Source of the DNA: Tetrahymena thermophila SB210
Taxonomy: Eukaryota; Ciliophora; Oligohymenophorea; Hymenostomatida; Tetrahymenidae
NCBI RefSeq assembly: GCF_000189635.1
Contig: NW_002475926.1
Location: 124,001 to 188,000, forward strand
Direction of reading: 5' to 3'
Length of the DNA stretch: 64,000 nucleotides
Shown here: piece by piece, positions 1 through 64,000 of the stretch
Layout of the letters: each line of letters begins with the position of its first letter
How positions within the stretch are numbered: position 1 is the stretch's first letter
Position numbers and translations under genes: made by a program
The notes under the pieces: generated by a model
What the model saw: the letters and a program-made list of their open reading frames with translations, nothing else
The model's database searches: none
Told to the model about the DNA's origin: nothing

Positions 1-3000
1 GAGTCAAAAGCAAATACAACTTAAATAATTTCAAAATAGCAGCGCTTCATCAAGCTAGTAGAAAATATAATTCAATAATAATACATTTAATGCATAATAA
101 TAGATTGATAGTATCGCTTGCTCTGGAATGTTTGCTAATTCTAATGAAAGAAGTAATACTAAAGAAAAAACAGCATTTTTCAACAACGCTTACAGTTAAG
201 TTTAGTTAGAAACATTTAATCAGATCAAGAATAGCTAAATTATAGAAAAATCAAGTGAAGATCAAACGATTACAGAAATAAATAATGAATTTGAAATTTG
301 CTATAATATTTTAAATTGTGTTGATTTTGCTGCATTTAAAATGGATATTTCTGGTAGTTGGAAGATTGATTTTCAAAATTAGGCAGCAAAAAGGCTCTTA
401 GAATAAAATAAGATGGACGTGGCTCAAATTTTTAAAAGAATTACCAATATCAGTCTGAGTAAAGAGTCTTATAGCACAATCTCTAGTTTAGGTCTAATGA
501 ACAACGATTATAAATTTTCTCCATAAATCAAAAATTCTGGGCCTAGATAAGCAAGTAGCAAAATATTTTAAAAGTATATGGGAGCAAGTCAAAAAAATAA
601 GGACGAACTAGTTAGCTCTTTAGCTTAGTTAAATACCTTTTCAAGAAGAATAGATATGTCGGAGCTGAGACTATCTCCTAATCCCTCAAATAATCTTAGC
701 TGGTAACAAAACATAGCATAGCAGGAGAATAATAAGAACCTAAATAATTATTCAGTCAAATCAAACCAGTATTAATCCTGCTAAAGCTCCCCCTCAAGCA
801 TTAATTCTATGACTGTTTATTAGTTCATAAATAATAGTAATTAAAATTAGATTGATTTTATTGAATTTTTAAGATTTGTTTTCTTTAATTTTAGCATTTA
901 TTTATTTACTTTTTTCAACCAACATTCTGATTAAATAAAATAATAATCATTTAGATAGCTCTCTATAATTTAAATATCTCAAAATTACATTATTAAAAGT
1001 AGATAATTCTTTAATAAATTTTTATTTTTATTTTTTAAGTTAAGAACAGTTTAAGGAGCTAGAATTTTGATGCTTCTTTAAGCATGTAAAATTCTTATAG
1101 GACTAAGTCTTAGACATATGATAAAAATTGTTAAAAACTTTAAATCTAAACCTTTTCCCTTGAAGATGGTGTGCGTCTGTTTTCAAATGAAGACATAATT
1201 AAAATTTACATTGTTAATAATAAGTATATTGTTGTTATAATTGAAAACATGGAGAAATATTATGATGCTGCTAAAAATCAAGTGACAAAGAATGTACAAA
1301 ATCGCATGCTTTAAACAATTTCTCATGAGTTTGGAACATATTTAGGTTTTCTGTTTTCAAATCTCAATATATCTATGCAAGATTCAGAAGTACCAGAAAA
1401 AATGAAAAGTAAATTTTTATATATAAAAAATTTCTAAAAACATTTGGTAAAAAATAAATAATTTATTTATTGAATAGCTGAGTATCTTATCCCTTTTCAC
1501 CAAAATGTGATGCTAATCCATTTATTAATTCAGGATTTTAAAGACTATCAAGATATTCTAATTAACAGGTTCAAGATTAGGTTAATCAAATCAGATATAA
1601 TAAAATTATTCAAAGAATCTATAGACTTAGTAAGAATGTAAGCAGAGGATAAATAAATATAAATCAAAGAACACATTCAAAATATTTAAAGCAACATTCA
1701 CATTGACCCAATTAGATTTAAATAAATATTAATAAATCTTCTTCAAAACTCTTTGAAATTCTCAGATTAAAATACTTAAATAGATATCTACTTATAGCAT
1801 CCTTCTGATGATAATGAAAATCTACAAGTTATTGTTTAAGATTAAGGAATTGGGATGGATGAAGTAAAATAATTATTTATTATTTTTTAAATCTTAACTA
1901 AATTTATTTCAAATTTCTCTTAGGAAGAATAAAAAGCTTTGACTAGACTTTTGCAGGAAGGTGTAAGCGAAAATAAAATATCACATAAAACATCTGGATA
2001 TGGTTTTGGGTTGACCGTTAGTAATAAAATAGCAGTTAAATTGAATGAAGAAATTATTTGTGAAAAAACAAAACAACCAGATTCCAAAAAACAAAAAAAA
2101 CTAAATTAATAAAATCAGTAAGGATTATATTTTGAGTCTATTCCAAAGAAGGGTAGCAAGTTTTGGTTTTTTATCAATGTTGAAAAGAGCGAATATTTAA
2201 ATTAATAGCAATAAATCATGTTCTAGTCTATTTCTAATTAGAAAAAGCAAATGCAAACAAGCATTATGATGGTAAATGACTAGCTCATTGAATTCGAAAA
2301 TCGCTCTCACCTTACAAAAACAGCTTCTCTTAATCACGAATTACGTTGTACACTTTAAGCTGATAGCGTATTTATTGACGAATAACATAAAAATAAATTA
2401 AATACTTACTCAGTTTTTCCTTCACCTAAATTGTCTTAAGAAAATAAGACCTTTAGTATAAAGTAATCTTTAAAGCATTCGAATGGAAGTATCTAGGATA
2501 GTACTAGTAGCGACACCAAAAATATTCATAACGTTCCACCAACACTATAAACAAATTAAACAAATATACATTTAAGCTATATAAACTCTAGTTCAGAAAA
2601 TTAGTCACCTAAACCTCCTCAAATTAAGGCAAATAATTCTACATTCTCATTCAATAATGCATGTTAACAAGCATAGAGAAATACATCCAATGATATTAGC
2701 AAATGCACAAAATCTGTGTAATATTTATTTTGATATCTTTATTTAGAATTTTCTTATTTTTTTAAATAAATATTATCATAGAGAAAATAACAGAAGCATT
2801 GAAGAAGTAGAATAATTAGAAATGAGTGATCACCTTCCACCAATCCCTAATTCAAATATAGAAGAAAAGGCATTCGAAGTACTAAGATAAAACAAACTTT
2901 CAGATACAGAATTAAGTTTAGAACAAAACGATTAAATTGGATCACTTAATTAAATTAATTTAAATATTGGTGATTTATGCCGCTAATAAAAATCAGAAAT

Positions 3001-3478
3001 GTTCTTGTAAAGCATTGACTTGCCTTACATATTAATAGTAGATGACTGCTAGACTAATCATTACTGCTTGATGTTATATTTAGAAAAAATATTTAAAATT
3101 TCAAAGAAATAAATACTTCAAGCCTACAATGGAGTTTAGGGATATGAAAAGTTTTTACAATATCAAAGTAAAGTTTAATAGATTTGTTAAATATTTATCT
3201 AAGAATTTAATTTATAAAACAAAGGTAAAATAAAATTAATTTTTATGGATCTTAACATGCCCATATAAAATGGAAAAGAATCAACCCAACAAATTAGAGA
3301 ATATGAAAAAGAAAACAATTTAAAAAGCTCTGCAATAGTTGCTTATACAGCATATAGTGATCCAACTACAGAAAACGAATGCCTAACTGAATGTGGATTT
3401 AATTACTTCTTAGCTAAGCCTCTTACAGATGCTAATAAATTAAGAGAAATTTTGCAATATGAAGAACTAATTAGCTGA
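1..3478 (+). CDS. Hybrid histidine kinase with C-terminal receiver domain (5' partial)
   Basis: The frame is open from base 2, so the start lies before the window; 1,037 residues are visible. Exons: 2-836, 1040-1446, 1483-1863, 1924-2717, 2782-3478 (TGA), all phase-consistent; one intron is only 36 bp. A Ser/Asn/Gln-rich N-terminal part precedes an H-box with the phospho-acceptor His in SHEFGTYLG (about 1325). It is followed by an N-box (DPIRFKQILINLLQNSLKF, about 1708), a G1 box (VQDQGIGMDE) and a G2 box (SGYGFGLTVSN). A low-complexity linker leads to a receiver domain with the acidic pair in IVDDC, the phospho-acceptor Asp in FMDLNMP, the Thr position in AYTAY and the Lys in AKPLT. Role by family: autophosphorylation on His, then relay to the receiver Asp. 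The signal sensed is unknown and no transmembrane segment is visible in this part. The H-box lacks the usual ELRTPL, so its activity is less certain than the fold. Confidence 0.9.
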
Positions 3479-4357
3479 TTTTATTTAAAATAAATATTAT
3501 ATTTTTTGAAAACAACTTCAAATTTCTTAATGAATATTTTTTCCAGGTTCTTTTAAAATTTTTTCTTAGAATTATAGTTCTTTGGTATCATTTAAATAAA
3601 TGATAAAATTTTCTATTAAATAAATAATTAGTTAAACTTACCAAAATAGTAAATAAGAATAAACTAACTAATTGAATGACTAAAAATTTTGGATTTGCTT
3701 TCTTTACTATAATAAATGTATATAAGAAAAATGAATAACTAACTAACTAACTAACAAAATAACTTAATAACAAACAAACAAATAAATTAATTAACTTACT
3801 AACTACCTCTCTAACTTATAAATATAAATTGAAATACACTACTTGAAAATATATTAAATATATGTTACCTTGCTTTATTATTTAACTAAATATAAATTTG
3901 TACTCAATACTTTATCAATATAACTAACTAACTAACTATCTAGCAATTAGCTATTGTTCATTATTCTTAATCTCCTTTCAAATTAATTTATATTATTTCT
4001 ACCTTTTTAATTCATTTATAAACTTACTTTCTGTTTTTCTTTCTCTAATTATATCAAATATTCTACTTTAATTAAATATTAAAATAAATTTATTGTGTTT
4101 GTTTAATCCTTTTTTAAATTATATTAAATTCTCGGAGATTCTTATTAATAGTAGATTGATTAATTATAAATATAAATTGTAATAGGCAGAATAGTTAATT
4201 TTTATATAATTTACTCATTTTAAATTTATGTTTCATTTTAAATCCTTAACTTAAATTTTTTTATTAAACTTCATTTAAAAGACAACAGAAATTAATAAAT
4301 TATTTGTTTGTTTACACATAAAAAATATTTGAAAATTAGCAAGGTTAGTCAAAATGC
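3479..4357. other. Convergent intergenic spacer
   Basis: This stretch lies between the 3' ends of the histidine kinase (+) and COX15 (-). It is very AT-rich, with AACT, AAAC and TAAC microsatellites at 3737-3784 and 3921-3938. I see no coding signal or structured RNA. Confidence 0.6.
3737..3755. repeat. (AACT)n microsatellite
   Basis: Tandem AACT units are followed by AAAC units to about 3784. A second TAAC run lies at 3921-3938. Confidence 0.8.
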
Positions 4358-5957
4358 TCAAATAGTTTTTTATGATTAAATAAACTTTTGAACGTAATTT
4401 AAATATTGCTTTGAAGGCTTTCTAAATGAATGACATGTAAGAAGGGCAACAGTTACAGTCATCAAAGCTGTTGCTTAATGGCCTGAAGATTCTTTTGGAG
4501 GTGCTCCGTGTAATAATACTGTTATACCAGAAGCAATTTAGTATAAAATAAAGAATGAGAGTAAACCAATTTAGAATCTTTGATGCTTAGCTAAATTAAG
4601 GGATAAACTTTTGTAAAGCATGTATCCTGTCCAACTTGCAGTCAAATAAGCACAATTTCTATGGTTAAATTAGACTAAAACTCTATTTTCAAAGAAATTC
4701 AAGTACCAAGGATCTCTTTTCATCAAACCATCAGGAATCATTTAGCCATTCATGTCAGGCCAAGTGTTAAAACCCTATATAAATTCAATATTTTAGATCC
4801 AAAATATGTTTATACAAATTTAATTACTTTTCCAGCATCTATTCCTGCTACGATAGCTCCAGACATAATATTCAAAGCTACGAAATGTAATAAACCAATA
4901 CCTAAGCCTCTCATTGTCTTAGTACCAGCTAAGTGAGAGAGCTAAAGTGCTTATTATTAAGGTTTTCTAATTAAAGTTAAACCATTCCATAATAATGCTC
5001 CATAAAGAACTATGGCCATATTCAAATGAGTGAATAATCTATAAACTGAAACTCTTGGCTTAGTTTAGTAATCAGGCTTTTATTCAAAGCCACTCTTGAC
5101 CATCCACCAGCCAATTAATCCTTGTAAACCTCCCAAACCAAGCATAGCTGTTAATCTGAAAAACATGGGCTTTTTTAACCATCCTAATTTTTATTAGAAT
5201 TAATTTTATTCTTACTGAGTAGAATTTATAAAAAAGATGTTTCGGGAAAATTAAAAAAAAACATTCAATTCTAAATAAAGTTTATTTATTATTTAAAAAA
5301 AAACATACCTAAGGCAGCAAATCCTAACAATGGAACACCAAACAAGATTCCTAAAGAGGAGCCCCATAATCTGTGAGCCCATTCAACAAAAAATATTTTC
5401 TTAAATCCATTTAAATCCATATTTTTGTTAACAAGTTAATATTCAGGATATTTTTTATAATTATCAAATTCTTTTTCCCATTCTTCTTATGTAGAGGGAA
5501 GCTTGTGATCAATTGGTTTCCATTTAGTCATAGAAAGACCTATTTATTAAGATAAATTACTTTATATTCAGTTGAAAACTAATCTAAATTATCTCATTTG
5601 GTTAAATAATTATTTACCAGATTAGGTAAGACGAGTGTATCCACCTAAAACTATCATTCCAAAAACACCTGCAGCAGTCAATAATAGCCATGAACCTATT
5701 AATTTTTCTTTTCCAGGTTTAACTAAATCATGGACAGGGTTTGTAACAGTTTCATCAAGCTTAAAATCCTGTTAGTATTTTGTTGCTTCTTCAACAGAAG
5801 GAATTTATACAGCATCTTATTTTGTCATTCTTATATAATTTCTGGGAATATTTTTGTTTAAGCTAGTGTTCATTAAGCTTAATGCGCTGTATTTTCCAGT
5901 ATTAAGTGCTTAGACTCTACCAAACTTTAAAATGTTTTTACCAAATAATCCAATCAT
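4358..5957 (-). CDS. COX15: Heme A synthase, mitochondrial (COX15)
   Basis: A polytopic inner-membrane enzyme that oxidises heme O to heme A for cytochrome c oxidase. Exons: 5957-5618, 5539-5309, 5183-4828, 4774-4358 (TGA); 447 residues, close to eukaryotic COX15. Seen: the family signature [18 protein letters not shown] across the first splice (about residue 108), EWAHR (first heme-ligand His, about 167), [20 protein letters not shown] with the second His, [24 protein letters not shown], and the C-terminal [15 protein letters not shown] with the last His. Several hydrophobic segments alternate with these motifs. The first about 75 residues are basic and Ser/Asn-rich, compatible with a mitochondrial presequence. 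The start is the first ATG of the open frame. Family assignment is secure. Confidence 0.93.
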
Positions 5958-6808
5958 TCTTTAAATTTAAAATAGTCTATTCTGAATAAACTTTTATTAG
6001 AATTAATAAATAAATATCTTTTTAATGCCAAAATCTTTTTTAATCAATATTAAAAATTAAGACTGTTATATAGTAAATCAAATTATCAAATTTATTGATA
6101 AATTATGAAGATCTACAAGAATATCATAGAAATTTCAAGAAGGACAAGTATAAAAGTTTTTCAAAAAATGTCTACTGATAATTATTTTCTAATAAAATTA
6201 TTTTGATTTCATTTAAGTGTAGTAATCTTAATGTATCTAGGATTTAAGTAAATCTTAAGGATTAATTAAATTTTATTACTAGTATTAAAAATAAATTTAA
6301 ATAGATATTTCAATTATTAAATAAACATTGAGAAATTGAGGTATCCTTATAAAATTTGCTTGCATAATATATATTATATAGCATATATTCTTTTATTTTA
6401 ACGCTTTTATTTATTTTTTAATTTTTATGATAGAATTTTTTAATTTGATTGAATTTTAAAAATTAACATAAAATATTATCAAATTTGAAAAGAAAAAGTA
6501 AATAACATAATAATTATTATTTTGAAAATAATTAAAAATGTTATTTAAATAGAAAATAAATAAATAATTTGTATTAATATTTTTTATTTTATTTAAAATT
6601 TAATTTACAATAAAAATAAAGTAATATAGATAGATAGATAATAGATTCAGAAAGCATTATAATTTAATTATTATATTTAATACTAATTTTAAAATAAATT
6701 TTTTATTATAGAGATTTTATATTTCGATTAATATTCATTCATCCAATCATATTTTTACTAATTTATTTTGGTTTAAAGTTATCAATTTAAATATTAATAC
6801 CAATTTAA
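5958..6808. other. Intergenic spacer upstream of COX15
   Basis: This stretch holds the COX15 5' flank and the 3' flank of the next minus-strand gene. It is AT-rich, with a short TAGA repeat at 6626-6640. No gene is seen. Confidence 0.55.
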
Positions 6809-9112
6809 TCAATTATATGTTGATAGGTTATTTGATCTGCTTCTTTGGTTTCTAGCAGTAAGTTACAAAGAATGTTAATCATTAACAGGAGGGAGTTTAT
6901 CAGGTGTTTTAAAATCTTGATCACTGATGTATGGATTAGTGTAAGAGTTAGGTCCTTCGATCGAATTTTATCTTCCAGGAGAGCTGTCAGGTGAGGCATT
7001 ATGACTTGCCATCGTAGCTGATTAGAACTTGAATTGATTTCTTTGTTTTGCAGTTTCTTACATGTTTCTGTATCCCTTAGCAAACTATGAATAAATTTAT
7101 ATTTAATATTTTAATATAATAAGAATATAAAATCTAACCTTTCCATTTGCTCTTTCTGGAGAATTATCTTTAGGAACTGGGAAATTATTCTATTATTAAT
7201 TAAATAAATAAAAATTGGATTAAAATTTTTAAAATTTAAAGATATGTATGTACCCAAACTTTATGCTTTCCTAATTTAGCATTATAGTTTTATTATCCTT
7301 TGTCGCATACAATGCAACTCCATAAAGGTCTTCTGACAATAAGGCCATCTTCTTATAAAGGTTTATTTTATTATTTAATGATTTGATATAAGTTATTGAT
7401 TTTCTTTTCTAAGAAAGAAAGAGCTTGAAGAGTGTCTTCCTTATTTGCAAATTTCTCATTATAAAGAGCATCCATTTCTCTAAGTTTGTTATTTAAGTAT
7501 TCTTCTAATTTAAGCAAGTCAGTTTTATCAGCCTTCGTATTTAACTCTTCTTTTAAGCCTTTAAGCAAAGCCATTAGTTCTTTTCTCATTTTATTCATTT
7601 TGTCATCAATTAAGCTTGCATTAGCAGCTCCTCCATTATTTCCTGATCCTCCTTCAAATTTATATTTCGTATCTTAATAATCTCCCATTATTCTTTTGAG
7701 TTCTTCAATTTCTCTTTATCTTGCAACCAATTTATCATCTGTTTTATTCTAGAATAAAATATTAAATTAAAGTAAATGGAATAAATTTTATCTTTACTAT
7801 ATTAGCTGTTTTTTGAAAGGCTTTTTCTAAATATTTAAGGTCATTTTTAATATCTTCTAATTCTCTTTCTTATTTTACTGTGTTTTCATCCTTTTTTTAT
7901 TGGAGTTTCTTCGATCCAAGAGCATTAATCACAGATTCTTACATATCTTGAATAACTTGTTTCATATTTTTTTCCATCTCTTCAATTCTTTCTGGTTAAC
8001 TTAAGTTTTAAGAGCTTCCACTTTGTATGAATTAATGGAGCTCGGCCTTATCTCCATCTTAAATGACTCTGATCATCAATACAAATAAATATTAAAAATG
8101 GATGATTTTAAAAATAATTTATTTACAGCCCATTTAATTTGTTTAATCTCAATTTTAAACCTAGCAAATCCTATTACATAGAGTCCAGATCGCTTTTAGC
8201 TGATAAATTTCCCTTATTTTCAAGTAATTTGAGACGATCGTTCAAGTCATTCATTTATCTTTATAGTTCCTTGAGCATTATGAGCTTTTATTCAAGTTTT
8301 TGATCAAATTTATGTTCCAATTACTCTATAATAAAATGAATTTTATAAAATGTTCTATTAAAAAATATTCAACCTGTGTTTCCAAATTTTTCCAATTTTT
8401 CTTTGAGGAAGCCAAGTGTTTCTTTAAGCTTTTCTATATTTTCCCTCAGCTAGTTATTTTCTTCTTTAGCTTTTTGATTGTCTTCTTTTAGTTTTTGATT
8501 ATCGTTCTTTAAAATATTCAATATTAAATTAGTGGACGGACATTTATTAAATTTATTTAGAGTTGGAGTTAAAAAAAATAAATGAATGCTTATTGATTTT
8601 CGATAGAAATCCTATAAAAGATCACATACAAAATAAAGGAATGAATATTATTGATTCTATAAAATTAAACTATTGACTGATCAATCAATCAATCAATGAA
8701 TTTATCAATTGATATTAATATAAACAAAAGGAGGTTAAATATTTTATGTAAAATAAAATTTAGTTACTTGTACTGATGCAAGATTTTTTTCATTCTCTTT
8801 AATTGCGTCTTTCATTTATTAGAGTTCATTCTTTATCAAATCATTTTATTAATTTTTTTTCAACAGTTCTAGATTTTCTTATTATTATTTTTCCATTTTT
8901 GCTCTGATGTCATCTAACTCGTTTTGAGTATTTAGATGGCCATCTTTCAACATTCTTAAATATTTAATGATGATTTCAAAGTTTCTTTTCAAGGTTTCTT
9001 CATTAAAATTTAATTAAACTATGCGGTCTAAAGCAACTTCTTTGAGAATATCTTTCTCATTCATAGAATTAGCTAGATTATTGCTTCCTTTGTTAGTACT
9101 ACTTGAACTCAT
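6809..9112 (-). CDS. Coiled-coil protein with SCxxC-type C-terminal motif, possible flagellar protein
   Basis: Seven exons: 9112-8768, 8506-8374, 8325-8127, 8068-7798, 7748-7254, 7189-7139, 7084-6809 (TGA), giving 589 residues. From about residue 20 to 420 the sequence is Lys/Glu/Leu-rich with heptad spacing (repeated NDNQKLKED- and RLKLLENK-like stretches), so long coiled coils are likely. Then comes RRPLWSCIVCDKGQQN, a Trp, FPVPKDNSPER and AKGYRNMQE. From memory, a PL-x-SC-x2-C-K ... W ... P ... ER ... GY pattern recurs in protist flagellar coiled-coil proteins and resembles the end of the DUF4795/QRICH2 family. This is inference, not a search result. The tail is Ser/Asn/Pro-rich. The first intron (261 bp) carries an AATC microsatellite. 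Confidence 0.72.
8680..8696. repeat. (AATC)n microsatellite inside an intron
   Basis: Four or more tandem AATC units lie within the first intron of the coiled-coil gene (8507-8767). Confidence 0.75.
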
Positions 9113-10104
9113 ATGGTAAGCTTACCTTACTTTAGCTTTATTTATATTTAGTAATAATTATTCTTTCCTAATTATTTATTTACTTTAATCAGAAGTGTGT
9201 CAAGTTATTTTTATTAGTTAAAATGATTTGGATTTATTGTGTTTTTACTTTTAATCAAAACTCAATAGCTAGAATCTAAATAAGTGATTGATTGGTTTGC
9301 ATAATATTAGCAGACAAATACCACATAAATATCAGCTTATATTTGCATTTTATTTAATTCATTTCATTTGCATTATAATATCAAAATTTAGATTTTTTAG
9401 AAATTCATTAATATCCAATATATTTGAGAGCATAGTTCTGCGCAATTGGTTGTCAAGTAAAATAATCACGATTTCGCATTTAATTAATCTCCTAATTTAT
9501 TATTTATAACCAGTCATTTTCAAGATATATTAAGAGATATAATTTCAATGTTAAATTTAAATGATATAAATAAGAGGTAACACAAAATTCACCATTCAAA
9601 AATATTTATAAATATATTACACAATAAAAATTAACTTGTAATTTATTATTAACTTAAAATCTATTTTTAAATTAATCCTACAAAAAGAATTAAGTAATTA
9701 AAGCAAAAATTAAAATAATTTTTATATATTGAATATTCAAAAAAAATTAATTCTGACTGAAAAATAATTTTAAGTGATTAATAAAATTAAAGAAAATTAA
9801 AATATTTAATTTTTAATATTACAAAAATTAGTAATAAATTTAATTATTCTTAAAATACTGATATATTTCAATATATAATATAAAGATTACTCTAGTTTTA
9901 AAATTGATTATATTGTTTAGCTCTGTTAATAAATAATTTTTATCCTAATCTTATAAATAAATTTTATGTGAGTCTTATAAAGTACATTTTATTTGAAATA
10001 TAAATTGTTAATTTTTTAGTTAGTTAGTTTTGAAAATGAGTCTGAAATGTTTTGTATAAATAATTAAAAGGATAAGAGAAAGAGGAAGGAGTTTTTTTTT
10101 ATGT
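9113..10104. other. Intergenic spacer
   Basis: It lies between the start of the coiled-coil gene and the end of LRR-A. A plus-strand run from 9288 stays open for over 200 codons in the ciliate code. However, it becomes homopolymer-like and shows no motif or Gln pattern, so I read it as noncoding. Confidence 0.5.
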
Positions 10105-12292
10105 TCAAAAAGCAAAAATAGTGTGCTTGCTTTCATCGTTAAAGTACTAAATGCTTAGTTTGTTATTTTTATTTCCAGAAGTTATGCAGACATTTAATAT
10201 ATTTGTTTCTTATTTGATCAACTATCCTAAACTCTTTACAAAAGAAGAGTCAATTTAATTGTAGCTAATTAATTAATATTTAAAAAAATATTAGATATAT
10301 TTTATAACCAAATTTAAATTGTTACTCAAGATTTAAAATTAAATTCTTTATAAAATATAGAGATTTTAGAGAATTGCCAATTGTTTAAATACATCTGGAA
10401 TCAAAAAAGTTATTTCTAGATTTTAAATAAAATATTAAAGTTATTTCAAATAAATCATTTTGTATTTTACTCTAATTTGACGCCAAGTTATTTTATTCTA
10501 TTCAATTTAGAAATCTAATTGAAAATAGAACTAATGTCTTCTGTTGTTAATGAACAGTTACTTGATTAAATAAACAAAATATTAATTTCCAACAAAAAAA
10601 AATAACAATTTACTTTAAATTTATATTTAAAAATTATATGTTTTAGCACCTTGATAAGCCCTCAAGCATAAATACGACTCCTTGATGAATGCTAACACTA
10701 TTCCTTTATTATAAATTTTATTTTTAGAATATATACCAATATTAAATTTTAAGTTACTGCAAGTTGATGCAAAGTTTGCTAAGATGCCATAATTTTTATA
10801 ATCCGCTTCCAATTATTTTTAAACAATCAGCATCTAAGTTATTTTAACTGTTAAATATTTTTGATTAGATAGACGATAAAAGAAATTTATTGTTTTACCC
10901 AATTTAGATCAGCATACTTTAAAGATTTTATATCTTTTGAATTGAACTTTAAAGTTAAGATATTCCTTCGAGTCCAATATTATTAGATCTATTTTTATAC
11001 ATATTTAAATTAAATGCTTTGAAAACAATAATCTGAATTTCTGATTGATTAAAATTAAAAGCTCTTCTCAATTTGAAAAATAAAAGATATTTAAAATTTA
11101 GAAAATATCTTGATTTCTAAATTAATATTTGTCTAAATAATTACTCTATTGACAAGGTTAAATCTTTGAGTTACTTCATGTTGGCCAAAAAGAGACCTAA
11201 TCTATTAGCTCCATTATCACTTAAAGAATTTTACCTATATTTGAGATAATTATTAGATATATTAATTAAAATTAATAGTTGATTTACCCTAAGAAAAGCT
11301 TTAAAGATATAATTCTGCTTTGAAAAGCTAAAGCTCTGCTTTATTACAAGCAATCTCCATTAATATTATTATTGCTTTAATTTGAAAAAGGTTAATAAAA
11401 TTTAATTTTTCTAAAAATTAGATTACAATAAATTCAGGCATAAATTTTCTATTTGATTAATTTATGCTAAGGGTTTTATAAGGAGCTCAATTACATCCCC
11501 ATCAATTTAATTAGAGCTAAATTTATTTAAAAGATAGAAATTTACTATATGTCAAGTTGAAAAATTAAAAAAATAATAAGCTATTAAGTATCATTTATTT
11601 AAAAAGAAAATGTTACCTGAAATTAATATCCAAACACCTCAGTTTTTAGTTACTGTTGATTCCTGATATTAGTTTCTTGATATGCTCAATCTTAATACTA
11701 CTATTTCTAATTAAATTTATAATTTTTGTAATCAAGTATAGAAGTCAATTCAATTTGTATTTTCCAAATAATTTTTTAATTAAATTTGAATCTTTGCCAA
11801 AAACAAAACAAAACAAATAAATTGAAATAAAGAAAAAAACTTACGTAATTTCAACAGAGAAATGGTTGAGAGCCAATAAACTTTTTAAATCCTTTTGGAT
11901 TTGTTCACAAAATTTGTTTGGATTCTTCAAATAACTTTTTAAAAATTATTTTTGTAAAAATGATATAGAATATGAAATTTACTTGAATTATATCTTTAGA
12001 GAGGTTAAATTTATGACCCACTTAAGTACTTCCATCAAATCTGCCAAGTTTTCATCAATATTGGAATCACTATATTAGTTGATTGTTAGCTATATTAACT
12101 ATTTAAAAATAAATATTTACTTAAAGTAAAGATTTATTGTCTCTAAGGAGCGACACTTTCTAATGTATTCAAATAAATATTCCATTTCATTAACAGTGAA
12201 TGAGCCAAATCCTCTATTGTTTTTATAAAAATATAGTTTTCAATAATTATCCAAACTCTCTGTTACAGTTTATGGAAAGGTATAAATTACAT
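10105..12292 (-). CDS. Leucine-rich-repeat protein, one repeat per phase-2 exon (LRR-A)
   Basis: Exons: 12292-12267, 12213-12121, 12069-11983, 11934-11845, 11706-11617, 11516-11427, 11374-11288, 11234-11145, 10988-10899, 10847-10758, 10703-10614, 10415-10326, 10264-10105 (TGA); 390 residues. Each internal exon (93, 87, 90, 90, 90, 87 and then five of 90 nt) encodes one about 30-residue repeat of ribonuclease-inhibitor-like pattern. Examples are 'SSNQIDGDVIELL', 'CLNLLF', 'GQNSLSDNGANRL', 'SNNIGLEGISQLQSS' and 'CQNIQFLNINLK'. Every intron is phase 2 and falls just after the LxLxL strand. Introns are 48-198 bp. The protein probably folds as an arc mediating protein binding; its partner is unknown. 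No kinase, F-box or NTPase domain is visible. The 5' end is uncertain: exon 1 (26 nt) is the only ATG-bearing solution I found, because an in-frame TGA lies at 12240-12242, just upstream of LRR-like sequence. Confidence 0.82.
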
Positions 12293-15200
12293 AAGAACTT
12301 TTTTAATAAATATAATATAAAAATAGAAAAAATTTTCTTTTATATGGCTTTGTTGTGATACTTAGTTTGATTATTTTGGTTAAAAAATATGTAAATAAAT
12401 TGATGACATAATATTTGTTATTGATGAAATTATTTTGTCTATAAAATTAAATAACTTTTGATTGCTTTATTTTTATCATCAATTAAATAATTCTCTATAC
12501 CATTCATTTGTATACAATAATATGAAAATTTATGATTTATTAAAATGCGCTAAGATTTTAGTTGATGAGTATTGAAGCAAAAATAATTAAAAATTATAGA
12601 AATGAAGCAATCTAGTAGATTTACATTGTGTTTAGAGTAAGCTATTTTATAGATGTATGGTTGTTTGTGTAAAAAGCTTAGCTTAAGTCCTATTTGCTGC
12701 TGATCAAGATATTCATTTTGAGATTATTTATTTATGTTTTGGTTTGGTGAAATCCTTAAAATAGTTATAAGTTTGATAGTTCGTAAAGGATTTGAAGTGG
12801 TGCTTTAGTAGAATAGGTGATGTACAAGGTATTGAGTTAGAAAAATTTTTAGTAGATGTTATGTTAAAAATTAAATTCAAGTTAAGCCTTTGTTTTTATT
12901 TAAAGCTAGGTAATGAAGATTATCTTAGCAATTATTAAGTTGTTAGTTTTTAGTAATTAAATTTTTTTTTGCAAAATTTTAATTATACAGTCTTTTAGTT
13001 TTCTGATTTAGAATTTATCTCTCTAAAGTGTTGTTTATTGAAATTTATTTATTTTTTGTTTAATTTTCAATTTTCAGAAAGTATCTCTTTGATCTATTAC
13101 TTGAAGTTATTTAATGATTATATTCTCATTAACATACAAGTTACTTCTCATTTATTTGCTTATAGCCGCTAGTAGGTGTAGAAATATTGATTTGAATTTT
13201 TTTTTTTACAGTTATTATTATCAGAAATTAGCAAAAAAGAATACCTTTTTGCAAAAATTCAATGAAATCAAATAATTTAAATAGTAATTTAATTTGTTTT
13301 ATTTTAAAATAAATTTTTTGTGTTTTTATAATTAGATAAGAGATAATTACTATTACCTTAAATTCTTTATAAAGAGTTAATTACTTTATTACTTGTGAAT
13401 TATATATTTTTATTCACTTTTACTAGTCTTTCCTTGTTTGTCTATTTTCTTTTTCTTTTATAAAAAACTCAAAATTTAAATTTTTGATATTTTAAAAACC
13501 TAGTTACTACTTACTTATCAAGATTGTTCTAAAAGCAAGTTATACTGCATTTATTTTTCTCATTAAAATATTGAAAACAATTTATTTAAAAATATTGCTT
13601 GTTTTTTCTACAAGCTTTCGCTATTCGCAAAAATATTATGTAGACTTTGTGAACTAATTGTTGAAAGTAAAAATTTTGTTTTTTTAAAGAGTTTGTTTTG
13701 TATTTGATTACATTTCTTTAATACATTTTGTAATAAAAAGCAATGTAAATTTTTTACTTATGTATTGTTTTTGAAATTAGATTTCAACTATCAAAAAAAA
13801 AAATATAATAATCTTACTACTTTTATTAAGCTTCTTTTCTATTCGTTATTGCTATAAGTAACAAATTATCTTGTAATTAACAAATATTTTGTGGATTTAA
13901 TTGAATTACTTTTTCTGATGAATTTACAAATAATTTGAAAACAAAGTAGTTTGATAATAATTGTTTACTATAGTTCTTATAAGTTATTCTATATGTGTTG
14001 CGTCATATTCATATTATGATAATCTTAAGGCAAATCATACTTATTGATAATAAATATTAATTTAGAAACCACTTTTTCATTCAAATTTTTTTTAATTGTA
14101 ATTTTGATACTATCACATACATCCATTTGTGTCTAAATCGTTCTAGCTATATTAACTATTTAAAATAAAATAAAAGTTTTAGTTTTCAATATATGAATTG
14201 CTGAATACCTGAATTACTATGATATGCTTTATCTATGATAAAATTTTACCAATAGTGAGCAAAAACGTATTAAATAGACTATTATAATTATATCAAAAAA
14301 ATCAAGAACTTTTTATTGTGAAATAATACGTAATTTTTTACACTTAATTAATAAATTTATAATTTTTTAATGAACAAGCTAAATAAATAATACTTGAATT
14401 AATTTTATTTTTGCATACAAAAATATCTTTTTATAAATTAATAAAATAAAGTGCTCTATTTTAATCTTTTTTCATTAATCTTCAATATAGTCCAAAAAAA
14501 AAATACTTTTTGATAAATATAGTTTTTGTAAAGTTTTGCATCAATTAATGAAAATTTTTAGATGATATTGAAGAATATTAAATTTATTTTTATAGTCATT
14601 ATTCTTTAATACATCTTAAAATAAATAAAAAATCAGAATTTTTAAGCTTTTCTGGTATTTTAGTAAATACAGAATATTTTATATTTAGATAATAAAAGTA
14701 AAAATGTAAACAATAATTTATAAAATATCATTTTTATTGTAATTGGAACAAAATCTTAAAGAATCAAATTCAAATATTTTTTAAATAGCTAATTTCTAGT
14801 AAAAATCAAAAATTTGTTTCTGTTCTATTGTTTTGAAAATAATTTAATATGAAAAATGTAATTAAAGCAATCTTAATTTATAAGAGTAATTAATATAAGA
14901 AAATCAAATAATAATTATTATTTTTTAATTTTTAAATTTAAATAAAATAACTAGATTACAAGTAATATTTATCACTAAAGAAAAAATAAATTTAAACGAC
15001 AAATAATTTATATTTAAATATTATTTTAAAATACTTATCTAAAATAAATTATCTAGATTTATTGTAACTTACTTATTTTTGGTTGATCATATTTTCATGT
15101 AAAAGAAAATTGTAAATAGTTTCTAAAATGATAAAAAAGTTAATTTATTTAACAGAAAAAAATTCATAAATTTATTTAATAGCAATAAGTGATAAACTAT

Positions 15201-15832
15201 TTTTAGCAACAATTTTTAAACATTCATTTTAAAAAATATTACAAATTTAAATAACCATTTCTATTAAATTTTATCAAATTTTAATATTTAGAGTTTGTTT
15301 CATATTTTTTATTTATTTATTTTTATGTTATTTTAAAAATAAAAAAGTAAATAAAATCTTCAACCTAAACCAAACAATATAATTTTTATTTATTTATTTG
15401 ATATGGATAGCATTTTATTTTGGTACATTAAATATTTTTTTTTAACTTTAATTATAATTATTGAATAGTTTTATGAGCTATTACTTGCTTCTTGGTTTCG
15501 AATTATTTAGAATTGAGATAGATTTTAATGTTTAAATTAAATATTTTCAATTTAAAATAAATCAATGTAGTTAATAATAGTTAAGAAAATAATTCTAATA
15601 TGTTATAAAATTAAAAATTACAATTTTTTGCTCATTCTGTTTGATTTAATTATTTGAATGAATGAGACAAAAGATAAATAGAAGAATATTTCTTTCAGCT
15701 ATGATATTATAAAGTTTTTATTTGTATTCATTTTGTTACTTGATTAAGTAGGGTTTAATTAAAAAAGACAAAATTAAATATATTAATATAAATCATATAT
15801 AATTAAATTATTAAGTAATTCACTGAATAGAT
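12293..15832. other. Long AT-rich gap with possible degraded LRR sequence
   Basis: Between 12,340 and 12,840 the minus strand is less AT-rich and free of TGA in one frame. Another frame reads LRR-like strings such as 'INNLKMNIL' and 'SIKQLTLNT', but no set of 90-nt phase-2 exons can be assembled. From about 13,000 to 15,800 I see only AT-rich sequence with homopolymers, plus the 5' flank of HAS1. No RNA gene was recognised. Confidence 0.5.
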
Positions 15833-18243
15833 ATGGGAGGAAAGGAATTCAAAAAAATGAAGAAAGAGCTTAAGAAAGAGAAGCTCAAATAAAAGAGCAA
15901 GCATTAAGAAGATGCTGTTGATGAGGAAGTTGAAGATGAAATTGAAAACGAATAAGATGAAGATGAATAAATATAGAATAAAAAAGTAGAAAAGTAGGGT
16001 AAAAAGATAAAGAAAGATAAAAAGAATAAAAAGGATTTGAAAAAGGCTAAGAAGCAAGCTTAGGCTGAAGATGACGATGAAGAAGAATAAGAACAAGAAG
16101 AAGAAGATGAAGATCAAATTGAAGAAGAAGTTCAAGATGATTAATAACCAAATATTGTATTTGATGATGAAAAAGATAATGTAAAAATTACTTCTTCCAA
16201 CATGAATAAATATTTGTCTGATGAATCTAAAGCCACTGAATAATAAGATGCTCCTACTTCTAGAGGTACATATAACATTATTTTATTTTATTGTAAATGA
16301 AACCCTAAAATTTTTATTTGTCAATATTTTAGCTGGATTCTTCTCAAATGATTTGTTTGACGATTTAGAAGTTTGCAAGCCTACTAAGGATGCTTTAAAG
16401 CAAATGAAATTCACAAACATGACTCACATTTAATCAAGAACTATTCCTCATTTACTTAAGGGCAGAGATGTTTTAGGAGCTGCTAAGACTGGTAGTGGTA
16501 AAACTTTAGCTTTCTTAATTCCTGCAATTGAAATGCTTTACAAAACCAACTTTGTTCAATCTATGGGAACTGGTATTATAGTTATTACTCCTACTAGAGA
16601 ATTGGCTACTTAAATTTATGATGTCGCTAAATAACTTATGTTCTTCCACAGCAAAACCCTCGGTTTGGTAAAAATTATAAACACTTTTACTTATTCAAAA
16701 TAGCTTCTTTTTCTTAGATTATATATAGCATAACTTTTTTAGGGTGTTTGTTTAAAATAAATTCATTTTAGCTAAGTTTAAAATAGCAGATTAAATAATA
16801 TTTTTTTAATTAATAATTTTAGCTTATTGGTGGTGCAAACAGAAAGGCCGAAGCTATTAAATTGAAAACTGGTGTAAATATGATCATTGCTACTCCTGGT
16901 AGATTACTTGATCACTTATAAAATACTGCAGGATTTGCTTATCACAACTTATTGGGATTAATTATTGATGAAGCTGATGCTATTTTAAGAATTGGTTTCT
17001 AAGAAGAATTAACAGAAATTTTGAAGCTTCTTCCTATTGACAGATAGACTGTTTTATTCTCTGCTACCTAAAACAAAAAGATTGATGATTTAGCTAGACT
17101 ATCTCTCAAATAGCCTATATATATTGGTGTTGATGATGTTGCTGAAACTTCCACAGTTGAAGGATTAGAACAAGGTTACGTTATCATAGATGCAGACAAG
17201 AAATTTAGATTACTATTTACTTTCTTATAAAAGCAAAAGAAGAAGAAAGTTATGGTTTTCTTCAGTTCTTGCAATTCAGTTAAGTTCCACTCTGATCTTT
17301 TAAATTATGTTGATATTCCCGTCTTGGACATTCATGGAAAGTAATTATTTTGCATATTAATAGACTAGTTGTGTCATTTAAATTTATTTACTAGTAAATT
17401 ATAAAACTAAATTTGTTTTTTTAATAGATAAAAGTAACAAAAGAGATTAAATACATTCTACGAATTCTCAAATGCTACTTCTGGTGTATTATTGTGCACT
17501 GATGTTGCAGCTAGAGGTTTGGATATTCCTAACGTTGATTGGATTGTTTAATACGATCCTCCTGATGATACTAAGGAATATATTCACAGAGTAGGTCGTA
17601 CTTGTAGAGGTGCTAACACAACTGGTAAGGCTTTGCTTTTCTTGCTTCCTGAAGAAAAGGATTACTTAAAGTACTTAAAGGCTGCTAAAGTAAATTTGAA
17701 TGAATACGAATTCCCTGAAAACAAACTTGCCAATATCCAAGATTAATTTGATAAGTTGGTTGAAAGAAATTATTTCTTGAATAGATGTGCATTTGAAGCA
17801 TTTAGATCTTACTTACATGTAATAATTTAAAATTTATTTATTTTAAAAATGAATATAAAATTTATTTTTTTAATAAAGTCTTACTCTGCTCACAGTTTAA
17901 AGGACATATTCGATGTTGCTAATCTTGACTTATAAAAGATTGGACGCTCCTTTGGTTTTAAGATCCCTCCTAGAGTTAATTTAAGTAATTATTATAAAAA
18001 AAAGGTATAAAAGTAATTAAAATGAATATTATAAAAATAATTTAGATGTTAAAGTAAGCAGCAAGACCTAAAGAAAAAATAAAGTTAAATAAATAAGTGA
18101 CTCTAAGACAGGCAAGAAAAGTGGTTTTTAAGTAAAAATATGATTAATAAAAAAATTTAATTAATTTCTAATTTATAAAATAGATGAGAGATAAAAAGTT
18201 ATTACAAAAGAAATAAGGTGATGGCAGACAATTTAGCCGTTGA
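15833..18243 (+). CDS. HAS1: DEAD-box RNA helicase HAS1/DDX18
   Basis: A nucleolar ATP-dependent RNA helicase of 60S ribosomal-subunit assembly. Exons: 15833-16265, 16333-16667, 16823-17340, 17428-17818, 17879-17984, 18046-18131, 18184-18243 (TGA); 642 residues. The first about 145 residues are Lys-rich, then strongly acidic, as is usual for nucleolar proteins. The core shows F-S-N-D-LF upstream, motif [10 protein letters not shown], Ia PTRELA, GG, Ib [38 protein letters not shown] and [20 protein letters not shown] rather than AQTGSGKT, the FGFKIPPRV segment after the core and the C-terminal GDGRQFS are typical of the HAS1 branch. The opposite-strand frame over the acidic tail is an artefact. 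Confidence 0.95.
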
Positions 18244-20696
18244 ACATAAAATATAAAAAATGTATAAAAATAATAATTAAAAAATAATAAAAAGTTGCCT
18301 CTTCACTAAGGCTATTGAAAATAAAATTAGATATATTTATAATCAATCAATACTCTCTAAAAACTCAAAATAAATATGATAATTTAATAAAAATAATAAT
18401 TTTATTTGAGTTGTATTTAAAGTACATTTGTCTTTATAAAGTATTCAGTATTTTTTCTCTTATAACCTAAAATGCTATTTAGTTTTTTCTAAAAGAATTA
18501 ATTCCTTATTTATAATTAACATATTTTATTTATTTATTAACTATTTTAATTTGCAATATTTATTTTTAAAAATTGTCCAAAATCAAATTATGCATTTTCA
18601 GAATAATAGCATGTATTGACTAATAAGCAAAATGCTTAAATAAATGTAAATTATTTTTGAAGATAATTTTAATTTATTTGAGTAATCTATGTTATAATGT
18701 TAAAAATTAATTTATCCTATAATTTTTACAAAAAATTTAGCTTTTTATTTATAATAATTGATTTACAACATGAATTACTCTTGATTTACTTTTCTTTTTA
18801 GAATTGCTTATTTACTCTCCTCAATTTATAATATCTGTCTATCTCTATGCTCTTTTAGAGTAATTTTAGTAATTAATAACAAATATTTCAAGTATTTAGT
18901 GACTTATTATTTTCTTAATTTCTCTTATATCCTTAATATATTTTTTTTGTATTTTTTATCAATTAGTAATAATAAAATTTTATTTCTTATCATTTATCTA
19001 TGCACTAAAATTATAAAAGCTTATATTTTATTTACTATTCTTTTACAAGTGCTTCACTTTCTTGTATTAATCACAATATTACTCTAAATTTCTTCCAAGT
19101 TATTATCAATAAAAGCAATCAAAATAAATTAATTTTAGGTACTGCTTTAGAAAATATTGCTAATAATTAATTTTTCTTACTTAGAAATATTTAAATTTAA
19201 AAAATAATTATTATTAGAATTGCTATTCTTTTTGACACTACCCTATTTCTAGAGATAATCTATATCGCAATTTTAATTTTCTAAATTTCTCTCGAATAAA
19301 TATTAAGTAAAATTGAAATTTTTAATTAAATAGTAAGTGGAGAGGGAACCACAAACTAAAGCAAAATTTTAAAAGTTAAGCTGCCTACAAATACTTTGAT
19401 TTTTGTTTTTTTATTAAAAAGGTGTTTATTGTTGAAATCTTATAAAATTAAAATAAATTCTTAGCTTGATATTCTAATGAAAATAAATGGAGAGGGATCT
19501 TGAAATTGGCTAGCTAAAAAGTAAAGTTGATTAATCTTAGTTAGATATGAAATTACTGTTTTTGAATATTTTTAACAAAAATTATAAAATTTAGATACAA
19601 ATATTTATTATAAAAATAATAGAAAGTTAAAAATTTTAAATAATTACGCGACAATAAAAAATTCTCTTAATTAAATATCTTTACTCTAGACTTATTTTAA
19701 ACTAGATCAGAATATTAGATAGATAGATAACGAATAAAATCTCTTGCCTTACATTTAAATAATTTGTATCCTCTTAAATTTGTATCATTTATGCTAATTT
19801 ACTATCACAAACTGACAATATGAAGCATAAGCTAACCAGGGCTAACAAAATAATCTAGAAAAATCAATTTATTTATCTATTTTTTATGATAAGAAAAATT
19901 CAAAAATCTTTTTCTAAATTATGATGTAATTTAGAGGAAATTTTCAATCAGTTTATAATTATAAAGTTTCGTATTACAATTTTTTCATACCAAAGAATTA
20001 AAGATAATTAGGTTATTTTTTTAATCTTTTATAATTAAAATTTGATTGTTAATCGAACATTTCTTTTATAATTTGAATAATGTATTGTACTTTTTGACCG
20101 AAAAAGGTAGCTGAGCTCCTCAATAAGCGATTAGAATTTAATAGCTTATAAATTAAATAAGTAATTAGTTTCTTTGCATATTCTGCTTTATTATGTTATC
20201 TATCCTGATAAGAGGATCTTAGACAACCAAAGTTTTTATTATATATGAAAAATTTATGATTATGCATATAAGCTCTTTCTCTAAGATTTACCTATTATTT
20301 AATTTCCCAATTAAACAAAAAACAGTTGATTAATTGTAAAAATAAATAATTCGCAACAACAAATATTCTTAAATATCAAACAAAATAAACTAAATAAAAC
20401 TAAAAATCTTTTTCATTATATAATCTATAGCATACAAGCAAACAAACAAATAAACATACATACATACATTCATTGCTAAGTTATTTAAACTTACAAGCCA
20501 CTAAAATTATTGATCAATATTTTCATAAGGATTTTTAAGATAGTTTTTCTTTAGCTCCAGAAACCAGCATAATTATTAGCTACTATACTAAATTATATAA
20601 TAAATATCGCTTAGATTGATTTAAATAATTTAAATAGAAAAAAGTTTAAACAGGGTAACATTCAACATCAGACTAAGATTTAAATTTAATCATAAA
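18244..20696. other. Long AT-rich gap, no gene seen
   Basis: Mostly homopolymeric A/T. TGGAGAGGGA occurs twice (19338-19347 and 19488-19497), 150 bp apart. A modestly GC-richer stretch lies at 20,080-20,140 and an AAAC/ATAC repeat at 20437-20470. The open run at 18899-19087 is hydrophobic but lacks motifs. The last several hundred bases are the 5' flank of the next gene. Confidence 0.5.
20437..20470. repeat. AAAC then ATAC microsatellite
   Basis: Tandem AAAC units run directly into ATAC units, upstream of the gene at 20697. Confidence 0.75.
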
Positions 20697-22670
20697 ATGG
20701 GGTAATTATGCTTTAGAGAAGAATAAGAACCAAGAGCTGCTTCAAAGAACATGAATCGTATGAGTTCAGCTAGCAAGTTGATAGATTAAGCACCTTCTAA
20801 ATAAGTAGCTTATCGCTTTACAAATGATAACTTTGAAAATATAAACAATGAAAAAAAGTACTTTTACTCTATGTTTTTCTACAATAAAATATAAAAAAAA
20901 ATACTCAAACTGTCTCATGTGAGCAAAAAAAAGAGTAACGAGCTTTCATTTTAGCACATTTAAAGATTGATAGCATCTCTTCAATAGTACATTTAGTATT
21001 TACAGACTATATAAGAGAAGTTTTAGTTGTATGATTAAGTTTATGAAGAGAGTGAAAAAGGTTACCTTGAGAGTGAAGCTTACTCTTTGAGTTTTGATGA
21101 TTCACTTAGAAATTTAACCTTCCCTTAAAATACGAACCCGAATGGAAATGGAAGCATTCTTGGATAACAAGTTAAGAGGCTCACTCTTGCGAAAACAATA
21201 AGCTAAACAAATTAGGTATAAGAAGAGTCTCTTGAAACAGAAAATAATGAAAACATTGATAATAACCAAAGTACTCAATCAACTAACAATTATAATCAAA
21301 TAATCCCTAAATTTAATCCTCAGGAAGCCAGCGAGCATCTATAATAGTAACGTATGTCTGCATTGAAGGCAGCACAAGATCATCACTAAGATTATTAAGT
21401 TGAAGAACATGAAAAAATTATTATTAAAGATACAAACAGCTGCAGTAGTGTGCTATTATATGAAATTGATAGCGAAGCAGAAAGAGCATGTAGCAACCAA
21501 TCAAATAATATGCATAATCAGAATAAAGAAAGTGATCATTTTAGCCTTTTAGAAACAAATGAAAAGCACCTATAAACTATATATGAAGAATAAACTAAAG
21601 ATAATAATTTCTTCAGTAGTAATGTCTTTACAAATAACTCTTAAATTTTTTTTGGTGACTCAAATATTTTATCTTAAATCTCCATCAATGATTTACAGAA
21701 TGCTCTTCCTAATTATGAAGTCTCTGAAATATTCGGAAGAATCTCAGAAAGACTAGAATAGCCTATTTTAATTGTAGAAATGCATAAAATTTCATAAGAA
21801 AGTAAAGTTAGAGTTTCTTCTTACAGAATTTAGTTAGAGGTACTGTTTGAGGAGGGAGGCAAGAAACAAAAGCAAAGCTTTTTTACATAAAACCTTATCT
21901 AATCTGCTCCATCTTCAGAAAACTGCAATTTGGCAGATATAAACATAAATGAAATATTTGAATTCATGAGTGAAATCCATTTATCTAACTAATCATATAC
22001 TAAATTTAGAATCACTGTTTACTACACCCCTATTAAAAAGGAAAGCCCTTCAAGAAAAGAAAGCGAAGAAAATAGTCCTCAATTAAAGTAGAAAAGCAAA
22101 AAATAAAATTTGTCAGTTTAGTCATCAAAAGAACAAACTTAATTATCAGATAGCTCTAAAAACCACGTAGGATACGGAGACGATAAACAAGGAATATCAT
22201 CAGCATCCTCTTCCTCTTCTGGTTCCTCCAATAACAACTAAAAAAATTTGACAACTGCAATATAGTAAGATAACCAAACTCAAAACGACGATCCCAAATT
22301 TAACTCAAGCGAAAAAATGTTAGACTCAAAGCAAAGCGAAGAGATTAAATTAAGCAGTCAAGTGATTGACCTCAAAGATTACATGGATCAAGATATTTAA
22401 TATTTAAATTTAAAATTTACAAATAAATCTATAAAATAAAAACTGAACTCAAACCCAATAAAATTAACCCTATAAATGAGGTTTTAGTTTGTATACGATT
22501 AAAGAAGTCTTGTAAACAATTTAATGAATAACTTGTGTTCATAAAAAATCATTTTAGAAGAAATAATTGTAAATATTGCTAACGAATACAATGGAAATGG
22601 TAAAAGCCAAGTTAGCAATAATAATAACAATAACAATAATACCAATTAATAACAAACAAATTAAAAATGA
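20697..22670 (+). CDS. Unknown Gln/Ser/Asn-rich protein, possibly N-myristoylated
   Basis: A single exon of 657 residues ending at TGA. I do not recognise the family. The N-terminus MGQLCFREE has Gly2 and Cys5, matching the general pattern of N-myristoylated and palmitoylated proteins, so membrane attachment is possible. Residues 45-120 are Lys/Gln-rich and probably helical. The middle is acidic and rich in Ser, Asn and Gln. At about 350-450 a more ordered patch, with strings such as 'PILIVEMHKIS', 'RIQLEVLFEEGG' and 'TKFRITVYYTPIKK', alternates hydrophobic residues like a beta-sheet domain, conceivably C2-like. Ser and Asn runs follow (near 22200 and 22610). The absence of introns and the dispersed in-frame TAA/TAG support a real gene. 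Confidence 0.75.
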
Positions 22671-23507
22671 ATTACTAATTAAAAAATTTTTCCTTTATTT
22701 ATTACTTTTAAAACTGCAAAAAATTAATTACAATCAAACAAACTCACCATTCTTTATCTTTTTTTGGTAATCATCAAATCAAATGGTTTACCAATTCAAA
22801 TAAATAAATTAGTTAATTTGTGATAAAAGTCCTTTTTAAATAATTTCTTTTCAATATAAAATTCTTTTATTAAATTACAAATTCGTACTTTTTTCTTTAA
22901 AAAATGTATATTTCCTATTATAAATAAAAGTATTAAAATTTTTAAAACAATTTTAACTATTTAATTCTTTATTTCAAATTAAATTTGCTTTTTAATTTTA
23001 AAATATTTTTTATGATTAATATTAATATATAAAATTAAACAATTTCAATAAAATAAAATATGTTTTTTAATTTTTTTTAAACTTTTAAAATTTAATATTA
23101 ATATGTAATTGTATTTAATAAATAAATAAGTAAGTAAATAAGTAAATGCTAAATTTTTATCAAAAATTTTAAGATATTTTTTGAAATATATTTCTTTCTA
23201 GAAAAATTCTTTTTTTTTAAACACAAAAAATTACTGTAAAAGTTTATTAGAATGATGCCAGCAGCTTGCTGCTGAATGTAAACATAATAATATTTAAAAA
23301 TGTTTACATTACTTATCCTTTAATGATTTTTCTATTGACCAAAATAAATTGGAATCTAATTTTATTTTAATTTTTTAATTGAAAATTTATAATTTGTATA
23401 CAAAAACAAAAATAATATTATGTAAATCTATTCCAATTTTCAAACAAGCAAATAGAATATATCCTTATTAGCACTTTTTACATTTAAATTATGTTTTAAC
23501 TCCTCGA
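22671..23507. other. Convergent intergenic spacer
   Basis: This AT-rich stretch lies between two converging 3' ends. It carries an AATA/AGTA microsatellite at about 23118-23146. Nothing else is seen. Confidence 0.55.
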
Positions 23508-24224
23508 TCATTCATTCATTTCTTCGTCATCACAAGATTCAAATTCGCTGTCACTATCTTGTTCCATCTTGTTTTCATTCTTAGTTTTTTTATTATCTTC
23601 TTCATCATCAGAATCTGATTAGTTTGAGTCTGATAAATCAGCAAACATATTTCTGTTTTTTGCGTTTGCATTTACAGATATGTTAGATTGACTTGTTTTT
23701 ACTTTAGATTTCTCTTTTTCTTTCATGATTTTTTTTTATTGTTTTGCACTCTTTTAGAAAATAGCTTTGACTTTCATAGGATCTTCTTCTTCTATGTGAT
23801 TTTTAACAATATCTAAGAAAATTCCTGAGAAAGTACGGTTAGATGTACCTTTTCTGTTAGCAGCTCCAAAAACAAATTAATCAATAGCTTCTTCTACAAG
23901 TTCATTTAACTAACTTCTCTCAACTTCTTCAGTAACCTTCATAATTAAATCTTTGTTGTTGCTTTCTATAAGTTATTAAAGCTCTATAGCATATTTTTAC
24001 TTATCTTCCTTATCTTTAAAAGTATCAAATCTGCTTAAAAGTCTATTTTTTTACTTTTCAGAAGGATTCATTTTTTCTTGGTTCATAGTAGATTAATTCA
24101 AATCCACTTGAGGTTTTTTAGATTTTTAAGAAATTTTCTACTTTCTTTTCTTAATCATCATCATTTTTTCTTTTATTTTTTACTTGTATTTAGTAATAGG
24201 TCTTCTTTTATTTTCTACGTCCAT
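23508..24224 (-). CDS. PHAX-like RNA-binding protein
   Basis: A single exon of 238 residues, start ATG at 24224 and stop TGA. The N-terminal 60 residues are Lys/Arg/Gln-rich. The central segment VEEAIDQFVF, then NRKGTSNRTFSGIFLDIVKN (about residues 118-148), resembles the PHAX RNA-binding domain, whose hallmark is a G-x-R-R-x-T-x-G-G-x-F-L stretch before hydrophobic and basic residues. The tail is acidic and Ser-rich (LSDSNQSDSDDEE), with clustered acidophilic-kinase-like sites. In other eukaryotes PHAX links capped U snRNA or snoRNA to nuclear export and trafficking complexes. That role is inferred from the domain only. Intronless, and divergent from DOHH across 798 bp. Confidence 0.68.
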
Positions 24225-25022
24225 TTTTTTTCTTCTACACTTGATGCTTCTATGATTTAAATTAATTGATAAAATCCTAATAAAATTTTAATATCTTTTC
24301 AGTCAAAACAAAAGTGCTACTTATTAGCTTTAACTATTTAATTTTAACTCCTATTTTATAAAAATGAAAAAATTGGTCATTTCATTAGCATCAATTAAAA
24401 AAGAAAATAAAATAATTTAACTTTTATTTATTCTTACTTTTATTTCTACTTTATTATTAAATGGTTTTCCATTTTATTTGTATTTTCAATATATTTCTAA
24501 ATGCAACATCAAGAAGTAATAAAATTTGTTTTTGTTTATTCTTTCAAGGTGCTCTATATTACTGAATCAAGAATTTAATTTATTTATTTGTTTATTTTCT
24601 TCTTAAAATTATTAAAACTTAAGTAATACATCAGAAATGAATAGAAAAAGTAAAAAGAATTAATTTTATCTGATGATTTATACAATTTTTTTTTCAAAGA
24701 AATAACAAACTAAATACAAAAAACTAAAAAATATTTGTGTCAATATTATGTATAAAATATGATGAGAAAGACTCTATGTTTCTATATTTTTGAAGTTATA
24801 TTTTCGAAACAAATCTATTACTAAATAAATTTATTTATATCTAAAATATTTATTTAAATTTTATATTATAAATTTAGCTTTTGAACCATCTCAAATTAAA
24901 TCTTTGGTTAGTGTGCATTTAAAATCTGTATCATAGAAACTCAATTTTTAATAATAATTAAATTATTAAAAATATTAACTCTAAAGTAAAGTAGTATTTA
25001 AGATCTAATTAGCAGAGCATAA
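24225..25022. other. Divergent promoter region (PHAX-like / DOHH)
   Basis: Both neighbouring genes start here and point outward, so their promoters must lie in this 798-bp AT-rich stretch. I can name no specific element. Confidence 0.5.
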
Positions 25023-25994
25023 ATGAGCGTATAAGCTGAAGAGAGCATTTGCGACATATTTGTTAAAATTCTGTAAAATCCTTATTCATAGTGTGGAGAA
25101 AAATATAGAGCCATTTTCGAGCTTAAATCAATTGGAACTAAAGAATCTGTTTAATGTTTGATTGATAATTTTAACAATTTAGATAATTCTGATTTACTCA
25201 AGCATGAAGTAACTTATGCACTTGGCTAGATGTCTGAAGAATATCGCTTTGTAATTAAACCTTTCTTAATTTAATGCTTAGAAGATTTAAATGAATACCC
25301 TGTTGTACGTCATGAAGCTGGAGAAGGCTTGAGTAACTTTGCTTCTGATGATGATGAGTTACTTCCTATATTTTAAAAGTACTCTTTAAGTGATGTAAAG
25401 GAAGTTGCTGGAACTTGCTAAATTGCAGTTGAGAAAGTTCAGACTTACAAATAATTAAAAGAAAAATATGCCTTAAAATATAGCAATACTAGAGAACCAG
25501 CTGCTCCTTTCTAAGAGTAAGACTTGGATTAAATTTTAAATCTAAATACTCAAGATGAAAAGTAAAAGTTTACCTTGAATGAAAAAATAGAAAATATTGT
25601 ATTTTCTGCTACTACTAGCTTATTCACAAAATATAGAGCCCTTTATTTGTTGAGAGACAGAGCTGATGAAGCAAGTATTTTGTTACTTGCAAAATTCCTC
25701 CAAAAATAATTCTGGGATAAAACAAATAATCTCTTCAGACATGAAGTCTGCTTTGTACTAGGATAGTTAGGTGAATTAGCTTTAGCCTCTGTGCCCCAAC
25801 TTAAAATTACAGCTTTAGACTAAGAAGAAAATGAAATTGTCAGACATGAAGCATTGTCAGCATACTCTTCTGTTTCTGATGATTCTGAATTCTTAAAACA
25901 GTTTGTTAACGATGAAAGTAGAATTGTTAGGGAAAGTGCTATTGTAGCTTTAGACTTAATTGCATACTGGGGCACTGCTTCAGGATGTTGTTGA
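25023..25994 (+). CDS. DOHH: Deoxyhypusine hydroxylase
   Basis: The cytosolic di-iron HEAT-repeat enzyme that hydroxylates deoxyhypusine on eIF5A to hypusine. A single exon of 323 residues, TGA stop. All four metal-binding His-Glu pairs are visible, two per half: LKHEVTYALGQ (61-62), VRHEAGEGL (98-99), FRHEVCFVLGQLGE (240-241) and VRHEALSAY (275-276). The two halves are related as expected for the internal duplication (TKYRALYLLRD in the second matches KYRAIFELKS in the first). A short Gln/Glu-rich linker separates them. The start is the first ATG of the frame, giving MSVQAEES. Length and motifs match the family. Confidence 0.96.
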
Positions 25995-26824
25995 AAAATT
26001 AAAATAATTATTTTATGTTAAATTAAATTTTATTTAGTCATGAAAAATTTATTTTAAAATTTATAATTTGTTGATAGCTTTAAATATTTTTATTATATTT
26101 ATTTTTTCTAAAATCTTAAATTTTTAATCATTAATTAGTCTTCTAATTTTTATAAAAATAAAATAAACTATTACACTCATAGAAAGTATATAGATATAAA
26201 AATTTTGAAAGAGAAGTTTATGATAGATTCAAATCAATTAGAGTGTATCATTTTAAGAATATGCAATCTAAGATAACTACTTCTACTTATTTCGCTTTCA
26301 TAGAAATCTGGAGAATGTATTCTCAAATTTTCTTTACTATTAAACGAATTTAAAAAATAGAAATTTCAAACATATTTAAAAAATTTAATTAAAAAAATTT
26401 CTACTTACACAAACCAGCAATTAATCGAATATATTTTTTAAAGTTAAGTAAATTTTATTTTGCTATTTAAATTAAAGAAAGTCTAGTTTGCTTTTAAAAA
26501 TAAAAATAAGTTATATATTATTTTTTTAATATTTATTTAAAAATAAAGAATTAAACTGTTTCTACTAATTTTTATTTTTAAAATTAAAATATTTATTTTA
26601 AAAATAAACAAAGAAAAAAGTAAAAGAAATTAATAAAATCACGTATTAAGATAATTTCAAAAGAAAATAATAAGAATAATAATGTAATAATAATATACAA
26701 AATTCAAACAATAATTAATAAATATATTAAAAGAACTAGATCAATTAATTAGAAACATAAACTTTATTAAAATAATTTTCAATTATTATTTAATCTCAAT
26801 TTTATATTTTTCAATTAATGAATT
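25995..26824. other. Convergent intergenic spacer
   Basis: This is AT-rich sequence between the DOHH and seipin-like 3' ends. No gene or RNA is seen. Confidence 0.55.
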
Positions 26825-27910
26825 TCAATCATAGTGAAGTTTTCTTCTTTTTGTACAGGCATCAATTATGCATGGTTTAATGCAGTAGTAGATGTAGTAA
26901 AAGAGAAAGAGATAAGTAGAAAGAGCTAAAATCATAATTATACTGGTTGAATAGAACCAGTAATAGAGATAGTATCTTATTCCTTTCAAAATAGGATTTA
27001 TTACTAGTGAAGAAGACTATATAAATATACCTACATCTTATACTTTTATAATTATAGCTTGCAAATCAATTAAGCTATTAGGTAGCTTCTCAAATAAGAT
27101 TTGATCTATTTCATACTGATTATCATCTAATTATATATCTAAAATTCTAAGCAACTTTGTACCTAGACTTGAAAATATACGTTCTAAAATATTCCTTTTT
27201 TTCTAGTTTTAGTTGAAATGAACTGTTCTTTTCATTTCAAGGCTATCTCCATTTCTATCTAAAATAATTATTTCAATAGGGACTACTCCTTGGCTAAATC
27301 CTTTATTTTAAAGATCGAACAAAACTAAACGTAGGTTCATTTAGTAGGATTCACGTTCGAAGTAAATTTCTTAACGCTGATTATGAAGGTGAATGTTACA
27401 AACTGTCTTCAAATCTGAGTCGATCACTGAGAAAGAGCTTGTTTTTGCAGATTCCTACTCTTTATCTTAATTATTAACTTCATGTACCTACTTTTAGCTA
27501 GTGTTTTCTTAGTTTTTAGTATCATTACCAGAAGTTTTTTCGTTACTATTTGGGGTTTTCAATTCGCTATTGACATTTTCTAGTCTTTTGACTTTGCTAA
27601 GAGTTTACTATTCATTGAGATTTTAGCATATTCTAAACTTGTGATCCTAATTAAAATAGAAGCCTAGATAGTGATCATGGAGATCTTTTTGAAAATGCAA
27701 AGTTAATTCCTATTGCATGTTAGGAATCAAGAAATAGTAAGCAACCAAAAATATTTAGATTGCCAACAAGAAGCAGCAAAAGAATGTAAATGCTTTTCTA
27801 ATCATAAATGTGCACACAGAGACCAATTTAGGACCTCCGAGGCGATCAAATATATTGTATAGAATGTTTAAGAAAAAATCAAATAGATTTTCAAATATTT
27901 ATAGAGCCAT
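26825..27910 (-). CDS. Seipin-like lipid-droplet assembly protein
   Basis: A single exon of 361 residues, TGA stop. A hydrophobic segment at about 38-65 (FTFFCCFLLAIQIFLVAYYF) and another at about 320-350 (STSIIMILALSTYLFLFYYI) frame a large luminal region, the seipin topology. The luminal part shows the pattern YQMNLRLVLFDLQNKGFSQG followed by VPIEIIILDRNGD. It ends in IIIKVQDVGIFIQSSSLVIN and GIRYYLYYW, matching the family's closing beta-strands and the Gly-(L/I)-Arg-Tyr motif before the second membrane span. An Asn/Lys/Gln-rich insert (about 110-165) interrupts the start of the domain. Family role: an oligomeric ER protein at lipid-droplet contact sites that gathers triacylglycerol. Its divergent neighbours are two DGAT2 genes. 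The assignment rests on pattern, not a database search. Confidence 0.7.
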
Positions 27911-29250
27911 CTATTTTTCAAAAAAAACTTTTTAGTCTTTTGAAACTCAATCAATATCTCCCTATTTTATATACTTTTATTAATTCTTTACTTTTAGTAA
28001 ATAATATTAATTTTTTTATTTTCAAATGCTGTGTTAAAAATTTATCTTGTGTGCGGCTTACCTTAAATAAATAAACAATTGATATGCAGCTTAATATTAT
28101 ATGCATTTAAATTGACTCAAAAAAGTTGAAAATAATGATAAAAGTTGACGGATACTATACTTTTGCTTTATTTTAATAAACGAAATCTATCGTCATTCCT
28201 TTCCTTATGCAACATTAGTAATAATAAGTCACTTAAATTTTTTAATTTAGTTAATACGCTTCTCACGCTTAAAAAAAATGATATTTAGCTCTGACCTTAC
28301 CTTTAAAACTAAATACTTCAATATACATATTTTTTTGTAAATAAAAATGTTATTACAACAATAATTTTGATCGCATTTTTATTCAAAATCTAAAACAAAT
28401 AGCAAATTGAATTAAAAAACACAATAAACTTAATATAATAGCATGTATTTTTAGTTTTTTTTAAATATTTTGATGGAATTATCTTTTACATTGCTTATTA
28501 TTCGGTTTACAAAATGAATGAACAAACTATTTCTTTTAGCTAAAAATTGAAATTTGATTTTTTTATTGAATTAGAATTTATTAATTAAATTATAATAATT
28601 CTTATATCTAAATTATTTTACACGAAATTTATTAAATAATCCTGTTATCAGTATCTTGCTTGAATATTTTAAATTTGTGATAATTTTATTAAGTATAATA
28701 TTTTCAAGTATCCCATTAGGAATTAAATTTTTTTTTACGTATTATTTAAATTAAATCATAGATAAGCAATGTAGAATATTCTTACTAACTTTCTATTAAA
28801 TGTAATCCTCTAAATTTATATTGATTAATTTTAATTTTGACTTCAATTAAAAATAAAAGACTTAAATCTATATCTTACTTACTTACTTACTAATTTTTTT
28901 TTGATAATTATTATTCATTAAAATTTTCTAAAAAAAGTAAGAAAAAATATTTAGACAATTAAATTTAATGGAGAAGTAAACAAATTTTACCTTTTTCATA
29001 AAATGACTCCATTTTTTATTGTCTTTTATACTTTACTAGAAATTACTTATAAAATCTACCTTTTTGTTTATTTTAAATAAAATTATTTTGTAAAAATTAA
29101 TTCGGATTGCCTTATTAATAATGATTTTTATTTAACTTACATTGCTCGAATTTTTGTTCAAGTTATCTTTAAATTTTGAAAAAAAAGATAAACCTTGATA
29201 ATTAATTTATAATAAATATTTCAAATCAAATTTTTATTAAAAATTTATAA
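27911..29250. other. Divergent promoter region (seipin-like / DGAT2)
   Basis: 1,340 bp lie between two outward-pointing start codons. It is AT-rich, with an ACTT repeat at 28874-28891 and slightly GC-richer stretches near 28,050 and 28,260. No coding frame is supported. Confidence 0.5.
28874..28891. repeat. (ACTT)n microsatellite
   Basis: Four tandem units lie in the spacer upstream of the first DGAT2 gene. Confidence 0.7.
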
Positions 29251-30171
29251 ATGACAGAATTTTCAAAGTTAAAGGATTTACCAAAGAGACCTTTTAGAAC
29301 TTTAATAGGATCAAGTATCTTGCTATTATATGGACTTGGACCTTTTTTAATGTTAATTGTTTACTATTATGCTTATTAGGGAAGCTTAGCATGCAGAATT
29401 CTTTCTGTGTTGCAAATTATTGCTTAAATCTTTGCAAAAAGAAGCTAAACATATCTCAGTTTATTAAGGTACCTTGACTTAGAATTGTATTTTGATGGCT
29501 TCACTTTCGAAACAGTTGATGGACCTATTAATTAAGAGAAATCTCTTTTTGCTGTCCATCCTCATGGTATTTTTAGTTTAGGCATGTTCTTAAATAATCA
29601 TAGAGATCACTTTGGAAAAAATGCTGTCGTGTGCGGATCGCGTATGGTAACTATAGCTCCAATTATGGGTCTTCTACATAAATTAGGAGGAATGGTTTCT
29701 GTAAACCCTGAGAGCCTTTAGCAAATAATGAAAAAAGGAAATAATATTGCTTTATTACCAGGTGGATTTGAAGAAGCTACTATTTCATCAAGAAAAGAAA
29801 ATAGAATATTTATTAAATCAAGAAAAGGGTTTATAAAATATGCAATAAGATACGGTTACAAGGTTTATCCTACTTTTGTATTTAATGAAAATAGAATATA
29901 CAACTACTTTGATAAGTTTGAAAATTTTAGACTATTTTTAAACAAATTTAAATTAGTTGGAGTTATTTTCTGGTCTAAACTTGGAATGCTACCTGAATTC
30001 AATCACGAAATACATACTGTTGTAGGAAAACCTATGGATCTACCTCAGATGGAAAATCCTTCATAGGATATAGTAGAAAAATATCATACTTAATACATTG
30101 AATAACTATAAGCCTTATATGAAAAATATTCTAAAATTTATAACGTTAAAGAAGAATTAAAATTATATTGA
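29251..30171 (+). CDS. Diacylglycerol O-acyltransferase, DGAT2 family (copy 1)
   Basis: An ER and lipid-droplet enzyme joining acyl-CoA to diacylglycerol (or a related acceptor). A single exon of 306 residues, TGA stop. Seen: N-terminal RPFRTLIGSS then a hydrophobic hairpin (about 25-60), the active-site motif AVHPHGIFSLG with His-Pro-His-Gly at 103-106, LLPGGFEEA, the long block RKGFIKYAIRYGYKVYPTFV with FNENR, and C-terminal VVGKPM. Slightly shorter than human DGAT2 (388), as common in protists. The second copy lies 948 bp downstream in the same orientation and shares many blocks, so the pair is a tandem duplication. Which acceptor it prefers (diacylglycerol, monoacylglycerol or wax alcohol) cannot be told from sequence. 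Confidence 0.93.
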
Positions 30172-31119
30172 TAAATTAATTTATTTTTAAATGTTAAATA
30201 TATCATTTTTAAATGTTTTTTGCTTAAGTTTAAATTTAATTATTTATTTTTAAAAAGATATGTTCCTTCCTTCCAATTAATTTTTTTCAAACATAAGAAA
30301 TAATGATAACTTAAATAAAAATTTTATTTTTCAATTACAAATATTTTTTTAAAAATAACTATTCTAAATTCTTAAATTAATAATCGAAAATTAGTATTCT
30401 TATATTAAATTTAAAAAAATTAAAAATAAAAGGTTGATTAGTTTAAAATATCTTTATTATTTTTAAAAATACCTTATTTTTTTTAATTTTTATTTGATTT
30501 CAATTTAAAAATAAACAATAATATAAAATATTTATTGAATAAGATTTATGTTTTTAGAAGTTTTTTATCAGAATACTAGCTAAATTATTTAGAATTAGAT
30601 AGACTAAAATAAAGTATGAAAATAAAAAATTTGGCTCTGCTAAAATGAATTACTTTAAATTCAGTAAAAGTGATTGTTGGTTCTAACAAATTTTTATATA
30701 TAAAATAAAGACAAAAATATTAAAGATTACTTTTTTTTTACATTTAGAACTATTTGATTTTTATTTTTTCTAGCAAAAATAGAAGAATAATTTGATTGTT
30801 ATTTTTTATGATCAATAAATTACTAATCAAAATTTATATTTTTATAGAACTAATTGATATTTAGTTTATATTTATATTAAATTAAATTTATCATTGATAG
30901 AATTCAACAATTTTTTTTTTTTACGTCTTTAAATTATTACGATGCATTACGTCTTAAAGTTCTATTACTAATGATGATTACCAGCTTTCAGCTAATTTAT
31001 TTTTAATATAAATCAGCATATTAAATAAAAATTTTACCATTATTAAAAATCCAGCTAGATTGTAATTATATTATTCAAAGAATATTATAAAAATCAAAAT
31101 TTTTGGGAAAAAAAAAATC
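30172..31119. other. Spacer between tandem DGAT2 genes
   Basis: AT-rich sequence; no duplicated coding remnant is seen. The last few hundred bases presumably carry the promoter of copy 2. Confidence 0.55.
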
Positions 31120-32130
31120 ATGACTAACAATACCTCAGAAACAACAATTACTTCAAGCTAAGTTGAAGCTTAAAGTGTTTGCTCATCACCAGAATAAGTT
31201 AAACCAAATCAAGCAAAATTGATTACAGTAACACCTAAGGATAGAGAAATCCGTCCATGGAGATCAATTTTCGGAGGAGCTTTTATGATGACATATCTTA
31301 CTACTCCTTTTATTATGTGTTATATTTATTTCAAAGCAGTTTAAGGTGATGTTTTATGCATTACTCTCTCCATTATTTAAATAATTGCTCAAATTTATGC
31401 TAAACGCTGGGATGCTTGGTGCAGATTACTTAATTATTTAGATATGGATCTTTACTTTGATGAATTTGGATTGCATTTCGAAGAAGAACTTGCAAAAGAA
31501 AAAGTTCTACTAGGAATCCATCCCCATAACGTTGTTACTCTTGGAATGACTTTAAATTAATTTAAAGGTAGATTTGGTAAATAAAACATTTGTGCTAGCA
31601 GAGTACTTTTATACATGCCACTTTTAGGAATGCTTCATAAATTTAGCGGAATAGTACCAGTCGATGCTTAAAATCTTAAAAAGTTAATGTCAGCAAATAG
31701 AAATTTAAGTATAGTACCTGGAGGATTTGAAGAAGCTACTATCTCATCAAGTACAAAAGACAAAGTATTCATTAAAAATCGTAAGGGTTTTATTAAATTT
31801 GCTCTCCGTTATGGATATAACGTGCATCCTGTTTTCATCTTTGGTGAAAATAAAATGTTTGAGTATTTTGAAAAATTTGAAGAATTCAGATTGCTTATGA
31901 ACAAAGTTAAGCTTGTTGGTCTTATTTTCTGGTCTAGATTAGGTCTACTTCCAGAGCCTCGTCTTAAAGTTAACACTGTTGTAGGTAAAGCTATTAAGCT
32001 TCCATAGATCGCAGAGCCTACTGCATAAGACGTTGATAAATATCACACTATTTACATTGAAGAGCTTCAAAGAATCTTCAATGAAAACAAGATTAAATTT
32101 GGTGACAACCATGACTTAATAATATACTGA
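31120..32130 (+). CDS. DGAT2-family acyltransferase with variant HPHN motif (copy 2)
   Basis: A single exon of 336 residues, TGA stop. It is a paralogue of the upstream gene with an extra Ser/Thr/Gln-rich N-terminus of about 35 residues before IRPWRSIFGG. It has a hydrophobic hairpin (about 55-90), LVPGGFEEA-type IVPGGFEEA, RKGFIKFALRYGYNVHPVFI with FGEN, and VVGKAI near the end. The catalytic motif reads GIHPHNVVTLG: His-Pro-His-Asn at 134-137 in place of the near-invariant HPHG. All other family blocks are intact and there is no frameshift. The gene is therefore probably expressed, but may have altered activity or substrate choice. Copy 1 keeps HPHG. Confidence 0.92.
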
Positions 32131-33068
32131 AAAAAATAAAATTTGAAATAAGAGATTAAATCCAATAAAAATTTAAAACAAACCAAAAATTCATCTATAA
32201 TTTATTATGTTAAATCTAAGTATTTTATTTTCAAAAAATTATATATTTATTTATGTATTATATTTTCTTAGTTAATTGATCAAAAATAATAAACTTCCCA
32301 CTTTTCTTCTCTAACTATTTGCTATATATTATCCCAATCTAATACGAATAATATTATTTATGTAAGCATACGTAACTATACATTTTATCTCATCTGACGT
32401 ATTCTCATAGTCTTCAATCCAAAATATCTAATATTTATCAATTTTATCTCATAAAGTATGATAAAAATTTGTTTATATTTTACTCAAAAGAAATACTAAA
32501 ATCTTATTTAATACATATAAAATTCTATTAGCAATTAAAAATTAAATTAAATAACATATTTCATTTTTAAGCCTAACTAATTTTTAAAGATAAATAAATT
32601 CTACTTGACAACATTTTTAAAATAAATATTTCTAAATACATTTTAATTTTTGTCAAACCAAATGAGCACACTTGATATAAAATTAATTTGAAGGAGGTTT
32701 TTTTAAAAATAATATTTAATTGTTAGCATTAGAATTATTTATTTTAATAAAGATAATAATTAAATGATAAATGTTTATAAAATTTGAGAAATATAATTTA
32801 AAACAAAAAGTTTAAACTAAATTTGATAATATATATTTAATTTAATTTAAGTTTAAATAATTAAAATTAAATTGTGATAAACTATTCTTAAATAAAATTT
32901 TATTTATAAAAAAAATAAATTTAGAAGAAATTTCTTAATTTATTCTTTTATTCATTTATTTGTTTATAATTTATTATTATTTAAAAGTATGAGCTTATAA
33001 ATTTGCTAATAATTTAATAAACTTTTATTTACTCACATACAGAATTAATTATTTTATGAGTTTTTTTT
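32131..33068. other. Convergent intergenic spacer
   Basis: AT-rich sequence between DGAT2 copy 2 and the 3' end of LRR-B. No further LRR exon was recognised past the TGA at 33069. Confidence 0.55.
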
Positions 33069-35024
33069 TCACAATTTTAACTTAAAATTAATTAAATATT
33101 TTCCTTTGTAAATTCTTTATGCTATTTTTGAGTAATCTTAGTTTAACTAGCAGGCACTAAATATTAAAAAATTAAGAATAGAATTTTATGAAAAGTAAAT
33201 TACTTCATTTTTAGTTTCAAATTTAAAAGTCTTTTTATTTTTGAAATATATTTGCTAAGTAAAACAGCTCCATTTAAACTAATTTAATTTGATCTTTTTT
33301 TTATTTATTATTTAACATTACATTTTCATCTTTTTATTTGCAAAATAAATTTTACGAAAATTATAATTTTAGGCTAACCAAGCTCTAAATTTTTGAAATA
33401 TCAACTCCAAACTGCCCTAAACCTTAGTCTTTTATGCCACAATCTCTTATTAAAAAATTAAAATATGTAATTAGGATTTTTTTAATTTAAAATTTACCTA
33501 AAATTTAAATTAAGGTGCATTAAAGAGTTCATTTTTATTATGGAAGATGTTATTTGTAATAATCCAGAATCAGAAATTTAATTCATTCTTGATTTTAATT
33601 AAGTTAAATTAAAATAGTAAAAATATTTTTTATTTACTCTAAGTTAAAATATAAATTTGTTAAATTTTAGCATTTAAAAAGTTTTTCTCCAATTTTTGAA
33701 ATGCCTTCTTAAGTAATTGAATTACTACTAATTTATTTTTCAATTAATTTTAATATTTAATTTATTATTTATTTTTTTACCTAAGATATAAAGATAAATT
33801 AGATAAATTATTTATACCATATAGGTGTTATAACACTTTATATCCACCATCATCTCCTAGTTTATTCCATCTAATTTAAAATTTTATTTACTTTACATTT
33901 GGTATACAAATTTTTAAGACATTTAGTAGATTTCATTTCAATTTAAATTTATTTAAATATTTTGAAAAAATCTTATTTTATTTTGAAATATGTTTGTTAG
34001 CTTCTCTTAAAAATATTTTTTTTTTCTTATTTAATTAGTATTTTACCCGATATCTAAATAAAGAAAGCTTAGCTTTTTCAAGGTTAGAAATAAATTTCCA
34101 ATATTTTGAGACCCTTTAGGACCGATTTTATTTTTACTTTTTTGAATTATAAGATATATTCGATTATATTTAAATTAAAAATATTACTATATGTAAAAGG
34201 TTAAACTTTCTAAGTTCGTTAACAAGCTAATCTACTTGCTAAAATTATTTATTCCTTCTTCTGAAATCAAATTATATCTAATAATTAAAACTAAATTCAG
34301 GTTGAACAGTTATGAAAATAATTTTATACGACATATCAAGTGTTAGGAATTTAAGCTATTATAAGGAAGAGACACAGCTTCCGAGAATAGAGCAGCCTAA
34401 ATCTTTTAAGTCGTTTTGGCTTTTATTAAATAAAATACTTAGAATGGTTTAAAAAGAAAATCTTACCTTAGCTATAGATTTAAGTTTTATAGGTTTTGGC
34501 ACTTCGAAATATATTACAACAACGATTTCATTTTTTCCACTCCAATTTTGTTTCCACTTCATATAAGAAAGTAGAATTTTATAAAAATTATTTCAAATTT
34601 AAAATAGAAAAATTAATTGTACTATAGATAAATTTCTAAAGCGTTGAGGAAATTTAGTTATGATATCCTTTATCCGAGTTAGCTATAGTTCTCAATATCT
34701 ATATTAGTTAAGCTTGAATAAGGGTAATTTTATTATCCAAATCATCCAGTATATTTACCTTAAATTTAATTTTATGCTCTTAATGTTTACACATTTTTAA
34801 ATGCAAAGAGTTATTTATTAAGCTGTCTCGTTGCCATCAAAACTGTAACTAAATTAAATTAAATTAAAAATACTTTTGATTTTAATAACTATCTACTCAG
34901 AATTTGCTTCAAAATGACTAATCGAATCACAGTTATTAAGTAGAATTATCTATTAAAAAAATAAATTTAAAAGAATAAAAAGTTAAATTTTAAACGTAAC
35001 CTCTTCCATAGATAGGCTTTTCAT
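33069..35024 (-). CDS. Leucine-rich-repeat protein with eleven consecutive 90-nt phase-2 exons (LRR-B)
   Basis: Exons: 35024-35001, 34949-34897, 34848-34759, 34712-34623, 34556-34467, 34419-34330, 34277-34188, 34136-34047, 33870-33781, 33727-33638, 33587-33498, 33445-33356, 33293-33204, 33156-33069 (TGA); 384 residues. No ORF longer than about 60 codons exists here in the standard code, and short exons hide the gene. Exons 3-13 are each exactly 90 nt, start with one base of a split codon after AG and end with two bases before GT. Each holds one repeat. Examples: 'GNKIGVEKMKSLLQYISKC', 'QNLQNLNLQL', 'YNLISEEGINNFSKQIS', 'SNSITQEGISKIGEKLF', 'CQNLTNLYFNLE', 'NQISDSGLLQITSSIIK'. The N-terminus MKSLSMEE is followed by IILLNNCDSISHFE. 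No other domain is seen. It is similar to LRR-A in length and plan, suggesting common ancestry, and is likely a protein-binding scaffold of unknown role. Confidence 0.85.
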
Positions 35025-35653
35025 AAATTTTAATGGACTTTTTTTTAATAAAACTTATTTATTTTCGTAAACTTTTCTTAAACAAAATAGATTAAATAAT
35101 TGTATTATTTTTCTATGGAAATCAATAGTGATAAGATAGGTAAATTTTGAATTTTTTTTGTCTAAAAGGCGTTGTTAATAAATATGTTTAATGTTTTGAT
35201 AAAAAATGTAAGTAATAATAGATCAAAATTAGAAGTCTACAAATAATTTTAATTTTTTAATTTTTCATACAAACAAATTCAATTTATTTATTTTCTTTTA
35301 TTCTTTTACAAAAAAGTATTTACTTATTTATGTGAATTATTGAGCATATTTAAAAGCTTATGATAAAATCATAATTTAAAGTGAATAAATCAGGTAATTA
35401 ATCTTTATACTAAAATAATAAATATAAAATGAAGTAGATATTTTTAATTAATTACATATTAATTTAATTTGTTTTGCTTTTTTTCATGCTACTAATATAT
35501 ATATTTTTTGTTTGTTTGATTGCTTGTTTGTTTAATAATTTTTTGGTGTTTTTATTGTTATAATAAATAATTAATACTATTCTATATTGTTTGTTTGAAA
35601 GTAATATTTCTTAATAATTGTAAACGCTTTTTATTTTTTATTTTCATAATCTT
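35025..35653. other. Intergenic spacer
   Basis: This is the LRR-B 5' flank and the 3' flank of the next minus-strand gene. AT-rich, with short TTTG runs near 35,510-35,530. Confidence 0.5.
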
Positions 35654-36829
35654 TCAAGACGCGCTAACGCATTTGCTACAAAGAATTACATCTTCGTATT
35701 GCTCATAAATTACTGTTGTGCAAAGTGGAAGGGGACATACAATACTTTCACACTTAGAACACTACTTACAGCATTTAAAACATACTAGCCTGTTGCATTC
35801 GTTGCATTTTTAAAATAACTTTTCTGAGTTTTACTCAATAGGTTAAATGCTAAAGTTATTGTTAAGTGTAAAATTATTAGCGGGAATATTATTTAAATTG
35901 AATTCTTTGTTTCCTAAATTGTTAGTAGAAAATTTATATAAGGTTTGCTAAACCTAGTTGGAGGCTGATTGATTCATCATATTACTAAAGTTTTACTGCT
36001 ATGAATGAACGGCTTATGAAGTTTATGGTGGATTTTTCTGCTTTCTGATGAAAAATGAATCGAGTTTATTCTTTTGCTCATATTTTTTACTCTAAAAATT
36101 AGAGTTTTCCTTACAATTAGATGACTCTTGTTATCTTTTAAGTAAAAGTACTTAATCAAAATGAAGTTTGCAATATGAACAAAACTAAGGACTAGAACAT
36201 GTATGGCTGTCATTTTCTAAGATTTACTTCATTATATTATTGTTACTATCTACGAAAGGTTTTTTCTAGGCAAATAAATCATAATTACCTTATAATAATA
36301 GAGATGAAGTTTAATCAAAAGCAGAATAATTTATTGATCTTTTATTATTTTAATTATTGAAGGTATTATTCATATTTTCAGCCATTCTTGTTGATTTGTT
36401 TATTTATGAAGAAATATCAATCATAGCACCTGTACTCTATTTCATTTACTAAGATTAATTAAAATTTCTTGATATATCTCCACTTATATTATCTTCTATC
36501 ATATCTTTCAAGCAGCCTTTAGCAGGAGAATTTTCAAAATGATCTAATCTCAAATTCTACATAAAATTTAATGCTTATGTTATTGATTCCTAACTATTTA
36601 ACAATGAATTGCTTCTATCCCACTCTTTTGTAAAAAATTATTCAAAATTCTCCTAAATATAAGGACTTTTTCTCAACATTGCTTTGATTTCTGATACCTG
36701 TTTTGAATTAATTAATATCTATCTCTCTAAATTGTTTAAATTTCTTTTATTCTAAAAAAAAATTTGTTGGCTAATATTTTTAAATTTTTGTTAATATTGT
36801 GCTGTAATAAAAGCTTGAATACCCGCCAT
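35654..36829 (-). CDS. Gln/Asn-rich protein with Siva-like Cys-rich C-terminus
   Basis: A single exon of 391 residues, TGA stop; start MAGIQAFITAQYQQKF. Most of the protein is Asn/Gln/Ser-rich with short helical stretches and one internal Cys cluster (CSSPQFCSYCKLHFD, about 225-240). The last about 55 residues are dense in Cys: KCNECNRLVCFKCCKQCSKC, then ESIVCPLPLC and ILCSKCVSAS. The order C-x2-C, C-x2-C, C-x2-C, C-x4-C, C-x2-C resembles the zinc-binding C-terminus of the Siva family, known in animals as a death-receptor adaptor and conserved more widely with unknown function. Most likely a zinc-binding protein interaction module. Siva membership is tentative; a generic treble-clef or FYVE/PHD-like fold is possible. 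Confidence 0.65.
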
Positions 36830-38448
36830 TATTTTTTTTAATATTGAAATTAATCGCGCATAAAAATGATTTTTTTTTTTTTAAAGAGGTAGAAATAAAA
36901 TTTAAAATAATAGGAAACTAAATTCATAATTAAATTAAAAAAATATAGAAATTTCGATTAAATTAAGAAAGATTTTATTAGCATAGATTTGAATCAATAA
37001 ATATATATTATAGATAACAAAAAAAATGTTTAATTAAAATCAATCAAACTTATCTAATACAAAGACTATTCGACTATTTCATAAACTCATTGAAATTATA
37101 GTAAGATATTAAATATTTTAATAATTCAATTAATTAGGACATAATTATCATTAAAATAGAAACATCTCATTAACGCATTTTTAATTACTCACTCAATTAT
37201 CTATTTTCTAAATATAAACGAAAAAGTTTATTTTTTTACAATGAAATTTTCAAAGTCTACCATTTTATTTTTTTATAATCACTTTTTTGTGATAAAAATA
37301 TACTTGCTCAAATTTCTTCATGAGAATAAATATCCGCTAGAGGATTAAATTGCTAATTAAGTAGGAATTAATCATACAGTGAGATCATATTATTTTTTTA
37401 AATATTCCAATTCAAAAGTGAAAATTCAAATATAAAAAATCGAAATTTTCTTTTTCCCTAAACCATCAAATAAAAATTATTTCAATATAATGTTAGAGAT
37501 TAAAGTGATAGTGTTTGAATTGACAAAAAAGATTTTTATAAATAAATTTTAGCACTGTTACATTAATTTTATGAAACTTACTAGTTGATAGATAAATTTG
37601 TGTCTATTTCAAAAAAACATTTAAAATAAGAATGAGAGATAGAAAAATCTAATTAGAGCTATAAAAAATTTTCTTATTTACTAGGAATTGTTTAAAAATT
37701 TAGATAAATTTAAAGTTTAACAAAGGCTAAAAGCAAAGTGTACTGCTATGTTAAATTTTTGAGAATAATAAATTATTTTTTGTATCTATTTCTTTTATTA
37801 AAATTGACTCATAAATTGCTAATAAATTTGTAAAGTTTTAAAAAGAGTCTCCAAGGAAATTAGAAAAAGAATTTATTTAAAAGTATTTATGTCGCTATTG
37901 ATCAATTAATAAAAATATTAAACTTTTTGAGACGTATTAGAAAATAAAAAAGAAAATGTTAAATAATATTATTATAATTATCTATTTAAGCGTTAGTGCA
38001 TCTATTATATTTGACAACAAATTCTTATATGAAAATTATTAAATCTGCTTCGTGGGCGTGAAAATCGCAACGATATTATTTTAAAAATCAGGGTCTAACT
38101 TTTTGCAATAGCTAAAAAAGCAGATATTATTGTGAATTGAATATTACTCAAAAAAATTATTCAATCTCTCAAAAGCAATCATATCATTCAAAAATTAATA
38201 AATTAGTTTTGATTTAGCGAAAAAAAAATTAGAAAAGAAATCTTCAGAATTATAAAATAAAAAGAAAAAATTCTAAATAAATAGTAAAAGGAAACCAGCC
38301 TTAACAAATATAAAGAATTAATTACATTAAAGAAACAAAAAAATATAAAACTTTTAATAAAAATTAACTTCAAATAATAACTAAGAATTTTTTTACTTTG
38401 ATAAATTAAAAAGTAAATAAACAAATAAAGAAATAAATAAATACAAAA
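36830..38448. other. Divergent intergenic region
   Basis: It separates the outward-pointing starts of the Siva-like gene and the kinase. AT-rich except for a GC-richer patch at about 38045-38090. No gene is supported. Confidence 0.5.
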
Positions 38449-39459
38449 ATGTCTATTGAAAACCTTTATTCCCAACACTTATCTTCTAAGTCCAATTAAG
38501 TTAATGATGGTATTAACTTTTCGTCTTATAAGCTTGAATAAATAGGCGAGTCAAGTAATTCTTGTATATTCTCAATCACAAACAAGAATAAATAATCATA
38601 AATTTTGAAGGTTATCAAACACAACTCATAAAACTCTTACAAGTTAGAAGGCCGTGAACAATGTTCAGGTCACTCTCGTGAATGCGCTCATTTACAAAAT
38701 GAATATAACATGCTTAGAAAATTAAATCACCCAAACATAATTGAACTAAAACATGATTAATTGATTTAAAATACAAGTATTGTAGACACTAATATCAATG
38801 GTTGCTGTATTCTACTTGAAAAGGGTAATTGCGATTTACTATAAATGCTTAGTTAAGTATATCCTAATGTATTAGAAATGTCCTACCTTAAATATTGCTT
38901 TAAAAAAATTGCCTTTGCAATTCAATATCTTCATGAAGAAAAAAAAATAGCTCATAATGACATCAAGTTGGAAAATATTATCTTATTCAATTCTGAACCT
39001 AAAATTTCAGATTTTGGCTTCGCCTAAAAACACGAATTAGATCCTATAGTTCAGATTAAAAACTGGCTTCACAGATCAAAGAAGAATGTAGCACCTGAAA
39101 TTATAAATAATATGAAAAAATTAAAAGCTAAATAAATTGATGACATAAAGGCTTTTGATGAAAGAAAAACTGATATTTTTGCTTTAGGTATTGCTTTATT
39201 CAACGCCTTGATCCATTAAAATCCTTTTGAAATCATGGCTGATTCCAATGACTCACTTTACTCTAAATTCTATGAATAAGATGGAGCATCCAAATTTTGG
39301 AGTGATCCTTAAATTTCAAGAATGTTAGATTTCATATCATCATTTGAACATTCAAAAGTACCACAGTTAAAAAACCTTTTAGAGGGAATGTTACATCCAA
39401 ACCCAAAGTAAAGATATTGTATAAAACAAGTTTTATCTCATGAATGGTTCAACCTTTGA
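38449..39459 (+). CDS. Divergent protein kinase with HND catalytic loop
   Basis: A single exon of 336 residues, essentially one kinase domain, TGA stop. Seen: a degenerate Gly loop (IGESSNSCIFSI), a likely ATP-anchoring Lys in ILKVIKH, a Glu-bearing alpha-C region (LQNEYNMLRKLNHPNI), the catalytic loop IAHNDIKLENIIL (HND at 169-171), DFG at 188-190, VAPEI at 214-218, FALGIALFNAL with the helix-F Asp in KTDIFALG, and the closing Arg in NPKQRYC. Asn replaces Arg in HRD, making it a non-RD kinase not expected to need standard activation-loop control. The catalytic Asp, Lys and DFG remain, so activity is likely. Probably Ser/Thr kinase of a ciliate-expanded group; substrate unknown. Confidence 0.92.
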
Positions 39460-40894
39460 TGGAAAATAAAAAAACAAATAAAAACATTCTTAAGTCCACA
39501 AATTTAATATCAAATTTCTGTAAATAAATAACTCAAATTAATAAATAAATAAATTAATATATTCAATTTTAACTAATTTAAATTATTCACATGTAAATTT
39601 ATACAAAAACACTTATATTTATATATACTTATAGTATTTTTTCTAATTTATTACCCTTACCTAATTAAAATTTCAAATAAAACTTAAATTATCAAGATAA
39701 AGTAAGACCAGTTGTATAGTTATTACCTAAAAATATGTAATTTTATTAAACAGAGTGATTAACTCACAAAATTAAAATAAGCTTATAAAATTTATACCCA
39801 AAGACAATATCTAAATAATTAAATAGAAATAAAGCATATCAGATTTTAATTATTCTAAATAATTAACAAATTAACATGAAAACAATAAAAATTATCTTAA
39901 TTACAAAGTATAAATTAAAGAATCGATAAACCAAATAATATTTCCTAACAAATAAATATACTCAATTTATTTATTACATGATTTTTTAATAAAACATCTC
40001 TATTTTAGTAACCAAATTTAAACAAACTAAAACTAATTGATTTTTCATTTCAAAATAATATTTTGATTTTTAATTTAGTTTTACTGAAGAGAAAAAAAAA
40101 AGTTGATTTCAAGCATTTCACCAAAAAACATATGTTAAAACTGTAAAGTTAGTAATACATTAAGTTTAATTATATAATTGAAAATGACAAAAAAATGTAA
40201 TTTTTATTAATGTAATCTATATATCTTTAAAAAGAATATTGTCTCCTCTCAATATCTTTAATTAAATTTCTTTTACCAACTAAAAATTTCATTTTTATTG
40301 AAAATTCTGTTTTTATTATTTACTTCACCTTAAGTAAATAAGAAAAATAGGTTAATTTTCCAAAAAATATAAACACATCTATATTATTTAATTAAATTAA
40401 CCTATTTTGTGATTTTAGCAATAAGAAAGATATACTTTGAAGTTCTCTGATTATTTAAATTGAAAAACTTGTAACCAAATTCAATATATAATTTTATAGA
40501 ATAACTCAATTTCTTTTTTAAATATTACGATTATAACTAAGGGTTATTTAATCATTATTTATAAGATATTTTAAGGTTTAATTTAGTTTTTATTGGTTAG
40601 AAGTGGAATTTGAATTTTTCACAATTAATGGTTGCTTAGACCATTTTAATAAAAGTAATATTTACCCATTTATAATAAAAATTTCTATTCAGTAATGGAA
40701 TGATTTTTAAAAATAAATCCCTCAAATCAATAAAACTATGAACATGTAGTTTAATGATTGAATAAATATATAAATGAATGTATTTATTTATATTTTAAAA
40801 TCTTATTTAATCTTTAGCTAGTTAATTAATTTTACTCATATTCATTAACAACTACGAATTTATAATTTTAATAAATAAATCATTATTATTTTTT
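39460..40894. other. Convergent intergenic spacer
   Basis: AT-rich sequence between the kinase and CFAP70 3' ends; no gene or RNA recognised. Confidence 0.55.
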
Positions 40895-43800
40895 TCACTC
40901 ATAATTTTAGCGCGACGCATAATACTTAGCATTATCAATAAGCATTTTAATCTCACTTTTCGCACTCTCTCCTTCAATATTGCTTTGAGCTTCTTCAAAA
41001 CAGTGCAATGCTTCTTGATATTTCTTTAATGATGTGTAAATCTTACCTAATTTCAAATTAATTTCACCGTAGCTTGAAATAACTTATTTTTAATCAGAAA
41101 CTTCGAAAATTTTTAAATAGAGTTTTTCAGCTGTTTCGTTATATCCAATTTTTGCTAATTCATCACCTAATTCTTCTAGTAAACCAAAATCTGCTACTTC
41201 GGTCTTAAATAACTCTCTTAATGATTGGTTGGCTTGAGTGAATCTACCAGGCTGTATCTAAATTAAAAAAGCAGATTTGAATATTTATTAAACTGAAAAT
41301 TGAAATTACAAGGCATAATAAAGCTAAATATCCCCAAGTATCTCCATTGAAGGGATCATATATATTTGCTTAAGAAAGTGCTTCTTCAGCCTATTTACAT
41401 TTAATAATTAATAAATGAAAAATTAATCAACTCACTAAATGATATTTACTTCTTTTAGCTCTCCTATTCTTAAACAGGAAATACCTAAACCAAGCCAAGC
41501 CAAGCTTGAGTTAGACTTGCTTTCAACAGACCTAGCAAAGATTGCTTTTGCGTCTCCCCATGATTTTCTATACAAGTAAATATAGCCGAGTCTGAGATAA
41601 ATGGTCACGTTATGTTAAGCTTACTACTTTTGATTTTTTATTTTAAGAGCCCTTAAGAAAGTTTCTTCGCATTCATATAATTTATCTGTTAAATAATAAA
41701 ATAAATTAGTTAATTTCTTTAAATTTTAGAGTTTTACTAGATAAATAACAGATATTAGCCTTAATCATTAACACTTCATAACTATTTTTATTGCTTTCAA
41801 TGATTCTGTTTACAATATTTAAACATTCGTCATAGTTTCCTTTGAACTATTAAATCTAACATTAAATCAAGTCATTCTTGTAAGTATTTAAATCGAAGAC
41901 TAGATCTAAGCACTTTTCAACCAGCTCAAAGAGGTTATTTTTTGAGAAGAAATCAATTAGTTCTACATAAATTTCATTCCATTATTCGTTATTAAGTTGG
42001 GGTCCTTTATTCATTTCGGCCTCGTTTTAAATAGGCTTGAAACTAGGCACTTCAAATGGATTAGGATGCTTTTTATGGTTTGCCTTAGATTGAAGAAGTC
42101 CTTGATTTCTTAGGAATATTCTTTCAGCTATTCTCTTATACTTTTCAGCAAGTTTAGTTTCATTGGTGAATTTTAAGTAGGCGAAAGAAATAAGTATATT
42201 ATATAAGATACTAGTTGGATTTTTTTCAACCAGTCCTCTTAAAATCAATAAAGATTCCTTATATCTATTTCTTCTCAAAAGCAAACATGCCATCAAAATT
42301 TAATATTCCTTAAAATATATATATTAATTATTTATATAACTGAAAAATAAAAATTAATCAATTAATCTACCTTGTTTTCTACATCAAAAATAAGAGCCTT
42401 TTCAAGCATTTCCTCTGCCTTACTTAAATTCTTATTTCTAAGTAAAAATTTAGTGTAAGCGAAATATGAAGTTGGTTCTCTTTTATTTAATTAGATGAGA
42501 TTTTTAAAATTCTTCTCAGCCAAATCAATTTAATTCAAAATTTCATAATCTGTAGCTAAACGTATTAGTTTATCCTTTTCAGATTCTTTTGTGATATTCT
42601 ATAAAATTCTGTCTCTTTCTTTTTAGCTTTATTCGTATGTTGTAACAATATCCTCATGTAACTCTTCTCTATTTAAATGTTTTCAATTAAAATTTTCAAT
42701 ATAGAAATAAAAATATATATTAATATAATTCAATAAAATTGTTTTATTTAGAAATCATAAAAATAAAAAATACCTTTTTGAAGAAACTAAATCACTAAGA
42801 GTCTATCTTGTTTATTCCATCAAGAAAACATATAATTCTGAATAAAATTAATCCCTCTGATCAGTTGTAATACCTGTTATTGATCCACTCTTTTAAAATT
42901 TGTCTCTGCATATTTTAACAATAGATTTTTTGAGTCTCTCTTTAAGGACTTTATATTTTCCATCTTTATTAAAGTGGAACAAGAATTGCTCCTTTCTGGC
43001 TTATGCCTCTTGAGCCTTTTAAACTGTAAAGGCTTACTTTTTTTCATTGTTATTATTGCTGAAATTTTAATTGCTAAATTAAAAGTATTCTAAAGCTAGA
43101 GATTCCATAGCTAGCACTAATTCTGATTTAAATTCAGAGATACATTATTTACTTGGTGGCTATTGGGGAATAGGAGGAGGTCTAGGAATTAAATCTCTAA
43201 TTGTGGGTAATACTTCTTCAACTAATGGTGATATTGCCCTGTCCATTGAAATAGTTATTTTTATGTAAGTTTTTTCTAAGTTAGGTCTTGGTATTTCAGC
43301 AGGAGTTTCAGGTGTTAAAATCTATTTTAAATCAAATAGAAAAAATGATGCTAAATTAAAATAATTTTGACTTAAAATGCAAATAATAAGTTTCATTTTA
43401 ACTTAATATTTATATCTTATTTTATATTCTTAAATAAATAAATAGATAGATTGAGATTTATATTTAAATTTGAAACTATTTAGAAAAGCTTTAAGTAACT
43501 TCTATTAACATATTATTATGTTTTTGTAATAAAATTATAGTTTTTATTTATTTAGCTTGAATATTTAGTTTACCTGTTCCAAATAGCAACGCTTTACAAC
43601 TTCTACGGTACCAGGGACTTCAAAGTCGCTTAAATCGACCCAAGCCCTCATTTAAACTTAATTAAGATCATTGACATTGAGGTTTTTGTTTTTTTATTTT
43701 CTTGCCTTGACTAATTCTTCTTCTGTTAATGTAGGGAGCTTTGTAAAGTAAATATATTCTCCCTTTTCATCATAAACTCTTTCTTCTAGAATAACTAATT

Positions 43801-44299
43801 GTTCACCTTCTTTTAACTAAGTTCCTTCTGCTTTTTCATAATTAACCCATGGATGCTTGTGCTTATCTTCTAGAGTTCTGAAATTTTTTTCTTTTTCATC
43901 CAAGGCATCCCATTCTGCTTGGCGTCTGCGCTCTTCTTCTTCTTCCTATTCTTTTTTAAGTCTTAAAGCTTCTTGCTCCTCAGGAGTTAGAACAGGCTCA
44001 GGAGGGGGTTAATGCTTAGGATCAGGTTTAACAGGCTTTTTGCTCTTAGCAGCGGCTGCTTCTTCAGCTTCTTTAATTTCTTTTTCAGTCAGCTATCTAG
44101 GTACTATTTTTCCTTCTAATATATCTAACCCTAAAAATTTAGTTTAGTAAGTAAAAAGATTAGGATTCAAATCATCTGTTGTTTTCCATTCCTCAGGAAA
44201 TCCATAAACACCATGAACCTTAATTGAAAGATTCAAACTCTCAATAGGATTATTTATTTTTTCTAAAAGTGATAATAACTTTGGATTAGGCTCTGTCAT
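40895..44299 (-). CDS. CFAP70: Cilia- and flagella-associated protein 70 (TPR protein)
   Basis: An axonemal TPR protein reported near the outer dynein arm/central apparatus in other organisms. Exons: 44299-43574, 43321-42874, 42837-42774, 42668-42371, 42308-41738, 41685-41450, 41390-41310, 41257-40895 (TGA); 928 residues; one intron is 36 bp. The recognisable CFAP70 signature is IKITISMDRAISPLVEEVLP with IRDLIPRPPPIP (about 255-290), then ELYVFLMEQTRQTLSDLV across exon 3. From about 440 to the end there are TPR-like helical pairs (for example RYKESLLILRGLVEKNPTS, LAWLGLGISCLRIGELKEAE and YQEALHCFEEAQSNI). The N-terminal 240 residues include a charged Glu/Arg/Lys helix and an EKAEGTQLKEGEQLVILEER segment. 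The family's N-terminal beta domains look shortened. Confidence 0.87.
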
Positions 44300-45525
44300 C
44301 CACTAAATACTAATACTTTATCAATTTTTTCCTTTTAATGAATTATTTAATATGCTACTCCTTTAAGGCTATTTCAAAGATACTGTTTTTGAAAAATGTA
44401 CAACTTTCTTTGATTTTGCAAAGTATTGAGATATTGTTAACTAATCAAATTATAAAGTTGAGTGACTTTATTTAATTTATTATACAAACGATATAAGTTT
44501 TTTTTTTGTTTCAAATTTATATATTAATTAATTAATTAATTAATAGCTTTACCAATACTCATAAATCATATTCATAAATATCCATTTTATTTCATACAAT
44601 TTATCTTTATTTTTTAATAAACATTCATTATTAAAACTGAATTGATTGATTTACTTATTTAAATATTTATTTATTTAGTTATTTCCATTTATATTTTCAA
44701 TTTTTTAATTTTTAATTCATTGATTGATTGATTTACCATTTATTCTTTTAAAACTGCCATTTTAAAATATATTAAAAATTAAATATGTTTACAAGAAAAC
44801 AATTTGAATTAATATAATTTGTTTTTACATACTTAAAATGAAATCATTAAACTATTTATGATTCATTTTACTTATCAAGCTTAATAATATTTCAAATTCT
44901 TTCAATTTTAAAAAAATTTTAATTGATATTTTAACGTTTAAAGCTTTTGTATTGTAAAATAAAAGAAATAATTTTTGTTAACTTTTAATATTTTCTCTTG
45001 TTAATCTTAAAAAAGATAAATAATCTTTTATATTTCTCATAATTTTTTTTTAATAATTTTTGAGTTTAAAAACAAATACTTTTAAAACATTTAATAAAAA
45101 AGTACTTTAAATTAATTTAATTCAAAAGAAAAATATTTTAATTTTCACTATTTTTTTTTCTTTTACTTCATTTAAAAAAAAAATATTAGATAAATTATAA
45201 ATGATTTCTTTCATTTCTAATTATTGCTGAAGATATTTAAATTAGTATTAAAAAATAAATTTATTGATTTTTTATTTGAAGAATTAATATTTTAATATTT
45301 TAAAAACAAACTGATAATTTAAAACTTAATGACTGATTAGAAGATTTTTAAAAAAAATTCAATTATAAAAGACTAACTCGCTAACTTATAAATTATTTTT
45401 ATTTTAGATAGCATTATTAATAATCACTATGCTGAATAATTTAGTACCAAATAAATAAAATATATTAAAAAGATTTTATTTTATAATTATTTAAAAATAA
45501 TTTTCACTCATATAAAGATGCAATA
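44300..45525. other. Intergenic spacer
   Basis: This is the CFAP70 5' flank and the 3' flank of the Rab-like gene. Strongly AT-rich, with a TTAA tandem run at 44523-44543. No gene is seen. Confidence 0.55.
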
Positions 45526-46590
45526 TCACACAAGGCCTATTTTTATTATAAAAAATATTTTGTTTGATTGCTATTTCAAATTAATGCATACTAACTAATA
45601 TTTTGAAGAGTTGAGCAGTCTTTTACCAAGTAGAATTCCCTTGCCAACAAGTGATTGAGGAGTAGGAGGGTTAGGGATAGAATCAACAATAGTAGTAAAT
45701 AAGTAATCATAAACTAAGGAAATAGATGTATCACCAATTGAACTATTTACAATTAAATATTATTATTAAAAATAGATTTATTTTATAAGCTTATTCTTAC
45801 CATGTTTCAAAATATTCCATTCCATATTTTTTTGCCAATCCCACAGCTTCACTCTTTGAAACAGCGCCTTTTGTATTAGCATATAAATCTACCTATGTAA
45901 TAAATGTTTTTTATTATAATATAAATCAACTAGGTGCATTTTTAGGATATTTACTTTATTTCCAATTAATATTCTAACGGGTATTTCACATTTTTCACTC
46001 TCTTAAATCCAAGTTTCTATTCTTTCAAATGTTTACCTTCTTGAAACTATTATGATTTTTGCATTTTAAAAATAACTAAAACTGAATAAAAATATTTTAG
46101 CTCACCATCAAACATATATATAGCAGCTGATGCACCTAAGCAGTACCTATAAAAATAATCTTAATTGCGCTATTATCCTGGTATTTCCCAATAAGCTATT
46201 TTGAAAAGCTTATCAACATCCATGTATCCTACAGTCTAATAATAAATAAATAATAAATTTTGTAGCAAATATTCTAAAACAAAAATTAGCAAAATAAAAT
46301 TGTATCAAACCTTCATATTTAATTCATCGCTTTGCTCTTATTCCATAATTTTCCCGTAATTTTATGTTATTGCTTTAAGATAAATTCATTTGAGATTAAT
46401 CATTAAATTATATAATAATAGCTAAATTACACTCCAGGAGTGAAGTTTTGCCTACTGACTTATCTCCTAAATTAGTTATATTGATAGATTAAAATAATAT
46501 TAACTTGTGCAATAACTTAATAATAAAATAAATATTAAATCTACCTAAAATAACAAATCTAAATTTGAAATGATAATCTTCGTTATCCAT
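45526..46590 (-). CDS. Divergent Rab-type small GTPase
   Basis: Exons: 46590-46545, 46466-46431, 46372-46311, 46235-46106, 46046-45955, 45892-45801, 45742-45526 (TGA); 224 residues. G1 is GDKSVGKTS (about 16-24) and G4 is GNKVD (about 120-124). The region YMFDVSRRQTFERIETWIQE matches the Rab fold after switch II. Switch II reads AYWEIPGQQRNQDYFYR: WEIPG replaces the canonical WDTAG but the Gln after Gly is kept. Switch I is hard to align (ITQNYGKIMEQEQ), and G5 is weak (ETCSIGD instead of an SAK motif). No C-terminal Cys pair for prenylation is visible before TGA. A nucleotide-binding Rab-like protein is secure; membrane targeting and GTPase cycle are not. The last exon after LLNSSK could be misread. 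Confidence 0.8.
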
Positions 46591-48000
46591 TAATCTCGAT
46601 ATATACCAATCCTATTTTTTAATTACAGTTTTAACTAAATCAAAATTTAATTAGATTAAAGTTTTTATATACCGCTAAAGGTAACGATTATTGATTGATT
46701 TTTAAGTTAATAACCTTCTTTTTGTTATATTATTTAATTAATTATAATATTTTTTTATTCTATTAGATATATTTTTAACTTTATAAGTTGTTTAATATAA
46801 ATAAATTATTTCCATATAATAAATAATAAAAAAACATAAATAAAGCTTCAACAATATTGGTTGTTTAAAAAGCTCAATTTTAATTAATTTATTAATTTCT
46901 TCTATTTAGTTAAAAATTTTTTTTTCAAAAAAACAAATTCAGAGATAAAATGTTTTTATTCATATTTAAATCGAATATTTGTTTACTTTTTTAATCAATT
47001 TAAGTAAATATTCTGATGTTAAAAGTATATTAATCAAATTAAATTGTCTTAGAATATTTCCGATTAAATTTTATATCCAAATTAAATATTCTATTAAAAT
47101 ATTTATCAATCAAAATTAGTTTTATATCAATAAAAAAATGAAATTACTTTTTAAACCTTAAAATGTCAAAAATTTTTATATCTCATTTCAAATAATTAAG
47201 AAAAATAATTTAATAACCAAGAATTACTATGAAAATAAAGACATTTTAAACTATTGTTAATTAATATATTAATTTTTGCCAATTGAAAGAAAATTCATGA
47301 TAATCTATCTCATGAGAATTAATTTTTTTAATATTTTTATTAAATTATTTTGTAGAATATTTAACCTCAATCTGTCTATTTCTTTAAAAAAAAACACATT
47401 TAATGATATAAAGGAATAGAAGTTTAAAAATAAAAGTCTTATTTAATTGAAAATCTATTAAATCATTGAAAATAATATACACCTAATAACAGAAATTTAA
47501 AAATCTAAATAGTATTTTGAAATTAGCAAGGAACAATAATAAAATATTTAGAATACTTTTGCCTTTTATTATAAAGTCTATTTAATAACGAAAATTTTTT
47601 GACTTTTCTTAATAATAAATTATACTATATTTAAATTAAATTTTAGAAGGTTTTTCCAATTTAAATGGTTCTAGTTAAGTGCTGGAAAGTATCAAAAAAA
47701 TGTGTTTTTAGTAGCTTTATATGATTTATTGTGTTTTTTTGAACTATTTTTAAGAAAAAAAAATATTTTCTGTTATCTAATTAATTCTGAATACAAAATG
47801 AATTATAATTAATGAGTTAAAAGTATTTTATTTCTTTTTCCTAATTCTATTAGATTTGAAAACCTTCTACTGAATAAAATCGAAAATTAAACACAATTTC
47901 GGTCAATAATTATAAAATATAATAAAATTTTAAAAATTAAAAGTTCACTTGAAGAAAAGAATAAAATAAAACATTTAATCTAGTAAATAGATCTAAGCTA
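46591..48000. other. Divergent intergenic region
   Basis: An AT-rich stretch of 1.4 kb between the Rab-like gene (-) and a small gene (+). Nothing is recognised. Confidence 0.5.
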
Positions 48001-48476
48001 ATGACATATTGCAAAAACTGTGGCTTATAAAAAAATCACATTGAATAATAATGTAACTCTTAGAAATTTTCTCTATTTCCGTAGTAACAGTAGAATTAGC
48101 CCTTAAAACAAGAATATTTGGTTAATTAATCAAACTAATAAAGGTATAAAATTTTAGCTATTTTATTTTATCAGACTGAGGTCAAATGATTGAAACAAAA
48201 TACTATTTTACTATTAAAATTTCAAAAATTAAAGAATAACTTCTCATATTATTTTTCATTCATAGCTTGATAGGTTAAACTGATAATGCTTTCACAAACT
48301 AATAAAGTAATCTTAAATTGCCTGATCAAGCCAATAGATCATCAATTGAAGACATCTATCTCAAGGAATTATTAAAAAAGTATAATAACAAGGAAGATCC
48401 TAATTAATCTCTGGAAAATAGCTCGAATTAGAGTAAAAAGGACAGTTTAAGGGATAAATATCTTAAAGATGCTTGA
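48001..48476 (+). CDS. Small Cys/His-containing protein of unknown function
   Basis: Two exons, 48001-48143 and 48266-48476 (TGA), give 117 residues; the join is phase 2. The N-terminus MTYCKNCGLQKNHIEQQCN has a C-x2-C-x5-H-x4-C arrangement, one residue longer than a CCHC zinc knuckle (C-x2-C-x4-H-x4-C), so zinc binding is possible. A Gln-rich stretch follows, then a charged helix-prone tail (DIYLKELLKKYNN, KKDSLRDKYLKDA). The modest length and low complexity make this the least secure gene of the window. It is supported by the clean intron, GC content above the flanks and the Cys/His spacing. Confidence 0.6.
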
Positions 48477-49341
48477 AATTATGGTAGTTTAATTATTTTA
48501 ATGATGAAATTAGTATATTTGTAATAAAATTTTTTATTGTTTAATAGAATTAGAGTATTAAGTTAAAAAGAAATTTTATTTTTTTAGTTTATCTACTCTT
48601 AATAATTTTATATTACTAAATTATTTCTAAAATATTTTTTAAAATTAATCAAAAACATTTTGCGCATATTTAAATAATCCATATTAGGTATTTCATTCAT
48701 TGATTTCTTTTATTATTCAAAAAAAAAAAATTATGAAGTAAATTTTAGCTTAGATTGCTTTTTTCTTTAATAATTTAGTAGTTATTTTAAAGTACTCAAA
48801 AACTTGCAAATTTCTCAATTTAGAATATATGAAATAGCAATTAAGGAATGACAAAAAATAAAATTATAAAATAGGTATAATATTTTTTTTTAATATTAAC
48901 TAAATATCCAATTACTTATTTTTAAAAATATATTTAAGATTTAAATTGCTTCAAATTTATTTATTTAAAAATATAAAGAATTTATTTATTTTAAATCATT
49001 TTATTTCTCTTTTATTTTTACTTCACAAATCTAGAGCCTTATTTAGCTTTTATCTTTTAAAATCAATTTATAAAAGTAATAATTGAGTTGACTAGACAGG
49101 ATAATTTCGTAATAATTGCAATAAATATTTTTGTATTAAATTTAAAAAAAAATATTTATTTGAATTAGTTTTTTCTAAAATAGCAAATCAAGACTGATTG
49201 ATATAAATAATTTTATTGAAAGAAAATGAATTTATTTCAATTTAGATTTTTACTTTGTGTTTTAAAATAATATTTTGAATTCGTAATCTACTAAAGATAT
49301 CTTTTATATTTTAATTAATTTAATAACCAATAAATATATTT
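48477..49341. other. Intergenic spacer
   Basis: AT-rich sequence upstream of the dehydrogenase gene; no feature recognised. Confidence 0.55.
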
Positions 49342-50245
49342 ATGAGCCATTAAAAGAGAATAGCTATAATAACAGGTAGTAATAGAGGGCTTGGAAAAGC
49401 AATAGTACAATATTTAGCTCAAAGCGAATTCAGTTAATTTTACCATGTAATCATGACAGGCAGAAATGTTGATTAAGTTTCACTTGCTTAAGAGGAAATA
49501 CTGTAGAACATTTAGAAATAAAAGCAAAAATGCTAAATAGAAGTTTAAAGATTAGATGTGGCTGATAGTAAGAGCATTAAGTAATTCAGTAATTGGTTTT
49601 AAAACAATTTTGATAGGTATGACGTTCTTTTTAACAATGCTGGAGTAGTAAACAAGTAGTTGGATGATTATAACTTACAAAAGAAACCTGACTAAGAAAA
49701 TGCTAGATGGACAATGTAAACCAATTTTTTTGGTACTATTGAGCTAACAAAGTGTCTTCTTCCTAACCTCTCTCAGGATGGAAAGATACTAATGATGAGT
49801 AGCAATCTTGGAATTCTTTAATACTAAGGCGAGAAAGGAAAACAATTCCTTAGCAACCATAATCTAAATGAATAAGATTTAATCTAAGCAGCATAGAATT
49901 ACATAAATAATGCTAACTAAAATGATACAACAATGTTTTGTAATTCTTCATATCATACATCTAAGGCTCTTCTTAATTCGTATTGTAGAATTGTTGGACC
50001 TAAAATCCTTGAACCTAACCAATCAATGTACGCTATTAGTCCTGGCTGGGTGAAAACAGATGTAAAGAATTTAATATATTTTTAAGCAATAATTCTAATA
50101 ATTTAAATAGATGGGCGGAGAATTTGCAGAAGAAACCATTGAGTAATCTGGTCCTTTTTTAGCGGATTTAATAACAAAATTACCATATGGAAGAAATAAA
50201 TTATCATTTAAATTTATTGAAAAGATGAAAGAAATAGATTACTGA
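49342..50245 (+). CDS. Short-chain dehydrogenase/reductase, carbonyl-reductase-like
   Basis: A classical SDR oxidoreductase using NAD(P)H. Exons 49342-50061 and 50111-50245 (TGA); 284 residues. Seen: cofactor motif TGSNRGLG (11-18), RLDVADSKSI (cofactor-pocket Asp), LFNNAGVV (about 95-102), TNFFGTIELTKCLLP, MMSSNLG with the catalytic Ser, YHTSK with Tyr and Lys (about 205-209), and PGWVKTDMGG, which is restored exactly across the intron. RGLG and the PGWVxTDMGG ending are typical of the carbonyl reductase/C-factor branch. The insert between the catalytic Ser and Tyr (about 50 residues, Gln/Asn-rich) is also seen in that branch. The substrate is unknown. Confidence 0.93.
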
Positions 50246-51077
50246 TTAGTAGAAACATTATTTATTTAATAGATTAATTAAATTATAATTTAAATGAATA
50301 GTGAAAAAAACTATTATTAATTATTTTTAATAGTTTTATTAATATCAAATTATAATATAATTAATATATTTATTTATTTATTTTCTTTCGTTCTTAAAGT
50401 AAAGTTAATATAAGATACAACTTTTACCAAAATTGAGACAATTCATAAAAATAATTTTATTTTTTAATTAATATTTTAATATTTACTTACAAAAGTTATG
50501 CTTAATCTTTATTTTTTTATATGTAACCAATAAATATCATAGGACTATTTTAAAATTAAAATTAACAAAACAGAATTTTTTAAAATTGACAAAAATTATA
50601 AAAATATTTCTATAAAAAATGTTAGCTTGAAATAGATTCAATAATAATATCAAATAGTCTTTTATAAAATTTTCTTTTATAAAAAAATTGAGAGCTTGCA
50701 TATGTAAAAATATTTAGTTATTGATAAATAATAATCATATATTATAAGTAAGAAAATACAATTATATCAAAAAAATTGAATTATTTTACTTCTTTATTAA
50801 TATTACAATACTATTATATAAAAATGATAGTAAGGCTTTAATATTTGTTAATATTTATTTAAATTTGGCTATTATTATTTTTTGTATGTGATTTACAGAG
50901 ATGTCAAAATTTAAAAAATAGCTATAAAGATTTTATTGGATGAACCAATAAACAAATAAACAAAATATATTTATTAGAATTTGATCTATTTCAACACAAA
51001 AAAGTTAGAATTTGGAATAATTAATTTCAAGTTATTTTTGAAATTTACAAAATAGAAATATTTTAAGTTTATATAAA
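50246..51077. other. Intergenic spacer
   Basis: AT-rich, between two plus-strand genes; no feature recognised. Confidence 0.55.
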
Positions 51078-53112
51078 ATGGAAAGATAGCAAGATGTAGA
51101 TTCTCTAAAATTACCTTTGCTTCATCCTTTATTGGATGAATAAGATGTATAAGATGAAGCAGGCTATTAATAACTACAAATGCAATAAAATGAGGAATAA
51201 TTATTTCGCATTTTAAATAATATTTAAGATAATCAAAATAGAATTTAAAAACTTGGTATCTACTAGCAATAGAATGATAATTAAGAAAGAAATTTTGATG
51301 AATCTTACTATTAAGATTAAAAAGATTTTGCTTAAAAGAGGTTATTCATCAGAGATAGCTTAGATTTGTATGAAAAGTAATAAACTAAAACTATCACACT
51401 TGAAGCCAATTTATAAGAATAAGCAATAGAAATAAACAAAAGCTAAATCGAACTTATATTCAGTTTGGTCGAGTTTGGATACCGTTTAGAAGAGGCTGTC
51501 ATAATTACTGATAGCAGTAAAGCTGCTGCTTTATAGGATGTGTTTGAATTTTTAGATCAAAATCCTGATATTAAACTGCATGCCTTCTAAGAAGATAATC
51601 ATTTTAAACCATTCTAATCGTTTGGAGTTTCATAAAAGATTGAACTATGCAAAGAATGCAACTAATTATAAAATGAACATTAATATATTCTCACCTCTTA
51701 AGTCAATGAAAATGATAAATAAATTGATAGCTTTTCTACTTATTTTCGTCTTTCTGATGAAAATAAAATTTTAGAATCAACATAACAAATTAACTTTATA
51801 CGAGAAAATAGCTAAGGGATTACATAATTTATAAATGTTGATATAGAAGATTATTAAAATGCAAGAAGACTTAGAAAACTTTAACCTAAAACAGATAAAC
51901 AATGTTAAATATGCTATGAAGATATGGAATTAAAGGATATAATTTATTTTGAAGGGCAGTATCATGATATTTGTTAATCATGCTTTTAAATATTTTTAAA
52001 AGAAAGTATTAAAGAAGGAAAAGTTTTAAATCTTTCTTGCCCTCACTGTAGCGAAAAATTAACATACAAGTTTATATAAAAAATTCTTGATAGGTCTACT
52101 TTTACAAAATATAGATAATTTCTACTTGATTAACTACTATAGCTAGACCCATTAATGAGGTGGTGTCCAAATGTTAAGTGTGGTTAATCAATCAAATTAA
52201 ATAAAGGATACAAAAGAAAAGAGTAATGCACTTAGTGTCAATCTCTTATATGCACTGAATGCAATCGAGAATATCATAAAGGTTCATGCAATTCAGTTTT
52301 TCGAAAAGAAATCAAAAAATGGGAAGATAGCTCTGATGTCTAAAGGTGCGAAATTTGCAAAACAGTTGTTGCTAAAATATCTGGATGCAATCACATGACA
52401 TGGTAAATCAATCTATCAATATTTAAAAAATTAAATTTAAAAAATAAAACGTTAAATCTATTTTTAGTTTTAATCAAATCCATAGCTTTTTTAATAGAGA
52501 CAGAGAAATAATAATTCATTTATAAAATAAAAATATTTATGAGATTTTATGAAAATTTAATTGCTGTTTTTTAAACCAATAAATTAAATTAAAGAAAAAA
52601 ACAACTAAAAATGAAAAGAATTTAACATTTTTTTATAAAAATTAAAAAGTAAAGTTTGTGGATATGAATGGTGTTGGCTTTGTGGTAATCGATATGATAG
52701 AATTCATTTTTTCTCTTTGAACCCTTTTGGATGTGCTTCTCTACAATTTAGATCCTTGGTAGGATGGAAGCTAGCACTTTATAAACTATTGATACTACTG
52801 TTATGTATTCTAATTTTTCCTTTTTTAATGATCTTAACTGTCCCTATTTACTTTGTTAATCTTTGTCACAGATAATTATACTACTAAAAAACATGTGTTA
52901 AAATTATAATTTACCCATTAATTTTCATTGCAGGTTTAATTGTCTAACCTATAGCAGATGCATTATTTTTTATTTGTCTAATACCAGGTTTAATTATCTA
53001 TTTTTATCAAAGAAGAAAGGAAAAGAAATAATAAATAGACAAATCTAAATAAAAGTTAATGAAAAATTAGATTATCAAAAATTTAGGAATTTAAATTGAG
53101 GATTTAGCTTGA
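51078..53112 (+). CDS. Membrane RBR (RING-IBR-RING) E3 ubiquitin ligase
   Basis: Transfers ubiquitin from E2 through its own RING2 Cys to substrate. Exons 51078-52402 and 52650-53112 (TGA); 595 residues. A Gln/Asp-rich N-terminus and a helical, possibly UBA-like region (SQIELIFSLVEFGYRLEEAV, about 130) come first. RING1 starts at about 273 (CQICYEDM ... CQSC ... CPHC). The IBR follows (RWCPNVKCG ... CTQCQSLICTECNREYH), and RING2 starts at about 423 (CEICKTVVAKISGCNHMTC, then KVCGYEWCWLC). The catalytic Cys sits in SGCNHM. The intron splits the Cys after HMT, and the reading restores the canonical CxxC spacing, confirming the join. Two strongly hydrophobic segments near the C-terminus (about 495-525 and 540-570) indicate a membrane-anchored ligase, as in the RNF19/RNF144 types. 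Confidence 0.94.
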
Positions 53113-53764
53113 AAATGCAATTAATTCTCTCTTAATCACAAATGAATTACTTATCAGCTCTGTCTGTATTATAATTAAGTAAATTTTAATATATTTAATA
53201 TGTAAAGAATAAGTTTAATAAATTTTATGTAAAGCTATTAATAGATGTTTGTTTGTATTATATCAAAAAAAATCAATTAATATCAAAATATTAATTTTTT
53301 ACTTTAACTTACTTCTTGCTAGTCCAGAAAGAATTTGTATCTTTTATCAAAACTAAAATATTTTATTTTATACTATAAAAATTAGAAATATTTATCTTTA
53401 AAAATACATCAATTATTAATCAATTTAAATTATTTTGTATTACTTAATTGTTTTTTAAATATCTGGCTGACTGGCAAATTTTTTACTTTTTTAAATATAT
53501 GAAATTCATTTAAATTTAAGTTATAAATATTTATTTATATGTGAATCTTTGCTGAAATTCATATAAGGAATACATTAAAAAAATATATATATAATCTAAC
53601 TAGTATTTAAATAAATAAATTATTACTAGATAGATCTTTAACATTAAAGTGCTTTTTATTTTAAGTAGGAGAGAATATATATTTAGCTGCTGTTCTTAGC
53701 TGTACAAACAGTATACAAATAAAAAATTTGCAAGCAAGCATAGGAAAGGGATATATTTTTATAA
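53113..53764. other. Intergenic spacer upstream of CFAP47
   Basis: AT-rich; presumed 5' flank of CFAP47. Nothing specific is seen. Confidence 0.5.
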
Positions 53765-56158
53765 ATGAAAGCATCATAATTTTCAACTTTAAAACGAGCT
53801 AATTCAGCAAAAATTAACATTTTAGAGCCATTAAGATAAGATGAAAAAAATATAGCAAATTAGATGCAAGTTTAGTAGAATAACTTTATGAAAACAGGTT
53901 TTAGTTATAAATAATAATAATAAAGAACTTCTACTTCATAATCATAAAGGACTAAATTATTACCTCGCCATAATAGCGCAGTGACAGTCCTTTCTAAGAA
54001 TTTACCTCCTGTATTAAATTTTAAGAATATAGTTAATATCAATAATGCTGAACCAATTTAAGTAGTACCTACAGAAATAATCTTTAAAGAAATTAAGCAA
54101 AATTAGACATATGAGACCTTTGTCATAATATAGAGTTTAAGCAAGCAATTAAATAGAATTAAAATTATTTAGCCAACTACAGTGCGCTTTAGAGTGGACT
54201 ATGACTAGTAGGGTAAAATCGCTGCAGGTCTCTCTATGAAACTGCTAGTTACATTCGAAACTAATATACTTGATGATTATCATGATAAATTTATCGTATA
54301 ATATTAAAATGAAGGGTAATTAAAAAGCATAGAAGTACCATTGCACGCCTTACGTCCACAAGCATAAATTTTGTTTGAGCCATTTATAAATTATGGATTT
54401 ATTAAAATATTTGAAAATAATGTAAAAACGATTATGTTCAAAAATGAAGGTAAAATGGCAGGAAAAGTACGTTTAAAATATGACAGTATGCCAGAAATAA
54501 GTTGCGATCCTTCAAATTTTACTATTTAGCCTGGATAGGAATTACCTGTTAAAGTAAATTTAAAGTAATAATTTTATAAAGCATTTAGATTTGTTTTTGG
54601 GAATACGTAAATAGAAAAAATATAACTGGCCTAGAAATAGAAACATAACTTTATTAATATTTTAAATATAAAATTATTTAGTTATGCAATTTAGGCAATT
54701 TTTAATATTATTTTGTATTTTAAAGCTCGAAAGAAAGTGGCATCTTTAGAGGAAAGATAGAAGTTATTAATGAAGGATAGAGTTTATTAAAATATATTGA
54801 TGTAAATGCAACACCAGTTGAATTCAATAAATTCTTAATTGATGATTAAGGAAACTCAACCTCTACTTTTGATTTTGAAGAAACTTATTTTGGAGAAAAG
54901 AAGGTCATAAAAGGTTTTCTAGTGAATAACACTCCTCATGAATAAAAGTTTAAAGTTAATATGAGGATCGGATTTCACTCTAACTCAGTAAATTTACTTT
55001 ATGAACTGAATTTTTAGTTAATTAAATTATTTTAAGGATGAAAAAGTTACATTACAAACTCCTATTGAAGTTGGTATGGAATAAACAGAATAAATAATGA
55101 AGTGTATGCCAGAAAGAGGAATTGTCAAAGCCTATTCTTAGGTAATTAAATAATAAATAAATAAATAAATAAATAATTTGTTTTCATAAATTTTCTTAAT
55201 TATATAGATTCCGATTCAATTTATATGTCACAGCAAAGTTAAATATGAACATCAGATCATTACAAAGAATTATGCTCTTTCTGATTAAGAACTTGTTAAA
55301 AGAAAAGAATCTGAAGAAGATTACACATATTCTGCTATTTTTGAGTTTGATGGGCCAGATAAAAAAGAAGATATTCTTCCAATTACATTAATAGGACGTG
55401 GTCTTTGTCCTAAAATTAAAATTAATAAAGCTCTTTTAAATTTTGGAGAGTGTTAGGCTCATGACCATAGAGAAGCAATGTTTTTAGTTGAAAATAAGCA
55501 TAATTTGATGCCAGTGGATATTAAAATACCTAGAATTCCTTGCTTTTCAGTTGATCCTATAGGAGCTACAATCAGCCCTGGGGTGAAGTCTTCTTTTATT
55601 GCTACATTTTAACCAAGCACAGTTGGAAAATATAAAACTAATATTTATGTTACATTGATTAATGATCAATACAAAATTCCTATTTAGGTGATTGGTGAGT
55701 CCAATAATTTCTTAGACTCTAAATTGTAAATATAAATTCACAAAAAAAATAATTATTTAATAATAACATTTTTATAAAAGCCCCAAAACAAGAGGTCCTG
55801 AGAGTCTGCCTCAAGATTTTAAATTATAATCTAATTTTATTGATGATCAAAATCCCACTAAAACCCTCATAGGAGCAACATCAAAAAATAAAGGCATGAA
55901 TGAGTCTAGTAGTATAATTACAATGCCTAAAGGAATAGATGAAATGGAGATTAATTTTGACAAGTTAGAAGAGATAAAGACAATAAAAGAAAATAAATAA
56001 AAATATGTTGAGATGCTTAGGGATAATCGCTAATCGAGAGTTCTTAAAGAAAAAGAAAAAATAGTAAAGCTTAGATTAGATTAGATGGAGGCAAAACTTA
56101 AAGAAAAAGGATTGACCCTCTTTCAAGACTAAAATGATGATGATAATGAAGAAAAAGG

Positions 56159-56201
<43 letters not shown>

Positions 56202-59200
56202 TTCATTTTATAATATTATATGGAAGTCTTAATACTAACTAAATTATTTAATAGATCCTAGAAAAACAGTACCTTTAGATGTTGAGTTTGAGTTAGGAAT
56301 GATGGAGACTAAAGTTTTTCCTCCTAACGAAATGCTTTCTACTCAAAAAGATCCTTTATTTGTTTCTAAACCAATAGGTAAATATGAACCTATGAGAGAT
56401 GAATAAGCTCGATTCTTCAACCCCGATCCTAATATTCCTATGAGAAAGTAAACCAAAATTGTATTATTAAACAATAATTTTCAAAAATATAATAAAAAAT
56501 TAGACCATTTCCTGAGGTTGCAAAAACTCACAAAGAGATAAGAGATGTCAGAATGGAATTAACTGGTGAGATGCTTCAAAAAATTAGCATTGGTCCTAAG
56601 ATAATTGATTTTGGTCCAGTCTATGTTGAAAGCAAAGTGGTAAAAAGATTTTGTGTAAAAAATGACCTAAGATCTTCAATTAAAGTCCAGCTTACTGCTA
56701 CTGCACCTGAGCTAGCTGGAACATACTAAAAACCTTAAATTATACCTTCAAGCGATACTGCACGTTTCGATGTGGAGCTTTACAGCACTAATTTAAATGA
56801 TAATTATACTTAGACAATAAAATATACTATAAATGATCGTCACTAATTTGAATTCTAAGTGAAAGCCAAAATTGAAAAGGTCAAACTCGAATTAAGTAAG
56901 ACTTAAATAAAGTTTTAGTTTGCTGATGATAGCACAAATATGGAAACTTTCGAAACTTTGCAAATTAAAAATAATGGTAATGCTGAAGGGCACTACAAAT
57001 GGGATACTAGTAGTAAGGTATTTATCGTACATCCCCCTTCTGGTGTCGTCCCACCAAATGGTGGAGTAGTTGATACGGTAATTACCTACAGACCTTCACC
57101 ATTAAGCACTCTTAAAGAAAATTAACAAGGTATTCTTAATTATTTATTTGAATTAACTAAAATGAGATTTTATATTGCATTAAGGTGGTATGAGATAAGA
57201 GTCTGATAAGCTGGTCATACACGTTACAAATGGTATAGAATAGAGTGTTAAGTGCGAAGGTTTTGTTAATGAAGCTAAATGCATTATAAGATAGCAATCA
57301 ATAGAACTTGGTTAACTTATAGTGAGCAAAGAAGAAACTAGAGTTTTCCAAATTAAAAACACTTCAAGAATACCTGCAGTTTTTAGGGTTTTAACAGAAA
57401 AGTTACCTGAAAATTGTATTGTAACTCCTGTAATTGGGAAAATATAACCTGATGGGCAAATCGAATGCTCAGTTAAATATAGCTGCAGAGAAGAGAGAGA
57501 TATAAAAACCGAAATTTAAGTACTTATAAGGGGAGGAAAGATATTAAAATTACCTTTTAGTGTTCAGACTGTTATTCCGAATGTTTTAATTAAAGAAGAT
57601 GTATTTAACTTTGGCTAACTGACTAAAGGTAATCTAAAATTATTTTAGTATTAATGAAAATTCTATTAAAATCTAAATTTAGTTTTGAAATAGCTAATTA
57701 TACTTTTATTTGATTAAGAAAAATAAATGTTCATTTAATATCAAAAATAGATAACGCTGGTCATTTAGAAATGAGTTTAGTAAATAAGTCAGAAATCCCA
57801 GCTGAATTGATTTTAGATATGAGAACTGAAGAAGAAAATCCTGATTGCCCAGATGGAATAGGCTGTTTACAAATAACCCCGCTAGATGAAGGTAAATTGA
57901 AAAACGAAAAATAAAAAACAAAAATTTAATTTAATATAAATATTAGGAGATGAAAGTATCCTTAAAAGTGTTCACTAGGATTTTATTGATGAAGAAGATG
58001 AAGAAAAGAGAAATGAAAACAGCGATATGGATTTAGATCCAGACGAATAAAGCATATAATCAGATGAAAGCTTACTTTAAGCATCACCTAATAAAAAATA
58101 CAATATAACAATAAAGCCTAATTAAACACTTAGATTTTAGCTAACATTTACACCAAATGATGCAAAACCTTACAACTTTGAATTACCAATAACTCTAGCT
58201 AGATTTGGAGCTCTCCCTGGCTTGATTAGAAATATTATTTGTAGAGGTATTAAATCTCAATTTCTAGTTTAACCTTAAAATATAGAGTTTCCTAGAAAGA
58301 TAATTACTACTTCAGATAAAGATTATCCAGAAAATTTTGAAGTTACATTTTCTAATCCAGAAAGAAAAGCTGTAACATGGAGGATAGACGATTCTCCTTT
58401 TGATAAAGTGAAAAAGCTATTCTCTATTCATCCAACATACGTAAGATTTAGTTAGATTTTGTTAGACTTGAAAAAATAATTTATTTAAATATTAAAGGGA
58501 AGGATAGAGCCAGGATAGAACTAAATTATCAAAGCTTCTTTTGATCCAAAAGAACCAGGAGAATATGAAGAAGTAATTTGTCTATATTTGGATGGTGATG
58601 ATGGTCCATCAACTACTCCTGTTCATAAAATTTAAGTAAAAGGTGTTGCTGCTTTTCCTAAACTCATGTTTGATAGAAGAGAAGTGCTTCTTCCTGTTGT
58701 TCCTCTTGGAATAGAATCTAAATGCATCTTCAGAATAATAAACGATGGATATGAAAATCTTAAAATAAAACATTAAGTACTCGAAGAATTAGGAAATATC
58801 AAAGTAGATTGCAGATTCCCTGAAGGAAAGAATCTAAATGTTAGCAAAAATAAAGTAAAAAATTAATTTTTAAATGTTTTTTAACTAAAATATTTATTCA
58901 ATAGCTTAAAGTAGAGGTTTATTTTTCATCTAAAAAACCAATATCTTTTACTACTCATATTGAATTTAAGGATGATAAGAATAAGGGGTATATTATACCA
59001 GTTAGTGGTACTACTGATAATAGTTTACTAACTATCTTTCCTTATATGCAGCGCTGCAAAGGCGAATATAAAACAGAAATAGATGCAAATAAAAATACTA
59101 TTATGTTGTTAGAAGAAGATGCTCAAGATGACTAGTCTGATATTACAACAAATAACAATATTTCTAACATAAAGAAAAAATATTCAGCTTCAGTTGCTTC

Positions 59201-62200
59201 TGCTAAAACCCATTCTTCGAGAGCATCTATTAGAAGTACAAGGAGTGCCTTAGGCTACAGTCCAGTTCCTAAAGAAATGCTTGAGCACTCTAAAGATCAA
59301 ATAAAAAATTGGCTGAATTTTACTGTGTTATAAAATAATATATAAAACTTTCCAGACAGCATTGTTGAAGAAAGTGGTGAATAGTTGTACGAACTTTTAC
59401 AATTTTTAGTGGGGTCAAAGAGTCCTCTAATGGAAACAAAAGCAGTATTTGAAGGAGCTTTAAACAGAACAGAGAGATCTCTATTGCTTTACTAGCAATA
59501 TGATTCTTTAATTAGATTGTTGAAATAGGATGGAGCTTTGCTGAATCATGTACGCCCTTAATTTTTACTAGGCTACAATGAATATCATGCTTACATAAAA
59601 ACACTCTCAAAAGATGATGTTCAAACCATCCATCCAAATGGATTGAAAATATCTTCACATAGATACACTTACTTTTAATCAGATGCTTGGATAACTCTAT
59701 TTTATCAGATCATTAAAATTTATTATTTATCTCGTATTTCAATTAAAAATTTAAAAACTATTCCAAATATACATCCTGATAAAGCTGTGATACCCGATTG
59801 CTATTTGAACGGAAGTAATATTTATAGCTAGTTTGAGGGAGTTCTTTTACGCTGGCTAGAGCTCAACCACGAAATAATAAATCCACACTAACCACTTCGT
59901 ATTACATCATTTGATAAGGAGCTAGCAAGCGGTCATTTAATTGCAAATTTGATAAAAAATTATGTTGGAAATGAAGCCACAGCATTTGTAAATTTTAATA
60001 TTTTTTTATAATACTTTTTTTTAAAAATTTAAAAATAAAATTTAGTTATCTCAAATGAAACCTGTAACAAACACTGACGATGAAAATTTCTATAATTGTG
60101 ATAAAGTTCATCATGCTCTTTAGGATATAAATTTATAAACCCCTTTCAATGCTGTTGATCTTTCAAAAGCTTCATAGAGGGAGACTGTTTTGTTCTTAAT
60201 TTAATTGTTCAATTCTCTGCCAAATTACATTCCAAAAGGTCAACCGATTATTTTTTCCTGTGTTTTAGGAGAGGAAGTTACAAAAACCATAGAATTAACA
60301 AACCCTTCAAATAAAACTATACATTATTGGGTGAAAAGAACAGGTTGCACTGATTTTTAGATTGAGACAAACGAAGCCGATACAATAAAGTTAGATCCAA
60401 AATCTATTTACAAGTTTAAAGTTAAATTTGTTTCTAGAGTATCATAACCAGTATATGGAAGAATAAGATTTACAAATAGAAGGGAGTCAAATGTTGCAGC
60501 TGCTGCTTTAGTTTTTGACTTCAAGTCAAATATAACTGGCAGAGTTTCATCCAAAGTAATTGATATTGATTGCCCACTTTATCAAAAGAAAGAGTTTACA
60601 GTTAAGGTAGAGAATAAATTCTTAACTCATAGCCATGGCGAGTTCAGTGTAAATATTGTTCATGAGTTTGAGACTAAGGAAAAAAAAGATACAGAACCAA
60701 ATGTAAAATCTAAAGACAAGAATGCAAAATAAAATTAAAAGAAAACTCAAAAACCTGATGAATTAGTTCCTCTCGAAACGCTTAATGCAGTTCCTTGCTT
60801 TTTCTTAAAACAGGCAGATACAATGGTTATTAAAAAAAATAATTTTTCTCACTTGAATCTTGTTTTTATACCAATGCTATATGAAACTTAAAAGTGCTAT
60901 ATAATATTTTCTGATCCTACAGTAGGAGAGTTTCAATATGAAATAATAGGAGCTGTGACTTTGCCTGAAGAAGTTATATAGATTCCAGAAACTCCTATAT
61001 AGCCTCCTATTTACGTAGAAGAGTAGAGAAATTGGCCTATAAAAATCCCTTTTAAAAATGAAGCCATGAGAGAAGCAAGGAAAAATGTTGAGTATTATAT
61101 GAGTTTGAAAAAGAAAAAAGATTTTGATCCAAAGAAATACACACTCCCGAATATATCACCTGATATAATCAATTTTTATGTTGATATCGAATAGCCTCAC
61201 CAAAATATTGTAACTACTTCAAAAACTATTTTGTTAGAGAATCCAATTCGTGCAAGTAAAAGAAAGTAAGAAGCATCTAAGTTAGACCAGTCATTTGATA
61301 GTAAAAGAATGGATGGGCTTTCTATGATAAGCAGTATAGCTCCAACAAACGCTTAAAAATCCTAATTAGTGAACGAAACACTGTGTAAATACTTCTTTCT
61401 TTTAATTTCATTCAATTTATAGTTTTAAATATATTTTTAATTAAATAAAATAGAGGAAGTTGAAGGAGTTGAAAAAAATAGCATGTACCTAAATTTCAAT
61501 TTCAAAGTTCCTATCAAGGAATACACAGCTAATATAACTTTAAGGAATCCTGAAAAATATGATATAAGAAGATATAAATTAGTTGTGACCAGTCTTCCAA
61601 AACCAGTAAAAGCCGCCTTAGAGTTCACAGCAGCTGCTAAAGAAACTGTAGTGTAGGAGATTCCTATTGTCAATACAACAGAAAAAGATTGGATGATTAA
61701 AATAAATTTAATACCAAATGAAGAAATGAATGGCCGATGCTTTTTTGTAGGAAGTAAAATCAAATTTGATTGATTGTAAATTATGTGTCTTATTTGTTTT
61801 AATTTTATTAACAGATAAAGCAGCTTTAACTGCAGGAGAGCAAACAGGAAAAAGTTAGATGAGTAGTAACTCAAATCAAAACGTACAACAAATACAAAGC
61901 ATAAGAGATATACTAGTTAAGAAAAAAGGAACAGTCAATATCCCAGTTCAATTTACTCCATTATGGGTTTGCTAAGCTGAAGCTAAATTAATCATGACAA
62001 ATCCTGTTACGAACGATGTATTTGAATATGAGTTAAAAGGCATTGGAGAAGAGCCACTAGCTATTGATCATTTAGTAATAAATTGTCAAGCTAGACAAAC
62101 TACAAAATAAGAGCTGGTCATAAAAAATCCAAATGCAGATAGATCAGTAACTTATGAAGTAGAAACGGATTTAGTAGGAGCATCAGGCCCTTCATAACTA

Positions 62201-64000
62201 ACAATAGGTCCTAACAAGAAAGCAGTTTATCAGCTCCTGATAACACCTTTATTAAGTGGGTAGTACACAGGAAGCATCACTTTTACAGATACATCCACAG
62301 GGGAATACACTTGGTGGACTGCTCTTCTCAATACGGAAAGTCCCCCTTGTTAGAAAAAAATAGACATGATTACTACATTAAGAAAAGCAATTGCATTCGA
62401 TATAGAAATTACTAACCCATCAAATGAAACTGCAAATTTCGAAGTATTCATTGAAGGAGATGGTTTAGTGGGTATCCCTTATATGTAGATTCCTCCTAAA
62501 TCTAGCCAAATGTATGAATTATTCTTCTTACCTCTTAAGGTAGGCAAGTAATAAGGTAAATAATATTTTTTTGTATTTTTACTTTACTTATTTTACTTTT
62601 TTATCCAACTAGGTTCTATTGCATTCGTAAGTGATCATTTAGGAGAAATATGGTATGAACTTAATTTGGTGGCAGAAGATTCTTAAATTATTAGACTTCC
62701 TATGCTCAAAGCTGAGCTCGGCAAAGTTGAATAGCATGAAATAAGACTTGACAATCCTTCGAATGAAGATGTCAAAGTGTATACATATGTTAGTAACCCA
62801 TCAAACTTCGATGTTCTACCCGAGCAAATTGTAATTCCAGCAAATGATGAAATATCTGTATATGTTCGCTATATGCCCTCAGTTCTTGATTCAACTCAAA
62901 CTAGCGAAATAAAATTCTAAACAGAAACAATAGGACGCTGGGATTACTTAGCATTTGGAATGGGTATTCCACCTACATAGTTTGAGCCAAAAATCGTTAC
63001 CATAGGCTTGAATAAAGATTTTTCATCTGTTATTCTTTTTAAAAATCCTTTTAAGGATTAGATATAAGTTAATATATTGCTTGAGTCTGAAGACGATTCA
63101 GTAAAAGACGTATTACAACTACTTACAAAGAAGTCGGGAAAAGAAGATAATATTTATGTTCCTGGTCTTGGAGTCATTTAAATACCTTTTAGCTTTACTC
63201 CAAGAGAAATCAGGTGTTATGAATGCAAAATTATAGTTTCTATGAATGATAAAATTTAATGGAAATATCCAATCTAGGCAATTACAGGTTATAAATCACT
63301 TTCACTTATATATTTAAATATCCTCTTAATTAATTAATTAAATAATTTTATTTTTAATTTCATTTAGAGTCTTATTCGACAGGAATCTTGGCTACATTCA
63401 AGACTAAATGTAGAGTATTTTATGAAAATGAATTTAAGATTTAGTTACCAGGAATAACAGAAGTATTTGGTGAAAAAGATACATTCGAGTTTGAAATTAA
63501 AAATGTAAAAAAATTAATCCATAAAGTTGAATTTAATTAATATATTTATTAATCAAAAGCTACCTCCTAAATTGGAAAGTGTTATAACAAAATCCTTTTA
63601 GGTAAGGATGACTAAAAATACATTATCGAACAAAAATGATTATTTGACATTTGTAGGAAGATTCCACCCAATGAAACCATTTAAAACAAATATTGATTTT
63701 CTTATTCACAGAAAAATGGGAGGACTATGGAAGTAAATTTTTCTTTTGAGATTTTAACTAATCCAAATTTTATTATCTTAAATTCTAAGGTTCAAGATTA
63801 CTCTGGAATCATCCCCTCCAAACGAAGATGACATTATAGTTTTAAGTGCACCTTTAGATACAGTAGATACTGTAAGCTTTAGGCTAACAAATAGGTTTAA
63901 GACATTTGCCACTTTTAGTGCTAAATTTACTCCTGAATCTGATCCAGAATTTGCTGTTACTCCTTCTACTGGTATTTTAGAACCTTATGGCAGAGATGGT
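53765..64000 (+). CDS. CFAP47: Cilia- and flagella-associated protein 47, 3' partial
   Basis: A very large axonemal protein of the central-apparatus ASH/MSP-domain class. Nineteen exons are visible; introns: 54607-54725, 54988-55036, 55142-55207, 55726-55780, 56158-56254, 56448-56503, 57130-57184, 57629-57750, 57892-57946, 58441-58497, 58855-58904, 59988-60045, 61385-61453, 61754-61814, 62556-62612, 63288-63367, 63505-63559, 63733-63789. All phases agree, giving 3,006 codons before the window ends in frame. Many about 110-residue immunoglobulin-like repeats show the FGxVxxxSxxxxxxxxxN pattern (for example IIDFGPVYVESKVVKRFCV and ALLNFGECQAHDHREAMFLV). A calponin-homology-like helical region (about 1580-1815) lies between repeat blocks, the arrangement of CFAP47 rather than Hydin or CFAP65. 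Start: first ATG of the open frame, followed by a Gln/Ser-rich leader. Confidence 0.88.
55148..55176. repeat. (AAAT)n microsatellite in CFAP47 intron 3
   Basis: Tandem AAAT units make up nearly half of a 66-bp intron. Confidence 0.85.
56160..56203. repeat. (TTTA)n microsatellite in CFAP47 intron 5
   Basis: About eleven tandem units begin just after the splice donor of a 97-bp intron. Unit number is likely to vary between strains. Confidence 0.88.

Follow-up and report, generated by a model that had tools for sequence, protein, structure and literature searches.

Is a ciliate gene in which every leucine-rich repeat (LRR) has its own exon, all of these exons being of one length and one phase, part of an undescribed modular system, and does splicing vary the number of its repeats? 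In vertebrates, the RNH1 and NLRP genes carry in-phase LRR exons, usually with two repeats per exon. A sequence-only reading of Tetrahymena thermophila DNA had described a gene with one LRR per exon and all exons symmetric, and had suggested that it would be an independent system for making proteins of variable repeat number. We examined this gene, at 33069-35024 on the minus strand of a 64-kb window (the whole stretch of 64,000 nucleotides analysed here, with a GC content of 23.6%), which is part of a 101.0-Mb assembly in 445 contigs.

Structure of the gene

Between 32.5 and 36 kb we found 12 sites of the form AG-N90-GT. Eleven of them make up an array of predicted exons of exactly 90 nt that spans 34848-33204 on the minus strand; the twelfth (33411-33322) was left out because it overlaps an array exon and is absent from the list of sites that match all six positions of the pattern given below. 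In the order of transcription, the 90-nt LRR exons lie at 34759-34848, 34623-34712, 34467-34556, 34330-34419, 34188-34277, 34047-34136, 33781-33870, 33638-33727, 33498-33587, 33356-33445, and 33204-33293, all on the minus strand. All eleven are phase 2 on both sides, with one base left over 5' of the whole codons and two 3' of them, and all eleven are open under the ciliate code, in which TAA and TAG specify glutamine. One exon is one leucine-rich repeat of 30 residues. Among its 29 whole codons, residues 12, 16, 22, 25, 27, and 29 are hydrophobic in every exon of the array; these six positions, which we took from the leucine codons reported in PMC6564038, are often but not always leucine. The consensus of 20 exons of the window is xNxIxxxGxxxxxxxIxxxxxLxxLxLxL, and in this gene every repeat is cut at the same point, just after the LxLxL strand. 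The exon number, length, phase, and cut point proposed in the sequence-only reading, as well as its one symmetric exon per repeat, are thus all found in the sequence, and the end points that it gave, 33069 and 35024, are the TGA and the ATG of our gene model.

The ten introns within the array measure 46, 66, 47, 52, 51, 176, 53, 50, 52, and 62 nt; that is, nine fall between 46 and 66 nt and one is much longer. Because the length of eight of the ten is not a multiple of three, the frame stays open only once these introns are removed. The acceptors of the eleven exons are AAG in seven cases and TAG in four. Aligning the exons with each other, as had been suggested for this locus, gave a mean DNA identity of 42% and a maximum of 52%. 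The 176-nt intron (33871-34046, minus strand) contains no convincing lost exon. Its best candidate for a lost twelfth exon, 33982-33893, matches five of the six pattern positions with no AG ahead of it, and is no better than chance: open frames with at least five of six positions occur at 115 of 1340 background positions, five of them followed by GT.

The gene model runs from the ATG at 35024 to the TGA at 33069, comprises 1155 coding nt with the stop codon counted, and predicts 384 residues. A putative first exon (35001-35024, minus strand, encoding MKSLSMEE), which begins with the start codon and whose 3' boundary is uncertain, is followed by a 51-nt intron (35000-34950), a putative second exon of 53 nt (34897-34949), and a 48-nt intron (34896-34849), all on the same strand. 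Both introns are multiples of three without a TGA, so that the N-terminal part can also be read without introns, for 1254 nt of coding sequence. Since the frame could be read through the 48-nt intron as well as the 51-nt one, the first exon of the array has the least certain 5' boundary, and the other ten predicted exons have firmer boundaries. At the 3' end, a terminal exon of 88 nt including the TGA (33069-33156, minus strand) encodes a twelfth repeat, and the stop codon falls at about the expected end of that repeat.

A second gene and other genes of the window

A second LRR gene of the same class lies at 10108-12716 on the minus strand; nine of its phase-2 exons measure exactly 90 nt, and one repeat exon is shorter. 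The 90-nt exons are at 11934-11845, 11706-11617, 11516-11427, 11234-11145, 10988-10899, 10847-10758, 10703-10614, 10560-10471, and 10415-10326, and the shorter repeat exon, counted by eye at 87 nt, is at 11374-11288, all on the minus strand. A protein search with the nine joined exons returned one match, Tetrahymena utriculariae ABPG72_002222, at 77% identity over the full query. The nine exons begin on that protein at residues 92, 122, 152, 211, 241, 271, 301, 331, and 361. Per exon, 23 to 27 of the 29 residues are identical, and the step of 59 from 152 to 211 corresponds to one 30-residue repeat plus the shorter exon. Because the alignment proceeds in 30-residue steps, the deposited model of ABPG72_002222 agrees with our splice sites, including three with AAG acceptors. 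Within the aligned part, the two species have the same number of repeats.

Adjoining the eleven-exon gene is a diacylglycerol acyltransferase gene (30898-32127, plus strand), which is 56% identical to its T. malaccensis counterpart and 93% identical to T. utriculariae ABPG72_002215, and from the latter match the neighborhood seems conserved. Elsewhere in the window, the open frames at 53471-54922 and 57901-59313 on the plus strand encode Ig-like domains of the HYDIN/CFAP65/DLEC1/CFAP74 type and probably belong to a ciliary protein gene.

Tests against chance and decay

In AT-rich DNA, AG and GT might fall 90 nt apart by chance, and lone open sites of this form are indeed common: regardless of the pattern, the two strands of the window hold 70 and 86 of them. 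Sites that match all six positions are another matter. The window has 22 on the minus strand and one on the plus strand, while 20 first-order Markov copies of the minus strand averaged 0.6 such sites and never had more than 2. Eleven of the 23 sites belong to the gene at 33069-35024, nine to the second gene, and three (two on the minus strand) are isolated, so that 20 of the 22 minus-strand sites stand in two ordered clusters. The eleven-exon array is well above chance; the Markov control already refutes a chance alignment, whose probability we regard as negligible.

We also considered that the gene might be a once working array that is now decaying. The 176-nt intron, the AAG at seven of 11 acceptors, and the failure of our protein search to find a close T. 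utriculariae relative of this gene all point in that direction, and a T. utriculariae relative was found for both of the other window genes that we searched, the acyltransferase and the second LRR gene. Against decay, the eleven joined exons contain no TGA in the 329 codons of the coding frame and six and seven in the other two frames; a coding frame equally free of TGA arose in three of 2000 mononucleotide shuffles of the joined exons. Nor are AAG acceptors peculiar to this gene: they occur at five of 12 exons in another array of the genome (L014), at three of nine in the conserved second gene, and at each of the exons that we read in the long-intron arrays L070 and L075-L080. We therefore consider decay very unlikely.

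Membership of a known class

Xiong et al. 2019 (PMC6564038) report thousands of Tetrahymena genes with arrays of 90-bp phase-2 LRR exons across ten species. In their account, some 72,000 exons are exactly 90 bp, more than 96% with phase-2 introns at both ends, and the spacing of the leucine codons is the spacing seen here. Two groups are relevant to our gene. In group II, the older one, introns are about 56 bp long, near the genome background, and intragenic repeats at the DNA level are lacking; group III has introns of about 257 bp in T. thermophila and recent DNA-level repeats (PMC6564038). With group II the gene at 33069-35024 shares a tandem array of exons that are all exactly 90 bp long and bounded on either side by phase-2 introns, the leucine spacing, introns near 56 bp, and little DNA-level similarity among its exons. 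With group III, which has look-alikes in this genome such as L080, it shares exon length and phase; it differs in its introns, mostly of 46-66 nt, in its mean exon identity of 42%, and in having few and short DNA matches in the genome. We conclude, with a probability of about 0.93, that the gene is a member of the known 90-bp-exon class, most like the older group II. The gene resembles group II in its short introns and low exon-to-exon identity, on which this placing rests, whereas the published separation of groups II and III is a formal one, by masking with the repeat consensus sequences CRS1-8 (PMC6564038). The idea that the locus reveals an undescribed system does not hold, because the class had already been published.

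As the cause of these arrays, Xiong et al. propose germline exon shuffling and unequal crossing over, possibly with REP retrotransposons, and they suggest that the proteins may recognize bacteria or sense the environment (PMC6564038).

Other arrays in the genome

Searches with LRR families and with the spliced protein matched many loci in the genome. Both were six-frame searches, which favor uninterrupted arrays, and several of their best matches are runs of this kind of repeat without introns. The counts given here describe the loci that these searches found, not frequencies. The further runs of 90-nt phase-2 LRR exons that the sequence-only reading called for do exist: in addition to the second gene of the window, we found 12 exons of 90 nt in L014 (introns of 47-61 nt plus two longer ones), at least ten in the overlapping loci L070 and L075, eight each in L074 and L078, and ten in L080 (introns of 231-258 nt). 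In ten loci, mostly picked for matching arrays and partly overlapping, 65 distinct six-of-six sites have a length of 90 nt, and no other length from 75 to 108 has more than seven. For 38 loci picked by Pfam LRR family alone, short stretches of about 2-3 kb of which some overlap, we counted 15 sites of 90 nt and no more than nine of any other length from 60 to 132; all 15 sites lie in two loci, and the other 36 have no six-of-six 90-nt exon. Among 27 loci picked by similarity to the spliced protein (30, minus three from the gene at 33069-35024 itself), there is no clear peak at 90 nt (seven sites versus up to 13 at other lengths).

At the DNA level, the gene at 33069-35024 has ten matches in the genome including itself, few and short. 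We read three of the nine non-self matches, of which L070 lies in a true array. L071 and L072 were rejected as arrays, being AT-rich sequence only, with one isolated five-of-six site in L072. Querying with DNA of the long-intron array L070 gave at least 90 scored matches (868 candidates at first look, 40 of them scored), and L014, the array with 12 exons, used in the same way, matched itself and another array, L074. The same kind of 30-residue repeat also occurs without introns: the LRR arrays L039, L043, L047, and L054 each form one open frame and are 26-34% identical to the window protein. By our reading of its sequence, L047 has a kinase-like region upstream of the repeats.

Two side observations concern the long-intron arrays. 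At L070/L075, L076, L078, L079, and L080, the acceptor is AAG at every 90-nt exon read, while L014, L074, and both window genes mix AAG with TAG; the young arrays may have spread from a unit of which the all-AAG set is a mark. In addition, 29 of the 90 scored matches of L070 start less than 12.5 kb from the first base of a contig, in ten of 32 contigs (C6, C37, C141, C190, C216, C262, C333, C357, C373, and C440). This is in keeping with the published subtelomeric bias of young arrays, and is not proof of it.

Homologs, domain, and predicted fold

A protein search with the gene at 33069-35024 returned three proteins in all, the best, with 29% identity, being a 'kinase domain protein' of T. thermophila. 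In Pfam, up to E = 1, its one hit was LRR_6 (38.5 bits, cut-off 23.4), and no NACHT domain was found. Sequence matches in the PDB include LRR proteins of the ciliary doublet microtubule and rabbit NOD2.

As a proxy for the fold, we used the T. thermophila relative P0001 (29% identical), whose structure was predicted from one sequence without an alignment. The prediction is a strand-helix solenoid with a mean pLDDT of 67 and a pTM of 0.71. In the repeat region, 11 of the 14 strands checked end within three residues of the end of an exon pattern, and near the other three the pattern is not fully matched. The 50 structural matches listed for P0001 include chains of ribonuclease inhibitor (TM-score by query length 0.49-0.59) and also NLRP chains. 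Judged from this relative, the gene is like RNH1 and NLRP in a ribonuclease-inhibitor-type LRR fold. It also has LRR exons that are in phase, as they do. It differs from both in having one LRR per exon instead of two, and from NLRP, in which a NACHT domain is combined with C-terminal LRRs, in that Pfam finds no NACHT. Our search of the open-licence literature turned up no paper on the organization of LRR exons in other organisms.

Does splicing vary the repeat number?

Symmetric exons could let one gene make proteins with differing numbers of repeats through alternative splicing, and the arithmetic allows it, as the sequence-only reading had pointed out: with all eleven exons 90 nt long and phase 2-2, any of them can be skipped without a frameshift. 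There is also a published indication. In a comparison of 65 eukaryotes, T. thermophila was the only non-animal with an animal-like bias of skipped exons toward keeping the frame (p = 2.18e-5), a bias that is reported without explanation in section 6 of that paper (PMC6142364). Several observations speak against such a use of this gene. Cassette exons make up 139 of 1,474 alternative splicing events in T. thermophila, versus 832 intron retentions, an excess that the authors read as intron definition (PMC3274533). Cassette exons in that species are flanked by the longest class of introns, averaging 279 bp (PMC3274533), compared with 46-66 nt for nine of the ten array introns. The number of repeats in the second gene is, in the aligned part, equal in two species. 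We therefore judge it highly improbable that this gene uses splicing to vary its repeats: skipping would be possible, but introns near 50 nt argue against it and make it unlikely. In the main text of the paper that describes the class, the term 'alternative splicing' does not occur (PMC6564038).

The young arrays may be a different case. The introns that flank cassette exons, at 279 bp on average, are similar in length to those of the young LRR class, which peak at 257 bp. A doubtful, though conceivable, explanation of the frame-keeping bias of T. thermophila is that 90-nt LRR exons, chiefly those of young long-intron arrays, are skipped and cause it. If so, the number of LRRs would vary in mRNA as well as between genes, and the short-intron gene at 33069-35024 would be little affected. 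A dull alternative would be false skipping junctions, produced when reads are mis-mapped among near-identical exons. We found no related paper on exon skipping and LRRs in Tetrahymena in the open-licence literature, and the link may still have been published.

Returning to the gene as a member of the 90-bp-exon class, we propose the following. Its short introns would be removed constitutively, one by one, to give a predicted product of about 384 residues that may fold into a ribonuclease-inhibitor-like solenoid. Each exon would supply one strand-helix turn, with the intron placed in the loop after the strand. Over evolution, the repeat number would shift by unequal crossing over of intron-exon units in the germline nucleus, as may be inferred from PMC6564038, because adding or removing a whole unit leaves the frame intact. 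Most likely, the putative LRR protein is a scaffold to which other proteins bind.

Conclusions

The gene at 33069-35024 enlarges by one a class in which nature offers a striking case of exon shuffling. Within one genome, the same kind of 30-residue repeat is found in short-intron, long-intron, and intronless arrays, and their co-occurrence is useful for tracing how the intron-exon unit arose. Symmetric LRR exons may, moreover, explain the published exon-skipping anomaly of T. thermophila.
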